Below are positions 1 through 64,000 of a stretch of DNA of 64,000 bases, piece by piece; within the stretch, counting starts at the first letter, position 1, and every line of letters starts with the position of its first letter. The notes under the pieces are model-generated. The model saw nothing but the letters and a program-made list of their open reading frames with translations, was not told where the DNA came from and did no database searches. The translations under genes and the position numbers were made by a program. The DNA lies in NCBI GenBank assembly GCA_016839055.1, contig JAEKNX010000019.1, positions 1-64,000 of the forward strand, given 5' to 3'. Source of the stretch: Spirochaetales bacterium (GTDB lineage: Bacteria > Spirochaetota > Spirochaetia > UBA9216).

Positions 1-37
1 CTTTGGAATTCTTTCACACAATTATATTTCGGGATAA

Positions 38-364
38 ATGAGCTTAAATCTTAATTCCTGTGCGGGAGTCAACACCTGGCAGATTCTTCTTTTTCTGATT
101 GTTTCATCGATCCTGCTTATATTTACAAGGCCTGTGGCGGTAGATAAGCTAAAAATCGGAAAAATCAAGACAAACGCCGAGAGTCTGGTTGGACAGCCGG
201 CGTGGGTAATAAAGAAAATCACCCCGGAAGACAAGGGGCAGATCAAAATTAGCGGTCAGATATGGACAGCCGCGGCAGTCGATGACGCCGTTATTGCCGA
301 AGATGAAAAAGTAATAATAGAAAAAATAGAGGGTGTTACACTTTACGTAAGGAGAGAAAAATGA
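38..364 (+). CDS. NfeD-like C-terminal (OB-fold) membrane protein
   Basis: Hydrophobic segment TWQILLFLIVSSILLIFTRP then OB-like LVGQPAWVIKKITPEDKGQIKISGQIWTA; directly upstream of a stomatin-family gene, the classic NfeD/SPFH pairing. N-terminus may be incomplete at the window edge. Confidence 0.75.
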   Translation: MSLNLNSCAGVNTWQILLFLIVSSILLIFTRPVAVDKLKIGKIKTNAESLVGQPAWVIKKITPEDKGQIKISGQIWTAAAVDDAVIAEDEKVIIEKIEGVTLYVRREK

Positions 365-1248
365 ATCTATATCTAATTATCGCAGTTCTTATAGTTATAC
401 TGGTTCTGATAATCAGTAATATCCGCATCGTACCCCAGGCATCAGCCTGTGTAGTTGAAAGACTTGGAGCTTATAATAAAACATGGAGTGTAGGAATCCA
501 TATAAAGATTCCCATTATCGACAAGGTCGCAAAAAAAGTATCCCTTAAAGAAAGTGTCATCGATTTCCCTCCACAGCCTGTAATCACCCGTGACAACATC
601 ACAATGCAGATAGATACGGTAGTATTCTTCCTGATAACTGACCCCAAATTATACGCCTATGGCGTTGATTATCCTATGGCAGCAATAGAAAACCTAACGG
701 CAACTACACTGCGTAACATCATCGGCGAGCTCGAACTTGATGAAACACTTACCTCACGTGATCTCATCAATACCCGGATGAGAACTATTCTTGACGAGGC
801 AACAGACCCCTGGGGAATTAAGGTTAACCGCGTTGAGGTAAAAAACATTATGCCGCCGCCGGATATCCAGGAAGCAATGGAAAAGCAGATGAGAGCCGAA
901 CGGGAACGTAGAGAATCAATTATCCGCGCCGAAGGCGAGAAACGCTCAGCAATCCTTGTTGCCGAAGGCCATAAGGAAGCCGTTATCCTCGAAGCCGAGG
1001 CCCAGAAAGAAGCCGCAATAAGATCCGCCGAGGGGGAGGCTGAAGCCATCCTCACGGTTCAGAAAGCGACGGCCGAAGGTCTTGAAAGAATCAAGTCTGT
1101 ACATGCCGATGAAGCACTTATTAAATTAAAGAGCCTTGAAACCCTTGCGGTGGTAGCCAATGGACAGGCAACCAAGCTCATCATCCCGGCCGATTTCCAG
1201 AACATGGCGGGACTCGTCACCTCTTTTAAAGAAATGATAGACAAATAA
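361..1248 (+). CDS. SPFH/Band 7/stomatin-family protein (QmcA-like)
   Basis: N-terminal TM, IRIVPQASACVVERLGAYNKTWSVGIHIKIP, and alanine/glutamate-rich coiled-coil AEGEKRSAILVAEGHKEA; overlaps NfeD stop. Confidence 0.92.
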   Translation: MNLYLIIAVLIVILVLIISNIRIVPQASACVVERLGAYNKTWSVGIHIKIPIIDKVAKKVSLKESVIDFPPQPVITRDNITMQIDTVVFFLITDPKLYAYGVDYPMAAIENLTATTLRNIIGELELDETLTSRDLINTRMRTILDEATDPWGIKVNRVEVKNIMPPPDIQEAMEKQMRAERERRESIIRAEGEKRSAILVAEGHKEAVILEAEAQKEAAIRSAEGEAEAILTVQKATAEGLERIKSVHADEALIKLKSLETLAVVANGQATKLIIPADFQNMAGLVTSFKEMIDK

Positions 1249-1275
1249 ACAGGCTTCTTTTAAAATCAGAATTCT

Positions 1276-1314
1276 ATAAAAACCGGATGATACTTCAAAG
1301 TCGTCCGGTTTTTG
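1276..1314. terminator. Bidirectional intrinsic terminator between convergent genes
   Basis: aaaaaccggatga-tacttcaaag-tcgtccggttttt inverted repeat with A/T tracts on both sides. Confidence 0.75.
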
Positions 1315-1319
1315 AATCT

Positions 1320-3194
1320 TCATTCTGAATGACCGTCGGGTATTGTAATAATGAACGAGGCTCCCTCCTCAGGTTCACTTTTAATCAGAATCTTTCCGTT
1401 GATTAATTCTAAATACTCCATTGCAGTAGGTAAACCGATACCTGAATTCTTTTTATCAAAAATACCTTTTTGAATAATTGGTTTTTTAGCAATAATACTT
1501 TCGACAATTTCAGAAGACATACCTATTCCATTATCAGTTATTTTCACTACTACAGCGGCAGTATCTTTTTCACAGGATATTTTCACAATCCCGTTTTGAT
1601 AGCTGTATTTCACCGCATTCTGAATGATATTCCGAAAAATGAACATAATGATATTCACATCGCTGATCAACAAAAGCTCACGAGGCATATAAAATTCAAA
1701 ACCAATATTCCCCTGATTAAATTTATATGTATCTGCTATTGATTTCAATGACTCCACTAAATCTATTTCAGAGATGAATACCTCAGGACTTTTTTCAAAT
1801 TGATTCTTACCCCAATACAGGAGATCTTCAAGTAAATTAGAGGTTTTGTCCGCACAATAAAACATTTCCTGCTTCAATAAATCTTCACGCTGTGTATTTA
1901 AATTCAGATTTTTATTCCTGAGCATAATTGAAGCATTAACCATCGAACCAATGAAATTCCGTAAATCATGTGCAAGAATTGAGAAAAATGTATTGTTTTT
2001 GTTTATGATATCTCTCAGTTTTGTATTAGCTTCTTTTAATTCTTTTGTTTGAGTATCCACCATCTGCAAAAGTTCTAAATTTCTTTTACGCCTTATAAAC
2101 AACCCAAAAGTTAAAATAAATGAAATTATAAGGAGGAGGAATAAAATAACAACGATTATTTTAAAAACTAATTCATCTTTTTGCGGAAGGTTGAGTATTT
2201 TACTGTTTACAGGAAGCTCTGCTCTGCTGATATTAAATTTCTGCATCTCATTGTAATCAAAAACATAACTGTTCTCAATCTCGTTAAACTGGCTCATCCC
2301 GCCGGCTATTCCATCATCCATGATATCTTCCGCCATAAGGGCTGCATTTTCCCCCTGTTCGTAGCCTCTGGTGATTTTTCCGCCGAATAAACCTTTATTC
2401 TCATAAAAATCCCAGGAACCAAAAACAGGAACCCTGGCTACAGAATGAATTTCTGATATGCCCTTTGTATATGAGATAAAATTACCTTCATAATCACGAT
2501 TCAAAACTAAGAGATAAATAATAAAACTCTCATCAAGGGAGCTGACTTTTTCCCTTAAACTCTCAATAGTAAAATCCGACAGAATTTCAAAATTAAGCTG
2601 ATTTTCAAACTTTGGTAAAATTCTCTTCAGCTCTTCCATGATAGCCTTTCCAGTTAGGGTATTATCATTAACAACTAATACATTGGTCCGATCAGGGAAG
2701 ATCTTTAAGGCAGCATTAATAGTGCCTTCATGATCCGCTTTCTCATTATATCCGTAGAAATTCGGATAGTTCGACAGCTCCTCTTTTTCAAGATCGTTAA
2801 CACCGCAAAACACCACTGGAATTCCAGAATAAAACTTATCACCATTCTTCTGCATGAAATTAAAAGCCGCATTATCAACTGTGATGACAACATCAAATAG
2901 ATTTTTTTTCGCTTTAACCTGATACAACTTTTCAAGGAAGCTTGAGTATTCTTCATCGAAGTTTCTCTTAGTATCTAAATACTCAATAACAAGATTCACA
3001 TCCGCTCTTTTGTCAAAAACACTTATAATTCCCTTTGAAACGTTATCAGTCCACTCTAACCCCTGATGATAACTTTGCAGGATAAGAATATTTTTCTCTT
3101 TTGCAGGAGTCCACTCTTCCGCGGAAACTGAAAATATCGAGACAATTATCAGTAGTGCAGCCATTAAAAAACGGCAAAATCTATGACTTAGCAT
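1320..3194 (-). CDS. Sensor histidine kinase with N-terminal ABC-type substrate-binding (periplasmic) domain
   Basis: Signal peptide, NILILQSYHQGLEWTDNVSKGI binding-protein-like region, TM VVILFLLLIISFILTFGLFI, H-box FFSILAHDLRNFIGS, N-box IIQNAVKYS, G-box DNGIGM / SGIGLPTA. Confidence 0.85.
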   Translation of the reverse strand: MLSHRFCRFLMAALLIIVSIFSVSAEEWTPAKEKNILILQSYHQGLEWTDNVSKGIISVFDKRADVNLVIEYLDTKRNFDEEYSSFLEKLYQVKAKKNLFDVVITVDNAAFNFMQKNGDKFYSGIPVVFCGVNDLEKEELSNYPNFYGYNEKADHEGTINAALKIFPDRTNVLVVNDNTLTGKAIMEELKRILPKFENQLNFEILSDFTIESLREKVSSLDESFIIYLLVLNRDYEGNFISYTKGISEIHSVARVPVFGSWDFYENKGLFGGKITRGYEQGENAALMAEDIMDDGIAGGMSQFNEIENSYVFDYNEMQKFNISRAELPVNSKILNLPQKDELVFKIIVVILFLLLIISFILTFGLFIRRKRNLELLQMVDTQTKELKEANTKLRDIINKNNTFFSILAHDLRNFIGSMVNASIMLRNKNLNLNTQREDLLKQEMFYCADKTSNLLEDLLYWGKNQFEKSPEVFISEIDLVESLKSIADTYKFNQGNIGFEFYMPRELLLISDVNIIMFIFRNIIQNAVKYSYQNGIVKISCEKDTAAVVVKITDNGIGMSSEIVESIIAKKPIIQKGIFDKKNSGIGLPTAMEYLELINGKILIKSEPEEGASFIITIPDGHSE

Positions 3195-3528
3195 GAAAAA
3201 ACCTACTAATCCCCCTGCTCCTATAAGAAATAAACTATTCCAGCAATCATCGATGATAGCAATAGCTAAGTCAAGGGTTGGAAGGAACTATCCTTACTGT
3301 TTATACAAACTAATCAATGCTGTCTGCATTTCAATCAAAAGATGCGAACCTGAATAAGATGAAGGGATAATTTAGATTAGTTATTTTCACCCAAAACTTG
3401 CCAGCACCCCAGTCACTGCTATCGGCGAAGCTCCTGTTCTGTCTGAAAAACCGGCTCCTTCCAGAGACGGTGGTCTTTTTTTGAGAGATTCAATCGTCTA
3501 TGTGCTAAACTAAAAAAGGAGGATCTCT

Positions 3529-4107
3529 ATGAAAAGAATACTTATTATGCTGATCTTCGTTGCTGTTCTATCACCAGCCTTTGCAGAAGATAAGCAGGGG
3601 CTCCGAATCGATGCCGGTGCAGGACTTTACGGCTCCATTTATTCGACCTATATATCTGTAAATCCTGAACTTCTTTATGATTTTGGATTTTTTGCTGTCG
3701 GCGGCGGCCTTAATGCTCTCTACGGTCTATCGTTTTCAGACTTTTATGCAGCCCCCTACGCGGAAATTGAACTCGGCATCTTTTATATTGACGGCGGTAT
3801 TGTGCTGCCGCTTAATGAACCAAACCCCGAAGCTGTTTCAAATGGCTATATCACCCCGGAAAGCGGGACAAGCCCGCTCCCCTATGTGATGATCGGCCTG
3901 GCCGGACCGATAATACCAATAGGCGCCGGGCATATTGGTATAGATTTATCACTTGGGATAATACCAACGGCAAGTCCGGTTATAGCGGTTGACAGCTCGG
4001 ATAATATTTTTGCAAACATCATTGGAACCATCTTCATATCAATGTTTTCTGCAGCGGCTGATTCAATCAAAGCCGGAGCTTCAATTTACTACACCGTAAC
4101 CTTTTAG
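3529..4107 (+). CDS. Hypothetical secreted/outer-membrane-like protein
   Basis: Signal peptide MKRILIMLIFVAVLSPAFA, glycine/aromatic alternating segments; RBS aaaggaggat upstream. Confidence 0.6.
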   Translation: MKRILIMLIFVAVLSPAFAEDKQGLRIDAGAGLYGSIYSTYISVNPELLYDFGFFAVGGGLNALYGLSFSDFYAAPYAEIELGIFYIDGGIVLPLNEPNPEAVSNGYITPESGTSPLPYVMIGLAGPIIPIGAGHIGIDLSLGIIPTASPVIAVDSSDNIFANIIGTIFISMFSAAADSIKAGASIYYTVTF

Positions 4108-4177
4108 TAATTTTGTCACCCGACCCATATTGACGAAAGAGCTATAATATGGTCTTATGTACAGACGAAAAAATGTC

Positions 4178-4251
4178 GGGCCTATAGCTCAGTTGGTTAG
4201 AGCACCTGACTCATAATCAGGTGGTCCAAGGTTCAAGTCCTTGTGGGCCCA
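4178..4251 (+). tRNA. tRNA with CAU anticodon (Met or Ile2)
   Basis: GGGCCTA acceptor, TAGCTCAGTTGGTTAGAGCA D-arm, CCTGACTCATAATCAGG anticodon arm, CAAGGTTCAAGTCCTTG T-arm, TGGGCCC-A 3' end. Elongator Met versus Ile2 (lysidine) cannot be decided by eye. Confidence 0.92.
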
Positions 4252-4257
4252 TTAAAA

Positions 4258-4296
4258 AACCGGATAGTACTTCATGTACTGTCCGGTTTTTTATTT
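4258..4296 (+). terminator. Intrinsic terminator downstream of tRNA
   Basis: aaccggatagtacttcatgtactgtccggttttttattt hairpin followed by T-tract. Confidence 0.8.
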
Positions 4297-4309
4297 GGGC
4301 TGGGCCCCG

Positions 4310-4411
4310 AGGACTTGAACCGAAACATCGGCGCGAACACCTGGAGCGCAAACCGGCACGACGCCGGTTTAGATGTAGAGGCGGCCTGGAGCACTGAGGC
4401 ACGAAGCCGAG
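4310..4411. repeat. 102-bp repeat, copy 1 (tRNA-associated structured repeat)
   Basis: aggacttgaaccgaaacatcggcgcg...gaggcacgaagccgag; identical by eye to 4501..4602. Confidence 0.92.
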
Positions 4412-4421
4412 GTGTGGAAGG

Positions 4422-4440
4422 CAAGTCCTTGTGGGCCCAT
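4422..4440 (+). repeat. Ectopic copy of tRNA 3' end (19 bp)
   Basis: caagtccttgtgggcccat identical to tRNA 3' end plus one flanking base at 4234..4252. Confidence 0.9.
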
Positions 4441-4442
4441 GA

Positions 4443-4485
4443 AAAAGAGAGAATTGCTACATAGTAGTGATTCTCTCTTTTTTTT
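4443..4485 (+). terminator. Terminator-like hairpin after the second tRNA-3'-end copy
   Basis: aaagagagaattgctacatagtagtgattctctctttttttt. Confidence 0.75.
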
Positions 4486-4500
4486 GTGGCTGGAACCATA

Positions 4501-4602
4501 AGGACTTGAACCGAAACATCGGCGCGAACACCTGGAGCGCAAACCGGCACGACGCCGGTTTAGATGTAGAGGCGGCCTGGAGCACTGAGGCACGAAGCCG
4601 AG
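4501..4602. repeat. 102-bp repeat, copy 2
   Basis: Same 102-bp sequence as 4310..4411; followed by a longer GC-rich extension to about 4656. Confidence 0.92.
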
Positions 4603-4656
4603 CGCCAGTGAGGGAGGCGGGTCGGCGGAAGCAGCAGGGATGCTGCGACCAGAGAC

Positions 4657-4674
4657 CAAGTCCTTGTGGCCCAT
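4657..4674 (+). repeat. Third copy of tRNA 3' end, one G shorter
   Basis: caagtccttgtggcccat versus caagtccttgtgggcccat. Confidence 0.85.
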
Positions 4675-4717
4675 GAAAATTCAGTGGCTAACGCAGAGAT
4701 TTCATGGCAAATCTATT

Positions 4718-5418
4718 ATGATTAACCGGGCATTTGAAATTGGACAAATCTTAGAAAAGTTGGAGCAATTCCCCGTCGTAGCAATTATAGGCGCCAGACA
4801 GGTCGGAAAAACAACTTTAACACATCAGATTGAAAAGATAGCAGACCAACTTATGCATAGGTTCGATCTGGAAAATCCTGAAGATCTGGCCCGATTGAAT
4901 GATCCAATGCTTGCACTTAAAAACCTTAAAGGCATTGTAATTCTTGATGAAATTCAGCGCAGAGCTGAGCTGTTTCCTGTTCTTCGTGTATTAGCAGACT
5001 TAGTGTTGCTGATTCAACTGTAAAAAGCTATCTGGATACCGGGCTGCTTCACGGACTTCTGAACCTTACACAACAGGAAGAGTTGGAATCACATCCCAAA
5101 GTTGGTGCCTCAGGGGAAGGATTCGTAATCGACCAATTGCGCCGTCATTTGAGAACGGCATCAAATAAATGCTTTTTTTGGGCAACACATAACGGAGCTG
5201 AACTGGAAATGCTGACAGTAAGAGGAATTTATAAAAGGGGCTTCGAAATTAAACGAACAAGCAGCCCGAAAATTACTCCTTCTATGCGGTCAGCATTACA
5301 GGATTTGAAACTAAACACATTGGATGTAATCCAGGCATGGGAAGATACATTTCAATTATCTGATAATATCCGGGCTGTCTCAATATCAAGACTGCTGGAT
5401 GATATTGAACCTCTCTAA
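4718..5418 (+). pseudogene. Decayed AAA_14/DUF4143-type ATPase
   Basis: Walker A VAIIGARQVGKTTLTHQ and Walker B GIVILDEIQRR in the first ORF (to 5023); the C-terminal part ADSTVKSYLD...HPKVGASGEGFVIDQL...EMLTVRGIYKRGFEIKRT continues in another frame; the central region expected for this family is missing. Confidence 0.8.
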
Positions 5419-5567
5419 GGTCTGCGGGACTTCCTTTTCTTTTCCGCTTTTGGGCGAACATTTCATTCTTCTGTGCAGCTGCAGAAATTAATAAATAATT
5501 GGCGAATCCTCAAGTTCTTCTATATAATTACATATATTTATCTATAAAATTATGGAGAAAAAGAAAT

Positions 5568-7154
5568 ATGGAAAAAATAGAATCCAAAATTATTTCAGTT
5601 ACTGTTTATAGTGACAGGGCTCAGGTCTGTCGTTCGGCCAGCTTCAAACTTGATGATGGAGAACAGATTGTCTGTTTTGACAACCTTCCTGAAAATGTTG
5701 AGCAGAAAAGTATCCGGGTAACAGGAAATGGCAAAGCAGTCCTTCGTGACATCAGTTTCAAGACCATCAATTTCGCAGAACCTCAAAATGATGCAGTAAA
5801 AAAAATGTTAGAACAAAAAAACGTGCTGCATGAAAAATTAGACAAGCAGCGAGCCCTATCAGAGCTTGCCGATCTTGAACGAAATTTTCTCGATAAGATT
5901 ACAGAGAAGCTAACCGCCCCCGAAAAGAAACAGAAATCAGGAGAGTTAAACCCCGATAGCTGGATCAAAATGATTGACTTCTACCGCAATAAGCTTGAGC
6001 TCCTTGAAGAGCAGAAAAGTAAATCAGGAAAGCTGTCAAGATTGCTCAACGATGAGCTTGAAAAAATTGATGAGGATCTTGCCCTGCTTAATACTGGCCG
6101 GGATAGAATCCGCAATCAGGTTGAAGTCACCCTTGAGATGAAGGAATCAGACTCGATTGAGCTGGAACTCTCCTACATGGTTTACGGTCCATGCTGGTAT
6201 CCTGTCTATGATCTTCGGGTTTCAACCGAAGACAAGCAGATGAATATAACCTATAATGCGATGGTGAGTCAGGCAACATCCGAAGACTGGAATGATGTCC
6301 ACCTGAAACTGTCAACCGCTCAGCCCCAGGTGGACGGAACCATCCCGAAACTGTATCCCTGGCATATCAATATGTATTCTCCGAAGCAATTATATTCAAA
6401 AGCCGCGGCCCCGATGAGGATGAAAAAAACAATTATGGGCGAGTCTGAAGTCTGCGAGGAACCAGGTGAGATGATGAAAGCATCAATGAGCATAGCGCCT
6501 CCTGAATCCATAGTAGAAACCCAGGCAACTTCCGTCGTGTTCGCACCGGCCGGAACAAACACGATAGTCAGTGATAATACACCTTACCGGGTTACTGTCC
6601 TGATTAAGGATTTTCCAGCCGAATTCAGGTATGAAAGCGTACCGAAGCTGTCCCCCTATACTTATCTCAAGGCTAAGGTTAAAAACAACAGTGAATATCC
6701 TCTACTCGCGGGCGACAGCAATATATTTATGGATAATAATTTTGTCGCCAACGCTTATCTTAAAACCGTAGCCCCTGAAGAGGAGTTCTGGACATCGCTC
6801 GGAATCGATGAAGGTATTAAAGTCGAGCGTAAATTCATCCGGAAATATGAGAAGGAAGAGGGCCTAATAAGCAAAAAGACGAAATTCATCTATGAATACA
6901 GACTGATAATTGAAAACAAGCGTAAAACCAGTGAAGACCTGATACTGCAGGAGCAAATCCCTATTACCGGACATCAGGATATAACTGTTGAACTTATCGC
7001 TCCGAAGATTAATAAGGAGAGCAGCAGCTTGAAGCTTACAGATGAAAATATCATAGAATGGCAGCTGTTGCCGGATGCAGGTGAAAAAATTGAATTTCCA
7101 TTTTCTTTTTCGATAGATTACCCGCGGAACAGCCAGGTGGCCGGCCTGGACTAA
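5568..7154 (+). CDS. DUF4139 domain-containing (mucoidy inhibitor MuiA-like) protein
   Basis: MEKIESKIISVTVYSDRAQVCRSASFKLDDGEQIVCFDNLPENVEQKSIRVTG plus C-terminal EYRLIIENKRKTSEDLILQEQIPI; internal ATG at 5568 follows RBS ggagaaa, so the longer ORF start is unlikely. Confidence 0.85.
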   Translation: MEKIESKIISVTVYSDRAQVCRSASFKLDDGEQIVCFDNLPENVEQKSIRVTGNGKAVLRDISFKTINFAEPQNDAVKKMLEQKNVLHEKLDKQRALSELADLERNFLDKITEKLTAPEKKQKSGELNPDSWIKMIDFYRNKLELLEEQKSKSGKLSRLLNDELEKIDEDLALLNTGRDRIRNQVEVTLEMKESDSIELELSYMVYGPCWYPVYDLRVSTEDKQMNITYNAMVSQATSEDWNDVHLKLSTAQPQVDGTIPKLYPWHINMYSPKQLYSKAAAPMRMKKTIMGESEVCEEPGEMMKASMSIAPPESIVETQATSVVFAPAGTNTIVSDNTPYRVTVLIKDFPAEFRYESVPKLSPYTYLKAKVKNNSEYPLLAGDSNIFMDNNFVANAYLKTVAPEEEFWTSLGIDEGIKVERKFIRKYEKEEGLISKKTKFIYEYRLIIENKRKTSEDLILQEQIPITGHQDITVELIAPKINKESSSLKLTDENIIEWQLLPDAGEKIEFPFSFSIDYPRNSQVAGLD

Positions 7155-7194
7155 TGCTTCATCACGGAAACTGAGCCAGTTTATCTACGTCTCT

Positions 7195-8718
7195 TCATTT
7201 GAAGGATTGCAGTTTAATATTAAGATTATCAAGCGCATTGTCTGTGCTCCGATGCCAGATATTCTTCCTGTTTGTGAGTTTCAAGCGGGTGGCAGATTGG
7301 ATGTGGGCGTACATTGACTGCTGCTTCTTAAGAAGTAGATAGCTGCTCTTTTCTTTCGGTCCATAGAGTTCATTAATACGTATTTCCACCTGCTCATCGA
7401 GCACTTTTATATAGGATTCACTTATAAGCTTGTAGTTATACTGAACAAGCTGCAGATATTCTAAAGCAATTCTATCAATCTGCTTCAATTCCAACATCTC
7501 GTCGATTATCTGTGAAAAATCATCGATAGCTGTTTCATAATACAGCGAATTAAATATTTTCCTTGTCTTATCAATCTGCTCGAGCAGGTTGTTGCACTTG
7601 ATCAAAAGAGCTCTGCCGGAGGCAGTGTCTCTACACTCCTTACTCTCCAGATTTTTTACTGCCCCTGAGGCGACATCAAGAGCTGCCTCAAATATCCTGG
7701 TCTTCCACAATTTCTTTTCTATACAGAGATAGAGTTCATCCATTAACTCACGGAGCTTGAGCCTGAGAACTTCCTCAGGCAGGAAAATTATATCATAGAC
7801 AACCAGGCTGATTCCCTTAAATTCAACTGTCCCGATGTTAAAAAAATCAATCCTTGAGAAAAAATCATCCTTCTCTTCCTTCATTGAAGCCAGGAATTTC
7901 TGATATACGTGGTTTGTAATCATTATCCTGTTGCGTTCAGGACTAATCCTGTTGGCCTTGGCCTGCAGTCTCGCCGCGGTATTTACTATATCACCCGAGA
8001 TATCGCCGTCACCTGTAATTACAAGCGGAGTAAACTTCTGTCCTCCGGCAATCCCGGCTGATATCTGGAATTTAGGAAGAACGGTACCGGGCAACTTTTT
8101 ACTCAAGACGGTATTCCTGAATGAGCGGCCCTGCGTGTTAAAATAATCAATAATATTCAGCACTGATTTAAGTACATCCGGAGCCGAAGCTCCGAGTATC
8201 AGAATCTCATCCCCCTGTGCCCTCTTGCTTATCACCCCGGCTTCTGAGCAAATAGCATTAACATCCTCATAAATCATACGATCAAGCAGGACTACCATCG
8301 ACATGTTGCGCTTTTTATCATGACAGTATTTTGTATATCCGTGAATATCCAGAAGTCCCAGGTAGATATCAGGAATCGACATTGCCCTCTTCAGATCACC
8401 TCCGAAACGAAACGTTTTGTCTGCCATAACAATTTCCCGCCATAACCAGGGATGGGTTTTCGGCGTAATATCCTTGAAAAACCCCCAGTATAATTTTCGC
8501 TGCAGTTCAAATGATCTAAAAAGATATTTCCGGAGTACCGCAGAGTCGGGTATTTTAGAGACATATTCTTTTAATGATTCAAAGGTCTTTAGTTCACCAG
8601 CTATGACTTTTTCATATAATTGCAGAAGCAATTTGTTTTCCGATGTGTTTATATCAAAAATATGGATGTGCTCAACTTCTCCATTCATGATATCTATATT
8701 ATCGGATAGATGAGTCAA
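7195..8718 (-). CDS. Soluble class III adenylate/guanylate cyclase domain protein
   Basis: LGLLDIHGYTKYCHDKK, QGDEILILGASAPDVL, ITGDGDISGDIVNTAARLQAKA, FFNIGTVEFKGI are class III cyclase catalytic-domain motifs; no TM segment. Confidence 0.8.
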   Translation of the reverse strand: MTHLSDNIDIMNGEVEHIHIFDINTSENKLLLQLYEKVIAGELKTFESLKEYVSKIPDSAVLRKYLFRSFELQRKLYWGFFKDITPKTHPWLWREIVMADKTFRFGGDLKRAMSIPDIYLGLLDIHGYTKYCHDKKRNMSMVVLLDRMIYEDVNAICSEAGVISKRAQGDEILILGASAPDVLKSVLNIIDYFNTQGRSFRNTVLSKKLPGTVLPKFQISAGIAGGQKFTPLVITGDGDISGDIVNTAARLQAKANRISPERNRIMITNHVYQKFLASMKEEKDDFFSRIDFFNIGTVEFKGISLVVYDIIFLPEEVLRLKLRELMDELYLCIEKKLWKTRIFEAALDVASGAVKNLESKECRDTASGRALLIKCNNLLEQIDKTRKIFNSLYYETAIDDFSQIIDEMLELKQIDRIALEYLQLVQYNYKLISESYIKVLDEQVEIRINELYGPKEKSSYLLLKKQQSMYAHIQSATRLKLTNRKNIWHRSTDNALDNLNIKLQSFK

Positions 8719-8749
8719 TCAGTTTATTATTTGCCGACCAGGCGGGAGG

Positions 8750-10152
8750 CTATGACTGCTGACTACTATACAGCGTAATACGGTTCCGTCCGTTATTTTT
8801 TGAAAAATACAACGCCTCGTCAGCTCTGGAAACAAAGGTCTCCATACTATCATCTTTTTCAGGAATACCCGAAAAAACTCCTGCACTGACCGTTACACGC
8901 TCTTTTATCCGGGGGTAATTGATTCCCGCCAGCTTATTGTTAATGCGTTTAAACACGGTCAGGGCAGCGCTGTCCTCAGTTTCCGGAAGAATCACTACAA
9001 ATTCTTCGCCACCATATCGCGCAAACAGATCAATGATCCGCACTTCTTCTGACACGGCCTTTGCCATCATCTGCAAAACAGAATCACCAGAAAGATGACC
9101 ATAATTATCGTTAACCTTCTTGAAGTGATCAATATCAAATATTATAAAAGAAATGCTGCTTTTGGCTCTTCTGGCTGTTTCAAACATTATCCGCCCTTCC
9201 ATCTGGAACCGGTATCTGCTGCCGATTTTTGTAAGAGCATCTTCCATTGCCATTTTATATGCCTTCTCATGCAGACGGGCGTTCTCAAGTGCTATAACTA
9301 CATGTACTGCTATTACCTGAGCAAGCTCAATATGATACTGCCTATAAGCTCCTGGTTTCAGGCTGTCAAGCGCCATTATACCAATTACATCACCATAGTG
9401 GATGAGAGGGATGCCCATCCAGGAGCACACCTTTTTATCTGAATCCGCCTGTGTAAATCGGGGAAAATCTGCTGAGACATCATTGGAAAAAAGAGGCTGC
9501 TTAAAGTCACAATTGTTGTGCTGAGGCTGCCCTCCTCAGGATAGGGAAACCGCATTTTCAGGATTTCCTCTTTATTTGAAAAGCCAACACCGCCTATAAC
9601 CTCAAGTTCATTCCTTCTAAGCAGCTGAACCGTGCCCATATCATAGGGTATTACCCGTTTTGTTTCTTCCAGGATTCTGTCAACTGTCTCTCCCATATTC
9701 AGAGACGAACTTATTGCCGCGGCAATCTGTCGTAGAGACTCAGCCTGCTCATGCTCCCTCTGAACAACTTCTAAGGTATCACGGAGCTTCCTCTCAACAT
9801 TCTCATATTCAGTCACATCAATTTCAGATACAAACAGGTACTCAGGTTCATTCTCCGGATCACGGCAAAGTTGAGCGCGACATTTCACCCAGCGACAGCC
9901 GCCCTCGGGGGAACACCGCCTGTAAGGTTTTTTCATTATGTCGGATGAGCCTTCTATGAAAGATTTCATTTGGGACATAAGAATCGGTTTATCTTCCGGA
10001 TGCAGATTATAAAAGAAGTCCTCTATTGAAAAAATTGTCACCGCCGGAGAGTGAGCGCCCCCGGGCAAAACTGCAGAAACCGGAAATCCATCGGTATTAC
10101 CATAGAAATGTACTTTAAACTGCCGCAAATCCACTTTTATCATCGGGCTCAC
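8750..10152 (-). pseudogene. PAS-GAF-GGDEF diguanylate cyclase interrupted by a frameshift in the GAF domain
   Basis: Upstream ORF 9385..10152 has PAS and GAF N-part; downstream ORF 8750..9430 has GAF C-part and GGDEF signature (RYGGEEFVVILPET). Shifting frame near 9501 restores VTLKQPLFSNDVSADFPRFTQADSDKKVCSWMGIPL. Confidence 0.85.
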
Positions 10153-10291
10153 TTCACCTCGTTGTCTAACATTTTCATAATTCTTAGTTCAGTTACCAAT
10201 TATAACACACTGCCTATAATATCCGAATAGAAATTTTACTCTGAAGACGCGGAGATTTTCAATCTCTGACTTTCTGAAATTCACTCTATAG

Positions 10292-10897
10292 TCAGAACAG
10301 CTCTTCGAGTGATTTTCGGTCTTTAATCCTGATTGCCCCTTTTTCTCTTACAATAACACCCGCCGCCTCGAGTTCCGACAAGGCTCTTGATAAGGCCTCC
10401 CTTGAGCAGCCAAGATAATCAGCATTTTGCGTTATCGAAGGCAGACGAAGACGGCCGTCGGTAAGCAGCGAGAAGGCGATTTTTTGTTTAACAGTTTTAT
10501 GAGATATTATCTCGATTTTATCCCTTAGGTGGTTCATTTTTTTTGAGATACCGGAGATAAAGGTTACAAGCGCGTCACGGCTGCTGAGAGTGTCAAGAAC
10601 ATGCTGATAATCGACTTCGATCACTGTTGAAACTTCCGAGGCTATCAGCCATCCAGGATAGTTTTCCCCGGTAAACACAATTAGCTCAGCAAAGAGCTCC
10701 TCCGGAAGAAACTCTTTCAGAACAATCTCCCGTCCGGTCGAAAGCGGCCGGGAAAGACGAAGCTTACCACTCACAACCTTTCCCAGAGCACTGCATTTAT
10801 CATAATCACTGTGAAGGACCTCCCCCTTCTGTAGTTCAATTATTCTGCCTTGTTTAAAAAGCTCATCGGAAACCCAGTTGTCAGCCATGAGGTTCAT
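10292..10897 (-). CDS. Crp/Fnr-family transcriptional regulator
   Basis: cNMP-binding-like N-domain; HTH LPSITQNADYLGCSREALSRALSELEAAGVIVREKGAIRI. Confidence 0.93.
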   Translation of the reverse strand: MNLMADNWVSDELFKQGRIIELQKGEVLHSDYDKCSALGKVVSGKLRLSRPLSTGREIVLKEFLPEELFAELIVFTGENYPGWLIASEVSTVIEVDYQHVLDTLSSRDALVTFISGISKKMNHLRDKIEIISHKTVKQKIAFSLLTDGRLRLPSITQNADYLGCSREALSRALSELEAAGVIVREKGAIRIKDRKSLEELF

Positions 10898-10901
10898 TGT
10901 A

Positions 10902-11222
10902 TCACGGACGAGGGACTTTCACGACCATGACTCTTAAAATATCAGCATCGCTCTGATTCTCAAGAGCATGGGGAATACCTTTTGCACTTTCGATAATACA
11001 GTCTTTAACTGCCGGTTCTCTCTCCTCTCCGATTTCAACCCAGGCCTCGCCTTCTAAAATGTAAAAGAAAACGTTAACTGCTGTTGTATGAGTATCGAGC
11101 CTTGCTCCGGGCTGAAAAGTAAGATGGATCACCTGTGCCTCCGTCTCATTATACAGTCTCTGTGCTTTCACTCCATTCTTTGTCACTACGACTTCGCCGT
11201 CATAAGCCTTTGTAATTTTCAT
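10902..11222 (-). CDS. Cupin domain-containing protein
   Basis: HLTFQPGARLDTHTTAVNVFFYILEGEAWVEIGEE...AKGIPHALENQSDADILRVMVVKVP. Confidence 0.9.
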   Translation of the reverse strand: MKITKAYDGEVVVTKNGVKAQRLYNETEAQVIHLTFQPGARLDTHTTAVNVFFYILEGEAWVEIGEEREPAVKDCIIESAKGIPHALENQSDADILRVMVVKVPRP

Positions 11223-11380
11223 ACCTGTTCTCCTATTTTTTCTCTACTTAAAAATACGCAATCTTCAAGAGTTTTCTCTTTATTTAATACTGCTTCAGCT
11301 TCTTCAGATTTAATATCGCTTCGAGGCACAAGACGTTCGATAAGTAATGCCGCTGCGGCTACCATCAGAATTATTGCCAT
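11219..11380 (-). CDS. Small (53 aa) ORF with hydrophobic N-terminus, translationally coupled to the cupin gene (not in supplied ORF track)
   Basis: Translation MAIILMVAAAALLIERLVPRSDIKSEEAEAVLNKEKTLEDCVFLSREKIGEQV*; stop overlaps cupin start as ATGA; RBS gggaga upstream. Confidence 0.7.
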   Translation of the reverse strand: MAIILMVAAAALLIERLVPRSDIKSEEAEAVLNKEKTLEDCVFLSREKIGEQV

Positions 11381-11432
11381 ATTTTCTCCCTATGTTTGTG
11401 TGATAAATATACCCTTATATTTCAGTTTCAAA

Positions 11433-11448
11433 TGTGATAGTTATCACA
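11433..11448. promoter_or_regulatory. CRP-type palindromic operator
   Basis: TGTGATAGTTATCACA = TGTGA-N6-TCACA, upstream of the small ORF/cupin/Crp operon. Confidence 0.75.
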
Positions 11449-11522
11449 TAAACATTTTTTAATTGACAAGCTGTCTCAGCCTTGTTTTACTGAATTATTG
11501 CGGATAAAAAGAGGATACTTAA

Positions 11523-12374
11523 TTGAAATATCTAATAATCAATGCTGATGACTTCGGCTGGAGTAGAGATACAGTCGATTCAATAATAGATCTGCATCAG
11601 AAAGGGGTAATTTCGAGTACTACGGTAATGGCCACAATGCCGGCCTTTAACTACGGCCTCGCAAAACTGAAGGAAAACCCTGCCCTCGGAGCCGGTGTCC
11701 ACCTCTCCATCTTCGACGGACGACCCGTCCTCCCCCCAGCTGAGGTTACAAGCCTGGTTGATGAAGATTCCGGATTATTCCTCAGCTATAGCGAGGCAAC
11801 AAAGAGAGGCCGGCGTTTTCGCACCAGGGAAGTAGCTGCCGAGTATGAAGCTCAGATAGAGCGCTTTCTTGAAAGCGGTCTAAAGCCGACCCATCTTGAT
11901 GTTCACACGATGCTCCCCTACTTCAAATCTTCCTGGTACAACAGCATTATAAAACTAGCCTTAAAATACAAACTGCCTTTAAGAACCGTTCTGGGAAAAG
12001 ATTTCAAAGAAAAGAGGTCGAATATTGCAAGGCGGATAAAAATACCCGCGGTTCTACTGCTTATTCTCGGCAGACGGTTAATCAGCAAGATGGACAGGAA
12101 CGGAATTGTCCACCCCGATTATTTCATCTCTGAGTTTTCTGACAATGATAATGAAGCGGACGTCGAGGAAAAAGTTCATCAACTTATCAGCCTTATCCGA
12201 GGACTGCGTAGCGGCGTAAGTGAAATTCTGACTCACCCGAGCAGCTCGGGCGAGCTCTGGCGGCGGATTGAAAATACTGTCTGGAATGATCCCCGGATAG
12301 ATCGCGAACTGCAAAAGGGGGAGATTAAGCTCATTAGTTATAAGGCCCTTTCGAAAATTGGCCGAAAACATTGA
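11523..12374 (+). CDS. ChbG/HpnK (YdjC-like) carbohydrate deacetylase
   Basis: MKYLIINADDFGWSRDTVDSIIDLHQKGVISSTTVMATMPAF; LGAGVHLSI; HLDVHTMLPY; EILTHPSS. TTG start. Confidence 0.9.
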   Translation: MKYLIINADDFGWSRDTVDSIIDLHQKGVISSTTVMATMPAFNYGLAKLKENPALGAGVHLSIFDGRPVLPPAEVTSLVDEDSGLFLSYSEATKRGRRFRTREVAAEYEAQIERFLESGLKPTHLDVHTMLPYFKSSWYNSIIKLALKYKLPLRTVLGKDFKEKRSNIARRIKIPAVLLLILGRRLISKMDRNGIVHPDYFISEFSDNDNEADVEEKVHQLISLIRGLRSGVSEILTHPSSSGELWRRIENTVWNDPRIDRELQKGEIKLISYKALSKIGRKH

Positions 12375-12405
12375 AAATTGGAAGACTTATTCCTATACTA
12401 CATCT

Positions 12406-13701
12406 ATGATGAAAAGCCATTTAAAACAAAGACTAATTATGAAAAAAATATTCAGTAATCTGCTCCTACAATACACAATAATATCCCTTCTAATAACTAT
12501 TTTAATCGCGTCGGTAATGTCAATTATGACGATTAACATTACCGAGAACCTTATATTAAAAATGCATTCTAATTTCTACAGTAATTATGTTGCTTCAATA
12601 AAAACAAACTACAATGAACTCCTCTCCATCTTCTCAGAAGAGAAAGAAAACCTCAATCTCCATCCGGCCGAACATTTCAGCGAAGATCTTCTAATGATCC
12701 CTACTATCAGGAATATTTCTATTTATTCACTCGAGGGTAAGGTTCTATGGCAGGTTTTCCCGGAATCAAACGCTTTTTCTGGAGATCGGCAACTTCTAAG
12801 AGATGCAATAAGCAGAGATTTTAGTTATTCGCTTGATTATTCAGGAAAGTACAATAGGTTGAATATATTTCTGCCCGTTATGGGAGATAGTAAGGCTGTC
12901 GGAGTAATAAAAATTGAAGAGGATTTAGAACAAACCCATCTTTCTTTGCAGAAAAGCAGACAGATTATTACTTTGATTATCGTCACAGGCGGTGCGGCCT
13001 TTTACATTCTGCTATTCTATCTCTTCCTGAGATCATACCTTAGCCATTCCGCCGCATTTAAAAAACTCGAAAGCAGCCAGAGGATTACTATCCACTCAAT
13101 GTCGCTGCTCTCCGAGTTACGCGACAATGAAACAGGCGCGCATATTTTAAGAACAAGTGCATACTGCAGAATACTGGCCGAGAGACTCAGCAGGGAAAAT
13201 CAATTCAGAAAATATCTGACCCCGGAATATATTGACGATTTTGTCCAGTCGGCACCGCTGCATGATATAGGCAAGGTTGGGGTTCCTGACAACATACTGT
13301 TGAAGCCCGGCAAACTAACCGAGGAAGAGTTTACAGTTATCCGGAAACACCCGGTTATGGGCGCAGAGGTACTGAAGAAGGCATCATCGACAGTAGAAAT
13401 CCAGACGTTCTTCAAAATAGGAATCCAGGTTGTTCTTCACCACCATGAGAACTGGAATGGAAGCGGTTATCCTGACGGACTGTCGGGAGAGTTAATACCC
13501 TTGTCGGCAAGAATTATGGCTCTGGCCGATGTATATGATGCGCTCCGGACCGAACGTCCATACAAAAAGGCGTTTTCTCATCAGAGGGCTATTAATATCA
13601 TCAAAGATGATGCCGGTAAAAAATTTGACCCGGAAATAGTAAGAGCCTTTCTCGATTCAGAAAAAGAGTTTCTGGAAATATCTAACGAAATAATAGATTA
13701 A
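12406..13701 (+). CDS. Membrane HD-GYP domain protein (putative c-di-GMP phosphodiesterase)
   Basis: Two TM segments; RDNETGAHILRTSAYC, APLHDIGKVGVPDNILLKPGKLTEEEF, HHHENWNGSGYPDGLSGELIPLSARIMALADVYDALRTERPYK. Start uncertain (12406 or 12439). Confidence 0.92.
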   Translation: MMKSHLKQRLIMKKIFSNLLLQYTIISLLITILIASVMSIMTINITENLILKMHSNFYSNYVASIKTNYNELLSIFSEEKENLNLHPAEHFSEDLLMIPTIRNISIYSLEGKVLWQVFPESNAFSGDRQLLRDAISRDFSYSLDYSGKYNRLNIFLPVMGDSKAVGVIKIEEDLEQTHLSLQKSRQIITLIIVTGGAAFYILLFYLFLRSYLSHSAAFKKLESSQRITIHSMSLLSELRDNETGAHILRTSAYCRILAERLSRENQFRKYLTPEYIDDFVQSAPLHDIGKVGVPDNILLKPGKLTEEEFTVIRKHPVMGAEVLKKASSTVEIQTFFKIGIQVVLHHHENWNGSGYPDGLSGELIPLSARIMALADVYDALRTERPYKKAFSHQRAINIIKDDAGKKFDPEIVRAFLDSEKEFLEISNEIID

Positions 13702-13856
13702 TTTCCCAACATATTGGAGATAGAAAAGAGGAATAGAGATATGCCTCTGTCAGTTCACATCTATTTTGGGGTCTACTTTCCTCTGTGCAGATTTACATCG
13801 TTTATTTTTTTTACTTACCAAAACCCATGATATAATGTCGCCATCAAGGGAAATGA

Positions 13857-15425
13857 ATGTACCGACTTATTCTAGTTGACGACGAAGCAATAATTAGAGA
13901 AGGAATCTCACGCTGTGTTCCCTGGGGACAAAACGGCTTCGAACTTGTCGGACTCTTTGAACATGGCGGACAGGCTCTTGATTACCTTGATGACCATCCC
14001 GTTGACATTGTAATCACCGATATCAATATGCCGCGGATGGACGGCCTCACGTTGAGTAAAATTCTTGCCGAGAAATATCCCCGGGTAATGGTCCTCCTAC
14101 TCTCCGGCTATGACGACTTCGAGTACGCCCAGGAAGCTCTGAAGAACCAGGTCAGAGATTTTCTGCTGAAGCCTATAACAGCGGAAGAACTAAAAGATGT
14201 ACTCTTGAGGGTCCACATTGAACTGGATCAGAGCAGAGAGCAGGAACACCAACAGGAAATAATGAAAGATCGACTCGATGCGAGCTTTCCGCTGCTCCGT
14301 GAGAGGTTTCTGTACAGACTGATATCCGGAAGACTCAGCCGTGAAAACTTCCTCCGGAGGCGTGAGTATTTTCAGTGGACTGATCTCTGTTCATACTATC
14401 AGATCAGTGTAATCAGCATTCCGGAGAGCTGGGATGATCTGGAAACGATTACTCTATCTGAGAATCTTAAATCCAACCTTCCTGCGGAAGACGAGGTCTT
14501 CTTCAACCGGGAAGAGGACATAGTAATACTGCTGCAGGGAAAAGATCAGAAAAAGCTTGCAGATCGCGCGCTTAAGGTGGCCGAGCAGGCCTTCATTCAT
14601 ATCTCAAGGCTGGACATAGAGCAGATCTCGGCCGGATGCGGCGAGGTTGTCGAGTCGCCCTTCCTCCTCCAGAACTCCTACAGGGGCGCATGTACTGCAC
14701 TCGATTACTCAAAGGTCCTGGGGCTTTCTCAGGTAATATCAATAAATGAGGTGAGAGACCGGAAAAGAATCTCACTCGAGGGATTCAACACTATTTCCCA
14801 GGAGCTTACCCGGGCCCTAAGAACCGGCAGCAGTGACAGCGCGGAAACCGCGCTTGCAAATATATTCACCTTCTTCGAAGAGCATTATCTTACCATGTCG
14901 GAAGCCTCCGGATATCTCGTTCGGCTTCATTTTCTGCTTGTTCAGTTTATTAACGAAATGGAACTAGTCTCCCCGTCCGAACATGAACCCTTGTTCGAGC
15001 CGCCCGGCAGCTTCGGCTCACTCCAGCAGGCCCGTTACTATTTTTTCAGGGTGCTGGAAAAAATTGAGGAGATTGTGCTGTCACGGCGCCACGATGCCGT
15101 CCTTTCACGGATAGACAGGGCAAGAAGGCTGATTGCCGAGAGATACGGAGACAGCAGTTTTTCACTCAATGATGTCTGCGACGAGCTCTATCTTTCGACG
15201 AGCCAGTTCAGCATGCTGTTCAAGGAAGGGACAGGGCAGACCTTTGTGGAATATTTAACCGCGCAGAGGATTGAAGAGGCGAAAAAACTGCTGAAAACAA
15301 CTGATCTAAAAGGCTATGAGATAGCCGAGAAAACAGGCTTTGCCGATCCCAGATATTTTTCAATTGTATTTAAGAAGATAACCGGGCTTACCGCCATGGA
15401 ATACAGGAAGAGGGTAGAACGATGA
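13857..15425 (+). CDS. YesN-type response regulator, AraC-family output
   Basis: REC domain MYRLILVDDEAIIREGI...DIVITDINMPRMDG; C-terminal AraC HTH FSLNDVCDELYLSTSQFSMLFKEGTGQTFVEYL. Confidence 0.95.
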   Translation: MYRLILVDDEAIIREGISRCVPWGQNGFELVGLFEHGGQALDYLDDHPVDIVITDINMPRMDGLTLSKILAEKYPRVMVLLLSGYDDFEYAQEALKNQVRDFLLKPITAEELKDVLLRVHIELDQSREQEHQQEIMKDRLDASFPLLRERFLYRLISGRLSRENFLRRREYFQWTDLCSYYQISVISIPESWDDLETITLSENLKSNLPAEDEVFFNREEDIVILLQGKDQKKLADRALKVAEQAFIHISRLDIEQISAGCGEVVESPFLLQNSYRGACTALDYSKVLGLSQVISINEVRDRKRISLEGFNTISQELTRALRTGSSDSAETALANIFTFFEEHYLTMSEASGYLVRLHFLLVQFINEMELVSPSEHEPLFEPPGSFGSLQQARYYFFRVLEKIEEIVLSRRHDAVLSRIDRARRLIAERYGDSSFSLNDVCDELYLSTSQFSMLFKEGTGQTFVEYLTAQRIEEAKKLLKTTDLKGYEIAEKTGFADPRYFSIVFKKITGLTAMEYRKRVER

Positions 15426-17206
15426 AACGCCGTTTCGGGTTTGGAACCCTTCAGTCAAGAATTTATACAATCTTCACATTGATGATCTTCTCTTCAATCT
15501 TCATAATGCAGCTTGTCTCGTTCAGATTCACAATAAACGCAGCCCGCAACTCAATAATCGAAAACAACAGGGTGCTTCTCGGACAGCTTGTAACCCAGAT
15601 TGACTCTTATATTGGTAATATGGAGAAGCTTGCCGATGCCGTAATTGAAGACAATGAGATTCAATTTTTCCTGGAGAATCCCGAAGCCGCCGGCATTAAT
15701 ACCTTAACATCCATAGAAAGCCGACTGGCGGCTTACATTTTTGCGAGAGGCGATCTTGCCGGCATCCTCATCGCGGGAACCGACGGAACCCTGCTGAAAG
15801 GAGAACCTGATACCGAGGTCAATCCCTGGTCTGTAATTGCCGATCAGCCCTGGTACAAGGAAGCGGTGGACGCAGAGGGCCGCACGGCAGTCTCTACCTC
15901 ATACGTTCAGAATGTCTTAAAGGGTAAATATTCCTGGGTAGTTTCTCTCAGCCGGAGTATTTTCTCAGCTGAAGACGGCAGATTGCTCGGAGTACTGCTT
16001 ATAGACCTGAAGTTCAACCGAATAAACGAGCTCTGCCGATCTCTGGTAGTTGGGCGCCGGAGCTATGACTTCATCCTGGACAAGGACGGCAACTACGTCT
16101 TCCATCCAATGCAGCAGCTTGTCTACAGTGAAATACGCTCCGAACCTGTAGGTGAAATCTTAAAAATGCTGGAAGAAAATGACAGGGAAACCTACTTCGA
16201 CGGAGAGCATTATTTCACTGCCGCTGCATCGGCTCTCACCGGCTGGCATATTGTCAATGTCACCTACCGCGGGGACATCACCACAAACTGGCAGTGGGTA
16301 CAGCTCTCATACGCGGCTATAGGTCTGGTTTTATTCATAGTCGTCGGCCTCTTTACAAACAAGCTTGCCTCTGGAATCACAAAACCTGTACGAAAGCTTC
16401 AGGAAATAATGAAAAGTGTAGAATCCGGAGAATTCCACTTAGTTGGAAAAATTGAAGGCACAGATGAAATAAGAGAGCTCGCACGGGAATATGACATTAT
16501 GGTCACCCGAATCAGGGAACTAATGCAGGAAAATATTATGGAACAGGAATTAAAGAGGAAAAGTGATCTGAAAGCGCTTCAAGCTCAGATTAATCCTCAT
16601 TTCCTATATAACACCCTCGACTCCATCATCTGGATGGGAGAGATGAAGCAGCACAGGGAGGTGGTCCAGATGACATCAGCCCTCTCAAAGCTCTTCCGTA
16701 TCTCAATCAGCAAGGGCAGGGAACTTATTACCATAACCGAAGAGATCTCCCATGTTCAGTCTTATCTGACTATTCAGGAGATGCGGTATAAGGATAAATT
16801 CAGGTATCTGCTCGATATCGATCCTGACATTCATGATCTCATAATCCTGAAAATCACCCTGCAGCCGCTGGTTGAGAACGCAATCTATCACGGTATCAAG
16901 GAGGTTGACCATCAGGGATTCATCCGGATTACAGGACGGCGTGAAGGTGATGATATCATTTTCGAGGTTTCAGATAACGGAAAGGGTATGAACCAGCAAC
17001 AGCTTGTTGAGCTGATCGAGGGCGTAACCGCGGCGGATGAAAAAAGAAGCAGACTGAGCCGACAGGGGCTGGGCGTCAGAAATGTGCATGAAAGGATAAG
17101 GATCTACTTTGGTGAGGGCTACGGCCTCAGCTTCGCCAGCGAGGAAGGGAAAGGGACGGTAATCACCGTACGGCTTCCGGCTAAAACCCAGGAGACAATA
17201 CAATGA
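15422..17206 (+). CDS. YesM-type sensor histidine kinase (Cache, HAMP, His_kinase)
   Basis: ALQAQINPHFLYNTLDSIIWMGEMK, LQPLVENAIYHGIK, DNGKGM; ATGA overlap with the response regulator. Confidence 0.95.
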   Translation: MKRRFGFGTLQSRIYTIFTLMIFSSIFIMQLVSFRFTINAARNSIIENNRVLLGQLVTQIDSYIGNMEKLADAVIEDNEIQFFLENPEAAGINTLTSIESRLAAYIFARGDLAGILIAGTDGTLLKGEPDTEVNPWSVIADQPWYKEAVDAEGRTAVSTSYVQNVLKGKYSWVVSLSRSIFSAEDGRLLGVLLIDLKFNRINELCRSLVVGRRSYDFILDKDGNYVFHPMQQLVYSEIRSEPVGEILKMLEENDRETYFDGEHYFTAAASALTGWHIVNVTYRGDITTNWQWVQLSYAAIGLVLFIVVGLFTNKLASGITKPVRKLQEIMKSVESGEFHLVGKIEGTDEIRELAREYDIMVTRIRELMQENIMEQELKRKSDLKALQAQINPHFLYNTLDSIIWMGEMKQHREVVQMTSALSKLFRISISKGRELITITEEISHVQSYLTIQEMRYKDKFRYLLDIDPDIHDLIILKITLQPLVENAIYHGIKEVDHQGFIRITGRREGDDIIFEVSDNGKGMNQQQLVELIEGVTAADEKRSRLSRQGLGVRNVHERIRIYFGEGYGLSFASEEGKGTVITVRLPAKTQETIQ

Positions 17207-18192
17207 AAAACCTGAACATGCTTTTTATCAGCCTCTTATCGGCGCTTGTCCTGTTCATCATTCTCTCGGTATTCTACGGTCAGAACAACCCTAAAGAACT
17301 CTCACTCAATGAACCTATTCAGATTGTTCTCAAATCAACTGCTGGTCAGCCGATGGATTTTTGGGATGTAGTAGGTCAAGGAATTGAACAGGCCGCAAAA
17401 GAATACGGCATCCAGGTTGAGATATCCGGTCCCAGATACGAGAAAGAAATAAACCGACAGATAAATATTCTCAACAGGATTATAGCCGCTGATCCGCCCC
17501 TGATAATCCTTGCAGCCTCTGACTACAAGAGACTCGTAAAATCAGTCGAGCAGGCAGAAAGCAGAAAAATTCCGATAATAACCCTGGACTCGGCGGTTGA
17601 TTCAAAAATACCCGTCTCCTTCATCGCAACCGACAATCTTGAGGCGGGCAGACGGGCAGGTGCCGAAATGAAACGGCTGATTGCCGGCAGGTCGAAGAAG
17701 GAAATAGCAATTGTCAGCCATATAAGAGAAACCGCTACGGCTATAGACAGGGAGGCCGGTGTTCGAGAAGCCCTTGAGGGTGAGAAGATAGCCGGCACAT
17801 GGTTCTGCGATGTTGAACAGGAGAAAGCATATCGGATTACCCTCAGACTGCTGAAAAACCCGGAGATTGGAGGAATTGTCGCCCTGAATGAGGTAGCGGC
17901 TCTTGGCGTTGCCAGGGCAATAGATGAAACCGGCAGCAAGGATGAGATGATTGTCGTTGGTTTTGACAGCGCCATTAGGGAGTTATCATATCTGGAAGAG
18001 GGCGTCATAAAGGCTACCGTAGTTCAGCGCCCGTACAATATGGGCTATCTCTCGGTTCAGACCGCTGCGGAGTACCTCCTTGGCCGCCGGATTGAATCAT
18101 TCATCGATACGGGGTCGGTACTTATAACAAGAGAAAACATGTTCAAGCGTGAGTATCAGGAACTGCTCTACCCCTTTAATCCACAAGAATAA
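17203..18192 (+). CDS. Membrane-anchored periplasmic sugar-binding (Peripla_BP_4, LacI/RbsB-like) protein, probably sensory
   Basis: N-terminal TM without lipobox; IIAADPPLIILAASDYKRLVKSVEQAESRKIPIITLDSAV; overlaps kinase stop. Confidence 0.9.
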   Translation: MKNLNMLFISLLSALVLFIILSVFYGQNNPKELSLNEPIQIVLKSTAGQPMDFWDVVGQGIEQAAKEYGIQVEISGPRYEKEINRQINILNRIIAADPPLIILAASDYKRLVKSVEQAESRKIPIITLDSAVDSKIPVSFIATDNLEAGRRAGAEMKRLIAGRSKKEIAIVSHIRETATAIDREAGVREALEGEKIAGTWFCDVEQEKAYRITLRLLKNPEIGGIVALNEVAALGVARAIDETGSKDEMIVVGFDSAIRELSYLEEGVIKATVVQRPYNMGYLSVQTAAEYLLGRRIESFIDTGSVLITRENMFKREYQELLYPFNPQE

Positions 18193-18309
18193 ACCCACAA
18201 ATATTCGCAAATCACTAAAATCCCGCCAATTTTTCTATAAAACTGGAGAATTTTAAACATTCGCCGTAATTTTCTCCATTTCGCTATCTGGAATTCGGGT
18301 TGATAATTG

Positions 18310-18346
18310 ATTATCTGTTGAGAGTCGGTTACTTCCAACAGATAAT
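18310..18346. promoter_or_regulatory. 11-bp inverted repeat upstream of sugar ABC operon
   Basis: ATTATCTGTTG-N15-CAACAGATAAT. Confidence 0.6.
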
Positions 18347-18439
18347 TTGCAGTTTGTACAACCCTAGCTGAAAAACAACGCTCACATCTAAGGTAAAAAC
18401 TTAAAACTCGAAAAATTTTTAGTTTTCGTCATAAAGGAG

Positions 18440-19954
18440 TTGAAAATCGTGAGAGAAACTGTCCTCTCGATGACAAAAATCGATAAACGCTTTACCGGTG
18501 TTCATGCGCTGAAGGGAGTGAATTTCGACCTAAGAGAGGGAGAGATCCACGCCCTTGTCGGCGAGAACGGGGCCGGAAAATCTACTTTAATGAAGGCACT
18601 AACTGGTATCTTCCCGAAAGATTCGGGAGAAATCCTTTATCTCGGAAAACTCTTCAATCCTACCGGACCCAAAGAAGCCCTCGAAAAGGGGATAGGTATT
18701 ATTCACCAGGAACTTAACATGATGGATGAGCTATCGGTTGCTCAGAACATCTTCATCGGCCGGGAATCAATGACCGGAATCTTCCTGAGTGACAAGAAAC
18801 AGAACCAGAGGACGGCGGAGCTGTTCGAGCGGCTGAACATGGACATTGATCCGATGATAAAACTCGAAAAACTGACCGTCGGAAAACAGCAGATGGTTGA
18901 GATTGCAAAAGCCGTCTCCCATGATCTAAGGGTACTCATCCTCGATGAACCGACCGCAGCCCTCACCGAAAACGAGATTAATGACCTCTTCGAGATCATG
19001 CGTGACCTCTCGGCAAAAGGCGTCGGGATGATCTACATATCTCACAGAATGGATGAGATAGGGAAGATAACCGACAGGGTAACTGTTCTGCGCGACGGTG
19101 AATATGTCGGAACAAGAAAAACCTCGGATATTTCAAAGGAAGAGATTATAAACATGATGGTCGGCCGGGTAATTTATGAGAATCCTAAGTCCGAGAGTAA
19201 CGTACCCGAATCATCTCCGGTTGTCCTCGAGGTAAACAAACTCAATGCGGGAAAGATGGTTAAAGATGTAAGCTTTAAGCTCCATCAGGGTGAAATCCTC
19301 GGTTTCGCGGGACTCATGGGAGCGGGCCGAACCGAGACGGCGCGCGCCATCTTCGGTGCCGACAGGATAGAGAGCGGTACAATTAAAAGAAACGGCAAAC
19401 CCATCAGAATCAAGTCTCCTATGGACGCTGTAGATCACGGTATTGGATATCTCTCCGAAGACAGGAAGCGTTACGGCCTTGCCGTCGGAATGAGCGTATC
19501 CGACAATTCCATTCTCGCATCCTATGAGATGTATGAACGAGGAGTCTTCATCCACAGGAAACAGGTAGATGATGTGGTCGGAGAATATGTTCAGAAGCTG
19601 AAAATCAAAACGCCGGGACTGGATCAGCTCCTTAAAAACCTCTCAGGAGGAAATCAGCAGAAGGTCGTTATAGCTAAATGGCTCATCCGCAACAGCGACA
19701 TCCTGATCTTCGATGAACCTACCCGGGGAATCGATGTAGGGGCCAAGAGCGAAATCTACACCTTAATAAACGAACTGGCCAAAGAAGGCAAATCGATAAT
19801 CATGATTTCCTCTGAGCTGACAGAGATACTCAGGATGAGCGACCGCATAGTAGTCATGTGTGAGGGACGCATTACCGGAAAGCTCGACATCAAGGGAGCA
19901 AGTCAGGAAGAGATCATGCACTACGCTACCATGCGAAATCAGGAGAATGACTAA
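18440..19954 (+). CDS. Ribose/galactose-type ABC transporter, duplicated ATP-binding protein
   Basis: Two ATPase domains: GENGAGKSTLMKALTG; LSGGNQQKVVIAKWL; EPTRGIDVGAKSEIY. Start could be GTG 18449. Confidence 0.95.
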   Translation: MKIVRETVLSMTKIDKRFTGVHALKGVNFDLREGEIHALVGENGAGKSTLMKALTGIFPKDSGEILYLGKLFNPTGPKEALEKGIGIIHQELNMMDELSVAQNIFIGRESMTGIFLSDKKQNQRTAELFERLNMDIDPMIKLEKLTVGKQQMVEIAKAVSHDLRVLILDEPTAALTENEINDLFEIMRDLSAKGVGMIYISHRMDEIGKITDRVTVLRDGEYVGTRKTSDISKEEIINMMVGRVIYENPKSESNVPESSPVVLEVNKLNAGKMVKDVSFKLHQGEILGFAGLMGAGRTETARAIFGADRIESGTIKRNGKPIRIKSPMDAVDHGIGYLSEDRKRYGLAVGMSVSDNSILASYEMYERGVFIHRKQVDDVVGEYVQKLKIKTPGLDQLLKNLSGGNQQKVVIAKWLIRNSDILIFDEPTRGIDVGAKSEIYTLINELAKEGKSIIMISSELTEILRMSDRIVVMCEGRITGKLDIKGASQEEIMHYATMRNQEND

Positions 19955-21222
19955 TGGATTCACTAAATCAAAACAAGACCCTCTGGGAAAACATGAAGGA
20001 GGTCGGCATGCAGAAGTTTCTCGCCCCTGCCGCCCTGGTAATTCTATATGTTTTCTTCGGCCTGTTCGGACGAAACTTCTTCTCATACTCGACACTTGTA
20101 AATATTCTTGACTCCTCGTACTACATTGGTTTCATATCGATAGGAGTAACCTTCGTCATCATAACCGGCGGCATAGACCTCTCCTGTGGAACGGTAATGA
20201 TGTGCGCTACAATAATAGGTGGAACGGCCTATAAGACCTGGGGATGGCCGATGGGCCCATCACTCATTCTTATTCTCGTTATAGCCACAGCCTTCGGCTT
20301 CTTCAACGGAATAATGGTTTCCAGGCTGAAATTGCCGCCGTTCATAGCAACCCTGGGCACGATGATGATCTCGATGGGCGTAGGATCAATAGTCTCAAAC
20401 GTCAGAAGTGCAACCTTCCCCACCCGCTCGAATGCGGACGGATGGTTCAAAAACATGTTCAAGTACATAACCGAGGACCGCATTTCCATTCCGATGGGTG
20501 CAATCATCCTTTTCGGTGTGGCAATCATAGCCTTCCTGATTCTGACAAAGACGAAGATGGGCCGTTATACCTTCGCCATCGGCAGCAATAAAGAAGCTGC
20601 CCGACTTTCCGGCGTGAATGTTGTTAAATGGGAAATGATGGCCTATGTCGTAAGCGGATTTTGCGCAGGCATCGGCGGCATTGCATTTGCAGCTGTTTAC
20701 ACGACGGTTATGCCGGCTCAGGGTCAGGGCTTCGAGCTCTACGCCATTGCAGGAGCAGTAATTGGCGGAACCTCTCTCTCCGGCGGAATCGGATCGGTTT
20801 TTGGTACAATGATTGGTGTATACATCATGAGTGTTCTGCGTGCGGGGCTGCCGTCCATGGATCTCCAGGCTCACTTCCAGACATTCTTCACCGGAGTTGT
20901 CGTAATAGGAGCAGTACTCCTTGATATCTACCGGAACAAGAAGGCATCCGAGGTCAGGATTCTCACCCCTGCCGATGCTTACAAGACTCAGATACTCGAA
21001 AATATCGCGGGACTCAAGGCTCAGATTGCCGCAGCAGAACCGGGAACAGATACTACCGGCCTCAAGAATGAAATTACCGATGCAAAACGTGATCTGAAAA
21101 CTACCTATTCAAGAATGCGCAGCGAAGAAAAAGCAGAGAAGTTAAAAATTATAGCTGATGAGAAAGCCGCAGAAAGAGATTTTCATCTTCAGGCAAAAAT
21201 GAAACTCGCCCGAAAGGATTAA
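19954..21222 (+). CDS. Ribose-type ABC transporter permease with about 95-aa charged C-terminal extension
   Basis: RbsC-like TM core (GGIDLSCGTVM, LPPFIATLGTMM, GGTSLSGGIGSVFGT) then helical tail ILTPADAYKTQILENIAGLKAQIAAAE... Confidence 0.93.
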   Translation: MDSLNQNKTLWENMKEVGMQKFLAPAALVILYVFFGLFGRNFFSYSTLVNILDSSYYIGFISIGVTFVIITGGIDLSCGTVMMCATIIGGTAYKTWGWPMGPSLILILVIATAFGFFNGIMVSRLKLPPFIATLGTMMISMGVGSIVSNVRSATFPTRSNADGWFKNMFKYITEDRISIPMGAIILFGVAIIAFLILTKTKMGRYTFAIGSNKEAARLSGVNVVKWEMMAYVVSGFCAGIGGIAFAAVYTTVMPAQGQGFELYAIAGAVIGGTSLSGGIGSVFGTMIGVYIMSVLRAGLPSMDLQAHFQTFFTGVVVIGAVLLDIYRNKKASEVRILTPADAYKTQILENIAGLKAQIAAAEPGTDTTGLKNEITDAKRDLKTTYSRMRSEEKAEKLKIIADEKAAERDFHLQAKMKLARKD

Positions 21223-21272
21223 ATAAGGTAATAGTCCGGGTATCCGGATTAGATATAATTAGGAGGATATTT

Positions 21273-22391
21273 ATGAAAATGTTCAAAAAAGCAGGTATTC
21301 TTGTATTACTGGTAGTTTTACTGGCATCATTTGCAACCATGTCCTGTAAGAAAAAGGATGACGATGGAGCTGCAACGGGAAAGGGTACTCCCTACATAGC
21401 CGTCGTATCAAAGGGTGAACAACATGACTTCTGGCAGCAGGTAAAACTCGGCGCAAATGCTGCGGCGGACAAGTACGGCGTTGACATCACCTTCGAAGGT
21501 CCCCCTTCAGAAAGTGACGTACAGGTTCAGGTTGAAATGCTTAATAATGCTATGGCAAAAGGTCCAGTTGCCATAGCTCTTGCCGCTCTCGATACAAATT
21601 CGGTGATCGATCAGCTTCAGGAATGTAAAGATAAAGGCATACCGGTAATCGGTTTTGACTCAGGTGTTCCAAACGCTCCCGCAGGTTCAATCTATGCTAA
21701 CGCATCAACAGACAACTTCAACGCAGCAGGCATGGCCGCTATCGCTATGTTCGACGTCATCAAAGGTGATATCGAAAAGGCAAGCTCTGCTAAGCCTGTA
21801 ACAATCGTTGTAATGAATCAGGACGCAGCCGGAGAATCACTCCTTTCTCGCGGAAAAGGTTTCAGAGACACAATGGTAGATCTCATTGTATCAAAAACCG
21901 CGCTCACTGAAGGGGACATCAAAGTAATGGGTAATCCCGCATACGTTGAGAGCAAGAACCCTACTAAGGGCAACAAGGTAATGATCGAGATGGTTGTTCC
22001 CGCATCAGCCGCAGCAACCGATTCAGCCGCCGCGGCAACCGCAGTTCTCAACAAGGTCAAAGAAGCAAATATCCTCGGTATCTTCTGTTCAAACGAAGCA
22101 ACTGTTAAGGGTCTGCTCGCGGCAACCAATGACGGGTCCGACCTTACTGCAGCCTACCCTGGTCTTGTAGTTCTCGGTTTTGACGCCGGTGAAGGCCAGA
22201 AAAATGCCGTAAGAAGCGAATACTTCCTCGGATCAATCACCCAGGATCCTTACTCAATAGGCTACAAGGCCGTTGAGCTTGCTTTCAATGCTTACAGCGG
22301 CAAATCAGTATCAGATGTAGATACAGGCGCAAAATTCTATAATAAAGACAATATGGATGATGCCGATATCAAGGGTCTTCTATACGATTGA
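21273..22391 (+). CDS. Ribose-type ABC transporter substrate-binding lipoprotein
   Basis: Lipoprotein-type signal ASFATMSCKKK; GEQHDFWQQVKLGANAAADKYGVDITFEGP. Confidence 0.95.
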   Translation: MKMFKKAGILVLLVVLLASFATMSCKKKDDDGAATGKGTPYIAVVSKGEQHDFWQQVKLGANAAADKYGVDITFEGPPSESDVQVQVEMLNNAMAKGPVAIALAALDTNSVIDQLQECKDKGIPVIGFDSGVPNAPAGSIYANASTDNFNAAGMAAIAMFDVIKGDIEKASSAKPVTIVVMNQDAAGESLLSRGKGFRDTMVDLIVSKTALTEGDIKVMGNPAYVESKNPTKGNKVMIEMVVPASAAATDSAAAATAVLNKVKEANILGIFCSNEATVKGLLAATNDGSDLTAAYPGLVVLGFDAGEGQKNAVRSEYFLGSITQDPYSIGYKAVELAFNAYSGKSVSDVDTGAKFYNKDNMDDADIKGLLYD

Positions 22392-22456
22392 TGAATACTG
22401 CTACGCAGCATTCATATTGGAGTTCGGCTTCGCCGAACATCCATAATAATTAATTA

Positions 22457-22486
22457 CAGGCCGCCTTCGGGCGGCCTTTCTTTTTA
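22457..22486 (+). terminator. Intrinsic terminator (UUCG loop)
   Basis: GGCCGCC-TTCG-GGCGGCC followed by TTTCTTTTT. Confidence 0.93.
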
Positions 22487-22552
22487 TCATGCGGCATTGC
22501 ATAGGGGCATGGATTTTATATAAAATGCAGCTATCACATTTGGGAGAAACCG

Positions 22553-22834
22553 ATGGTATTAATAATTGCAAAACAGGTAGTTAAAGCCGATAAGGTTGAT
22601 GAATTTCTTGAAGTTACAAAATCATTGATTGCAGGAAGTAATAATGAAGAAGGATGTATTGAATACGTCCTTTATCGTGATCAAAAAGAGTCGAACATCT
22701 TTCATTTTGTCGAAAAATGGAAGAATCGGGATGCAATTAAAGCCCACAAGGCTGCGCCGCATTATGTAGCAGCAGGACCGAAACTAAAACTAATAGTTGA
22801 AGCATCCGAAGTATCATTCCACGATCCTGTCTAA
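22553..22834 (+). CDS. Antibiotic biosynthesis monooxygenase (ABM)-family small protein
   Basis: LIIAKQVVKADKVDEFLEVTKSLIAGSNNEEGCIEYVLYRDQKESNIFHFVEKWKNRDAIKAHKAAPHY. Confidence 0.9.
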   Translation: MVLIIAKQVVKADKVDEFLEVTKSLIAGSNNEEGCIEYVLYRDQKESNIFHFVEKWKNRDAIKAHKAAPHYVAAGPKLKLIVEASEVSFHDPV

Positions 22835-22939
22835 TTCAATTCAATAGAGTTCATGAGCGGCGATTCTGCCGCAGAGACAGCAATGCCGCCGTCCCCGCCG
22901 TATAGCAACCGGCTCGGGCGGCGGCATTGTCATTTAACG

Positions 22940-24406
22940 TCAGAACGGACCGAAGCCTATCAGCACAGCAATAGCAAGAAAGGCTGAGGTTACCCCGAGC
23001 ATAATTATCTGAAGAGGGAAGGTCCATTTTATCCATCTGGGATAACTTACGACGGTAAATCCGAGCGCTATCAGAAGAAGTGCGTTCGACGGAAAAAACA
23101 TGTTTGAAAACCCGTCTCCGAAGTCGAACGCGAGAACGGCGGTCTGACGCGTAATTCCAACAAGGTCCGACAGAGGGGTCAGGATTGGCATCATCAGAAA
23201 GGCCTTAGCGGATGCCGAACCGATGAAGAAGTTCATTATCAGCGTCAGAAGATAAATAAGAAAGGCAGATCCCATAGCCGGGGCTTTCTCAATCTGCTGC
23301 GCCGCAAGATAAAGAATTGTGTCGGTTATCTGTCCGTGGTCGATTATATGCTTAACACTATAGGCCATCAGAATAAGTACTATCCCGGGCAGCATACCAA
23401 GCATACCGGAACCAAAGGCTCCGGCAATTTTCTTCGCAGTAAGACGGGCAAATATTCCGGCACCGATTCCCCCGATTAAAAACATCAATCCCATCAGCGG
23501 AAAGGCTAGATCACTTATCGCCGGAACTATTGAAGTTAAAATAACGAAGATAATTGCGATTCCCATACAGACTGCAAACCAGATTAACGCCTTCTGCATT
23601 CCTGGATGCGATGCTTCGAGAACTGCATCGCTCTCGCTGGACTTGTGAAGGGCCTTAACCGCCTGATCAGCATCAAATACCGGTGAAAGCTGCGGGTTTT
23701 TCTCAATTTTCCTTGCGTAGCCGGAGACGAAAAAATAAAGGATGAAGTAAACAACAATGAAGAATATAATCCTCAGCCATGAACCGGAGAAAAGCGGAAG
23801 GTCCGCTATTCCCTGAGCCACCGCCACTGTGAACGGATTGGTTACCGAGGAGGCAAAACCGAAGGCAAGCGGCAGCAGGCTTATTCCGAGTCCAGTCAGA
23901 GAGTCCCAGCCAAGCGAATGGGCCAGCGGGACTATGAAAATAATCAACGGTACGAGCCCCTCATAAAGACCGAGAAAGGCGGCGAGAAACATGAACATGA
24001 ACTGCATTATCGCCATCAGCAGATATTTATTCTTTGCAAACTTCACGACGAGCTTTGCAAGAAGGTCTTTCATCACTCCAGCGCCTTCGAGGATAGAGAT
24101 AGATCCGCCGACAAAGACGATGAAAAGCATTATTGTTATTACGGCAATATTATTCGGAGCGCCCACAACCTCAATCGGGGCCGTGAACCATCGCCAGACC
24201 GGATAATCAGGCTTATCTATAGTCTCATATGAGCCGGGGACAATCAGAGTCCTCTCATCGGTCTGAACCCTCTGATATTCTCCAGACGGCATCGCTACTG
24301 TGAGAATTCCGGATATTATCATTAAAATCAGGATGATTCCCGCAGCCCCGAGAAAGGCTGTCTTTCCAATTTTGATGCTTGATGCATTTGTCCCAGTCTG
24401 AGCCAT
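22940..24406 (-). CDS. YfcC-family (C4-dicarboxylate/arginine-ornithine-like) permease
   Basis: Polytopic; SGILTVAMPSGEYQRV N-terminus, NFFIGSASAKAFLMMPILTPLSDLVGITRQTAVLAFDFGDGFSNMFFPSNALLLIALGF. Confidence 0.85.
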   Translation of the reverse strand: MAQTGTNASSIKIGKTAFLGAAGIILILMIISGILTVAMPSGEYQRVQTDERTLIVPGSYETIDKPDYPVWRWFTAPIEVVGAPNNIAVITIMLFIVFVGGSISILEGAGVMKDLLAKLVVKFAKNKYLLMAIMQFMFMFLAAFLGLYEGLVPLIIFIVPLAHSLGWDSLTGLGISLLPLAFGFASSVTNPFTVAVAQGIADLPLFSGSWLRIIFFIVVYFILYFFVSGYARKIEKNPQLSPVFDADQAVKALHKSSESDAVLEASHPGMQKALIWFAVCMGIAIIFVILTSIVPAISDLAFPLMGLMFLIGGIGAGIFARLTAKKIAGAFGSGMLGMLPGIVLILMAYSVKHIIDHGQITDTILYLAAQQIEKAPAMGSAFLIYLLTLIMNFFIGSASAKAFLMMPILTPLSDLVGITRQTAVLAFDFGDGFSNMFFPSNALLLIALGFTVVSYPRWIKWTFPLQIIMLGVTSAFLAIAVLIGFGPF

Positions 24407-24644
24407 ATGTACTCCTTAAAGTGTATTCATCATTGATTTATAGCTCCTGATGCAGAACCCGGCATAGCTGCCGCCGGCTTTAAAAAATATTAATTGTAAA
24501 AGCAGTTACTAGTATTACTATTAGTGCGGCGATATAAACCATGCTTTATAATATCCGGAAATAAACCGCTATTCAAATACTTTTTAAGGTTGTTTGAAGT
24601 CCGGCCGAATACGTGATATCCTTTAGTAAAATAAGGAGATTTTA

Positions 24645-25097
24645 GTGAACAGAAAAGCAGGTTTTACTCTAATAATGATAATATTTATACTCTCGGCTGC
24701 AGGCTGCGCTACACCGATACACAGGATCAAGTCCGAACCGGAAGTTTTTGTCGGACGAGAGGTCAGAGTATCCGGTGAAGTTACACTTGAAATTCCCATC
24801 CCTTTCATGGATTTTTCGATATACCAGATAGATGACGGCACCGGCCGCATCTTTTTAATATCAGGCGGCACCCACCATATCGGTGATCGGCTGCAGAGTT
24901 CTGCCGAAGTAATCGGAATAACAAAAAAAGGCTCCAAGACCGCCGCCGCCGAGATAACTGAAAAAACAGCTGACTTTCTTGTGAAACATAAAATGGCAGA
25001 CCCAGGTGCCGCCGAAAAGCTGAGTAAAAAACTGTTCAGACTGATTGCCGCCCTGGGCGAACAAGTTGAGGGCAGCTACTTCCTTATGTCCAAATAG
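24645..25097 (+). CDS. Putative lipoprotein with OB-fold-like domain
   Basis: GTG start; lipobox SAAGC; VFVGREVRVSGEV...FSIYQIDDGTGRIFLIS. Confidence 0.7.
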   Translation: MNRKAGFTLIMIIFILSAAGCATPIHRIKSEPEVFVGREVRVSGEVTLEIPIPFMDFSIYQIDDGTGRIFLISGGTHHIGDRLQSSAEVIGITKKGSKTAAAEITEKTADFLVKHKMADPGAAEKLSKKLFRLIAALGEQVEGSYFLMSK

Positions 25098-25144
25098 TAC
25101 AGCTTTGCAGGTACAGGCATAATATACTAAATATTCAACACCGA

Positions 25145-26128
25145 TTAACTCCGGGAGGGAGATTTCCTCTTCTTGATAACTTCCTGGAGAATTCCTGATA
25201 CAAAAAGCTGCCAGGGATGGTAGAAAATAAGCGGCAGCAGGGCAATTCCAAGAAGTTCCGGCTGCCCGTCAAAAAAGGCACTCAAGAGAGGAACGCCCAT
25301 AGCGAGCGTTTTCTTTGGGGCCGTGAATGCCACGCTTATCCGATCCTCAAGGCTGAACCCTATAACCGCTGCTCCGGCGGAAGCAAGACTCAGAAGAATG
25401 ATGAAGGAGACGGCAAGATAACCGTAGACTCCTGCCATAGACCTTAGATTACCTGTAAACTCCGGATCTCCTGCTGATTTCGAGAATGCAAAAAAGAGGA
25501 TAAAAAGAATGAATAAATTGGCAAGGACGGCCAGCGTTCTTTTCTGCTTAACGGCAAAATTCCCAAGCCATCTTCGCATGAACGCTCCGGCGCCAATCGG
25601 CAGCAGCATCATAAGGGCAAGTTTTCGAAAAATTTCCACTAGCTCGGATACAGGAAGGGCTTCACTTGAAGTCTTTAGCATCAGAGATAAAAGAAGAGGA
25701 GAAATAATTACACCGATAAGATTGGAGAAGGCAGCATTGAACATTGTTGCAACAACATTTCCTCCGGCCGACTGCGTAAAGACGATACAGCTAGAAATTG
25801 TAGCGGGAAGACAGGCCAGGGCGTATATCCCGACCAGGACCTGAGGCGCGAAATAATCTTTCAACAGCATCGATGTAAAATAAAAATATAGCGGTACAAC
25901 TGCAAAAATAAAAAGCTGGATATAGATATGAAGCCGAATATCCTTTAATCCTGATTTGATTGAATTAACAGGCAGTTTGAGGCCGGTTATAAAAAAAAGA
26001 AGAACCACAAGGACGGTACTGAATACCGCGCCCCTGTTGAGCATTATCCCGAACTCGCTGATCAGTATTCCAAGTGTAAGTACAAGGAATATTCCAAATA
26101 TAAACCAGTTTCTTTTAATAAAATTCAT
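25145..26128 (-). CDS. Bile acid:sodium symporter (BASS)-family transporter
   Basis: Ten-TM pattern; ACLPATISSCIVFTQSAGGNVVATMFNAAFSNLIGVIISPLLL. Confidence 0.88.
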   Translation of the reverse strand: MNFIKRNWFIFGIFLVLTLGILISEFGIMLNRGAVFSTVLVVLLFFITGLKLPVNSIKSGLKDIRLHIYIQLFIFAVVPLYFYFTSMLLKDYFAPQVLVGIYALACLPATISSCIVFTQSAGGNVVATMFNAAFSNLIGVIISPLLLSLMLKTSSEALPVSELVEIFRKLALMMLLPIGAGAFMRRWLGNFAVKQKRTLAVLANLFILFILFFAFSKSAGDPEFTGNLRSMAGVYGYLAVSFIILLSLASAGAAVIGFSLEDRISVAFTAPKKTLAMGVPLLSAFFDGQPELLGIALLPLIFYHPWQLFVSGILQEVIKKRKSPSRS

Positions 26129-26151
26129 TCGCGGGGTATCACCTGCTCCTT

Positions 26152-26535
26152 TTATTTGTCTTTATCAGGAATGGTAAATCTCTGACTGTCAAAACGGTCT
26201 CCTCCGAGCCAGAAATCTATCTTGATTCCGCTGCTCGTCCTGGTTACATCGGTGTGCTTAACCTGCCATCCGAGGAGGTTGAGCCGTGACGAGCCCAGCA
26301 GATCCCGGCCGCTCATCTCGCCATAATAGCCTGAGAGTTCCGGGCGTTTCTGACTGTTCAGATCTTTTTCCATCTGCTCAATCTCTTCGTCGGTGTGAGG
26401 ATTGTCGTCCATGACACTGAGGTGAAGACCGTCTTCTTCCTGATGCAGTGATATTACCATCCGCATCGGATCTCCATCAAGAATATAGCTTGATATCTCT
26501 CCGATTAAATGCAGAATAAATTCTTTTCTTCTCAT
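26152..26535 (-). CDS. Hypothetical soluble protein, partner of DUF1576 gene
   Basis: MRRKEFILHLIGEISSYILDGDPMRMVISLHQEEDGLHLSVMDDNPHTDEEIEQM; RBS aggagc before ATG at 26535. Confidence 0.65.
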   Translation of the reverse strand: MRRKEFILHLIGEISSYILDGDPMRMVISLHQEEDGLHLSVMDDNPHTDEEIEQMEKDLNSQKRPELSGYYGEMSGRDLLGSSRLNLLGWQVKHTDVTRTSSGIKIDFWLGGDRFDSQRFTIPDKDK

Positions 26536-26545
26536 TCGAATGCTC

Positions 26546-27796
26546 CTATCGGGTCCCGTTCTTGTTGTTTTTATACCATTGAACAACAGCGACTATCAGC
26601 GAGGCGGTAAGGCCGCCGGCAAAACCATTATTATAAAGGTTCATCCCGCCCTGCCAGCTGCCGGTCTGTGAAACAAGGAGTAGATGAAGAAAACCAGCTA
26701 TTATTCCGGGTAATATTCCGAACTGGCCGGCTATCGGGGCCAGGGTGGTACAAAAAATTGCCGCGAGTAATACTCCGGGCGCAGCCAGCGGTTTGCCGAA
26801 GAGAAGGGCTGCCAGAATTACTCCGGCCACAACCGGCCATGAGTTTTTCAGATGGGTTCCAAATGCGCCGAACCCCATAATAGTAAGAAGCCCGCCGATA
26901 GTGGCGCCGTTAAAATCACCGCCGATAAAATATATGTAGGCTGAGCCTATCAGTCCTATCAGGGCGCTGTTAATCATAGCACCGCCCAGGGAAGTCATAT
27001 CAATAAAGTCAGAGGGAAGACGACCAGCCTGCTTTTGAATCTTAAGGAATGCAGTTAGACTCTTTCTCCCGCCGGTGAGCAGACCTGTGATAAGCAGCAC
27101 GGCGGAGAGAACCGGAATTAACAAGACTGTAAAAAGGCTGCTTTCCGAGTACCAGTTCAAGTCTGCGGCCAGGGCCGGGCCTCCGGCCCTCACTAGTGCT
27201 GCGGCAAACAGGCTAAGGAAACCGCAGGTCATTCCCATATTATAGAGATTATAACCCTGATGCATATGAAGCATGGCCACCGCTACCGCGGGTAGAAAAA
27301 AACCGACAACAAGGCCGCCGCCGGCTCCCGCGATAACAGCCGAGATTCCCGTCAATCCTATTTCAACAGCAAGGGTACTGACAAGCGGCCCAAGGGCTGT
27401 TCCGAAAAGGGCAATGATTATGTATTCCTTGAATGTTTTTAACGCAAATCTGGAGGAGAGATAAACACCGGCGAATATCGGTATGATGTTTACCGGTGTT
27501 TTCCCGAAGAGTCCGAACCCCATCATAGTGAATATGGCCGCGAAGGTCGGTCCGGAGAGCGTGGTTCCCGTAAGCCTTATTAGAAGATAACCTACCAGGC
27601 CTACGGCCGCCGAATTAATCAGGGCGGCCCCAACCCCCTCGGTCATAAAAAAGTCGTTTATGAGTCTTGCAGGCTGAATCTGAATTGAGATAAAACCGGA
27701 TAGAGCCTCCGTTCCGCCAACTATAAAGCCAGCGGCGGCAAATGCCGCTATCATAAGCGGAAAGAAAACTGACAGAATCCGGCTCTGGCTCAGCAT
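26546..27796 (-). CDS. DUF1576-like polytopic membrane protein with internal duplication
   Basis: Two homologous halves: GAALINSAAVGLVGYLLIRLTGTTLSGPTFAAIFTMMGFGLFGKT and GAMINSALIGLIGSAYIYFIGGDFNGATIGGLLTIMGFGAFGTH. Confidence 0.75.
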   Translation of the reverse strand: MLSQSRILSVFFPLMIAAFAAAGFIVGGTEALSGFISIQIQPARLINDFFMTEGVGAALINSAAVGLVGYLLIRLTGTTLSGPTFAAIFTMMGFGLFGKTPVNIIPIFAGVYLSSRFALKTFKEYIIIALFGTALGPLVSTLAVEIGLTGISAVIAGAGGGLVVGFFLPAVAVAMLHMHQGYNLYNMGMTCGFLSLFAAALVRAGGPALAADLNWYSESSLFTVLLIPVLSAVLLITGLLTGGRKSLTAFLKIQKQAGRLPSDFIDMTSLGGAMINSALIGLIGSAYIYFIGGDFNGATIGGLLTIMGFGAFGTHLKNSWPVVAGVILAALLFGKPLAAPGVLLAAIFCTTLAPIAGQFGILPGIIAGFLHLLLVSQTGSWQGGMNLYNNGFAGGLTASLIVAVVQWYKNNKNGTR

Positions 27797-27802
27797 TCCT
27801 CC

Positions 27803-28693
27803 TTAATCGCCTATTTTAGATCCGGCCATCGTTTCAAAGACCTTCACAACAGCCGAAGCGTTCTCTTCTCCGTATCCCATATTAAGACCTATCTTGTTCA
27901 CTTCATGAACAATATTGGAAAGAAGGACCGGCACACTTAAAGATTCCGAAAAATTCCTGATGAGCTCGGTATCCTTTACCATCGTTCGCAGATGAAAAGA
28001 AACATCAAAGTCACGGCTGATTATTGAATTACCCACGCCTTCTACAACCGGTGAACGGAAATCAGATTCCATCCAGACCTTTAGAACCTCTTTAGGATCA
28101 AGTCCTGCTTTTGACGCAAGAACCATGGACTCACATAGTGCCGCGACTATAGTGGAAACAAGATGATTCCCGCAGAGTTTCGTTGCATAACCCTTGCCGT
28201 GACCGCCCATGTAGTGATAAGTCTCACCTACAACGCTTAATACCTGCACGGCCCTGTCATAGACAGCCTTCTCTCCGCCGGCCATTATCCAGAGTCCGCC
28301 TGAGTTGGCTTCTCCCTTCGTTCCGTGAACGGGGGCGTCAAGGAAATCAGCGCCATTTTTTCTGAAAGCCTCGGCAGCCGAGACTCCCGCTTCAGGAAGC
28401 TGGGTACTCATATCTATATATATCTGACCACTGCAGGCGTTCTCAATAAGACCGTCAGCGCCGTTCATAACCGAATCAAAGGCGGACTTGTCCCAAAGCA
28501 TGCTGATGATAAAATCCGCGCCCTTTGCCGCAGCAGCCGGAGTATTACAATATTCGGCTCCGGCGGCAATTAGATCCGCGGCGTTGTCCTTTGTTCTGTT
28601 ATAACATTTAACTTCAAAACCTGATGATAACAGAGTCTTTCCCATTCCGGTTCCCATTATTCCGGTACCGATTATCGCTATTCTTTTTTCCAT
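27803..28693 (-). CDS. NAD(P)-dependent 3-hydroxyisobutyrate dehydrogenase-family protein
   Basis: IAIIGTGIMGTGMGKTLLSSGFEVKCYNRT; FLDAPVHGTKGEANSGGLWIMAGG; GKGYATKLCGNHLV. Confidence 0.93.
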   Translation of the reverse strand: MEKRIAIIGTGIMGTGMGKTLLSSGFEVKCYNRTKDNAADLIAAGAEYCNTPAAAAKGADFIISMLWDKSAFDSVMNGADGLIENACSGQIYIDMSTQLPEAGVSAAEAFRKNGADFLDAPVHGTKGEANSGGLWIMAGGEKAVYDRAVQVLSVVGETYHYMGGHGKGYATKLCGNHLVSTIVAALCESMVLASKAGLDPKEVLKVWMESDFRSPVVEGVGNSIISRDFDVSFHLRTMVKDTELIRNFSESLSVPVLLSNIVHEVNKIGLNMGYGEENASAVVKVFETMAGSKIGD

Positions 28694-28784
28694 AAAAACT
28701 CCTTAGATCATATTTTTATTAATATAACATTAATTCCTTGAATGCTGAAAATAATAACTTACATCTAAGCGTTGGAATTGTAAT

Positions 28785-29744
28785 CTATCGGGACAGTACA
28801 GCTTCGGCGGTCTGATCATCCAGAATGAGGGATGTAAACCACCCGCCTCTAAGCGCCGCCCTGACTACCTCTGTCTTGAGTTCTCCGTAGGCCAGCCCGA
28901 AACGAGCTTTGATGCTGCGGAATTCATTTCCGTCCAGACCTATCATCTTAACAAGTGATTCAATATCGACAAGTGATCCTTGGCTGTCTACACTGTATGC
29001 CCCCACATCTCCCACGACCTTATGACTGCGCATTATCATCATATCTTCAGCCGTGATGTGTCCACCGGAGAAGAGGGCAGAATGGCCTCCGCTGTCGAGC
29101 GGGCTTACACCGACTACGACTACATCAAGATTTTGGCAGCTCTCGTAATTCGGTTTATTGCTTCTGCTCTTGTACAGCTGCTTTCGTATTTCCACGGAAT
29201 TGACGATGAACGGAGCGTGAAGATAGATGGCCGGGCAGTTCCATGCAGATGAGAGTTTCTGCAAAAGCTGATGCCCGTCGAAAGCCGCGTCAGCGGCTCC
29301 GAGAGAACCTGTAAGCTGAACACAGTTTACAGGCACCGGCAGTTTAAGTGCCAGCGACTCAACGGCTTCACGCAGTGTGGTTCCGAAAGTCAGTCCTAAA
29401 TTGCAGCCGCTTCGGAGGCTTCCGTAAATGATATCCGCGGCAAAACGGCCCAGCGCCTTCTTTCTTTCTCCCGTCTCCATTGCCCGGGGTAGATTTAGAA
29501 CGCAGGCCTCTTCTATTCCGAATCTGGACCGAAGCTCATCCTCAAGCCTGCCGGCCCTCTGAAAGAACCGGTTTATTGTAATATTTACAACACCCTTGGC
29601 TTGAGCCTCGGTTATAAGTCTTGAGACAAGAGATCGGGATATCTTCATCTGGGCAGCAATTTCAGCCTGCAGCATCCCCTTCAGAAAGTATAGTTCGGCA
29701 GCCTCGGCAAGCATTCCGTATCTCCTGTACTCGGAATCATTCAT
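28785..29744 (-). CDS. SorC/DeoR-family sugar-binding transcriptional regulator
   Basis: AELYFLKGMLQAEIAAQMKISRSLVSRLITEAQAKGVVNITIN plus SorC effector domain. Confidence 0.93.
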   Translation of the reverse strand: MNDSEYRRYGMLAEAAELYFLKGMLQAEIAAQMKISRSLVSRLITEAQAKGVVNITINRFFQRAGRLEDELRSRFGIEEACVLNLPRAMETGERKKALGRFAADIIYGSLRSGCNLGLTFGTTLREAVESLALKLPVPVNCVQLTGSLGAADAAFDGHQLLQKLSSAWNCPAIYLHAPFIVNSVEIRKQLYKSRSNKPNYESCQNLDVVVVGVSPLDSGGHSALFSGGHITAEDMMIMRSHKVVGDVGAYSVDSQGSLVDIESLVKMIGLDGNEFRSIKARFGLAYGELKTEVVRAALRGGWFTSLILDDQTAEAVLSR

Positions 29745-29753
29745 TCCCGAAAC

Positions 29754-31298
29754 CTAATCCACTGTCTTAACGAGCCTTGCCGACTCATCTTTCAGATTTT
29801 CATAAGTTGCCACATACTGCCTGACATATTCCCGGTACTTCTCAGTATTTACCGGATTCGGTTCAATAATTTTCGCGACCCGAACCATAGCATCGGCACC
29901 GCTCTGAAGGTCCGGATAGATTCCTGCTCCCATAGCCCCTGCGATGGCTGATCCGAGTGATACAGCCTGCTGTTCTTCAGGTATTGTAAAAGGTTTGCCT
30001 GTTACATCGGCATGTATCTGCATCCAGAGATCCGACTGTGTAGCGCCTCCACAGACTATTATCTCGTCAATAACAACGCCGCCCTCTTCCATCTTCTGAA
30101 GGATCACCTGAGTGCCGTAGACAACGCCTTCCATAATAGCCCTGAAGATGTGGGCGGGAGTATGCTTAAGCGTCAGCCCCCTGATTACTCCCCGGCTGTT
30201 TGCGTCGACCCAGGGAGTACGGTTTCCCTGCCAATGTTCCAGGACTACAAGACCTTCCGACCCTGGTGGGAGTTTCTCCGCCTGTTCATTCAAGACATCA
30301 TAGATGGACAAGCCCCTGCTTTCAGCCTCTTCCTTGATTTCCGCACTCACAAAGTTTGAAACAAACCATTTGATAATAGACCCGGTTGAAATCTGTCCGG
30401 CTTCGACCACTTCAGCACCAGGGACAATAGCGCCCGGAAAAGTACCGAAGATACCCGGCGCATGCAGTTCTTTGTCGGTAATACCAATATGGAGCTGAGA
30501 GGAACCGGTTATGATCGCCAGCTTTCCCGGTTTCAGCGCATTGAGACCGATTACTCCGATATATGCATCCGCCCCGCCGCCGGCAACCGGAATTCCAGCC
30601 TTAAGTCCAGTCTCCGCCGCAACTGAAGCACTCAGACCGGCAACAACCTCACCTATCTCGACAATTCGCTTCGGAAGTTTTTCAAAGATATCTCCGAGGC
30701 CGATTTTCTCATAAAGTGAAACAGGAAAGCCGCCTTCCTTTTTATTGTAAAACCATCTTATAGAAGTTGTATTAATGTTCGCCGTTATCTCTCCGGTTAA
30801 CCGGTAGGCAAGCCAGTCGGTGTGTTCAAAAATTGTCCTGGCATTAGTATAAACTTCAGGTTCATTTCGTTTAAGCCACAAATTCTTGCACGGAAACCAT
30901 TCGGCCGACACCTTGCCGAAGCCGACATACTTTAGTGCAGGATCACCGCAGGCGGCTATCTCATCAGCCTCGGCCACGGCCCGAATGTCCATCCACATTA
31001 AGGCGTCGCGCAGCGGCTTGCCGTCTTCATCCAGATATACGACCGTGCAGCTTGTTCCGTCGAGTCCTATACCTTCTATTGAGTGAGGATCTATATCAGA
31101 CTTCGCAAGAGCTTCCCTGATAGACTCGATTAATGACTCGTCCCACTGTTCTATACTCTGCTCGCAGCATCCATGTTGCCTGTGTATATTTTCATTCTGA
31201 CTGACACCAAAACTAATACAGTTTCCCGCTTCGTCATATATGCCCGCCCTTATACTCTCGGTTCCCGCATCAATTCCCAATACATATCTACTCATCAT
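29754..31298 (-). CDS. FGGY-family carbohydrate kinase
   Basis: YVLGIDAGTESIRAGIYDEAGN; GLDGTSCTVVYLDEDGKPLRDALMWMD; GVVYGTQVILQKMEEGGVVIDEIIVCGGATQSDLWMQIHADVTGKPF. Confidence 0.95.
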   Translation of the reverse strand: MMSRYVLGIDAGTESIRAGIYDEAGNCISFGVSQNENIHRQHGCCEQSIEQWDESLIESIREALAKSDIDPHSIEGIGLDGTSCTVVYLDEDGKPLRDALMWMDIRAVAEADEIAACGDPALKYVGFGKVSAEWFPCKNLWLKRNEPEVYTNARTIFEHTDWLAYRLTGEITANINTTSIRWFYNKKEGGFPVSLYEKIGLGDIFEKLPKRIVEIGEVVAGLSASVAAETGLKAGIPVAGGGADAYIGVIGLNALKPGKLAIITGSSQLHIGITDKELHAPGIFGTFPGAIVPGAEVVEAGQISTGSIIKWFVSNFVSAEIKEEAESRGLSIYDVLNEQAEKLPPGSEGLVVLEHWQGNRTPWVDANSRGVIRGLTLKHTPAHIFRAIMEGVVYGTQVILQKMEEGGVVIDEIIVCGGATQSDLWMQIHADVTGKPFTIPEEQQAVSLGSAIAGAMGAGIYPDLQSGADAMVRVAKIIEPNPVNTEKYREYVRQYVATYENLKDESARLVKTVD

Positions 31299-31944
31299 TT
31301 AGCCCCTTCTTAATTCTTTCAATGTTTTGTTTGATGTTTCCACTGAATACAGCGCTTCCGAATATAAGTATATCAGCTCCGGCATCAACTATTCTGTTCA
31401 TCGTCTCAAGGTTAACTCCGCCGTCTACGGATATCCGTGTTTCAAGATTGTTCTTCCTGATATATTCCGCGGTCCTCTCTATCTTCTTCAGAATTCTGCT
31501 GTTGAAGTCCTGACCGCCTATCCCCGGATCAACTCCGAGAATATTTACAAACTCAGCTTCATCAATAAAAAATTCCATCGTCTCGAACCGGGTTGCAGGT
31601 ATAAAAGAAATTCCAGGGCTGATTCCGGCGCCCTTAATTTTCTTCATCAGCCTGGAGGGGAGTTCACAGCTTTCATACTGGATTGTCAAAATATCCACCC
31701 CGGACTCGAGAAAGGTATCGGCTATAGCCGGCATATTATGCACCGCAAGATGAGCCTCAAGAACCGAATCGGTTTCCACCCTAAGATCCTTAACGAGCTG
31801 ATCACTGAAGGCGATATGAGGAGTATAGTGGCCGTCACAGACATCGATATGAAACCTGGAGATACCGTTCTGCCCGGCAATTTTGAGATCACGTCCTAAA
31901 TACGCATGATTGGCCGCAAGAATTGAGCCGCATAGTTCTATCAT
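31288..31944 (-). CDS. Ribulose-phosphate 3-epimerase-family protein
   Basis: FHIDVCDGHYTPHIAFSDQLVKDLR; AHLAVHNM; VNILGVDPGIGGQDFNSRILKKIE; ISVDGGVNLETM; DILIFGSAVF. Confidence 0.92.
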   Translation of the reverse strand: MIELCGSILAANHAYLGRDLKIAGQNGISRFHIDVCDGHYTPHIAFSDQLVKDLRVETDSVLEAHLAVHNMPAIADTFLESGVDILTIQYESCELPSRLMKKIKGAGISPGISFIPATRFETMEFFIDEAEFVNILGVDPGIGGQDFNSRILKKIERTAEYIRKNNLETRISVDGGVNLETMNRIVDAGADILIFGSAVFSGNIKQNIERIKKGLNDE

Positions 31945-32066
31945 AAGTCCTCCGTATTGGAGGTAATAATAAAGCCAAAACGGCCCTTTGTAAATATTGT
32001 TATTGTAATATTCACATATTCCACAAACCGAACCCCTAGCCGCTGCGGGGCTACAGGAGCCCCCTG

Positions 32067-33251
32067 TCAGCCTTCCTTTTTCAGAACATCGGCGAGTATT
32101 TCGATAGCAGATTCTATTACAACGACCTCACTCATGGTAAAGTTCAGCCTCATCGTAGAGAGGCCCTCGCCGGCTTGGGTGAAAAAGTATTTTCCGGGAA
32201 CAAAGGCGACATTTCGCTTAATTGCCTTCCAGTAGATCTTCTCCATGTCCAGGCCTTTTGGACCTTCGGCCCAGATAAACATTCCCCCCTCGGGCCTTGA
32301 AAATGTGAAGCCAGGTGGAAAATACTTATCGAGGGCAGAAAGCATGGCAGCATGTTTGGGGCGGTACAATTCTATAATATTAGGAAGCTGCTGCTCAAGA
32401 TATCCGCCGCCAACATACTCTGCTGCAATAGCCTGTGAAAAGGTGGAAGTGTGAAGATCAACTCCCTGTTTTGTAATAACCATCCAGCGACTGATTACTT
32501 CAGGAGCGACACAGATGCCTATTCGAAGCCCCGGAGCCAGAACCTTCGACAGAGTTGTGATATAGATGACGTTATCAGGAGCCATTGTCTTTATAGCCGG
32601 GAGAGCATCACCTGAATATCTGAGATTACTATAAGGATCATCTTCAACAAGGAGGGCCCCGTATTTAATTATTATTTCCGCTATCTTCTTCCGCCTATCG
32701 AGACTGATGCTGCGACCGGTGGGATTCTGAAAGGTCGGTACTGTATACACAAATTTTATTTTATGATTTTTAAGGACATCTTCAAGAGATTCCGGAATAA
32801 GTCCGTCCTCATCCATCTCAATCCTGACAAACTCGGGTTCATAGGGTTTAAACGCCTGAATTGCGCCTAGATATGTCGGAGCCTCAACCGCAATCTTGTC
32901 GCCTGCTGAAATCAGCACCTTACATAGAGAATCAAGCACTCCCTGAGAGCCGCTTTGAATGGTGACCTCTTCAGGAGAAACATGTATGCCGCGCTGGCTC
33001 AGATAGACAGCCATTACCTCACGTAGAGGAGTAAAGCCCTCCGTCAAATCATACTGAAAAGCTGCCGAGCCGTATTTTGTAAACACCTTATCGGTCAGCT
33101 GCTTTATCCGCTCCATCGGAAAACTGTCAGGTGAAGGTATTCCTCCGGCAAGCGATACCATGCCAGGCTGACCTACAACCTTGAGAATCTCCCTTATCGC
33201 GCTGGCACCCATCTTGCCGGTTCGCTCAGAAAGTAAGTGTGTAAAATCCAT
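32067..33251 (-). CDS. PLP-dependent aminotransferase (2-aminoadipate/MocR-like class I/II)
   Basis: MVSLAGGIPSPDSFPMERI; YTVPTFQNPTGRSISLDRRKKIAEI; YITTLSKVLAPGLRIG. Confidence 0.93.
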   Translation of the reverse strand: MDFTHLLSERTGKMGASAIREILKVVGQPGMVSLAGGIPSPDSFPMERIKQLTDKVFTKYGSAAFQYDLTEGFTPLREVMAVYLSQRGIHVSPEEVTIQSGSQGVLDSLCKVLISAGDKIAVEAPTYLGAIQAFKPYEPEFVRIEMDEDGLIPESLEDVLKNHKIKFVYTVPTFQNPTGRSISLDRRKKIAEIIIKYGALLVEDDPYSNLRYSGDALPAIKTMAPDNVIYITTLSKVLAPGLRIGICVAPEVISRWMVITKQGVDLHTSTFSQAIAAEYVGGGYLEQQLPNIIELYRPKHAAMLSALDKYFPPGFTFSRPEGGMFIWAEGPKGLDMEKIYWKAIKRNVAFVPGKYFFTQAGEGLSTMRLNFTMSEVVVIESAIEILADVLKKEG

Positions 33252-33371
33252 AAGAGTCTCCTATTGGGGATAGCATAATTGATAATCACTGTATAAATCA
33301 AGCTTTTTATAGATATCTGCATGATGTAGCGAATTTTATTACTGTCAGCACCTTCGACTCAGATCCGCTAT

Positions 33372-33400
33372 TTGACAAGCTTGCCAATGTTTGCTATAGT
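33372..33400 (+). promoter_or_regulatory. Sigma-70-like promoter upstream of DeoR gene
   Basis: TTGACA-N17-TATAGT. Confidence 0.75.
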
Positions 33401-33453
33401 TTGTATTAACATATATATTGTTCATATAAACATTTCCAGACAGGAGATTTTCA

Positions 33454-34287
33454 ATGGGTGTTTCTGAAAAACGAAAACTTATCATTAGAGATACTATTAA
33501 AAACTGCGGAACAGTAATAGTAAGCGAGCTCGCCAGCAAGCTTGAAGTATCAGAGATGACAGTCAGACGCGACCTGTCCGAGTTGGAACAAGAAGGTTTT
33601 CTCAAACGCACTCACGGCGGTGCCGTTCGGGAAGTGAGCCGGAGTTATGAGCCGCCTTTTACTGTCCGAACGATGGTGAACCTTAACGCAAAAGCCGCAA
33701 TCGGCGCAAAGGCCGCCTCCTATGTCGAAGAAGGGGACACTATTGCCGTTGATTCCGGAACCACGGCCCTTGAGTTTGCAAAGCATCTCCAGTCATTCAG
33801 ACATCTGACCATTGTGACCCCAAGCATTCATATTGCCTCGCTCTTTCTGTTTAATCCCGGGGTCGAAACAATTCTGGCCGGGGGTGTGGTCCGAAAAACC
33901 GAGGGGTCGCTGGTGGGAGAGATATGCCGCCGAACCTTCGAGAATCTTTATTTTGATAAATTTTTCATGTCTACGGCCGCCATGAGCCCTGATGCCGGAT
34001 TCTCTGAATACATTATAGATGACGCGGTGATTAAAAAGCTGATAATCTCTCACTCAAAAAAAACTATAGCATTGATAGACTCAGGAAAATTTAACCGCAC
34101 GGCCTTCTCTCAAGTCTGCGGACTCGCTGATGTTGACATCCTAATCACCGAGAAAGATCCTGACAGTAAGATTAAAAAATCATTACTTGAAAGTAATGTT
34201 TATATAGAAATTGCCACCGAAAAAGTTCAAATGCCTGCCATCGGTGCTGCTTTGCAGCCCATGCAGGAAAATTTTATAGGAGAATAA
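33454..34287 (+). CDS. DeoR/GlpR-family transcriptional regulator
   Basis: GTVIVSELASKLEVSEMTVRRDLSELEQEGFLKRTHGGAV. Confidence 0.95.
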   Translation: MGVSEKRKLIIRDTIKNCGTVIVSELASKLEVSEMTVRRDLSELEQEGFLKRTHGGAVREVSRSYEPPFTVRTMVNLNAKAAIGAKAASYVEEGDTIAVDSGTTALEFAKHLQSFRHLTIVTPSIHIASLFLFNPGVETILAGGVVRKTEGSLVGEICRRTFENLYFDKFFMSTAAMSPDAGFSEYIIDDAVIKKLIISHSKKTIALIDSGKFNRTAFSQVCGLADVDILITEKDPDSKIKKSLLESNVYIEIATEKVQMPAIGAALQPMQENFIGE

Positions 34288-34288
34288 T

Positions 34289-35092
34289 ATGACATGGTTA
34301 AAAGAAGTATTTAATGTAAATAAACCTGTAATTGCGATGTGCCATCTTCAGGCCCTGCCCGGAGACCCAAAATGGGATAAAGAAAAAGGTCTCGGCTGGG
34401 TTATTGAGATGGCCCGAAAAGATCTCAAAGCCCTCCAGAGCGGCGGAGTTGATGGGGTGATGTTCTCTAACGAGTTCAGCCTCCCTTATCTGACTAAAGT
34501 TGAACCTATTACCTATACGACGATGGCCAGGATAATCGGCGAATTGAAACACGAGATAAAAATACCGCATGGGGTCAACGTCCTATGGGATCCGAAGGCA
34601 TCCATCGACCTTGCAGTCGCTGTAGACGGCTTGTTTGTTCGTGAGATATTCTCAGGTGTGTATGCAAGCGATTTCGGCTTATGGAACACAAACTGCGGAG
34701 AGGTAGTAAGACATCAGCATAAAATTGGAGGCGAGAATGTCAAACTTATGTTTAATATCGTCCCCGAGGCCGCCCAGTATTTAGGCACTCGCGATATTGC
34801 AGACATTGCGCGATCAACCGTATTTAACCACATGCCCGATGCACTCTGCGTATCAGGACTTACTGCCGGTGCTGAAACCGATGCCTCGACTCTCAAGACT
34901 GTAAAAGACGCGGTGCCGGAGACGGCAATCTTCGCGAACACCGGGGTAAGGCTGTCCAACATAGAAGAACAACTCTCTATTGCCGATGGAACGGTTACTG
35001 CCACAACATTTAAAAGAGACGGTAAGTTTTTCAACGAAGTCGATGAGAAGCGAGTAAAAGAATTCATGGACAAGGTTAAAAGCCTCAGATAG
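34289..35092 (+). CDS. BtpA/SgcQ-family protein
   Basis: KPVIAMCHLQALPGDPKWDKEKGLGWVIEMARKDLKALQSGGVDGVMFSNEFSLPYLTKV; VSGLTAGAETDASTLKTVKDAV. Confidence 0.92.
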   Translation: MTWLKEVFNVNKPVIAMCHLQALPGDPKWDKEKGLGWVIEMARKDLKALQSGGVDGVMFSNEFSLPYLTKVEPITYTTMARIIGELKHEIKIPHGVNVLWDPKASIDLAVAVDGLFVREIFSGVYASDFGLWNTNCGEVVRHQHKIGGENVKLMFNIVPEAAQYLGTRDIADIARSTVFNHMPDALCVSGLTAGAETDASTLKTVKDAVPETAIFANTGVRLSNIEEQLSIADGTVTATTFKRDGKFFNEVDEKRVKEFMDKVKSLR

Positions 35093-35110
35093 CCTAAGGA
35101 GAATAATAAT

Positions 35111-36178
35111 ATGGACGAACGCTGGAACCGTCTCGGGGACATCCTCGTAAACTACTCAACAGCCGTAAAGCCTGGCGAGCGCGTAATGATCGCCATGGTT
35201 GAGATTGAAACCTGGCCTCTGGCACAGGCTGTTTACCGGGCAGCGGTGAAGGCGGGAGCCTTTCCGCAGATCCAGCTGCTCTCTGAAACTCTGAGGCGAT
35301 CAGTGCTTCGGTTCGGAAATGATGAACAGATAAAATGGGTTCCTGAAATGGAAATGCAGGGCATGGATTGGGCCGACGTTTACATTGGCCTCCGGGGCGC
35401 CCACAATCTATACGAGCTGCAGGACATTCCCGCAGACAGCCTCTCGGCCAATCAGGCGGCTCAGGGCGTGGTATCAACGAGCAGATGGCAGAACACACGA
35501 TGGTGCCTTGTGAGGGTTCCAAACGAGGCCTTCGCCCAACAGGCAAAGACTGATTATGAGACTATTGAGAAGATGTTCTTCAACTCCTGTCTCATTGACT
35601 GGAAAAAGGAATCACTGCAATGGCTCACCTGGTGCAGAGAACTCGAGTGGGGTAAGACGGTCAGAATAACAGGACGCAACACCGACCTGTCCTTCTCTGT
35701 TGAAGGCAGAAAATGGCTGCCGTTTTGCGGCATGAACAACATGCCTGACGGAGAGATAGCTACAGCACCTGTAACATCAACAATTAACGGATATATCAGC
35801 TTCGAGAATCCCGGAGTTCTCGGCGGCCGCCTGATTGAAGACATCAGACTCGAGTGGAGAGACGGAAAACTAATTGACGCGTCCTCCGGAACACAACAGG
35901 AGTTCTTCAAAAGTATAATCACAAAAGATCCGGGGGCCTCCCTCATTGGAGAGTTTGCTATAGGAACAAACTACATGATAGACCGGTTCTGCAACGACAT
36001 TCTGATAGACGAAAAAATAGGCGGCACTATACACATAGCCCTCGGCCGGGCATACCCTGAGTGCGGCGGACTCAACGAATCTTCTATTCACTGGGATATA
36101 GTCAAGGACCTAAGGGCTGAGGGTGCGGTCTTCCTAGACGGAGTTAAAATTCTTGAAGGCGGAAGGATACTCTTGTGA
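35111..36178 (+). CDS. M29-family aminopeptidase-like protein
   Basis: N-terminal VKPGERVMIAMVEIETWPLAQAVYRAAVKAGAFPQIQLL; metal-site-like motifs MPDGEIATAP, GEFAIGTN, GTIHIALGRAYPECGGLNESSIHWDIV. Confidence 0.88.
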   Translation: MDERWNRLGDILVNYSTAVKPGERVMIAMVEIETWPLAQAVYRAAVKAGAFPQIQLLSETLRRSVLRFGNDEQIKWVPEMEMQGMDWADVYIGLRGAHNLYELQDIPADSLSANQAAQGVVSTSRWQNTRWCLVRVPNEAFAQQAKTDYETIEKMFFNSCLIDWKKESLQWLTWCRELEWGKTVRITGRNTDLSFSVEGRKWLPFCGMNNMPDGEIATAPVTSTINGYISFENPGVLGGRLIEDIRLEWRDGKLIDASSGTQQEFFKSIITKDPGASLIGEFAIGTNYMIDRFCNDILIDEKIGGTIHIALGRAYPECGGLNESSIHWDIVKDLRAEGAVFLDGVKILEGGRILL

Positions 36179-37650
36179 AAAAAGAATGCTTTCTCGGTAT
36201 TGATATCGGCACTGGGTCGTCAAAGGGAGTCATAACCGATATAGACGGAAAGATCCTGTCACAGGCTTCCGTGCCTCATGAGCTGGACATGCCACGCCCG
36301 GGCTGGTACGAGCAGGACGCGGACTCAGTATGGTGGGGTGATTTTGTAAAACTTTGCCGGCTTCTCCTCTCGAAAGCGGACCTACATCCGGAGCGCATCA
36401 TGGCAGTCGGCCTCAGCACAATTGCTCCCTGCGTTCTTCCTGTGGACTCTGCCGGAAAACCACTGCGACCGGGAATAATGTACGGCATAGATACAAGGGC
36501 AGCGGCTGAAATCAGGGAAATTGAAAAGCAGATCGGACGCGATGAGATATTCCGGATAAGCGGCCAGGATCTGTCTTCCCAATCCTGCTGCCCGAAAATT
36601 CTCTGGATAAAAAAGAACGAACCGGAAGTCTGGGCGGCAACCGACAAAATACTTACCGCAGCGGGCTACCTTGTTTACAAGCTCACAGGACGACACACTG
36701 TGGACATCTATGACGCAATTGGTTACGCTCCGCTCTTTAATATTCGAGATAAAACCTGGGACCCGGCTTATGCGAACCTGTTATTTGACCAGGCCCTGCT
36801 TCCCGAACTGCTGTGGAGCAGTGAAACGGCCGGCAGGATTACCCCGGAAGCAGCCGCGCTTACGGGCCTTACCGCCGGAACACCCGTAATAACGGGAACA
36901 GCGGATGCCGCCTCCGAAGCAGTTGGGGCAGGGGTCTGCCGAAGCGGCGACATGATGATGATGTACGGAAGCAGTAATTTCTTCATTCTGAGAACCAAAG
37001 AGCTTAATCCGCTAGCATCATTCTGGGCCTCGAATTTTACCGATGAGGGAAGTTCGGTACTCACAGGAGGAATGTCGACTGTGGGAAGCCTGTTTAAGTG
37101 GTTCACCGAGGCCTTTCCCGGCAGAAGCTTTGAGCAGTGGGAAGCTCTATCGGCCGCGTCACCGGCGGGAGCCGGGGGAATTACCGTCCTGCCCTACTTC
37201 GCAGGCGAGAGAACCCCGCTTAACGCGCCCGAGGCTAAGGGGGCGATTTTCGGACTGACCCTCCAAAGCAAGCCGGGCGATATCTGGAAAGCTCTTCAGG
37301 AATCGATAGGTTTCGGAATAAGGCATAACATAGAAGTCCTTCGTGATGAGGGCGTGGAAGCGCGAAGAATAATGGCAATTGGAGGGGCATCAGAGAGCCG
37401 CAGCCTCCTCCAGACAATATCTGATATTACAGGTATCACACAGTATATCCCCGACAAGACCCTCGGCGCCTGCTACGGGGACGCCTTTCTTGCGGCCGTC
37501 GGAACAGGTTATTTTAATAGCTCGGAAGAATCATATAAATGGGTGGGTGTTGAAGGGGAAATAACGCCTGACAGACATCTCGCGAAATATTATAATGAGC
37601 AATATCTAGTGTTTAGAGACCTTTATGAATCAACGGCCCATCTGAATTAA
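36175..37650 (+). CDS. FGGY-family carbohydrate kinase (xylulokinase-like)
   Basis: FLGIDIGTGSSKGVITDIDGKILSQA; AVGLSTIAPCVLPVDSAGKPLRPGIMYGIDTRA; IMAIGGASESRSLLQTISDITG. GTG start overlapping the preceding stop. Confidence 0.95.
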   Translation: MKKECFLGIDIGTGSSKGVITDIDGKILSQASVPHELDMPRPGWYEQDADSVWWGDFVKLCRLLLSKADLHPERIMAVGLSTIAPCVLPVDSAGKPLRPGIMYGIDTRAAAEIREIEKQIGRDEIFRISGQDLSSQSCCPKILWIKKNEPEVWAATDKILTAAGYLVYKLTGRHTVDIYDAIGYAPLFNIRDKTWDPAYANLLFDQALLPELLWSSETAGRITPEAAALTGLTAGTPVITGTADAASEAVGAGVCRSGDMMMMYGSSNFFILRTKELNPLASFWASNFTDEGSSVLTGGMSTVGSLFKWFTEAFPGRSFEQWEALSAASPAGAGGITVLPYFAGERTPLNAPEAKGAIFGLTLQSKPGDIWKALQESIGFGIRHNIEVLRDEGVEARRIMAIGGASESRSLLQTISDITGITQYIPDKTLGACYGDAFLAAVGTGYFNSSEESYKWVGVEGEITPDRHLAKYYNEQYLVFRDLYESTAHLN

Positions 37651-37651
37651 T

Positions 37652-37700
37652 AAAAAAAGCGTGCATCCCCGGGGCTATCTCCGTGATGCACGCTTTTTTC
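37652..37700. terminator. Bidirectional intrinsic terminator
   Basis: aaaaaaagcgtgcatc...gatgcacgctttttt between convergent genes. Confidence 0.92.
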
Positions 37701-37709
37701 TTTATACGA

Positions 37710-38219
37710 TTATTTCTCTACTTCGTAATATAAGCCGAACTCATCTTTCAGCTCAAGAGCAAGACAGTCGGTCTCCGGAGTGTCCGACTTGAATACAACA
37801 AAGGTATTAGCCGTCTCAGCCTCGGTCAGCGGAGCATGATGCCAAACGCCGGGGGAAAAGATAACTGCCTCCCCTTTTTTTACCGGAAAGGCTTTAATGG
37901 TCTCAAGGTTCGGTTTTTGGGGATTATTCTTTTCCGCCAGGGCCACAACGACGAAGATGTCTTCGGTCGGAAGAAGGGCCTCACCGGTATTGAAATGACT
38001 TTCCAGAGTCTCTTCAAGTAGACCGTTTTTTCCATAAGTCTGAACAATTGAGACCGAAGTATCGCCCGCATGGCCGAGAACCCCTAGTCTGTTCCAGAAC
38101 TTCAGTTCAGGAATATCAGCATCCGGGGCCTTAATACCTCCGCTTATGAAGGTTCCATATTCACTAAAAGCCTCTGCGCTCATCGGACTTAATTTCACAG
38201 TTTTCTTTTCCATCTTCAA
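37710..38219 (-). CDS. Ureidoglycolate lyase (AllA)-family cupin-like protein
   Basis: PMSAEAFSEYGTFISGG; EALLPTEDIFVVVALAEK; KGEAVIFSPGVWHHAPL. Confidence 0.85.
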   Translation of the reverse strand: MKMEKKTVKLSPMSAEAFSEYGTFISGGIKAPDADIPELKFWNRLGVLGHAGDTSVSIVQTYGKNGLLEETLESHFNTGEALLPTEDIFVVVALAEKNNPQKPNLETIKAFPVKKGEAVIFSPGVWHHAPLTEAETANTFVVFKSDTPETDCLALELKDEFGLYYEVEK

Positions 38220-38225
38220 CCGCCT

Positions 38226-38870
38226 TTAACCATCTATCTCTGAAAGATACTCAGAGAAGGAACTAATTAGAATTGAACCGATTGTCGCTCCGGGGTCCTG
38301 AAGCTCTCGGGATTTCTCCTGGTAATATGCCGCCCGGCCGTGCTGGGCTACCATGTCCATAGTCTTCTCGAGTCCTTCTGCTGCGGCCTTAGCAGCCAAG
38401 ACTCCGGCACTCACCATATCGGCTCCGTCAGACGCGCCCTCCTGCCAGGCTTCTGCCGCCGGAAGGAGGGCGTCAATGATTGTCTTCTCACCGGCCTTTG
38501 CCTTCCCGCGGTCAATTATTCCTTCAACAAAGGCCGTCCAGAATGCGGCGACGTCGCTTATACCGAGGGAGGTGCTGCCTTTGACAGCCTTCCCTCCGCG
38601 CATGAAGCCGGTAGCCATCAGAGTTCCCATTGTTGACGGGGCAGCCTTGGCCATAGCCATGCCGCCCTTCATCAGCATTCCGCCGATGTCGTCTTCCGAA
38701 TAGGTTGAGGCAAACTCATCCATAGCGGAGAAAACAGCCGCCATAGTGAGCCCCAGGTCACCATCACCCATCCTGCTGTCAAGATCGATGAGGTAATCCT
38801 TATTCGCGGCCGCAACGCCGTTCATCTTCGTCAGAAAGCCTTTAATATTGTCTAATGAAAGATTTTCCAT
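38226..38870 (-). CDS. DhaL-family (dihydroxyacetone kinase nucleotide-binding) subunit
   Basis: DLDSRMGDGDLGLTMAAVFSAM; PSTMGTLMATGFMRGGKAV; GRAAYYQEKSRELQDPGATIGSILIS. Confidence 0.92.
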   Translation of the reverse strand: MENLSLDNIKGFLTKMNGVAAANKDYLIDLDSRMGDGDLGLTMAAVFSAMDEFASTYSEDDIGGMLMKGGMAMAKAAPSTMGTLMATGFMRGGKAVKGSTSLGISDVAAFWTAFVEGIIDRGKAKAGEKTIIDALLPAAEAWQEGASDGADMVSAGVLAAKAAAEGLEKTMDMVAQHGRAAYYQEKSRELQDPGATIGSILISSFSEYLSEIDG

Positions 38871-38884
38871 CTTCTCTCCGCCTC

Positions 38885-39889
38885 CTAAAGCTGTACCTGT
38901 TCAAAAAATGGCGAGTTAGCAGGTTTGGCGAGATAATTCTTAAGCTCATCATCGAGTTTCAGGAGCGAGATGGAAGCTCCGGCCATCTCCATTGATGTTG
39001 CGTATTCGCCGGCATAGACGTGAAATACTGAGATTCCTTTATTTTCAAGCATGAGCGAAACCTTGCGGTACATCACGTAGAGTTCCTCTTTAGGAGTAGC
39101 ACCGAGGCCGTTCATAAGAACCGCAACCTCGTCTCCCTTTTTATACGGGAGATCTTCTAAAATTGCATTCAGCATTGTTTCAACTACTTCATCGGCGGGC
39201 TTAAGAGGACCTTTTTCAATTCCGGGCTCGCCGTGAATACCCATGCCTATCTCCATCTGGCCTTCGGCAATGGTGAATGAAGGTTTTCCGACCTCGGGAA
39301 CAATACATGGACTCAGCGCGACACCCATTGTCCGGACATTAGCACAGACTTTATCCGCGACTCTCTTAACATCTTCAAGAGAAGCCATATCATCAGCGCA
39401 GGCGCCCGCAATCTTGAAAACGAAGAAGATACCTGCGACTCCCCTCCTCTTATGTTCCTCGCCCTTCTTGGAGGAGGCAACATCCTCGCCGGCAACTACC
39501 TGGAGAACCTTAATGTCTTCCATGTCGGCCATCTCAGCGGCCATATCGAAGTTCATTATGTCTCCGCCGTAGTTTCCGTATATGTAGAGAACTCCAGCGC
39601 CCTTGTCTATTTCCTTTGTAACCTCTAACATTTGATCGGCGCTTGGAGACTGAAAAACACCTCCGACTGAGCAGCCGTCAAGCATACCATCACCAACATA
39701 ACCGAGAAACAGAGGAAGATGTCCGGAGCCGCCGCCTGTAGCGAGCCCGACCTTTCCTTCTTTACCCTTCGCGTTTACCAGGCAGCGAAGATCATCATTT
39801 ACATATTTCAGCTTATTCGGATGAGCAGCTATTATTCCTTCAATCATCTCATTAACGAAATTTTCAGGTTTATTTAGAAATTTCTTCAT
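38885..39889 (-). CDS. DhaK-family (dihydroxyacetone kinase substrate-binding) subunit
   Basis: VGLATGGGSGHLPLFLGYVGDGMLDGCSVGGVFQSPSADQM; GNYGGDIMNFDMA; GMGIHGEPGIEK (covalent His context). Confidence 0.94.
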   Translation of the reverse strand: MKKFLNKPENFVNEMIEGIIAAHPNKLKYVNDDLRCLVNAKGKEGKVGLATGGGSGHLPLFLGYVGDGMLDGCSVGGVFQSPSADQMLEVTKEIDKGAGVLYIYGNYGGDIMNFDMAAEMADMEDIKVLQVVAGEDVASSKKGEEHKRRGVAGIFFVFKIAGACADDMASLEDVKRVADKVCANVRTMGVALSPCIVPEVGKPSFTIAEGQMEIGMGIHGEPGIEKGPLKPADEVVETMLNAILEDLPYKKGDEVAVLMNGLGATPKEELYVMYRKVSLMLENKGISVFHVYAGEYATSMEMAGASISLLKLDDELKNYLAKPANSPFFEQVQL

Positions 39890-39998
39890 TTTCCACTCCT
39901 ATAAAGTTCTACCACAGATGGTGGTTACGGTGGTGAAGTTTGATTTATCAAACTTCAGGATATCCCTGGACATGAATGTCCAAGGATATCACTCCTAC

Positions 39999-41015
39999 TT
40001 ATCCGGCCTTCGCCGCTTTTTTCATATCAGTCATAGACTGTATCCGCTTCTTTTCATTGTATTTATGAAGCAGAAAATTGATTACCATTATAGCAAGGAG
40101 GGCAAATCCCCAGATAAACTTCTTGAAAAACGGACTAAAGGACATGATATTCAAGCCGCTCTGGGTAATCTGAAGAATAACAATACCCATTACAAGACCT
40201 TTAACAGAGCCGAATCCGCCGTCAGGATCAGTCCCGCCCAGAACCGCGACAAGAATAGCCTGAAGAAGGTAGGCCGTTCCGTAACCTGGCCGCATCGAGT
40301 TAACACGGGAAATCATTATCAGGGACGCAAGGCCTGCAAGAACCGCTGTAAGCATATAGGTGTTGATAAGAACCTTTGTGTTATTGACACCTGAAAATTT
40401 AGATACGACCGGATTTGCTCCAACCATGAACATGTTGAATCCCTGCCGGGTTCTCTTGAGTAGAACACTCACGAGAAATGCAATTAACGCGAAAATCATA
40501 AACGGTACAGGAATACCAATTACCGTTCCGCTTCCGAGCCCCATAAATACTTCAGGAAATCCGCTTACGCTGTGGCCCTTCGTAATTACTATTGCCAGCC
40601 CTAGAAAAAGACCCTGTGTACCGAGAGTCGCCAGTATCGGCGGAACCCCGATCATCGCGATCAGCAGTCCGTTAAGAAGCCCGCAGACCATCGAAACTGC
40701 AACTACCGCAACTACAGCAAACAGAATTGCGACTCCAGCGGGCGTTGAAGAATCCATGGAACCGGAGAGAATCAGCGCCGCTATAACTCCTGTGAAATTA
40801 GATATGGAAATAATAGAAAGATCGATTCCACCTGTTATCATCGCCATCATCATCGCAAGAGCCAGAAGCCCGAATTCAGGAAACTGCGACGCCATCGATT
40901 GTAGATTAATACCGGTAAGAAACTTGCTAGGCATCACAATCGACAACAGGATGAAAATCATCATCATTATTATAAAAAGTGTAAAATTCTTGGAACTCTT
41001 TATCTTTATCTTCAC
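39999..41015 (-). CDS. Sugar ABC transporter permease (RbsC/LsrD-like)
   Basis: ALAMMMAMITGGIDLSIISISNFTG; VPPILATLGTQGLFLG. Confidence 0.92.
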   Translation of the reverse strand: MKIKIKSSKNFTLFIIMMMIFILLSIVMPSKFLTGINLQSMASQFPEFGLLALAMMMAMITGGIDLSIISISNFTGVIAALILSGSMDSSTPAGVAILFAVVAVVAVSMVCGLLNGLLIAMIGVPPILATLGTQGLFLGLAIVITKGHSVSGFPEVFMGLGSGTVIGIPVPFMIFALIAFLVSVLLKRTRQGFNMFMVGANPVVSKFSGVNNTKVLINTYMLTAVLAGLASLIMISRVNSMRPGYGTAYLLQAILVAVLGGTDPDGGFGSVKGLVMGIVILQITQSGLNIMSFSPFFKKFIWGFALLAIMVINFLLHKYNEKKRIQSMTDMKKAAKAG

Positions 41016-41030
41016 TTTACCTTCTCCCCT

Positions 41031-42041
41031 CTACACACTGTCGATTGACAGTTTCCTTCGGGCATTAATTTTATTTTGGGCATAAGTAATGGTTACACCC
41101 AGGACAATAATCATTCCGATAAAAAACTCCTGCCAATAAGAAGACAAACCGATCAGAACAAGATTCTTCTGAAGTATTGTAATCAGTGCGACTCCTATCA
41201 AGGTTCCGGTTAATGTACCTGTACCTCCGCTTATTCTCGTTCCGCCAAGCACAACAGCCGCAATTATGTTGAGTTCTGTTCCGACAATATAATTCGGATT
41301 ACTGTAGCGGATCAACGCGAGGTGCATGACTCCCATGACTCCGGCCAGAAGGCCAGCGTAACAGTAGGTGAAGAACTGAATCTTTCTGATGTTATACCCA
41401 GTCCGCTGAGCCGCCTCCCGATTCCCGCCGATGGCATAAATACCGCGACCTATCATTGTGAACTTAAGTATCAGCCAGGTAACAACGACTACAATCACGA
41501 GAATCAGAAAGAAAATCGATAAACCGTATTCAGTCCCGTCGGGCCTCGCAATAGTCAGGATATTCATCTTCCCGAAAGCCTTAATGCTGTCTGGAATATT
41601 ACCGACATTGACTGCCTTTGTTCCGACAAACTCAAGAAGAAGCCCGTGAAAGAGACTACTTGTTCCGAGGGTTGTAATCAGCGTAGGGAGGTTGAATATC
41701 GATATAAAGACAGCATTTACTGCACCGAGGGCGAGGCCCACTGAAATGGATATCAGAAAGGCCATGACAATATTATCAACGCCGGAAGCAATAAGTACAT
41801 TAATTGCTATATACTGCCCGCAGATTGCAATGGCCGTACATGAAACGTCAATTCCTCCGGATAGCAGGACCACAAACACCCCGATTGCAAGGATGGCCGT
41901 TCCGGAACTGCTCCGCAGCAGGTCAAAAATATTTTCGACTGTCATGAATACCGGATTAATGGTGTTAATCACTATCGAGAAAACTATTACTATTAACAGC
42001 AGATAGGTTTCATTTTTCTTGGTCAATTTCTTTAAATTCAC
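41031..42041 (-). CDS. Sugar ABC transporter permease (RbsC/LsrC-like)
   Basis: AIGVFVVLLSGGIDVSCTAIAI; LPTLITTLGTSSLFHG; GGNREAAQRTGYN. Confidence 0.92.
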   Translation of the reverse strand: MNLKKLTKKNETYLLLIVIVFSIVINTINPVFMTVENIFDLLRSSSGTAILAIGVFVVLLSGGIDVSCTAIAICGQYIAINVLIASGVDNIVMAFLISISVGLALGAVNAVFISIFNLPTLITTLGTSSLFHGLLLEFVGTKAVNVGNIPDSIKAFGKMNILTIARPDGTEYGLSIFFLILVIVVVVTWLILKFTMIGRGIYAIGGNREAAQRTGYNIRKIQFFTYCYAGLLAGVMGVMHLALIRYSNPNYIVGTELNIIAAVVLGGTRISGGTGTLTGTLIGVALITILQKNLVLIGLSSYWQEFFIGMIIVLGVTITYAQNKINARRKLSIDSV

Positions 42042-43564
42042 GCACCTGCCTCCACTTCATAATTTCTTGTCACAATATCATACAACTCCTCTTCGGTTGT
42101 TGTCCTTGAATCTTCAATCTCTTTGATTATTCTTCCTTTCGACATCAAAAGTACCCGGTTGCAGTTATCAAGAATCTCCTGGATTTCATCCGAAATCATG
42201 ATTATCCCCATTCCTTTCTCTGCCAGATCACGGATTATTTCATGAATGGTATGCTTTGAGCCTATATCAATACCGATTGTAGGTCCGTCAAGGATGAAGA
42301 CCTCAGGTTCGGTGGCAAGCCACTTTGCGAGGACTACACGCTGCTGATTTCCTCCCGACAGGCTGTTAACAGGAGTTGCTCCTGACGGAGTCTTTATACT
42401 CAGCTTTTTAATCCAGTTATCACCTTCGGTCTGCTTCTTAAGAGGACTGATAAGATTTAGACCGGCGAGTAGTTTCTTTAAAACAGTAATTACAATATTG
42501 TCACCGATTGCCTGGGCCTCAAAGAGTCCCTGATGGTGCCGATCTTCAGGTAAAAGCGCTATTCCGTGACTGATTGCATCCTCAGGGCTCGAAATGTGAA
42601 CAGTCTTACCCTTGAGCTTGATAGTTCCGCTGTTCGGTTTATTCAGGCCGAAGATCGCCTGGGCTATTTCAGTCCGGCCGGAACCTATCAGCCCGGTGAT
42701 ACCAAGAATTTCACCCTTCTGAAGGGTGAAATTTATATCTGAAAATTGAAACTCCTTGTTAAGGCCTTCAACAGACAGAAGAGGAACATCTTCCTTCATC
42801 TCTTCATTATATATGTATGGAGCATATTCCAGTTTCCTGCCGGTCATGATAAATACAAGCTTTTCATAATCAAGTTCGGAAGTAGGATACACTCCAACCT
42901 TTTTTCCGTCCCTGATAATCGTGATGTTCTCTGATATTTCGAATACTTCACTAAGCTTATGACTGACAAAAAGAATTGAGATACCCCTTTCTTTCAATTT
43001 TAAAATTATTGAGAATAGATGATCAACCTCTTCTTTCGTTATTGCAGAGGTGGCCTCATCCATTATTATTAGTTTTGCGTTCTGCGTAAGAGCACGGGAA
43101 ATTGCAATAATCTGTTTCTTTGCCACTGAAAGATTTTCAACTCTCTCATCAAGATCAATTTCTTCACCTATTTCCTCGAGTGCCTTTTTTGCGGAGGAAC
43201 GAACAGTTTTCCAGTTAACGCCCTGCTGGTTGGTCTCAAGCATCTGGTTAATGGAAATGTTTTCGGCTACAGTCAAATTCGGGAAAAGCGATAGGTCCTG
43301 ATATATAATCTGAACGCCCGCCCTGATCGATTCGATGGCCTGAATTCCATGCTCATGCAGTTCACGGCCTTCTATGAGCACACTACCGCTGTCAGCCTTG
43401 TATACGCCGCCAATAATTTTAATAAGGGTGGACTTTCCTGAACCATTCTCACCGATTAAACAATGAATTTCACCCTTTCCGATAGTAAGATCAACATTGT
43501 CCAGGGCCTTAACTCCGACAAAGGTCTTACTGACTCCCTTCGCTTCTAGAAATACTTCAGACAT
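42038..43564 (-). CDS. Sugar ABC transporter duplicated ATP-binding protein
   Basis: GENGSGKSTLIKIIGG; LSGGNQQRVVLAKWLATEPEVFILDGPTIGIDIGSK; start MSEVFLEAKGVSKTF. Confidence 0.95.
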   Translation of the reverse strand: MSEVFLEAKGVSKTFVGVKALDNVDLTIGKGEIHCLIGENGSGKSTLIKIIGGVYKADSGSVLIEGRELHEHGIQAIESIRAGVQIIYQDLSLFPNLTVAENISINQMLETNQQGVNWKTVRSSAKKALEEIGEEIDLDERVENLSVAKKQIIAISRALTQNAKLIIMDEATSAITKEEVDHLFSIILKLKERGISILFVSHKLSEVFEISENITIIRDGKKVGVYPTSELDYEKLVFIMTGRKLEYAPYIYNEEMKEDVPLLSVEGLNKEFQFSDINFTLQKGEILGITGLIGSGRTEIAQAIFGLNKPNSGTIKLKGKTVHISSPEDAISHGIALLPEDRHHQGLFEAQAIGDNIVITVLKKLLAGLNLISPLKKQTEGDNWIKKLSIKTPSGATPVNSLSGGNQQRVVLAKWLATEPEVFILDGPTIGIDIGSKHTIHEIIRDLAEKGMGIIMISDEIQEILDNCNRVLLMSKGRIIKEIEDSRTTTEEELYDIVTRNYEVEAGA

Positions 43565-43590
43565 TATATCTCCTGTAAACAAGCTATCCC

Positions 43591-43629
43591 GGATAAAAAA
43601 AACGGAAGGAAGAGTTTCCCCTTCCTTCC
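43591..43629 (-). terminator. Intercistronic terminator-like hairpin between binding-protein and ATPase genes
   Basis: On the minus strand GGAAGGAAG-N8-CTTCCTTCC-GTTTTTTTTATCC. Confidence 0.75.
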
Positions 43630-43644
43630 AGAATAATTATTCGC

Positions 43645-44682
43645 TTAAAGCTTGTATTTTCCGCTGGCGTCTTTCCAGTCATCAAGGTTGTCTTTATTAA
43701 CATCAACCCAAGCCTGGCCGTAGATAACGGGAACACCGTGCTCATTTTTCTGAACTGTAATACTATGGTAACCAGTTGCGCCCATGTCAGTTCCGTCAAC
43801 AATTTCTTCGCCTTTGAGAGTCTTGTAAGCAGCCATTGCTGTTACATAACCTGCATCAGCAGGAACCCAGAAGTGAATTGACTGTGCGGCACCACTCACA
43901 AGGTAGTCACCCGCAACTGAAGGGAGACAGGTTCCGAATGCGGCAACCTTGCCGATGAGGCCTTTCTCTTCGATAGCTGCAGCTGCACCGGGGGCAGTAC
44001 TCATTGCGGATCCCATGATAGCTGTAAGCTTAGGATATGTCTTGAGAAGTTCTAGTGATTTCTCATATGCAATCTGCTGATTTTCCTGATCTTCTACTCT
44101 TTGAGTCGCCATTTTCAAGCCGGGGTATTTCTTAGCCTGCTCAACTTCACCGTCAACCCACTGATTGTGAGTAGGAGATGTCAGGTGACCGACAAACGGC
44201 TGCCATACGCCTTTTTCGCCCATCCACTTAGCCATAACATCCATCATATGACGTCCGTAAGCTGCATTGTCAAAAGCTTCAACGTCAAAGCTGATCTGTT
44301 TCTGGTTTGAAGCTTCATGAGTAAAGGTAAGAATACCTGCGTCATTGGCTTTCCTGAAAACAGGAACAAGTGATTCGGGGTCATTAGGAACTACGAGAAT
44401 TGCGTCAACACCCTTGGCTATAAGATCATTTATGAGTGCAACCTGAGCTGCGGGATCTGCTGTATCTGCACCAATCTGGTAGCAGTTTACATCCGGATGT
44501 TCGGCATTGAATTTTTCAATTCCGAGTCTCATATTATCAAACCATGCTACACCCTCAAGTTTAACAACCATTACGATTTCAAGCTGGTCATCACCAGCTG
44601 GTGAACTTTCCTGCGCTCCGCCTGCGAATGCGAATCCGCCGACAACAACTAATGCGAGAAGCAATGCTACGATCTTTTTCAT
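43645..44682 (-). CDS. LsrB-like sugar/autoinducer-2-family ABC substrate-binding protein
   Basis: Start MKKIVALLLALVVVGGFAFAGGAQE; VVKLEGVAWFDNMRLGIEKFNAEHPDVNCYQIGADTADPAAQVALINDLIAKGVDAILVVPND. Confidence 0.9.
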   Translation of the reverse strand: MKKIVALLLALVVVGGFAFAGGAQESSPAGDDQLEIVMVVKLEGVAWFDNMRLGIEKFNAEHPDVNCYQIGADTADPAAQVALINDLIAKGVDAILVVPNDPESLVPVFRKANDAGILTFTHEASNQKQISFDVEAFDNAAYGRHMMDVMAKWMGEKGVWQPFVGHLTSPTHNQWVDGEVEQAKKYPGLKMATQRVEDQENQQIAYEKSLELLKTYPKLTAIMGSAMSTAPGAAAAIEEKGLIGKVAAFGTCLPSVAGDYLVSGAAQSIHFWVPADAGYVTAMAAYKTLKGEEIVDGTDMGATGYHSITVQKNEHGVPVIYGQAWVDVNKDNLDDWKDASGKYKL

Positions 44683-44977
44683 GATCGACCTCCATTTTTG
44701 TTTATATTCCCCGAATGGGGTTTTAAAGAGATTATAAATTATCTTAAACTTGGGAAACTCGACTGTCAAGGTTCTTAAGATATATTTAGTGTATTTTTAG
44801 TTGCCGTTAATTTGATTTAATCTACTTTTAGCAGAGGGAAACGACCTATTGCACCAATGTCGTGATTTATATTATTAATTTCATATTACGAACATTATCA
44901 TTGAAATATTTGTTAACTTAAAATATATTATTTTCAGTTGTATTTTAGCTATTCTTAAGTTATTATTAAGTTAAGTG

Positions 44978-45100
44978 AGGCTCTTTCAAAAATTGGTTAT
45001 TTTTTCAGAGCCTTCGAAGTATTTTTGACAACAAATCGTCAAAAATACTTCATATAAATCCAAGGTTGGAAATTCAAAAATCCCTAATTTTTGAATTTCC
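44978..45100. promoter_or_regulatory. Three consecutive inverted repeats in the lacI-type gene leader
   Basis: AGGCTCT..AGAGCCT (7 bp), GAAGTATTTTTGAC-N8-GTCAAAAATACTTC (14 bp), GGAAATTCAAAAAT-N5-ATTTTTGAATTTCC (14 bp). Confidence 0.8.
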
Positions 45101-45127
45101 CTCAAGTTTGTTTTCACAGGAATATCA

Positions 45128-46156
45128 ATGAAAATTACAATAAAAGAAATTGCAGAGAAAGCCGGAGTCTCAAACGCAGCCGTCTCCCTAGCTCTAAATA
45201 ATAAGCAGGGTGTCAGCGAAGACAATAGAGAAAGAATACTTCAGATAGCAAAGGATCTGGGTTATGAACTGCTTTCAAGAACTGAAACAGCTGAACCGGA
45301 CATAACCATCAGATTTCTGAAAATATCCAGACACGGACATACTTTAAATCCGAGTCATAATTACTTTATCGATACCTATGTTGAAGGAATTACGTCTACG
45401 GCATATAGAAACGGGGCAGTTCTGGAAATTGAAGCCTATGGTGCCGGGGTTCCTCTTGAAAATATAACTAATAAGATCATCAATTCTCCCCAGATCACCG
45501 GATATCTGATTTTAGGTACCGAACTGAACGAATCTGACGTAAACGCTTTTCTAAAAACCGGAAAGAAAATTGTTTTCATGGATACCTTCATTGATTATAT
45601 TTCGGCCGACTTTGTCGACATGAATAACACTGATGCGGTATATAAAATTATCCGCCATTTCACAAGCCGCGGTCACAGTAGAATCGGCCTCATTAAGAGC
45701 AGCGTCAACACGAGAAACTTCTACCTTCGCGAGCGCGCCTTCTACCAGGCAATGAATAGCATGAATCTCGAAATCAATGAAAATTTTATAATAGATGTTG
45801 ATTCAACTTTTGAGAATGCATACAGCGATTTTAAAAACTTTCTTTCAGAAAAACCTGAACTACCCTCAGTTTTCTTCGCAATAAACGACATAATTGCCAT
45901 GGGCTGCATGCGTGCACTTCAGGAGGCAGGATATTCCGTGCCTGACGACGTATCAATCGCCGCCTTTGACAATCTGCCGATGGCCGCGATGGTATCGCCT
46001 CAGCTGACAACTATCGAGGTCTCAAAACAGGATATCGGCCAGACAGCATTTGATATGCTTCTTCTCAAATGCGGCCGCAAAGATAGTCCTCCTCCGCGAA
46101 AAACCCAGATTGGCGGAAAGCTTATCATCAGAGACAGTGTGAAAGATCTTATGTAG
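45128..46156 (+). CDS. LacI-family transcriptional regulator
   Basis: MKITIKEIAEKAGVSNAAVSLALNNKQGVSEDNRERILQIAKDLGYE plus Peripla_BP-like domain. Confidence 0.95.
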   Translation: MKITIKEIAEKAGVSNAAVSLALNNKQGVSEDNRERILQIAKDLGYELLSRTETAEPDITIRFLKISRHGHTLNPSHNYFIDTYVEGITSTAYRNGAVLEIEAYGAGVPLENITNKIINSPQITGYLILGTELNESDVNAFLKTGKKIVFMDTFIDYISADFVDMNNTDAVYKIIRHFTSRGHSRIGLIKSSVNTRNFYLRERAFYQAMNSMNLEINENFIIDVDSTFENAYSDFKNFLSEKPELPSVFFAINDIIAMGCMRALQEAGYSVPDDVSIAAFDNLPMAAMVSPQLTTIEVSKQDIGQTAFDMLLLKCGRKDSPPPRKTQIGGKLIIRDSVKDLM

Positions 46157-47954
46157 ATACATCCTGTAAATCCAGACGCTCTCTGCTCTTTATCATCTGA
46201 TCTTTGTTCTGAATTATCTCGGTATTTATATCACTTTCCAGAATAGAATTACTCGACACCCTCTCAAGCTCCTCCTTCTCCAATTCGGTGAAGGCAATTT
46301 TACCAACCTTCGTAACAGGCAACGACTCTCTAAACTCTATCTCTTTCGGACAGCTCCACTTATTAATTCTTGAACGGCAGTAATCCATCAGTTGCTTCTC
46401 GAGTTCAGGTCCAGCATCCTCTTCATTATGAAGAACTACGAAAGCCTTAACCTTTTGCAGCTGATACGTATCGGGAACCCCGATAGCGCAGGCCATATTC
46501 ACCGATTCATGAGAATCGAGAATCTTTTCAATCTCGGTAGGATAAACTGAAACACCTGAGACTTTAATCATCCGCTTCATCCGAAGCTTAAAAAAGACAA
46601 AACCATCTGCATCCATTGTTCCAAGATCGCCGGTGTGCAGCCAACGAAGTCCGTCATCATGGACTTTAAGCGCCGCACTGGTTTCTTCAGGTTCATTCAG
46701 ATAACCGTTCATAATAGTGGGACCGGACAGGCATATTTCCCCTTCAATTCCTGAAGGCTGAGCGTCAATAGTATTAGGTTTGACAATCTTTGCGGCCATG
46801 TCAGATATCGGGATTCCGACAGAGCCTTCCCGGTATTCGGTCTCAGGCATCAGGAGAGCCACAGTTACCGATTCTGTCAGACCGTAGCCTTCCCGCAAAA
46901 CAGTTTTTGAGCCCCCGTCTTTTAATATCTTGTCGAATCTCTCTTTAATACTCCTAGGCACCTTATCACCACCGCCGAAAACCCCCTTCAGATTACTCAG
47001 ATCAGCTTTGGCAAGATTCTTATTCTTCAGAAGAGCTTCAAATAATGTCGGCACGCCGGCAATCACCGAAGGCTGCTTCTTTTTAATCAGCTTAGCTGTG
47101 ATTTCGGCGTTGAATTGCGGAACCAGAATGAGCGTGCCCGCCCCAATCAGAAAACCATGAACACATACCCCAAGTCCGAAACCATGAAACACAGGAAGGA
47201 TAGCAAGTATTGAATCTCCCGGCTTGAAGGGGTCTGTAGCAGCAAGCTGAACTCCGACCTGACGCCCCAGGGCGTTGAAATTCATGGATGATAGTTCAAT
47301 CCCCTTAGGACGGCCAGTTGTTCCTCCGCTATAGAGGATCACAGCTGTTTCCTCAGGTTTCATTGATTCATTCTTCGGATTTTCCACCTTCATCCGCATC
47401 AGATCTTTCCACCAGAGGATTTTCTTTGACTTCGGGATGGCTGGTATTTTCCGGCCCTTTGTAAGGTAAAACAGTGAATGGGTGATATTCCCCATATAAT
47501 CACCCAACCTCGTAACTATCAGTTTTTTCACATTGCTTGATGACAGCGCGCCCTTGAACCTTCCGTAAAAGGCGTCCAGTGTAAAAGCCCAGCGACTGTC
47601 GCTTATTTTCAAAAACTGCTCAATCTCCTGCGTTGCCGATAAGGGATGAATAAGACTCGCAATAGCACCAATTTTATTCAGCGCATAAAAAACAATCACA
47701 ACCTGTGGGCAATTAGGAAGACAGATTGTAACCTTATCCCCCTTTCTTATACCCAAAGCTTCAAGTGAATCGGCACAGCAATCAATATCAATTAATAAAT
47801 TCTCATAAGTACTCTTCAATCCTAAAAAATCATAAGCAATTACTTGAGGAAAATTAAAAGCACTGCTTGCAACTGCTTCGTAGATAGTTTCATTTTTATA
47901 GTCGATAGACTCGGGAACATTGTTATAATATTTAAGCCATGGTTTATTCATCAT
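46149..47954 (-). CDS. AMP-dependent acyl-CoA ligase/synthetase
   Basis: AVILYSGGTTGRPKGIELS, LHTGDLGTMDADGFVFFKLRMKRMIKVSGVSVYPTEIE, PVTKVGKI. Confidence 0.94.
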   Translation of the reverse strand: MMNKPWLKYYNNVPESIDYKNETIYEAVASSAFNFPQVIAYDFLGLKSTYENLLIDIDCCADSLEALGIRKGDKVTICLPNCPQVVIVFYALNKIGAIASLIHPLSATQEIEQFLKISDSRWAFTLDAFYGRFKGALSSSNVKKLIVTRLGDYMGNITHSLFYLTKGRKIPAIPKSKKILWWKDLMRMKVENPKNESMKPEETAVILYSGGTTGRPKGIELSSMNFNALGRQVGVQLAATDPFKPGDSILAILPVFHGFGLGVCVHGFLIGAGTLILVPQFNAEITAKLIKKKQPSVIAGVPTLFEALLKNKNLAKADLSNLKGVFGGGDKVPRSIKERFDKILKDGGSKTVLREGYGLTESVTVALLMPETEYREGSVGIPISDMAAKIVKPNTIDAQPSGIEGEICLSGPTIMNGYLNEPEETSAALKVHDDGLRWLHTGDLGTMDADGFVFFKLRMKRMIKVSGVSVYPTEIEKILDSHESVNMACAIGVPDTYQLQKVKAFVVLHNEEDAGPELEKQLMDYCRSRINKWSCPKEIEFRESLPVTKVGKIAFTELEKEELERVSSNSILESDINTEIIQNKDQMIKSRERLDLQDVST

Positions 47955-48859
47955 ACAGATCTCATTTTCAATTTTAATTTTTCTATTTGCTCAACGGAGA
48001 GTCCCACAGGATTTTCCATCAGCCGCGGGTTTTCGATAAAATTCTTCAGGATATCAATAGATCTCGCACTGTATATACCGTCGGCAATTCTGTCATCGAG
48101 AGTGAACGTGATGTCCACCAGATCAACAACCTTAATCTCGCCTGTCTGCTCATCAACCAGGGGCCCCTTCTTTATTTTTCCTATAGCAGCGAAAACAGAA
48201 TTATTCCCCCATTCAAAAAGATGATGATAGGGAGAATCTATTCCAACGCTTCCTACATTTGTAATAAACATTGTTGAATAGAAGGGATCCGCTTTAAGCA
48301 TACTGCCCGGAGCCATATTAAAGTAATCGAGCAGTCTGAATGTGCCCATTATAAGTTTCAGAATAGGCCGCGGAAATTTCATGAAGAAACCAGGATCGGC
48401 GGTATTTGTATTCTTATCCTCTTTTTTATGTCGATGTATATACGAGTTTATTTTCTCAGAAACCGAAAAAATTGTATCATCGGGGTAAAAAGGAATTTTC
48501 ACATTAATCTCTTCGCCGCCGTCGTCTAATTGTTTCTTGGCAACAAATGAGAAAACTATTTCATTCCTCTGATAAAAATGATGCCCGGAAGTAAAGATAT
48601 TCAATTGCGGGCGCTGCAATACAGTGTACAGCGCTGCACAGAGACAAATTTGAAAAAAAGTTACATTTTTTGTACCTTTGGGAAGATCTTTATTTCGTTC
48701 TTCGATGTACTCTAGAGTTCTTGAAAGACAAACCTGCTGTTTGAAATAAATTGTTGATTCTGTTCTTGTTCGAAAAAGATATGGTAACATTCCCTGAAAT
48801 GATGGAACTTTAATTCTAATCCCGTCGGGACGATCTCTTATTATCATGAAATACCTCAA
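47951..48859 (-). CDS. 2-oxoacid dehydrogenase acyltransferase-like (CoA-dependent acyltransferase fold) protein
   Basis: C-terminal FITNVGSVGIDSPYHHLFEWGNNSVFAAIGKIKK...VDITFTLDDRIADGIYSARSIDILKNFIENP resembles the E2/CAT-like core; overlaps ligase start. Confidence 0.75.
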   Translation of the reverse strand: MRYFMIIRDRPDGIRIKVPSFQGMLPYLFRTRTESTIYFKQQVCLSRTLEYIEERNKDLPKGTKNVTFFQICLCAALYTVLQRPQLNIFTSGHHFYQRNEIVFSFVAKKQLDDGGEEINVKIPFYPDDTIFSVSEKINSYIHRHKKEDKNTNTADPGFFMKFPRPILKLIMGTFRLLDYFNMAPGSMLKADPFYSTMFITNVGSVGIDSPYHHLFEWGNNSVFAAIGKIKKGPLVDEQTGEIKVVDLVDITFTLDDRIADGIYSARSIDILKNFIENPRLMENPVGLSVEQIEKLKLKMRSV

Positions 48860-48930
48860 AGTTGAATATGTCTAACGATTATAATAGTCATGGCAACGAG
48901 ATGTAAAGAATATTATCAAAAAAACATTAA

Positions 48931-51249
48931 TTATAATTTCTTCGAAATTACTCTTCTGCCTAGTTTATCAATTACAATTATGAAGGCCGGAAGGAAAATC
49001 AGGGTCGCAAACATGGCTGCAAATAAGCTTATCGACACAAGTATTCCAAAAAATACAATCGGTTTAAAGCTTGCGAAGCCCAGAACCATAAATCCGGCGA
49101 CAATTGAAATGGTAGTTAACACAATAGGTCTACCGGTAATTAGAAAGGTCTTGCTTATCGCTGCCCTGCAATCCTGTTTTGTAACTACCAACTGTTTCTG
49201 ATACTGCAGAATAAAATGAATGGCATCATCGACCCCAACACCGATTGCGACATTTGAAACCAGAACGGTTGTAACATCCAGAGGAATTTTAAAAACAACC
49301 ATTATAATATAATTAAATGCTATAGCAGCTACCAGGGGTATCAGAGAAACACTCCCCAGCCTGAAGGAACGAAAAAATATTGAGGAAACCGCGAATATCA
49401 GCACCATTGACAGAAATGATGAAAAAAGCTGATCCTTCTGTATCTGCGCTGCGGCATCATAGTTTATCATCGTATTGCCCCAATAATAAACCTCGCTGAC
49501 TTCAGGGATAAATTCGCCGACTATTCCTTTGAAGTTCTCCAAAAGCGAAAGGGTGTCTTCGGCTGCGATGATCTTACCTGTTTCACCATCAAAAACTTTA
49601 ATAAATAATGTTACCTGAGAATAATCATCATTGATGAAATCAGCCTGTGAGCCGTAGGTAATATCCTTGCCTCCCTCACCGAGCAACTTGAAATAACGTG
49701 ACAACAGAAGAATAAGTCCCTTCTTTTCCGGAAATTCATCCTCACCGGTCATTACCTTATTAATCTGTTTTAAGATTGTATAGTAGGAAGTTAATCCAAT
49801 TACATTAATATCCTCAGAAAAGGCTTCCTGCATCAAAAGTATTTTTTTTATTACATCATCCCTGATAAAATAATTTTCGGTTCCATCCGGAGCTTTCAAA
49901 GTGATATTCAGCGCCTGCGAACCACCTGAATCTTCAAGCATTTCATAGGTATCCAGTACAATCTTGTCTTCACCGGGAAAATAATCAATGTAATCAACTT
50001 TACGGCTTATTTCAGGATATAGAAAGAAAGCGCTTATGACGATGACAAAAAATCCAACAAATAAAAGAAGGTATCGTCTATCTACAATTTCACCGAGTTT
50101 TACCACAATCTTTGTGATAAAATCTTTATGAATCTTTTCTTTATGAACCTTCCTCGGAGGAGACAGTTTAGATAATAAAGCAGGGAGAAAAAATATCGAC
50201 AGTATCACACAGGTTAATATCCCAAAACTGACCGACAGACCGAACTCCTTAAGCGGCCCTATTGAGGTAAAAAGCAGACTGCTGAACCCTATCATCGTTG
50301 TTACACCTGCAAGGATAACCGTCAGGACAACATGAGAAACCGCTTCAGCGATCCCTGAGACACCATCCTCCACATTATATGATCTGAAATACTCACTGAG
50401 AATATGTACTGTATAAGAACTGCCGATGGCAAGAATGATAATAGGAAGAATTATACTCACAATGGTTAAATCATATCCGATAGCAGTGGAAAATCCGATT
50501 GCCCACAGTGCCCCGATTCCTACAGTTATCAGCGGCAGAAATACGGCACGAAACGCCCGGAAACTGAAATACAAAACTATGAGGATGACCAAAAAAGCCA
50601 ATACGACGAGAACTAAAAGATCCCTCTGCAAATACTCAGCTGTATGATAGGAAAATGGAGCATCGCCGGTATATAAGACTTCAAATTCAGCAAGAAGCGG
50701 CTCAATTATTCTTTCAAACTCCATCATAAAGCCGGCAGGATCATCGATTGATGTGTTTATGAGGAAAGCTGTAAGGGTTTTCCCCATGTCCGAGACGACT
50801 GTGTTCTGGGCAAGCGGCTCAGACAAAAGTCGCTCTCTGAAATCTGCAAGTTCTTCTTCATTTCGAGGTGGGTGAGAAACCATCCTCTCTACGGACAAAC
50901 GCCCTGCTTCATTCCTGAAGGTTATAAAATCAAATGGGCTGATACAGTCGGAAACTGCCGGATGTGCCTCAAGTTCCTGGAGGACATCAAAGAAAACTTC
51001 AAGTTTCCTTATTGATAAAGCGTCATCGGATTTTACCGATACCATGAGGTACATATCAAGCTCTTCGCTGATACCGGTTTCCTCCAGCAGTACTTCACTT
51101 CTCTCATTCTTATCAGGATAGATATTATAATAGTCAGGATTAAAAACCACCCCGGACGCCAAAACCCCCATTACAACAGTTATCAATAGTATTACAATAA
51201 TAATAAAATTTGCATGCTTAATGGTATTTGAAATAATTTTTTTCATCAT
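48931..51249 (-). CDS. RND superfamily (MMPL/SSD-type) exporter
   Basis: Duplicated TM layout; IILAIGSSYTVHILSEYFRSYN and SNVAIGVGVDDAIHFILQYQKQ. Confidence 0.93.
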   Translation of the reverse strand: MMKKIISNTIKHANFIIIVILLITVVMGVLASGVVFNPDYYNIYPDKNERSEVLLEETGISEELDMYLMVSVKSDDALSIRKLEVFFDVLQELEAHPAVSDCISPFDFITFRNEAGRLSVERMVSHPPRNEEELADFRERLLSEPLAQNTVVSDMGKTLTAFLINTSIDDPAGFMMEFERIIEPLLAEFEVLYTGDAPFSYHTAEYLQRDLLVLVVLAFLVILIVLYFSFRAFRAVFLPLITVGIGALWAIGFSTAIGYDLTIVSIILPIIILAIGSSYTVHILSEYFRSYNVEDGVSGIAEAVSHVVLTVILAGVTTMIGFSSLLFTSIGPLKEFGLSVSFGILTCVILSIFFLPALLSKLSPPRKVHKEKIHKDFITKIVVKLGEIVDRRYLLLFVGFFVIVISAFFLYPEISRKVDYIDYFPGEDKIVLDTYEMLEDSGGSQALNITLKAPDGTENYFIRDDVIKKILLMQEAFSEDINVIGLTSYYTILKQINKVMTGEDEFPEKKGLILLLSRYFKLLGEGGKDITYGSQADFINDDYSQVTLFIKVFDGETGKIIAAEDTLSLLENFKGIVGEFIPEVSEVYYWGNTMINYDAAAQIQKDQLFSSFLSMVLIFAVSSIFFRSFRLGSVSLIPLVAAIAFNYIIMVVFKIPLDVTTVLVSNVAIGVGVDDAIHFILQYQKQLVVTKQDCRAAISKTFLITGRPIVLTTISIVAGFMVLGFASFKPIVFFGILVSISLFAAMFATLIFLPAFIIVIDKLGRRVISKKL

Positions 51250-51540
51250 TATTTTAAATCTGCTTCAGTGATTTAATGATAGTGAGATACATGATTCACG
51301 CCCTTCGCAATATTGAAGTTCAAAACGTACATCGATTAAAAAAAAATGTCAACGAAGTACTCCTGAAGTAATAATCACTTCAATTATAATCTCGGAAAAC
51401 TTCTCTTCATAGCTCTTTTGCATTACCCGGTAAAAAAAATTATATCTGCAGACATTCATGGTTTCAGATAACCGGGGCCTTCATGCCTGCCAAACATTCA
51501 CCGATGTAAAATGAACACTCTGCGCCAACCCGAATTCCGG

Positions 51541-51569
51541 TTGACATCCTTTATTCTCCGTCCTATCAT
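51541..51569 (+). promoter_or_regulatory. Sigma-70-like promoter
   Basis: TTGACA-N17-TATCAT upstream of 51593 CDS. Confidence 0.7.
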
Positions 51570-51592
51570 TTGCTTACCATGAGGAGAGAAAT

Positions 51593-52387
51593 ATGAGAAG
51601 TCATGAATTAGATTATGAAATCCTGGGTGATGATATCCAGATTGTAGAGATAGAACTAGATCCGGGCGAAGTTGTCGTCGCGGAAGCAGGCGCGATGAAC
51701 TACATGGAGGACAATATCACCTTCGAAGCAAGAATGGGCGACGGCACTGAGGCTGATTCAGGGATAATGGGAAAACTCTTCGGGGCCGGAAAGCGGGTAT
51801 TAACCGGAGAGTCGATCTTCATGACCCATTTCAAACACAGCGGCACGAGCGGCAAGCGCCGTGTTGCCTTTGCCGCTCCCTATCCGGGAAAAATCATCGC
51901 CATAAACCTTGCGGATATCGGAGGTGAGCTGCTCTGTCAGAAAGACGCCTTCCTCTGCGCCGCCCTCGGCACGGAAGTCAGCATAGCTTTTAACAAGAAG
52001 TTCGGAACCGGCCTCTTCGGCGGCGAGGGATTCATCCTGCAGCGCCTGCGAGGTGACGGGATGGTCTTCATTCACGCCGGCGGCACGGTTATAAAGAAGG
52101 AACTCAAAGGTGAAACCCTGCGCGTCGACACCGGCTGTATTGTGGCCTTCCAACCGAATATCGACTACAGCATTGAGCAGGCCGGAAATCTGAAATCTAT
52201 GGTATTCGGAGGGGAAGGACTCTTTCTCGCTACCCTGAGCGGTACCGGAACCGTAATGCTTCAGAGCATGCCCTTTGCCCGTCTCGCGGATCGTATAACC
52301 AGACAGGCAGGCACCGCCGCCGGCGGACGACGCCAGGGCGAAGGCAGTATCCTCGGAGCCCTGGGTAATCTGCTCGACGGGGACTAA
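51593..52387 (+). CDS. TIGR00266/AIM24-family protein
   Basis: [82 protein letters not shown]. Confidence 0.92.
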
Positions 52388-52398
52388 ATCAGACTTCC

Positions 52399-52447
52399 GG
52401 CAGTAGAAGCCGGCTAAATACGCCGGCTCTTACTGCTTCTTTGATTT
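52399..52447 (+). terminator. Putative terminator hairpin
   Basis: GGCAGTAGAAGCCGGC-taaatac-GCCGGCTCTTACTGC followed by T-rich run. Confidence 0.6.
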
Positions 52448-52505
52448 TATTTTAAATCTCATTGAGCTGACTTTTAAAGGATAACCCTGCTCTTTCCCAC
52501 CGCTG

Positions 52506-53603
52506 CTAAAACTGGAATTGAAACATCAGTCCCGGGAAAGTCAGTTTTTTTCCGTCCATTTTGAAATCATTTATCAGGTAGTCTAGCCTTACTCCTACCT
52601 GAAAAAATCCGAATATATCCAGATAAAGACCTGCGCCGGTTGAAATCAGAAAACCCTGATAGCCGGCTTCTTCAAAATAAAAAGCTGAATCAAAATATAC
52701 CAGAAATCCCGGCATGAGCGCGGGCAGAAAAAGGGCCGGAAAGTTTATTCGCAGCTCCAAATTGTTTGTTACCGTAAACTTGGTATTAAACCTCTCCCTT
52801 TCAACACCCCTGATATCAGCCCGGTTATCATAACGAACATTAACAGGGACATAGTCACCGTTGGCATAACCAAGCTTGAATCTCTCAGCCAGGTATATAT
52901 TGAAAAGATTAAACCCTCTCTCCGGTTCAATATCAATGATTGGAATATAGACCTTAATTTCGGTATTAAGATGATAATAATCCGCCGACCGGTTCAAAAA
53001 ATCAGGACCGCAGTCAAGCTGAAGCAGTGCTTCTATTCCTTCTTTAACACTATGATCATTTATGGATACATCGTTATAAGCTCCGCCAAACTCAACTGAA
53101 GTCTGAAACTGGCCGTCAGCTTCAGCACTGCCGCTATAATTAAAAAAGTACTGCTGCGGCCTCTGCGGGTCATTTATATTGTATTCATAACAGCCATTAT
53201 AGTAAATAAAACCTTCCAGCAAGTTTTCGCCTATTCTCTCATTCCAAAAAAATCCCTGTCTAATCCCAAGCTGCCAGTCCAGGTAGATTTTCTTAAACTC
53301 TGCATCCTCAGAATTAAAGCCACTTGTCCCGGGCAAGATATACGCATCGCTTATATCAAGAAAATAGTTACGGCTGACCCACCCTCCGGTAAGGTTCAGA
53401 CCAAAAACAGTTTCAGTACCTTCGAGCAGCGGAATCCCTGTGTATTCAAATTCAGCCATGCAGTCAATGAAACCGATTGGATGAAACAAAAAATAAATAC
53501 TACTCTGCTCTTCCTCATCTTTTTCGTCTTCTGGACCTTCCGCGGACAGAGAAACTGCCGACAGAATAATAATCAATATACCGAGAAATATCTTTTCTTT
53601 CAT
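52506..53603 (-). CDS. Hypothetical outer-membrane-like protein (TetR-associated)
   Basis: Signal peptide KIFLGILIIILSAVSLSAEG, aromatic-rich beta pattern, terminal aromatic FPGLMFQFQF. Confidence 0.65.
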   Translation of the reverse strand: MKEKIFLGILIIILSAVSLSAEGPEDEKDEEEQSSIYFLFHPIGFIDCMAEFEYTGIPLLEGTETVFGLNLTGGWVSRNYFLDISDAYILPGTSGFNSEDAEFKKIYLDWQLGIRQGFFWNERIGENLLEGFIYYNGCYEYNINDPQRPQQYFFNYSGSAEADGQFQTSVEFGGAYNDVSINDHSVKEGIEALLQLDCGPDFLNRSADYYHLNTEIKVYIPIIDIEPERGFNLFNIYLAERFKLGYANGDYVPVNVRYDNRADIRGVERERFNTKFTVTNNLELRINFPALFLPALMPGFLVYFDSAFYFEEAGYQGFLISTGAGLYLDIFGFFQVGVRLDYLINDFKMDGKKLTFPGLMFQFQF

Positions 53604-53710
53604 TCATATTTTCCTTGTCTTTTAATCTTGCAGTCTTGCCGGGATCAACCATTCTGACCCTATCATCCAGAAATCTTTTATTGACAAAGGAATAAGGAAA
53701 TGATAAGTTC

Positions 53711-53729
53711 AAGTGAACATTGTTCATTT
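53711..53729. promoter_or_regulatory. TetR-type operator 1
   Basis: AAGTGAACA-T-TGTTCATTT; one arm mismatch relative to operator 2. Confidence 0.8.
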
Positions 53730-53748
53730 CTATCAACAGGAGCACCTT

Positions 53749-54309
53749 TTGTCAAGAGTTATTGAGAACCCCAGAGAACTCATTCTAAAAAAAGCTGAAG
53801 TTTTACTTTTTAATGAAGGATACTCCAGTGTCAACATCAGAAGGGTTGCAAAGGATTGCGGCATTGCAGTTGGAACAATTTATAATTACTTTCCCGGGAA
53901 AAAAGAACTTGTTATTGAAATGATGGTTAATTTCTGGATCAATTTTTTTTTAAAAATAAACACCGAAATTAATTCGGATAAAGATTTCTATCTCAAACTA
54001 AAATACATCATGGATGAACTCTCCTGTATTTTAAAAAGATTCAAAGATGTCTGGTTGAAAAATGAACTCTATTCCACTCCGGATTACATCGCGAGCGGGA
54101 TGCAGGAACATAATACTCATATAGGAAAACTGATATCGATGATAGAAGAAATGCTAAAAAGCGAATTAGAGGCCCGGAACAGAGAGATTGATAACGGCTT
54201 TACAACTCACAGCATGGCAAAATTCATTGTGATTAATTTTATATCTATGATACAAATGCCCTTTATGGATTATGATTTTTTTGAAAAAATATTAAAAAAG
54301 TTGATTTAA
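53749..54309 (+). CDS. TetR/AcrR-family regulator
   Basis: RELILKKAEVLLFNEGYSSVNIRRVAKDCGIAVGTIYNYFPGKKELVIEMM. TTG start at 53749 after aggagc preferred; the longer ORF start lies inside the operator. Confidence 0.93.
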   Translation: MSRVIENPRELILKKAEVLLFNEGYSSVNIRRVAKDCGIAVGTIYNYFPGKKELVIEMMVNFWINFFLKINTEINSDKDFYLKLKYIMDELSCILKRFKDVWLKNELYSTPDYIASGMQEHNTHIGKLISMIEEMLKSELEARNREIDNGFTTHSMAKFIVINFISMIQMPFMDYDFFEKILKKLI

Positions 54310-54311
54310 CA

Positions 54312-54340
54312 GAACCTTCCAATACGAGGAAGGTTTTTTA
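54312..54340 (+). terminator. Intrinsic terminator
   Basis: AACCTTCC-N7-GGAAGGTTTTTTA. Confidence 0.85.
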
Positions 54341-54348
54341 ATGAACAC

Positions 54349-54367
54349 AAATGAACAATGTTCATTT
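54349..54367. promoter_or_regulatory. TetR-type operator 2
   Basis: AAATGAACA-A-TGTTCATTT perfect 9-bp arms. Confidence 0.85.
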
Positions 54368-54398
54368 GAAATATATATTATCACTCAGGAGGAGAGAT

Positions 54399-55082
54399 AT
54401 GAATTACATAGAACCGGTTTTTGATGTATTTTATTTAGCTGCCGTTATTTCAATGGGAATAATCATGATAGCAGCCGGAAAAAACAATTTAATAGTAAGA
54501 TTATTCGGAATAATGGCGGTTGTCCTGGGAGGCGGAGACTCATTTCACCTGATCCCCCGAATCTATGCCCTGCTGACAACCGGACTGGAAGCTAATGCCG
54601 CGGCTCTTGGTATCGGAAAATTAATAACATCCGTTACAATGACATTATTTTATTTAATTCTTTATCGGATCTGGGAAATCAGATTTGATATAAAAAAGGC
54701 TGTGGGAATAAGAGTATTTATCGGAATATTCGTAATAGCGAGAATTATCTTGAATTTTATGCCTCAAAACATGTGGACACAATTCAATGCTCCGGCAAAC
54801 TGGGGAATCTACAGAAATATACCATTTGCACTGTTGGGTATTCTGATTGTCTATCTGATTCTGAAAAAAGCAATTGAAAATAATGATTCAACCTTTAAAA
54901 AAATCGGTATCGCAGTAATAATCTCATTTGCCTGTTATATACCAGTTGTGCTCTGGGCGTCATCATTCGGTATTATCGGGATTCTGATGATACCGAAAAC
55001 AATTGCCTACCTATGGGTTGTATTTATCGGTTTCAAAGAAATACGGCAAAAACAACTTAGCTGCCTTATTAAGGCGTCATGA
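54399..55082 (+). CDS. Hypothetical polytopic membrane protein in TetR locus
   Basis: About seven hydrophobic segments; RBS aggagg before ATG 54399. Confidence 0.75.
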   Translation: MNYIEPVFDVFYLAAVISMGIIMIAAGKNNLIVRLFGIMAVVLGGGDSFHLIPRIYALLTTGLEANAAALGIGKLITSVTMTLFYLILYRIWEIRFDIKKAVGIRVFIGIFVIARIILNFMPQNMWTQFNAPANWGIYRNIPFALLGILIVYLILKKAIENNDSTFKKIGIAVIISFACYIPVVLWASSFGIIGILMIPKTIAYLWVVFIGFKEIRQKQLSCLIKAS

Positions 55083-55085
55083 TAC

Positions 55086-55136
55086 TTAAGACGTTATCAA
55101 TACCGGCTTCAAACGCCGGTGTTGATAACGTCTTAA
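55086..55136. repeat. 22-bp near-perfect inverted repeat (hairpin)
   Basis: TTAAGACGTTATCAATACCGGC-ttcaaac-GCCGGTGTTGATAACGTCTTAA, single T-G position. Confidence 0.92.
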
Positions 55137-55152
55137 TGACAACAAGGAAAAT

Positions 55153-55236
55153 ATGATGAAAAAAACAATGATGACATTATTTCTGTTTCTATCAGCGGCC
55201 AACGCCCTCTTTGCCTTCGCGGTAAAACGAGAATAA
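55153..55236 (+). CDS. Possible 27-aa ORF resembling an isolated signal peptide
   Basis: MMKKTMMTLFLFLSAANALFAFAVKRE*. Confidence 0.35.
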   Translation: MMKKTMMTLFLFLSAANALFAFAVKRE

Positions 55237-55276
55237 CATCAGATATCAAACCGGCCCGCCTAAAGACGGCTGATTA

Positions 55277-56941
55277 TTACATACTGATCTCACTGCTCCC
55301 CGATATTTTATTAAAAATAAGCAATGAGGTCACAGTCAGTACAGCCAGAATGGTCGAGAGAGCCGCCGCTATTCCGTAGTTTCCCCGGATAATCTGAGTA
55401 TAAATTTCAACAGTCAGTGTCTTTGTTCTGCCGGTATACAGGAGGATAGCCGTGGCAAGTTCACTTATCATCGTAACCCAGCTCAGAATTGCTCCCGCTA
55501 CAAGACCCGCCGCCATCATAGGCATAGTAATTTTATAGAAGGTTTTTAATTTAGAGGCTCCAAGACTCTGTGCCGCTTCTTCAATATTTAGGGGAATCTG
55601 CTGCAATACAGCCACCGATGACCGAATGGTATAGGGAAGCCGGCGAAGGACCAACCCTATTACCATGATAAGCATGGTGCCGCTCAAGAGGATCGGCGGC
55701 TTATTGAACGCGATAAGCAGGGTAATACCCACAACAGAACCGGGAATTATATAGGGAACCATCGAGACGGTATCCGCTATTCCGGTAAATACATTTCGGC
55801 GGCGAACGGTGATATAGGCAATAAACGCGGCAAAAAAGACGATAATAACAAGAGAGACTCCGGGAATCAGCAGGGTATTGGTAATAGCCCTACCTACCCG
55901 GTCAAAAGCAGTCGCGTAACTGCCGAAGGAGTAGCCGGGAACGAATGTCGTTCCATTCACCTTCTTAAAGGAAGTATAAAAAATATAAAACTGCGGCATT
56001 ATGGAAAGTCCAATCAATCCGTAAGAGTAGATGTGAATTAGTACCTTTGTCAGACCTGTAGCTTTGATAGGCCTGATCTTGTTCATTGAGTTCATAGTGA
56101 ATGTCTTTCTTGTAGAAAGATACCGCTGAATCAGAAATATAAAGGTTGTAATGATAATTGCAATAATCGATATTGCCGCCGCAAACCCGTCATCGCCTCC
56201 TAACTCACTTATAAACTCATTGAAGATAGTAACAGGAAAGGTTCTGAAGCCCTCACCGATGAGCATCGGAGTTCCAAAATCAGCCAGGGATCTCATGAAC
56301 ACGAGGAGCCCCCCCGCGAAAAGGGTGGGAAGAATCAGGGGGATAACAATGATCCGAAACCGCCTGAACCCTGAACAACCAAGGTTTTCTGCCGCCTCGA
56401 GCAGGGAATTATCCACATTCTTAAGAGCCCCAGTGATATAAAGAAAAATAAGAGGATAGAGCTGAAGAGTGAGGACAACCAAAATACCGGTAAATCCGTA
56501 AATACTCGGAAACTGAATGCCCATGGATTCACGAAAGAATTGGGTAATAACCCCGTTCCGGCCCAGAAGGAGAATCCAGGAATAGGCTCCGATGAAGGGC
56601 GCAGACATCGACGACAGAATAATAAGTACGCGAAGAAAACCTTTTCCCCGAATTTCGAAGCGAGTAAAAAAGTAGGCCAGAGGTGTTCCGAGAAGGACAG
56701 TCAGTAAGGTAACGGCGAAGGTAACCTTGAATGAGTTGAGCAGAGTATTGAAATAATATGGCTTACTGAAAAACTTAATAAAATAAGCCATAGTAAAAGC
56801 GCCGGTCTTCTTATCCACAACCGATTGGGCAAGCAGGTTAAACAGGGGATAGATAAGAAACAGGACATATAAGCCGAGGACGATGAAAGTTACAAGGCTC
56901 CAGACATCAAGTTTTTTCCTTCGCATTATATTAGACATCAC
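55277..56941 (-). CDS. Fe(III)-type ABC transporter permease (duplicated, FbpB-like)
   Basis: EAAENLGCSGFRRFRIIVIPLILPTLFAGGLLVFMRSLADFGTPMLIG and EEAAQSLGASKLKTFYKITMPMMAAGLVAGAILSWVTMISELATAILLY. Confidence 0.93.
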   Translation of the reverse strand: MMSNIMRRKKLDVWSLVTFIVLGLYVLFLIYPLFNLLAQSVVDKKTGAFTMAYFIKFFSKPYYFNTLLNSFKVTFAVTLLTVLLGTPLAYFFTRFEIRGKGFLRVLIILSSMSAPFIGAYSWILLLGRNGVITQFFRESMGIQFPSIYGFTGILVVLTLQLYPLIFLYITGALKNVDNSLLEAAENLGCSGFRRFRIIVIPLILPTLFAGGLLVFMRSLADFGTPMLIGEGFRTFPVTIFNEFISELGGDDGFAAAISIIAIIITTFIFLIQRYLSTRKTFTMNSMNKIRPIKATGLTKVLIHIYSYGLIGLSIMPQFYIFYTSFKKVNGTTFVPGYSFGSYATAFDRVGRAITNTLLIPGVSLVIIVFFAAFIAYITVRRRNVFTGIADTVSMVPYIIPGSVVGITLLIAFNKPPILLSGTMLIMVIGLVLRRLPYTIRSSVAVLQQIPLNIEEAAQSLGASKLKTFYKITMPMMAAGLVAGAILSWVTMISELATAILLYTGRTKTLTVEIYTQIIRGNYGIAAALSTILAVLTVTSLLIFNKISGSSEISM

Positions 56942-58010
56942 GGCTTAAGTTCCGATTTCCATCTTCCGAGAATACATTGATTTTATCAACCTTGATGGTT
57001 AGATACACCCTATCACCTGACTTGAAGTCGAGATCCAAGACCGATTCATGTATGATCTCAATCTCCTGTCCTCCGGGAAGCGCCACCATGAAGTGAGTAT
57101 TCAGACCTAAAAAAATACTGTCGGTAATGGTGCTTTTAATTCCGCCGGAATCTTCTTTGGACATGGTAAAGTCCTCAGGGCGGATAGACAGAACCACAGG
57201 GCCTTCCTCCGAGGCCGCGATATTTTCCATCGGGAAGCTGAAATCATCAAGCTGTATGCTTTTATTCGCCGCGGAATAATGGGCGTTTAAAAGATTGGTG
57301 CGCCCGATGAAGGTAGCTACAAAAATATTTGCGGGGCGATGATATATTTCCTGAGGAGTTCCGACATGCTGAATCACCCCGTCCTTCATCACCGCAATCC
57401 TGTCCGAGATAGCCATGGCTTCTTCCTGATCATGGGTGACATAGACCGTGGTTATCCCAACCTCCTTCTGGAGGTTACGAATTGCCTGCCGCATTTCCAG
57501 CCTAAGCTTTGCGTCCAGGTTGGATAAGGGCTCATCCATCAGAAGAACGTCCGGCTTTATTACCAGGGCCCTGGCAAGAGCGACGCGCTGCTGCTGTCCC
57601 CCCGAAAGCCGTTCGGGCATCCTGTCATGATACTCTTGGATCTGCATCAGCTCCAGAAACTCCCTGGTCGCATTTTTTATCTCATCTCTTGACAGTCTAC
57701 GGTTTTTCAGGCCGAATTCCACATTCTGCTGTACCGTGTAATGAGGGAAGATAGCATAGTTCTGAAAAACCATGCCGATATTCCTCTTGCTGACCTCCAT
57801 CTCGTTAATGCAGGTTTCATTAAAATAGAATTCTCCGCCCTCTATGGTATTGAACCCGGCAATCATACGCAAAAGCGTTGTTTTGCCGCATCCCGACGGT
57901 CCAAGGAGGGTAAAGAATTCCTTATCTTTAATTTCAATGGACAGATCCGGTATAATGGTGACAGCCCCGTACCTTTTTACTGCATTCCTGACTGATATGT
58001 TTACACTCAT
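56931..58010 (-). CDS. ABC transporter ATP-binding protein (Fe(III)/polyamine type)
   Basis: GPSGCGKTTLLRMIAGF; LSGGQQQRVALARALVIKPDVLLMDEPLSNLDAKLR; TOBE-like C-terminus. Confidence 0.95.
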   Translation of the reverse strand: MSVNISVRNAVKRYGAVTIIPDLSIEIKDKEFFTLLGPSGCGKTTLLRMIAGFNTIEGGEFYFNETCINEMEVSKRNIGMVFQNYAIFPHYTVQQNVEFGLKNRRLSRDEIKNATREFLELMQIQEYHDRMPERLSGGQQQRVALARALVIKPDVLLMDEPLSNLDAKLRLEMRQAIRNLQKEVGITTVYVTHDQEEAMAISDRIAVMKDGVIQHVGTPQEIYHRPANIFVATFIGRTNLLNAHYSAANKSIQLDDFSFPMENIAASEEGPVVLSIRPEDFTMSKEDSGGIKSTITDSIFLGLNTHFMVALPGGQEIEIIHESVLDLDFKSGDRVYLTIKVDKINVFSEDGNRNLSRDV

Positions 58011-58027
58011 ATTCCGGACCCTGCTCC

Positions 58028-59077
58028 CTATTTCTGTGTTTCTACGAAAACATCTTTAAACTGTTCACGCAGAGCATTCTTATTTACAGTTACATACTCC
58101 ATATCTTCTTCAATGATGTTGATATCACTGATGTTGACCATGTAATCAGGAGTCTCCACTCCGGCCATGACAGGTCTGTTGGTTATTGCGGTACCGTAAA
58201 CATTTTGGATTTCAGCAGAAGTGATGAAGTCGATAAATCTCTTTGCATTAACCATATTCTTCGCGCCCTTAACTATTCCCGAACCGGCGGGGAGATATAC
58301 AACGCCTTCTTTCATGTAAACAACTTTTACATCGGCGCCGTCTTTAATGAGCTTTACACTTGGGTCTTCGTATGAAAGTCCTATAGTGTATTCTCCGTCC
58401 CGGACGCCCTTCCAGACGGAGGAAGAACTGTCGATTACAACGGTATTCGCAAAAAGCTTTCCAACAAACTCCCATGCCGCGGCGTCCTGATAGTTGCCCT
58501 TGCCGATAGCATTGAGCATATTGGTCAGGTGAGCATAGGCACTTGAGGAGGCTGAGGGGTTGGCAGAAACAATTTTCCCCTTCAGGGCGGGATTAAGCAG
58601 ATCTTTGTAGCCCGTTACTTCAATATCGCCAATAAGCGACTTGTTCACCAGGATTACACTGCCGTCAAGAACATAAGGGGTAATATATCCGGTCTTGTTC
58701 CGGTACATATCTATGAGCTTGCCGTTGTTCACCGAGGTGTATGGTTCAAAAAGCGCCTTTGAGTTCATGAAGGTGGCATAAGCTCCGCCAAATACAACAT
58801 CAGCATAGGGGTTGTTCGCCTCTCCCTCAAGTCTTTTAAAAAGCTCACCGGTTCCTGCTGAGATAACCTCAACCTTAACGCCATACTTCGCCTCGAAAGC
58901 CGGAATAGTGGCATTAAGAAGGCCGTCAGAGTTAGGTGAATAGACTACAAGCTCATCGGTCGCGACCGGCCCCATGTCTCCCGCAGGTTCCTCCCTATCA
59001 CCGCCCGCGAACAGGGGTACTCCTGATAGTATGGTTAAGACTAAAGCCAAAACCAACAGTTTAGAAAGTTTTTTCAT
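58028..59077 (-). CDS. Fe(III)-type ABC transporter substrate-binding protein (FbpA-like)
   Basis: ELVVYSPNSDGLLNATIPAFEAKYGVKVEVISAGTGELFKRLEGEANNPYADVVFGG. Confidence 0.93.
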   Translation of the reverse strand: MKKLSKLLVLALVLTILSGVPLFAGGDREEPAGDMGPVATDELVVYSPNSDGLLNATIPAFEAKYGVKVEVISAGTGELFKRLEGEANNPYADVVFGGAYATFMNSKALFEPYTSVNNGKLIDMYRNKTGYITPYVLDGSVILVNKSLIGDIEVTGYKDLLNPALKGKIVSANPSASSSAYAHLTNMLNAIGKGNYQDAAAWEFVGKLFANTVVIDSSSSVWKGVRDGEYTIGLSYEDPSVKLIKDGADVKVVYMKEGVVYLPAGSGIVKGAKNMVNAKRFIDFITSAEIQNVYGTAITNRPVMAGVETPDYMVNISDINIIEEDMEYVTVNKNALREQFKDVFVETQK

Positions 59078-59310
59078 GATAATCTCCTTTTCATTCTGGG
59101 GCAGATCACATCCACCCTCAAAAGTTAAATGATCCTATTCGTTAAACTCTAGCTTAGAAGCATCCAATTGTCAATTTTTTTTTTAACTGAGGGAACCCTG
59201 AGGGAACCCCGAAAGTCGGGGACTTTCGGAATTTCAACCTAAGACGTATGTGGAGCAGTAAGAATGGCGTTATATCAAAGGCCGCCTGAAAGACGCCTTC
59301 ATTGTGTTCT

Positions 59311-60882
59311 CTAATCCGAATTAGTGTTTAGAATTTCTATATATTCATCCAGTGAATCTAAAAATGCGTCAACAATCCTTGGCTCAAAATGTTCACCCCG
59401 TTCTTTTTTTATCAAATATAGGACATCATCCATTGACCAGGCCTTCTTGTAACAGCGTTTATTGGCTAGAGCGTCAACAACATCAACAAGTGCTGTTATT
59501 CTGGCGAAAATATGGATTTCATCTCCTTTCAGCCCCTGGGGATATCCCTTCCCATTCCATTTTTCATGATGCTCATAAGCTATGGTTGCCGCGGTGGACA
59601 TCATTTCGAGAGTTGAATTTTTAAAAATGTTAAACCCGATTTCCGTATGCTCTTTCATGATTTCATATTCCTCAGGAGATAATCTTTCCGGCTTCATGAG
59701 GATTGAATCAGGCGTTCCTACCTTACCTATATCATGCATTGGCACTGTCAGCCTTAACATCTCTATTTCAGGAAAGCTCATCCCGATTTTTTGTGCAATC
59801 AGGCATGCGGCCTCTGTTACCCGTCTGAGGTGTTTCACTGTTTCTTTTGAACGGCCTTCTACAACTTCAGAAAAAGTGAAAATTATTTCTTTCTGTGTAG
59901 CTGATATTTCGTTGTTCATTGAGATATTTTCAAAGGCTGCGGCTACGTTCGTCCCGAAGATCGATATCAAATCATGATCTATTTCATTTAGATTTCTTTG
60001 CCATTGAAAAAGCAGAAGACTTTTCTCTCCTTTCTGCGTCTCAAAATATCCTATATAGGCATCGGGAGAAAAAACACTTTTCTGCTGGCGAACGGCTTCC
60101 ATTAATTGCGAATACAATCCTGACGGGATGACATCCACAACATCAAGATCTTCCTTCCCGGAATAAACCCCTGTTGCTGCCCTGATTGTGAAGGTGTTTT
60201 TATGGTACTCCTGGATAGCCGACAGGCTTGAATAGTTAATATATAGAGAATCTCTACCAAGATCTAAAATTGATGTGAGCTGCTGCAATATTCCTGTGGC
60301 AAATAGACTGAACGAATTTATTTTAAATAATTTTTGTGAAGCGGCTATTATGTTTTCGAGGCCGTTCTTATTCCTGGTAATAGTATCTATGTGTTTATAA
60401 TCTCTGAGGGAGGTTGTTATAACGGTAAATAATTTTTGCGATGTGAGTTCGCTCTTTGCCTTGTAATCATTTATTTCATAATTAATGATGATATCTCTTT
60501 CGGGAGCCTGTCCGGGCTGTCCGGTGCGCAGAATTATTCTTACTGAGTGATTCTGCAGTCTCTCCCGAATGTCCTTTGCGCATAGGAGTCCGGCATCCTC
60601 TGTCTCCATCACTACATCGAGGAGAACTAGAGCAATGTCTTTTTCACGGCCGAGTATTTCAAGGGTTTCCTTGCCGGAATAAGCACCGAATAATTTTATT
60701 GAGCGGCCCTCAAAGGAGTAATTTTGTAATACCATCTTTGTCAATTTATGAATTACTTCTTCATCATCAGCAACCAGAACCTTCCATGGGTTTTCATCGT
60801 TTACCTGCTTTTGAAGTGCCGGTTCTTCATGAAATAAATATTTCTTCTGGATATTTTGCTCAGCCAATTGGCTCCTCCTCAC
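59311..60882 (-). CDS. Response regulator with DUF3369-like and HD-GYP domains
   Basis: REC VLVADDEEVIHKLTKMVLQ...LALVLLDVVMETEDAGLLCAKDIR; VPMHDIGKVGTPDSILMKPERLSPEEYEIMKEHTEIGF; HHEKWNGKGYPQGLKGDEI. Confidence 0.93.
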   Translation of the reverse strand: MRRSQLAEQNIQKKYLFHEEPALQKQVNDENPWKVLVADDEEVIHKLTKMVLQNYSFEGRSIKLFGAYSGKETLEILGREKDIALVLLDVVMETEDAGLLCAKDIRERLQNHSVRIILRTGQPGQAPERDIIINYEINDYKAKSELTSQKLFTVITTSLRDYKHIDTITRNKNGLENIIAASQKLFKINSFSLFATGILQQLTSILDLGRDSLYINYSSLSAIQEYHKNTFTIRAATGVYSGKEDLDVVDVIPSGLYSQLMEAVRQQKSVFSPDAYIGYFETQKGEKSLLLFQWQRNLNEIDHDLISIFGTNVAAAFENISMNNEISATQKEIIFTFSEVVEGRSKETVKHLRRVTEAACLIAQKIGMSFPEIEMLRLTVPMHDIGKVGTPDSILMKPERLSPEEYEIMKEHTEIGFNIFKNSTLEMMSTAATIAYEHHEKWNGKGYPQGLKGDEIHIFARITALVDVVDALANKRCYKKAWSMDDVLYLIKKERGEHFEPRIVDAFLDSLDEYIEILNTNSD

Positions 60883-63001
60883 TCTCCCGGTTATCAGGTA
60901 AAGTCAGCTCAAACTCTGTTCCGTTTTGGTCACGGCTCCGGCAAATAATCTCTCCTCCCAGTTTCTGGGTGACAATATTATAGACAATGTGAAGTCCAAG
61001 GCCGGCGTTCCCGTCTCCCCTTCTGGTCGTAAAAAAAGGTTCGAATATTCTCTTCAGATTCCCTGACGGTATTCCCATACCGTTATCTTTATAGATGATT
61101 TTTATCATTTTCGCATTTTTCAAAATGGAAACCAATATTTTCCCATCGTTAATTTCTTTAAATCCATGTTGGAGAGAGTTTATTATCAGATTGGTCAGAA
61201 TCTGAGAGAATGCTCCAGGATAGCTGTAGATGAAAATATCATTATCACATTCAACAGTTATTATGTGATTTGTTTTTCTAATTTTCGGATTAAGACTTAA
61301 AAGAATTTCATCAATATATTCTCTGATATTAAATCGCCTCATTGATTCGCTTGACTGATCAACCGCGACAAGTTTAAAACTTTGTATCAACCTTGCTGCC
61401 CTGTTCATGTTGGCTAAAATCATCGTCGAACCCGTCAGCGCTGTTTCGATATAATCTTCAAAATTGTTTCGCGTCAGCATGTCGGTCTTGAATAAATTAT
61501 TAAATTCTATTGTTTCTTCTTCAAGGTGGGAAGCTGCAGTAACTGCTATTCCTATCGGCGTGTTTATTTCATGGGCAACACCGGCAACAAGATTCCCCAG
61601 GGCGGCCATCTTCTCTGACTGAATCAAATGGTCTTTGGCCTGCTTTAGATCTTCCAGCGATTTATTGAGTTCTTTCGTCCTTTTCTTGACAAGCAGTTCA
61701 AGATTTTCTTTATGCACGGTCAGTTCGGTTCTAGATTCGCGGATAGATTCAAGCATTTTATTCATGGTACTGCTTAGAACAATTATTTCATTTGTTCCTG
61801 TTTCCGGAATCATGTCGACAGGAATTCCATTCTGATCTGTATTATTGATAGAGTTTATAAGAATATTAAGCGGTCTGGTTATGCTTCTAGAAATATATAA
61901 AGAAAGAATCAAGGCGATAATTAAAAATAAAGCTGAAATAAGAATGATTTTCGTTGTCAGACTGAATATTCTTTTTTCAATATCTTCCATGTAAAAAGTA
62001 GTGCTTATATACCAGCGAAGAGGTTCATAATATGTAACAAAGGTCCTTTTGCGGGCAAGATACTGCCCCTCAAACCCGGGCTTATCCCAGAAATACTCCA
62101 TATACTGCTCTGGGCTGGATGACATTTTTTTTAACTCATTGAGCAGACTCTTCCCCGTTCCGGGATTTATCAGCAGATTACCATCCGTATTCCGCTTATT
62201 CGGATGCACGAGCATCCGGTTTTCTTCATTAAAGATAAAAGAATAACCGTTTTCTCCGATCCCGTGTAATGCGATAGTGTTATTCAGCTCCTTGAGTACG
62301 GCATCTATCTTGTACTGAACATCATCATCAAGATCATCAATATACACGCCTGTGCCGAGAACCCAGTTCCAGGGTTTGAATAGTTTGACATATGAAAGTT
62401 TAGGCTGCCGCTGGGTAAGTCCGCCTTTAGTAGGTTTTGGCCATAGATAATCAACCCAGCCTTCCTCATTTTCAAGGCAGATATCAACGGCAGCCTTGAA
62501 AAGGTTTTCATTTTTCCCGAGAGCGCAGTCAAACTCAGGATCATCCAGGATTCTGCCGTCCAGCTCAGGCAGCGTAGGGTGCATTATCATCCTCGGATAG
62601 GGCCGGCTTGTATTGTTTATCCAGAAGTATCCTACCCCGTCATTGTTACGGATCTTCTGTATAATTCTGACCGCGTCTGTTTTTGCCGCAGTTTCATCTA
62701 TTTCGCCATCAAGGACTCTATCGTAAATATCTTCCAGAAATGAAAATACAATCTCCATATTGTTCTGCAGCTCTGTTTTTCTCCGATCCTGCATTTTTAT
62801 TCTGTAATTAATGATGCTGTCATACTGCGATTCAACAAAATTTCTGGTCATATCGCTGTGATCAAGGGCATAATCTTCAAAGACACCGGCTATTTCCAGT
62901 TTTGCCCTGTATCCGGAGAATAAGGTTGTTCCTATCAGGGACATTATAAGTATTCCCAGTATCGAGAAGATTATTCGTGTTTTCAATGAATTAAAAACCA
63001 T
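60860..63001 (-). CDS. Cache-domain sensor histidine kinase
   Basis: VGYFWINNTSRPYPRMIMHPTLPELDG; KLFKPWNWVLGTGVYIDDLDDDV; KMAALGNLVAGVAHEINTPIG; AGLGLHIVYNIVTQKLGG. Confidence 0.94.
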   Translation of the reverse strand: MVFNSLKTRIIFSILGILIMSLIGTTLFSGYRAKLEIAGVFEDYALDHSDMTRNFVESQYDSIINYRIKMQDRRKTELQNNMEIVFSFLEDIYDRVLDGEIDETAAKTDAVRIIQKIRNNDGVGYFWINNTSRPYPRMIMHPTLPELDGRILDDPEFDCALGKNENLFKAAVDICLENEEGWVDYLWPKPTKGGLTQRQPKLSYVKLFKPWNWVLGTGVYIDDLDDDVQYKIDAVLKELNNTIALHGIGENGYSFIFNEENRMLVHPNKRNTDGNLLINPGTGKSLLNELKKMSSSPEQYMEYFWDKPGFEGQYLARKRTFVTYYEPLRWYISTTFYMEDIEKRIFSLTTKIILISALFLIIALILSLYISRSITRPLNILINSINNTDQNGIPVDMIPETGTNEIIVLSSTMNKMLESIRESRTELTVHKENLELLVKKRTKELNKSLEDLKQAKDHLIQSEKMAALGNLVAGVAHEINTPIGIAVTAASHLEEETIEFNNLFKTDMLTRNNFEDYIETALTGSTMILANMNRAARLIQSFKLVAVDQSSESMRRFNIREYIDEILLSLNPKIRKTNHIITVECDNDIFIYSYPGAFSQILTNLIINSLQHGFKEINDGKILVSILKNAKMIKIIYKDNGMGIPSGNLKRIFEPFFTTRRGDGNAGLGLHIVYNIVTQKLGGEIICRSRDQNGTEFELTLPDNRESEEEPIG

Positions 63002-63333
63002 ATCAGCAGCCTCTTCTCATGATCTATTCGGATATCAAAATCATACATTAATAATAATGGAAAAAAGACTGAAAGCAATAGCAGTTCTGCCTAAACCGGA
63101 ATATCAGAAGCTGCAGCAATCATAGACTGTATTAAAGTGTCCATATTTCCTTATCCGGAGAGGTCTCAATTAACACTGGCTAAATTCAAGAAATGACGCC
63201 TATTGTTACAAAAGGCAAGTAAAAATTCATTCATTCAGGGTGCTCTCGTCTACAGGGCCAAAGAAAAAATGTTTGAGCCGACTAATATTGATTAGCTATA
63301 TCCGTCAGCCCTAAATGCGAGACCAAAGAGGTT

Positions 63334-63360
63334 ATAACCTTAGGGAAAGCCTAAGGTTAT
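63334..63360. repeat. 11-bp perfect inverted repeat
   Basis: ATAACCTTAGG-gaaag-CCTAAGGTTAT; no T-tract follows. Confidence 0.75.
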
Positions 63361-63460
63361 GCAGGTTCAACTTGTTAAAGTTCACAATAGTCTATAGAAT
63401 TATGTTGATAATATGGAATTCTGCTCAATTTCATATTACCACAATCTTCTGGAGGAAGCC

Positions 63461-64000
63461 ATGTTAATTCAACAACGACCCGACGGTCAGCCTGTCAAGG
63501 TTCCCGGTTTTACAAAACTAATGCCAATGGTGTCAGGAACAAGAACACAATCAACAATCTTTTTAGAGCAGGAACTGCAACTTGCTCATACCATGGACTT
63601 TATTAAAGATTACAATAAAACCAGAAGACCTGGTACTAGACGATTGTCGGTTTTTCAGATCTTTCTCTGTGCCCTTGGCAGAACCATCGGTGAAAAACCA
63701 AAAATGAATAGATTTATTATGAATTACAGATATTATCAGAGAAACCATATATCTGCAGCCTTTGTTACAAAGATAAGCCTGCATGAAGATGCCGAAGAAG
63801 TGAACATTATTATTCCTCTCGAGCCTGATGAAACCATAGATTCGCTGAATGAAAAATTTACCGTTCATGTTGACAACATTAAAACCGGAGGATCAAATAC
63901 CAGCGATAAAAGTGCGGATATTTTCGGCAGACTTCCAGTCTTCATTCTGCGCCTCATCATAGTAATCTATAAATTTCTCGATAATCATAATTTTGTATCA
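63461..64000 (+). CDS. Paralogue of the 47951 acyltransferase-like protein, truncated by window end (absent from ORF track)
   Basis: Open from ATG 63461 (RBS ggagg) to edge: MLIQQRPDGQPVKVPGFTKLMPMVSGTRTQSTIFLEQELQLAHTMDFI...YYQRNHISAAFVTKI; aligns by eye with IIRDRPDGIRIKVPSFQGMLPYLFRTRTESTIYFKQQVCLSRTLEYI...FYQRNEIVFSFVAKK. Confidence 0.85.
   Translation, partial: MLIQQRPDGQPVKVPGFTKLMPMVSGTRTQSTIFLEQELQLAHTMDFIKDYNKTRRPGTRRLSVFQIFLCALGRTIGEKPKMNRFIMNYRYYQRNHISAAFVTKISLHEDAEEVNIIIPLEPDETIDSLNEKFTVHVDNIKTGGSNTSDKSADIFGRLPVFILRLIIVIYKFLDNHNFVS

Follow-up and report, generated by a model that had tools for sequence, protein, structure and literature searches.

The window, a 64,000-nucleotide stretch of the genome of a Spirochaetales bacterium (the host), contains one tRNA gene followed by two tandem units, and these repeats look like members of an undescribed family of tiny, gene-less mobile cassettes. 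The chances are roughly even that the array is a two-unit example of small, non-coding, non-autonomous DNA cassettes which, throughout the spirochaetes, occupy the T-arm end of tRNA and tmRNA genes.

The array behind the tRNA(CAU) gene

The layout of the array is given in Table 1. A tandem repeat behind the CAU tRNA gene had been described in a first-pass annotation, and its coordinates are correct: the tRNA 3' end (4234-4252) recurs twice, once identical and once with one G lost, and two 102-bp blocks (4310-4411 and 4501-4602) are identical to each other. Each block opens, as had been reported, with the reverse complement of the T-arm, which in the window units reads GGACTTGAACC. The terminator claimed for each unit corresponds to a terminator-like hairpin in each spacer (4248-4298; 4442-4482). 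The inverted pieces had been interpreted as 3' halves of other tRNAs; they are the inverted T-arm of the same tRNA.

Table 1. Features of the tRNA(CAU) array, in window coordinates
Feature	Position	Strand	Description
tRNA gene, anticodon CAU	4178..4251	+	ARAGORN: tRNA-Met; Rfam tRNA 75.7 bits
T-loop C56 of tRNA(CAU)	4234	+	nt 57 = 4235
Spacer 1	4252..4310	+	Terminator-like hairpin, arms 4248-4270 / 4276-4298
Unit 1, inverted T-arm	4311..4321	+	5' strand of closing stem P1
Unit 1, folded core	4322..4421	+	Ends GGC together with C4422
Direct copy 1 of tRNA 3' end	4422..4440	+	C56 to A73 and T; 3' strand of P1
Spacer 2	4441..4501	+	Terminator-like hairpin unlike that of spacer 1, arms 4442-4460 / 4464-4482
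Unit 2, inverted T-arm	4502..4512	+
Unit 2, core	4513..4656	+	First part same as in unit 1; a second core type follows (GAGCGCCAGTGA...GACCAGAGAC)
Direct copy 2 of tRNA 3' end	4657..4674	+	Minus one G; array ends here

The cores of both units are GC-rich. Unit 2, which extends to 4656, is the longer one and combines two core types as a hybrid. The covariance model described below matches unit 1 at 4311-4431 (77.2 bits) and unit 2 at 4502-4627 (43.4 bits). A longer, 125-bp repeat pair in the window shares 92% identity, and as a single strand the array folds 12.9 s.d. better than dinucleotide shuffles. A broken ATPase gene (window 4709-5418) adjoins the array; it comprises an AAA_14 part and a DUF4143-like tail, the middle having been lost.

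Extent of the family

The 102-bp core is part of a conserved, folded element of about 120 nt. Comparison of the array with the host genome recovered related cores at four further places, three of them behind other tRNA genes (Leu-CAG, Met-CAU, and Pro-CGG) and the fourth behind a displaced tRNA-Leu 3' part; each is framed by the sequence of its own tRNA. When one genome of each species was scanned with a degenerate pattern based on the core's 3' part, at least about 45 spirochaete loci with units were identified. Matches to this pattern in other organisms were due to chance, with a best model score of 27 bits. A covariance model (R1) built on 21 sequences found 12 units in the host genome, and it detected units in 25 of 60 relatives, in 57 of the 158 sampled genomes of the class Spirochaetes (E <= 1e-9), and in two further genomes that belong to the phylum but not to the class. 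The single-contig genome G052 carries 23 units, in arrays with a period of mostly 180-230. Occurrence is patchy among related species. Several matches fall at contig ends, indicating that the arrays break genome assemblies; identical units on two contigs of another genome (G003) reflected one array split by assembly and not a jump.

The family is present in about one third of the sampled species of the class, and it is absent from Rfam and from the open literature searched. No Rfam family matched the units above its gathering threshold, the sole match being tRNA; relaxed thresholds returned tRNA together with matches far below gathering scores. A search of open-access full texts turned up no account of the repeats.

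Units are matched to the tRNA gene that they follow

The first-pass annotation had proposed a tRNA-linked repeat family, which could have failed had the core occurred in the window only or had its copies been unlinked to tRNA ends. Neither was found: the host genome has 12 copies, and the gene upstream is a tRNA or tmRNA in 152 of the 179 aligned units collected. Unit-bearing genes include 28 anticodon kinds of tRNA, plus tmRNA. Behind the tRNA the order is a spacer of ~50 nt, often with a terminator-like hairpin between tRNA and unit; a short inverted T-arm; the core; GGC; and a direct copy of tRNA nt 57–73. The distance from the gene to the first unit is usually 48-69 nt, and the unit spacing of about 165-235 bp leaves too little room for a typical gene.

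Both arms were compared with the tRNA in 147 units. The direct copy agrees with the tRNA directly upstream at 84-99% per position from nt 57 to 73 and is perfect over this range in 87/147 units, with agreement decreasing to about 55% beyond nt 73; against other tRNAs, variable positions match at mostly 25-45%. The inverted copy agrees with its own tRNA at 95-100% over nt 57-63 and at about 65% at the next two positions, then near chance. Because the inverted arm matches only nt 57-65, it constitutes a tRNA-specific partner of 7-9 bp for the direct copy, forming the stem (P1) that closes the core. It is usually not a full inverted duplicate, and some units keep 12-14 of 14 matching bases. The arm sequences are GGANTYG(AACC) and (GGC)RANTCC. 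In nearly all units the core-side junction is sharp, lying between GGC and nt 57 (C56/57); the outer end of the direct copy is at the tRNA end or a few bases past it, and a further terminator-like hairpin often follows. The core itself has no tRNA match, the arms alone matching tRNA, so the earlier suggestion that the repeat is "tRNA-derived" is not supported. The family represents a natural, many-times-repeated experiment on how the ends of a small element stay fitted to a wide range of targets.

Arrays also occur behind displaced 3' parts of tRNA or tmRNA genes (L143, L155, and L168), resembling the right end of larger integrated elements; these cases suggest that larger integrated elements and arrays share target genes.

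Insertion and turnover of units

Insertion is evident from the comparison of empty and filled sites. At tRNA-Leu(GAG), the site is empty in G000, where the tRNA end continues into AATATAATCCCTTT..., and filled in G001 and G006, where a spacer, inverted arm, core, and second 3' end precede the common downstream sequence; the insert therefore comprised the spacer, the inverted arm, the core, and a single tRNA 3' end. Insertion adds a spacer, an inverted T-arm, a core, GGC, and one copy of tRNA nt 57-73, and it leaves the tRNA whole with a second 3' end behind the insert, in agreement with the prior suggestion that insertion doubles the tRNA 3' end. The tRNA-Ser(TGA) site provides a second, less clean example. 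At tRNA-Ser(CGA), a decayed relic of a unit remains in G000 (L015 / L045, host contig C17) where G001 has an intact unit.

Arrays hold identical, different, and hybrid cores, and at tRNA-Ala(CGC) the same two cores occur in opposite order in two genomes of one genus. Of 149 cores, 27 have their nearest relative in another genome at the same tRNA (expected 6 +/- 3), and 33 have it within their own genome at a different tRNA site; close core pairs at different sites reach 88% identity in G052 and 90% in G021. This pattern shows that units are inherited and that cores are also shared between tRNA sites, the arms remaining specific to each site. The changes within arrays can be explained by ordinary recombination between repeats, which may also keep the direct copies alike; the seeding of a new tRNA needs more than this.

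The excess of relatives at the same tRNA (27/149 vs 6 expected) would be anticipated if the units were mini-elements of phage-type tyrosine integrases, that is, non-autonomous, double-stranded att cassettes each locked to its tRNA, with cores spread by gene conversion. The direct repeats of the tRNA 3' end and the restored tRNA are likewise in keeping with such elements, as is the array behind the host tRNA-Pro(GGG) gene (L041), whose final unit copy continues into a fragment of a tyrosine-recombinase gene (identified by a TGMRMGEIRALQ motif in the sequence). We nonetheless consider this origin quite unlikely: no autonomous relative with an integrase gene was found among 177 units checked for inserts, the upstream copy of the 3' end lying within about 130 nt in 150 of them and none having a large insert; Phage_integrase accounts for only 2 of 89 neighbouring proteins; and the conserved multi-helix core is not explained by the model alone. 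No protein family occurred in more than three of these 89 neighbours, so that no partner gene was found beside the units. The initial view of repeated, non-coding units at a single site with no adjacent integrase is supported.

A conserved fold, probably of DNA

Pairing of the inverted T-arm with the downstream 3' end can close a conserved multi-helix fold on the tRNA-sense strand, and covariation across the class is very strong. In a 116-row alignment, which was fitted to the tested structure such that part of the covariation excess is built in, standard pairs occupy 86.9% of pair cells (60.9% in shuffles), double changes are seen in 30 of 33 pairs, and the covariation score is 0.599 as compared with 0.05-0.08 for slid partners. 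The fold consists of the closing stem P1; a branch whose stem is often of tandem G.A pairs, with two hairpins; and a branch with a GCCT/AGGC stem, a GGA/GGA internal loop, and a hairpin. Some of the small hairpins listed in the first-pass annotation belong to this fold, and the others do not. Hairpin loops often read A(N)GGAN or ACGAN; a CsrA sponge acting through ANGGAN loops was considered and dropped, as many loops read ACGAN.

G.U pairs are scarce in the unit helices (0.7% in P4, 2.0% in P5, 1.8% in P2, and 2.5% in P1) relative to the stems of 182 tRNAs from the same loci (5.7-8.4%). By plain folding the share is 3.6% in cores and 9.9% in shuffled cores, as compared with 10.1% in spacer hairpins and 11.3% in tRNAs, and under DNA parameters 160 of 165 units fold more stably on the sense strand. 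G.U intermediates would be expected in RNA helices that had undergone so many double changes; their near absence leads us to infer that selection has acted on a structure of DNA, most simply on a folded single strand, though very strong selection for RNA stability could mimic the depletion. The family is also a natural experiment on selection for single-stranded DNA folds.

The strong covariation could also be expected of a functional non-coding RNA, for example a putative read-through transcript from the tRNA promoter with a role in tRNA metabolism or regulation, in which P1 and the tRNA-like 3' end would serve processing or stability. The sense strand folds better, the units lie directly behind tRNA genes, and their 3' end is identical to the tRNA end and often followed by another terminator-like hairpin. 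However, G.U pairs are 3- to 10-fold rarer than in tRNAs of the same loci; units are patchy in related species and scattered over 28 anticodon kinds; a terminator-like hairpin often parts unit from tRNA; and tandem duplication and relics resemble a selfish repeat. Taken with these features, a functional RNA is unlikely.

Candidate mechanisms of movement

The units may be non-autonomous, T-arm-targeted cassettes moved in trans. A trans-acting, site-specific recombinase would bind the folded single strand of a unit and would join it to the target's T-arm, in a manner similar to the joining of a folded attC site to attI by an integron integrase. The host encodes a candidate, an integron-type integrase of 422 aa (TIGR02249, 387 bits, cut-off 265) whose best solved relative is V. 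cholerae IntI4 (E 3e-69). Carriers encode such an integrase more often (28 of 57) than non-carriers do (20 of 101; odds ratio 3.9, p = 2.6e-4, uncorrected for ancestry), and one array has a broken intI 1.3 kb away. IntI is nevertheless absent from half of the 57 carriers, and its association with units is absent or reversed within families (e.g. f26, f13, f28); in one genome (G031), IntI is present although none of the tRNA genes examined is followed by a unit. Several IntIs have nearby attC-like sites of the usual TAAC/GTTA type, such that the description "solitary" integrase is wrong for several carriers. Additionally, the unit junction is not G/TT, and a signature common to attC sites and units is not significant overall (p = 0.26), with one striking case (G168).

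Given the carriers lacking IntI, the failure within families, the attC-like sites, the junction, and the signature, whether the units are folded-strand, site-specific cassettes is a balanced question, and the identification of the mover with an integron-type integrase such as the host's is speculative and doubtful. Similarly doubtful is the full proposal of a tRNA-anchored integron, in which an IntI-type enzyme would use T-arms as attI-like sites for ORF-less, folded single-strand cassettes with tRNA-matched arms. If it were true, essential tRNA genes would be recombination platforms throughout a bacterial class; an IntI-type integrase that moves units would be an enzyme working without gene cassettes, on essential tRNA targets. 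Further points count against the cassette model in general: no excised unit, circle, or recent insertion was observed; a tRNA would be damaged by a cassette bearing the 3' end of a different one, which makes the seeding of a new tRNA hard to explain; and much of the array dynamics can be explained by ordinary repeat recombination.

The sharp core-side junction, the variable extension past the tRNA end at the other junction, and the short, guide-like inverted arm would also suit insertion at the T-loop by a retroelement or transposase (target-primed reverse transcription, Y1/HUH, or TnpB-type), with a target duplication of about 17-20 nt. This is very improbable, as the host genome has no match to a reverse transcriptase (RVT_1), Y1_Tnp, or TnpB despite its 12 units, neither reverse transcriptase nor Y1 shows a significant association with carriers (p = 0.10 for each), and no unit lies beside the RAYT genes of carriers. 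A TnpB/Cas12f-like nuclease was present in 1 of 60 genomes, a non-carrier.

Comparison with known systems

Like integron attC arrays (Treponema chromosomal integrons, PMC3607928; review, PMC8946536), the units stand in tandem at a fixed primary site; an arm pair of ~7-9 bp closes a structured site, and unit order changes. The units may also resemble attC in being imperfectly palindromic, strand-asymmetric sites whose fold is selected in DNA, to which the covariation, the G.U depletion, and the more stable sense strand would correspond. Unlike them, the arms are a tRNA T-arm and not RYYYAAC/GTTRRRY, the junction is C56/57 and not the G/TT crossover, and the targets are many genes instead of one attI. 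Integron cassettes usually carry an ORF; the units have none, nor an integrase in cis. According to a 2013 survey (PMC3607928), integrons are confined to Treponema among the spirochaetes. Many families of the class have IntI matches that exceed the curated cut-off, which suggests that this statement is out of date. Integrases with attC-like sites of 100-171 nt occur in spirochaetes outside the Treponema denticola type (L309, L314, L315, L350, L351, and L355), and several of these have an N-terminal extension of about 95-170 aa.

Integration into tRNA genes usually leaves direct repeats of the tRNA 3' end and a restored tRNA. The units resemble tyrosine-integrase elements (attL/attR) in both respects and differ in being gene-less, about 165-190 bp long, and built on a conserved multi-helix core, in carrying a tRNA-specific inverted arm, and in lying behind many tRNA kinds per genome; they encode no integrase, and no gene family is enriched beside them. 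The units resemble both a cassette array at a fixed site and a tRNA-targeting mark, yet fail the defining tests of both, because they have no genes or integrase of their own and no GTTRRRY arms.

REP/BIME repeats mobilised by RAYT (Y1) are similarly small, non-coding, palindromic, and present in several copies (PMC3733652), but the units are always tied to T-arm genes by matching arms, the host has no Y1 transposase, and RAYT loci of carriers have no unit. In several spirochaetes, a GGGGACGGAGG repeat borders the RAYT genes on their flanks (L290-L297). With the structured RNAs of Rfam, including tRNA and tmRNA, the units share strong conserved secondary structure and tRNA-gene neighbours, but they match no family, and the G.U depletion argues against selection at the RNA level.

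Other repeats and genes at tRNA loci

Several other arrangements were observed near these loci. Directly behind the host tRNA-Met array lies a gene of the RNA repair nucleotidyltransferase family RlaP (L049:1806-2738). Behind tRNA-Thr(CGU), a different array (L009; period about 100-115) repeats the tRNA anticodon arm together with the T-arm and acceptor end, with a small hairpin inserted between. In G052, a palindromic repeat (GGAACATGGCGAGTAGCAGG...GACCAGG) lies inside direct copies, between the T-stem and the acceptor part (L212, L214, and L215). Finally, the sequence CCCTTT(C/A)GGG(G/A)TAAGAGATTA...GACGCC(AGTATT)GACGCC is common to L046, L002, L227, L239, L213, L229, and L231; it comes after the last tRNA 3' end at Leu-GAG, Leu-CAG, and Ile/Met-CAU sites of several genomes, and it looks like the attachment arms of an integrative element.
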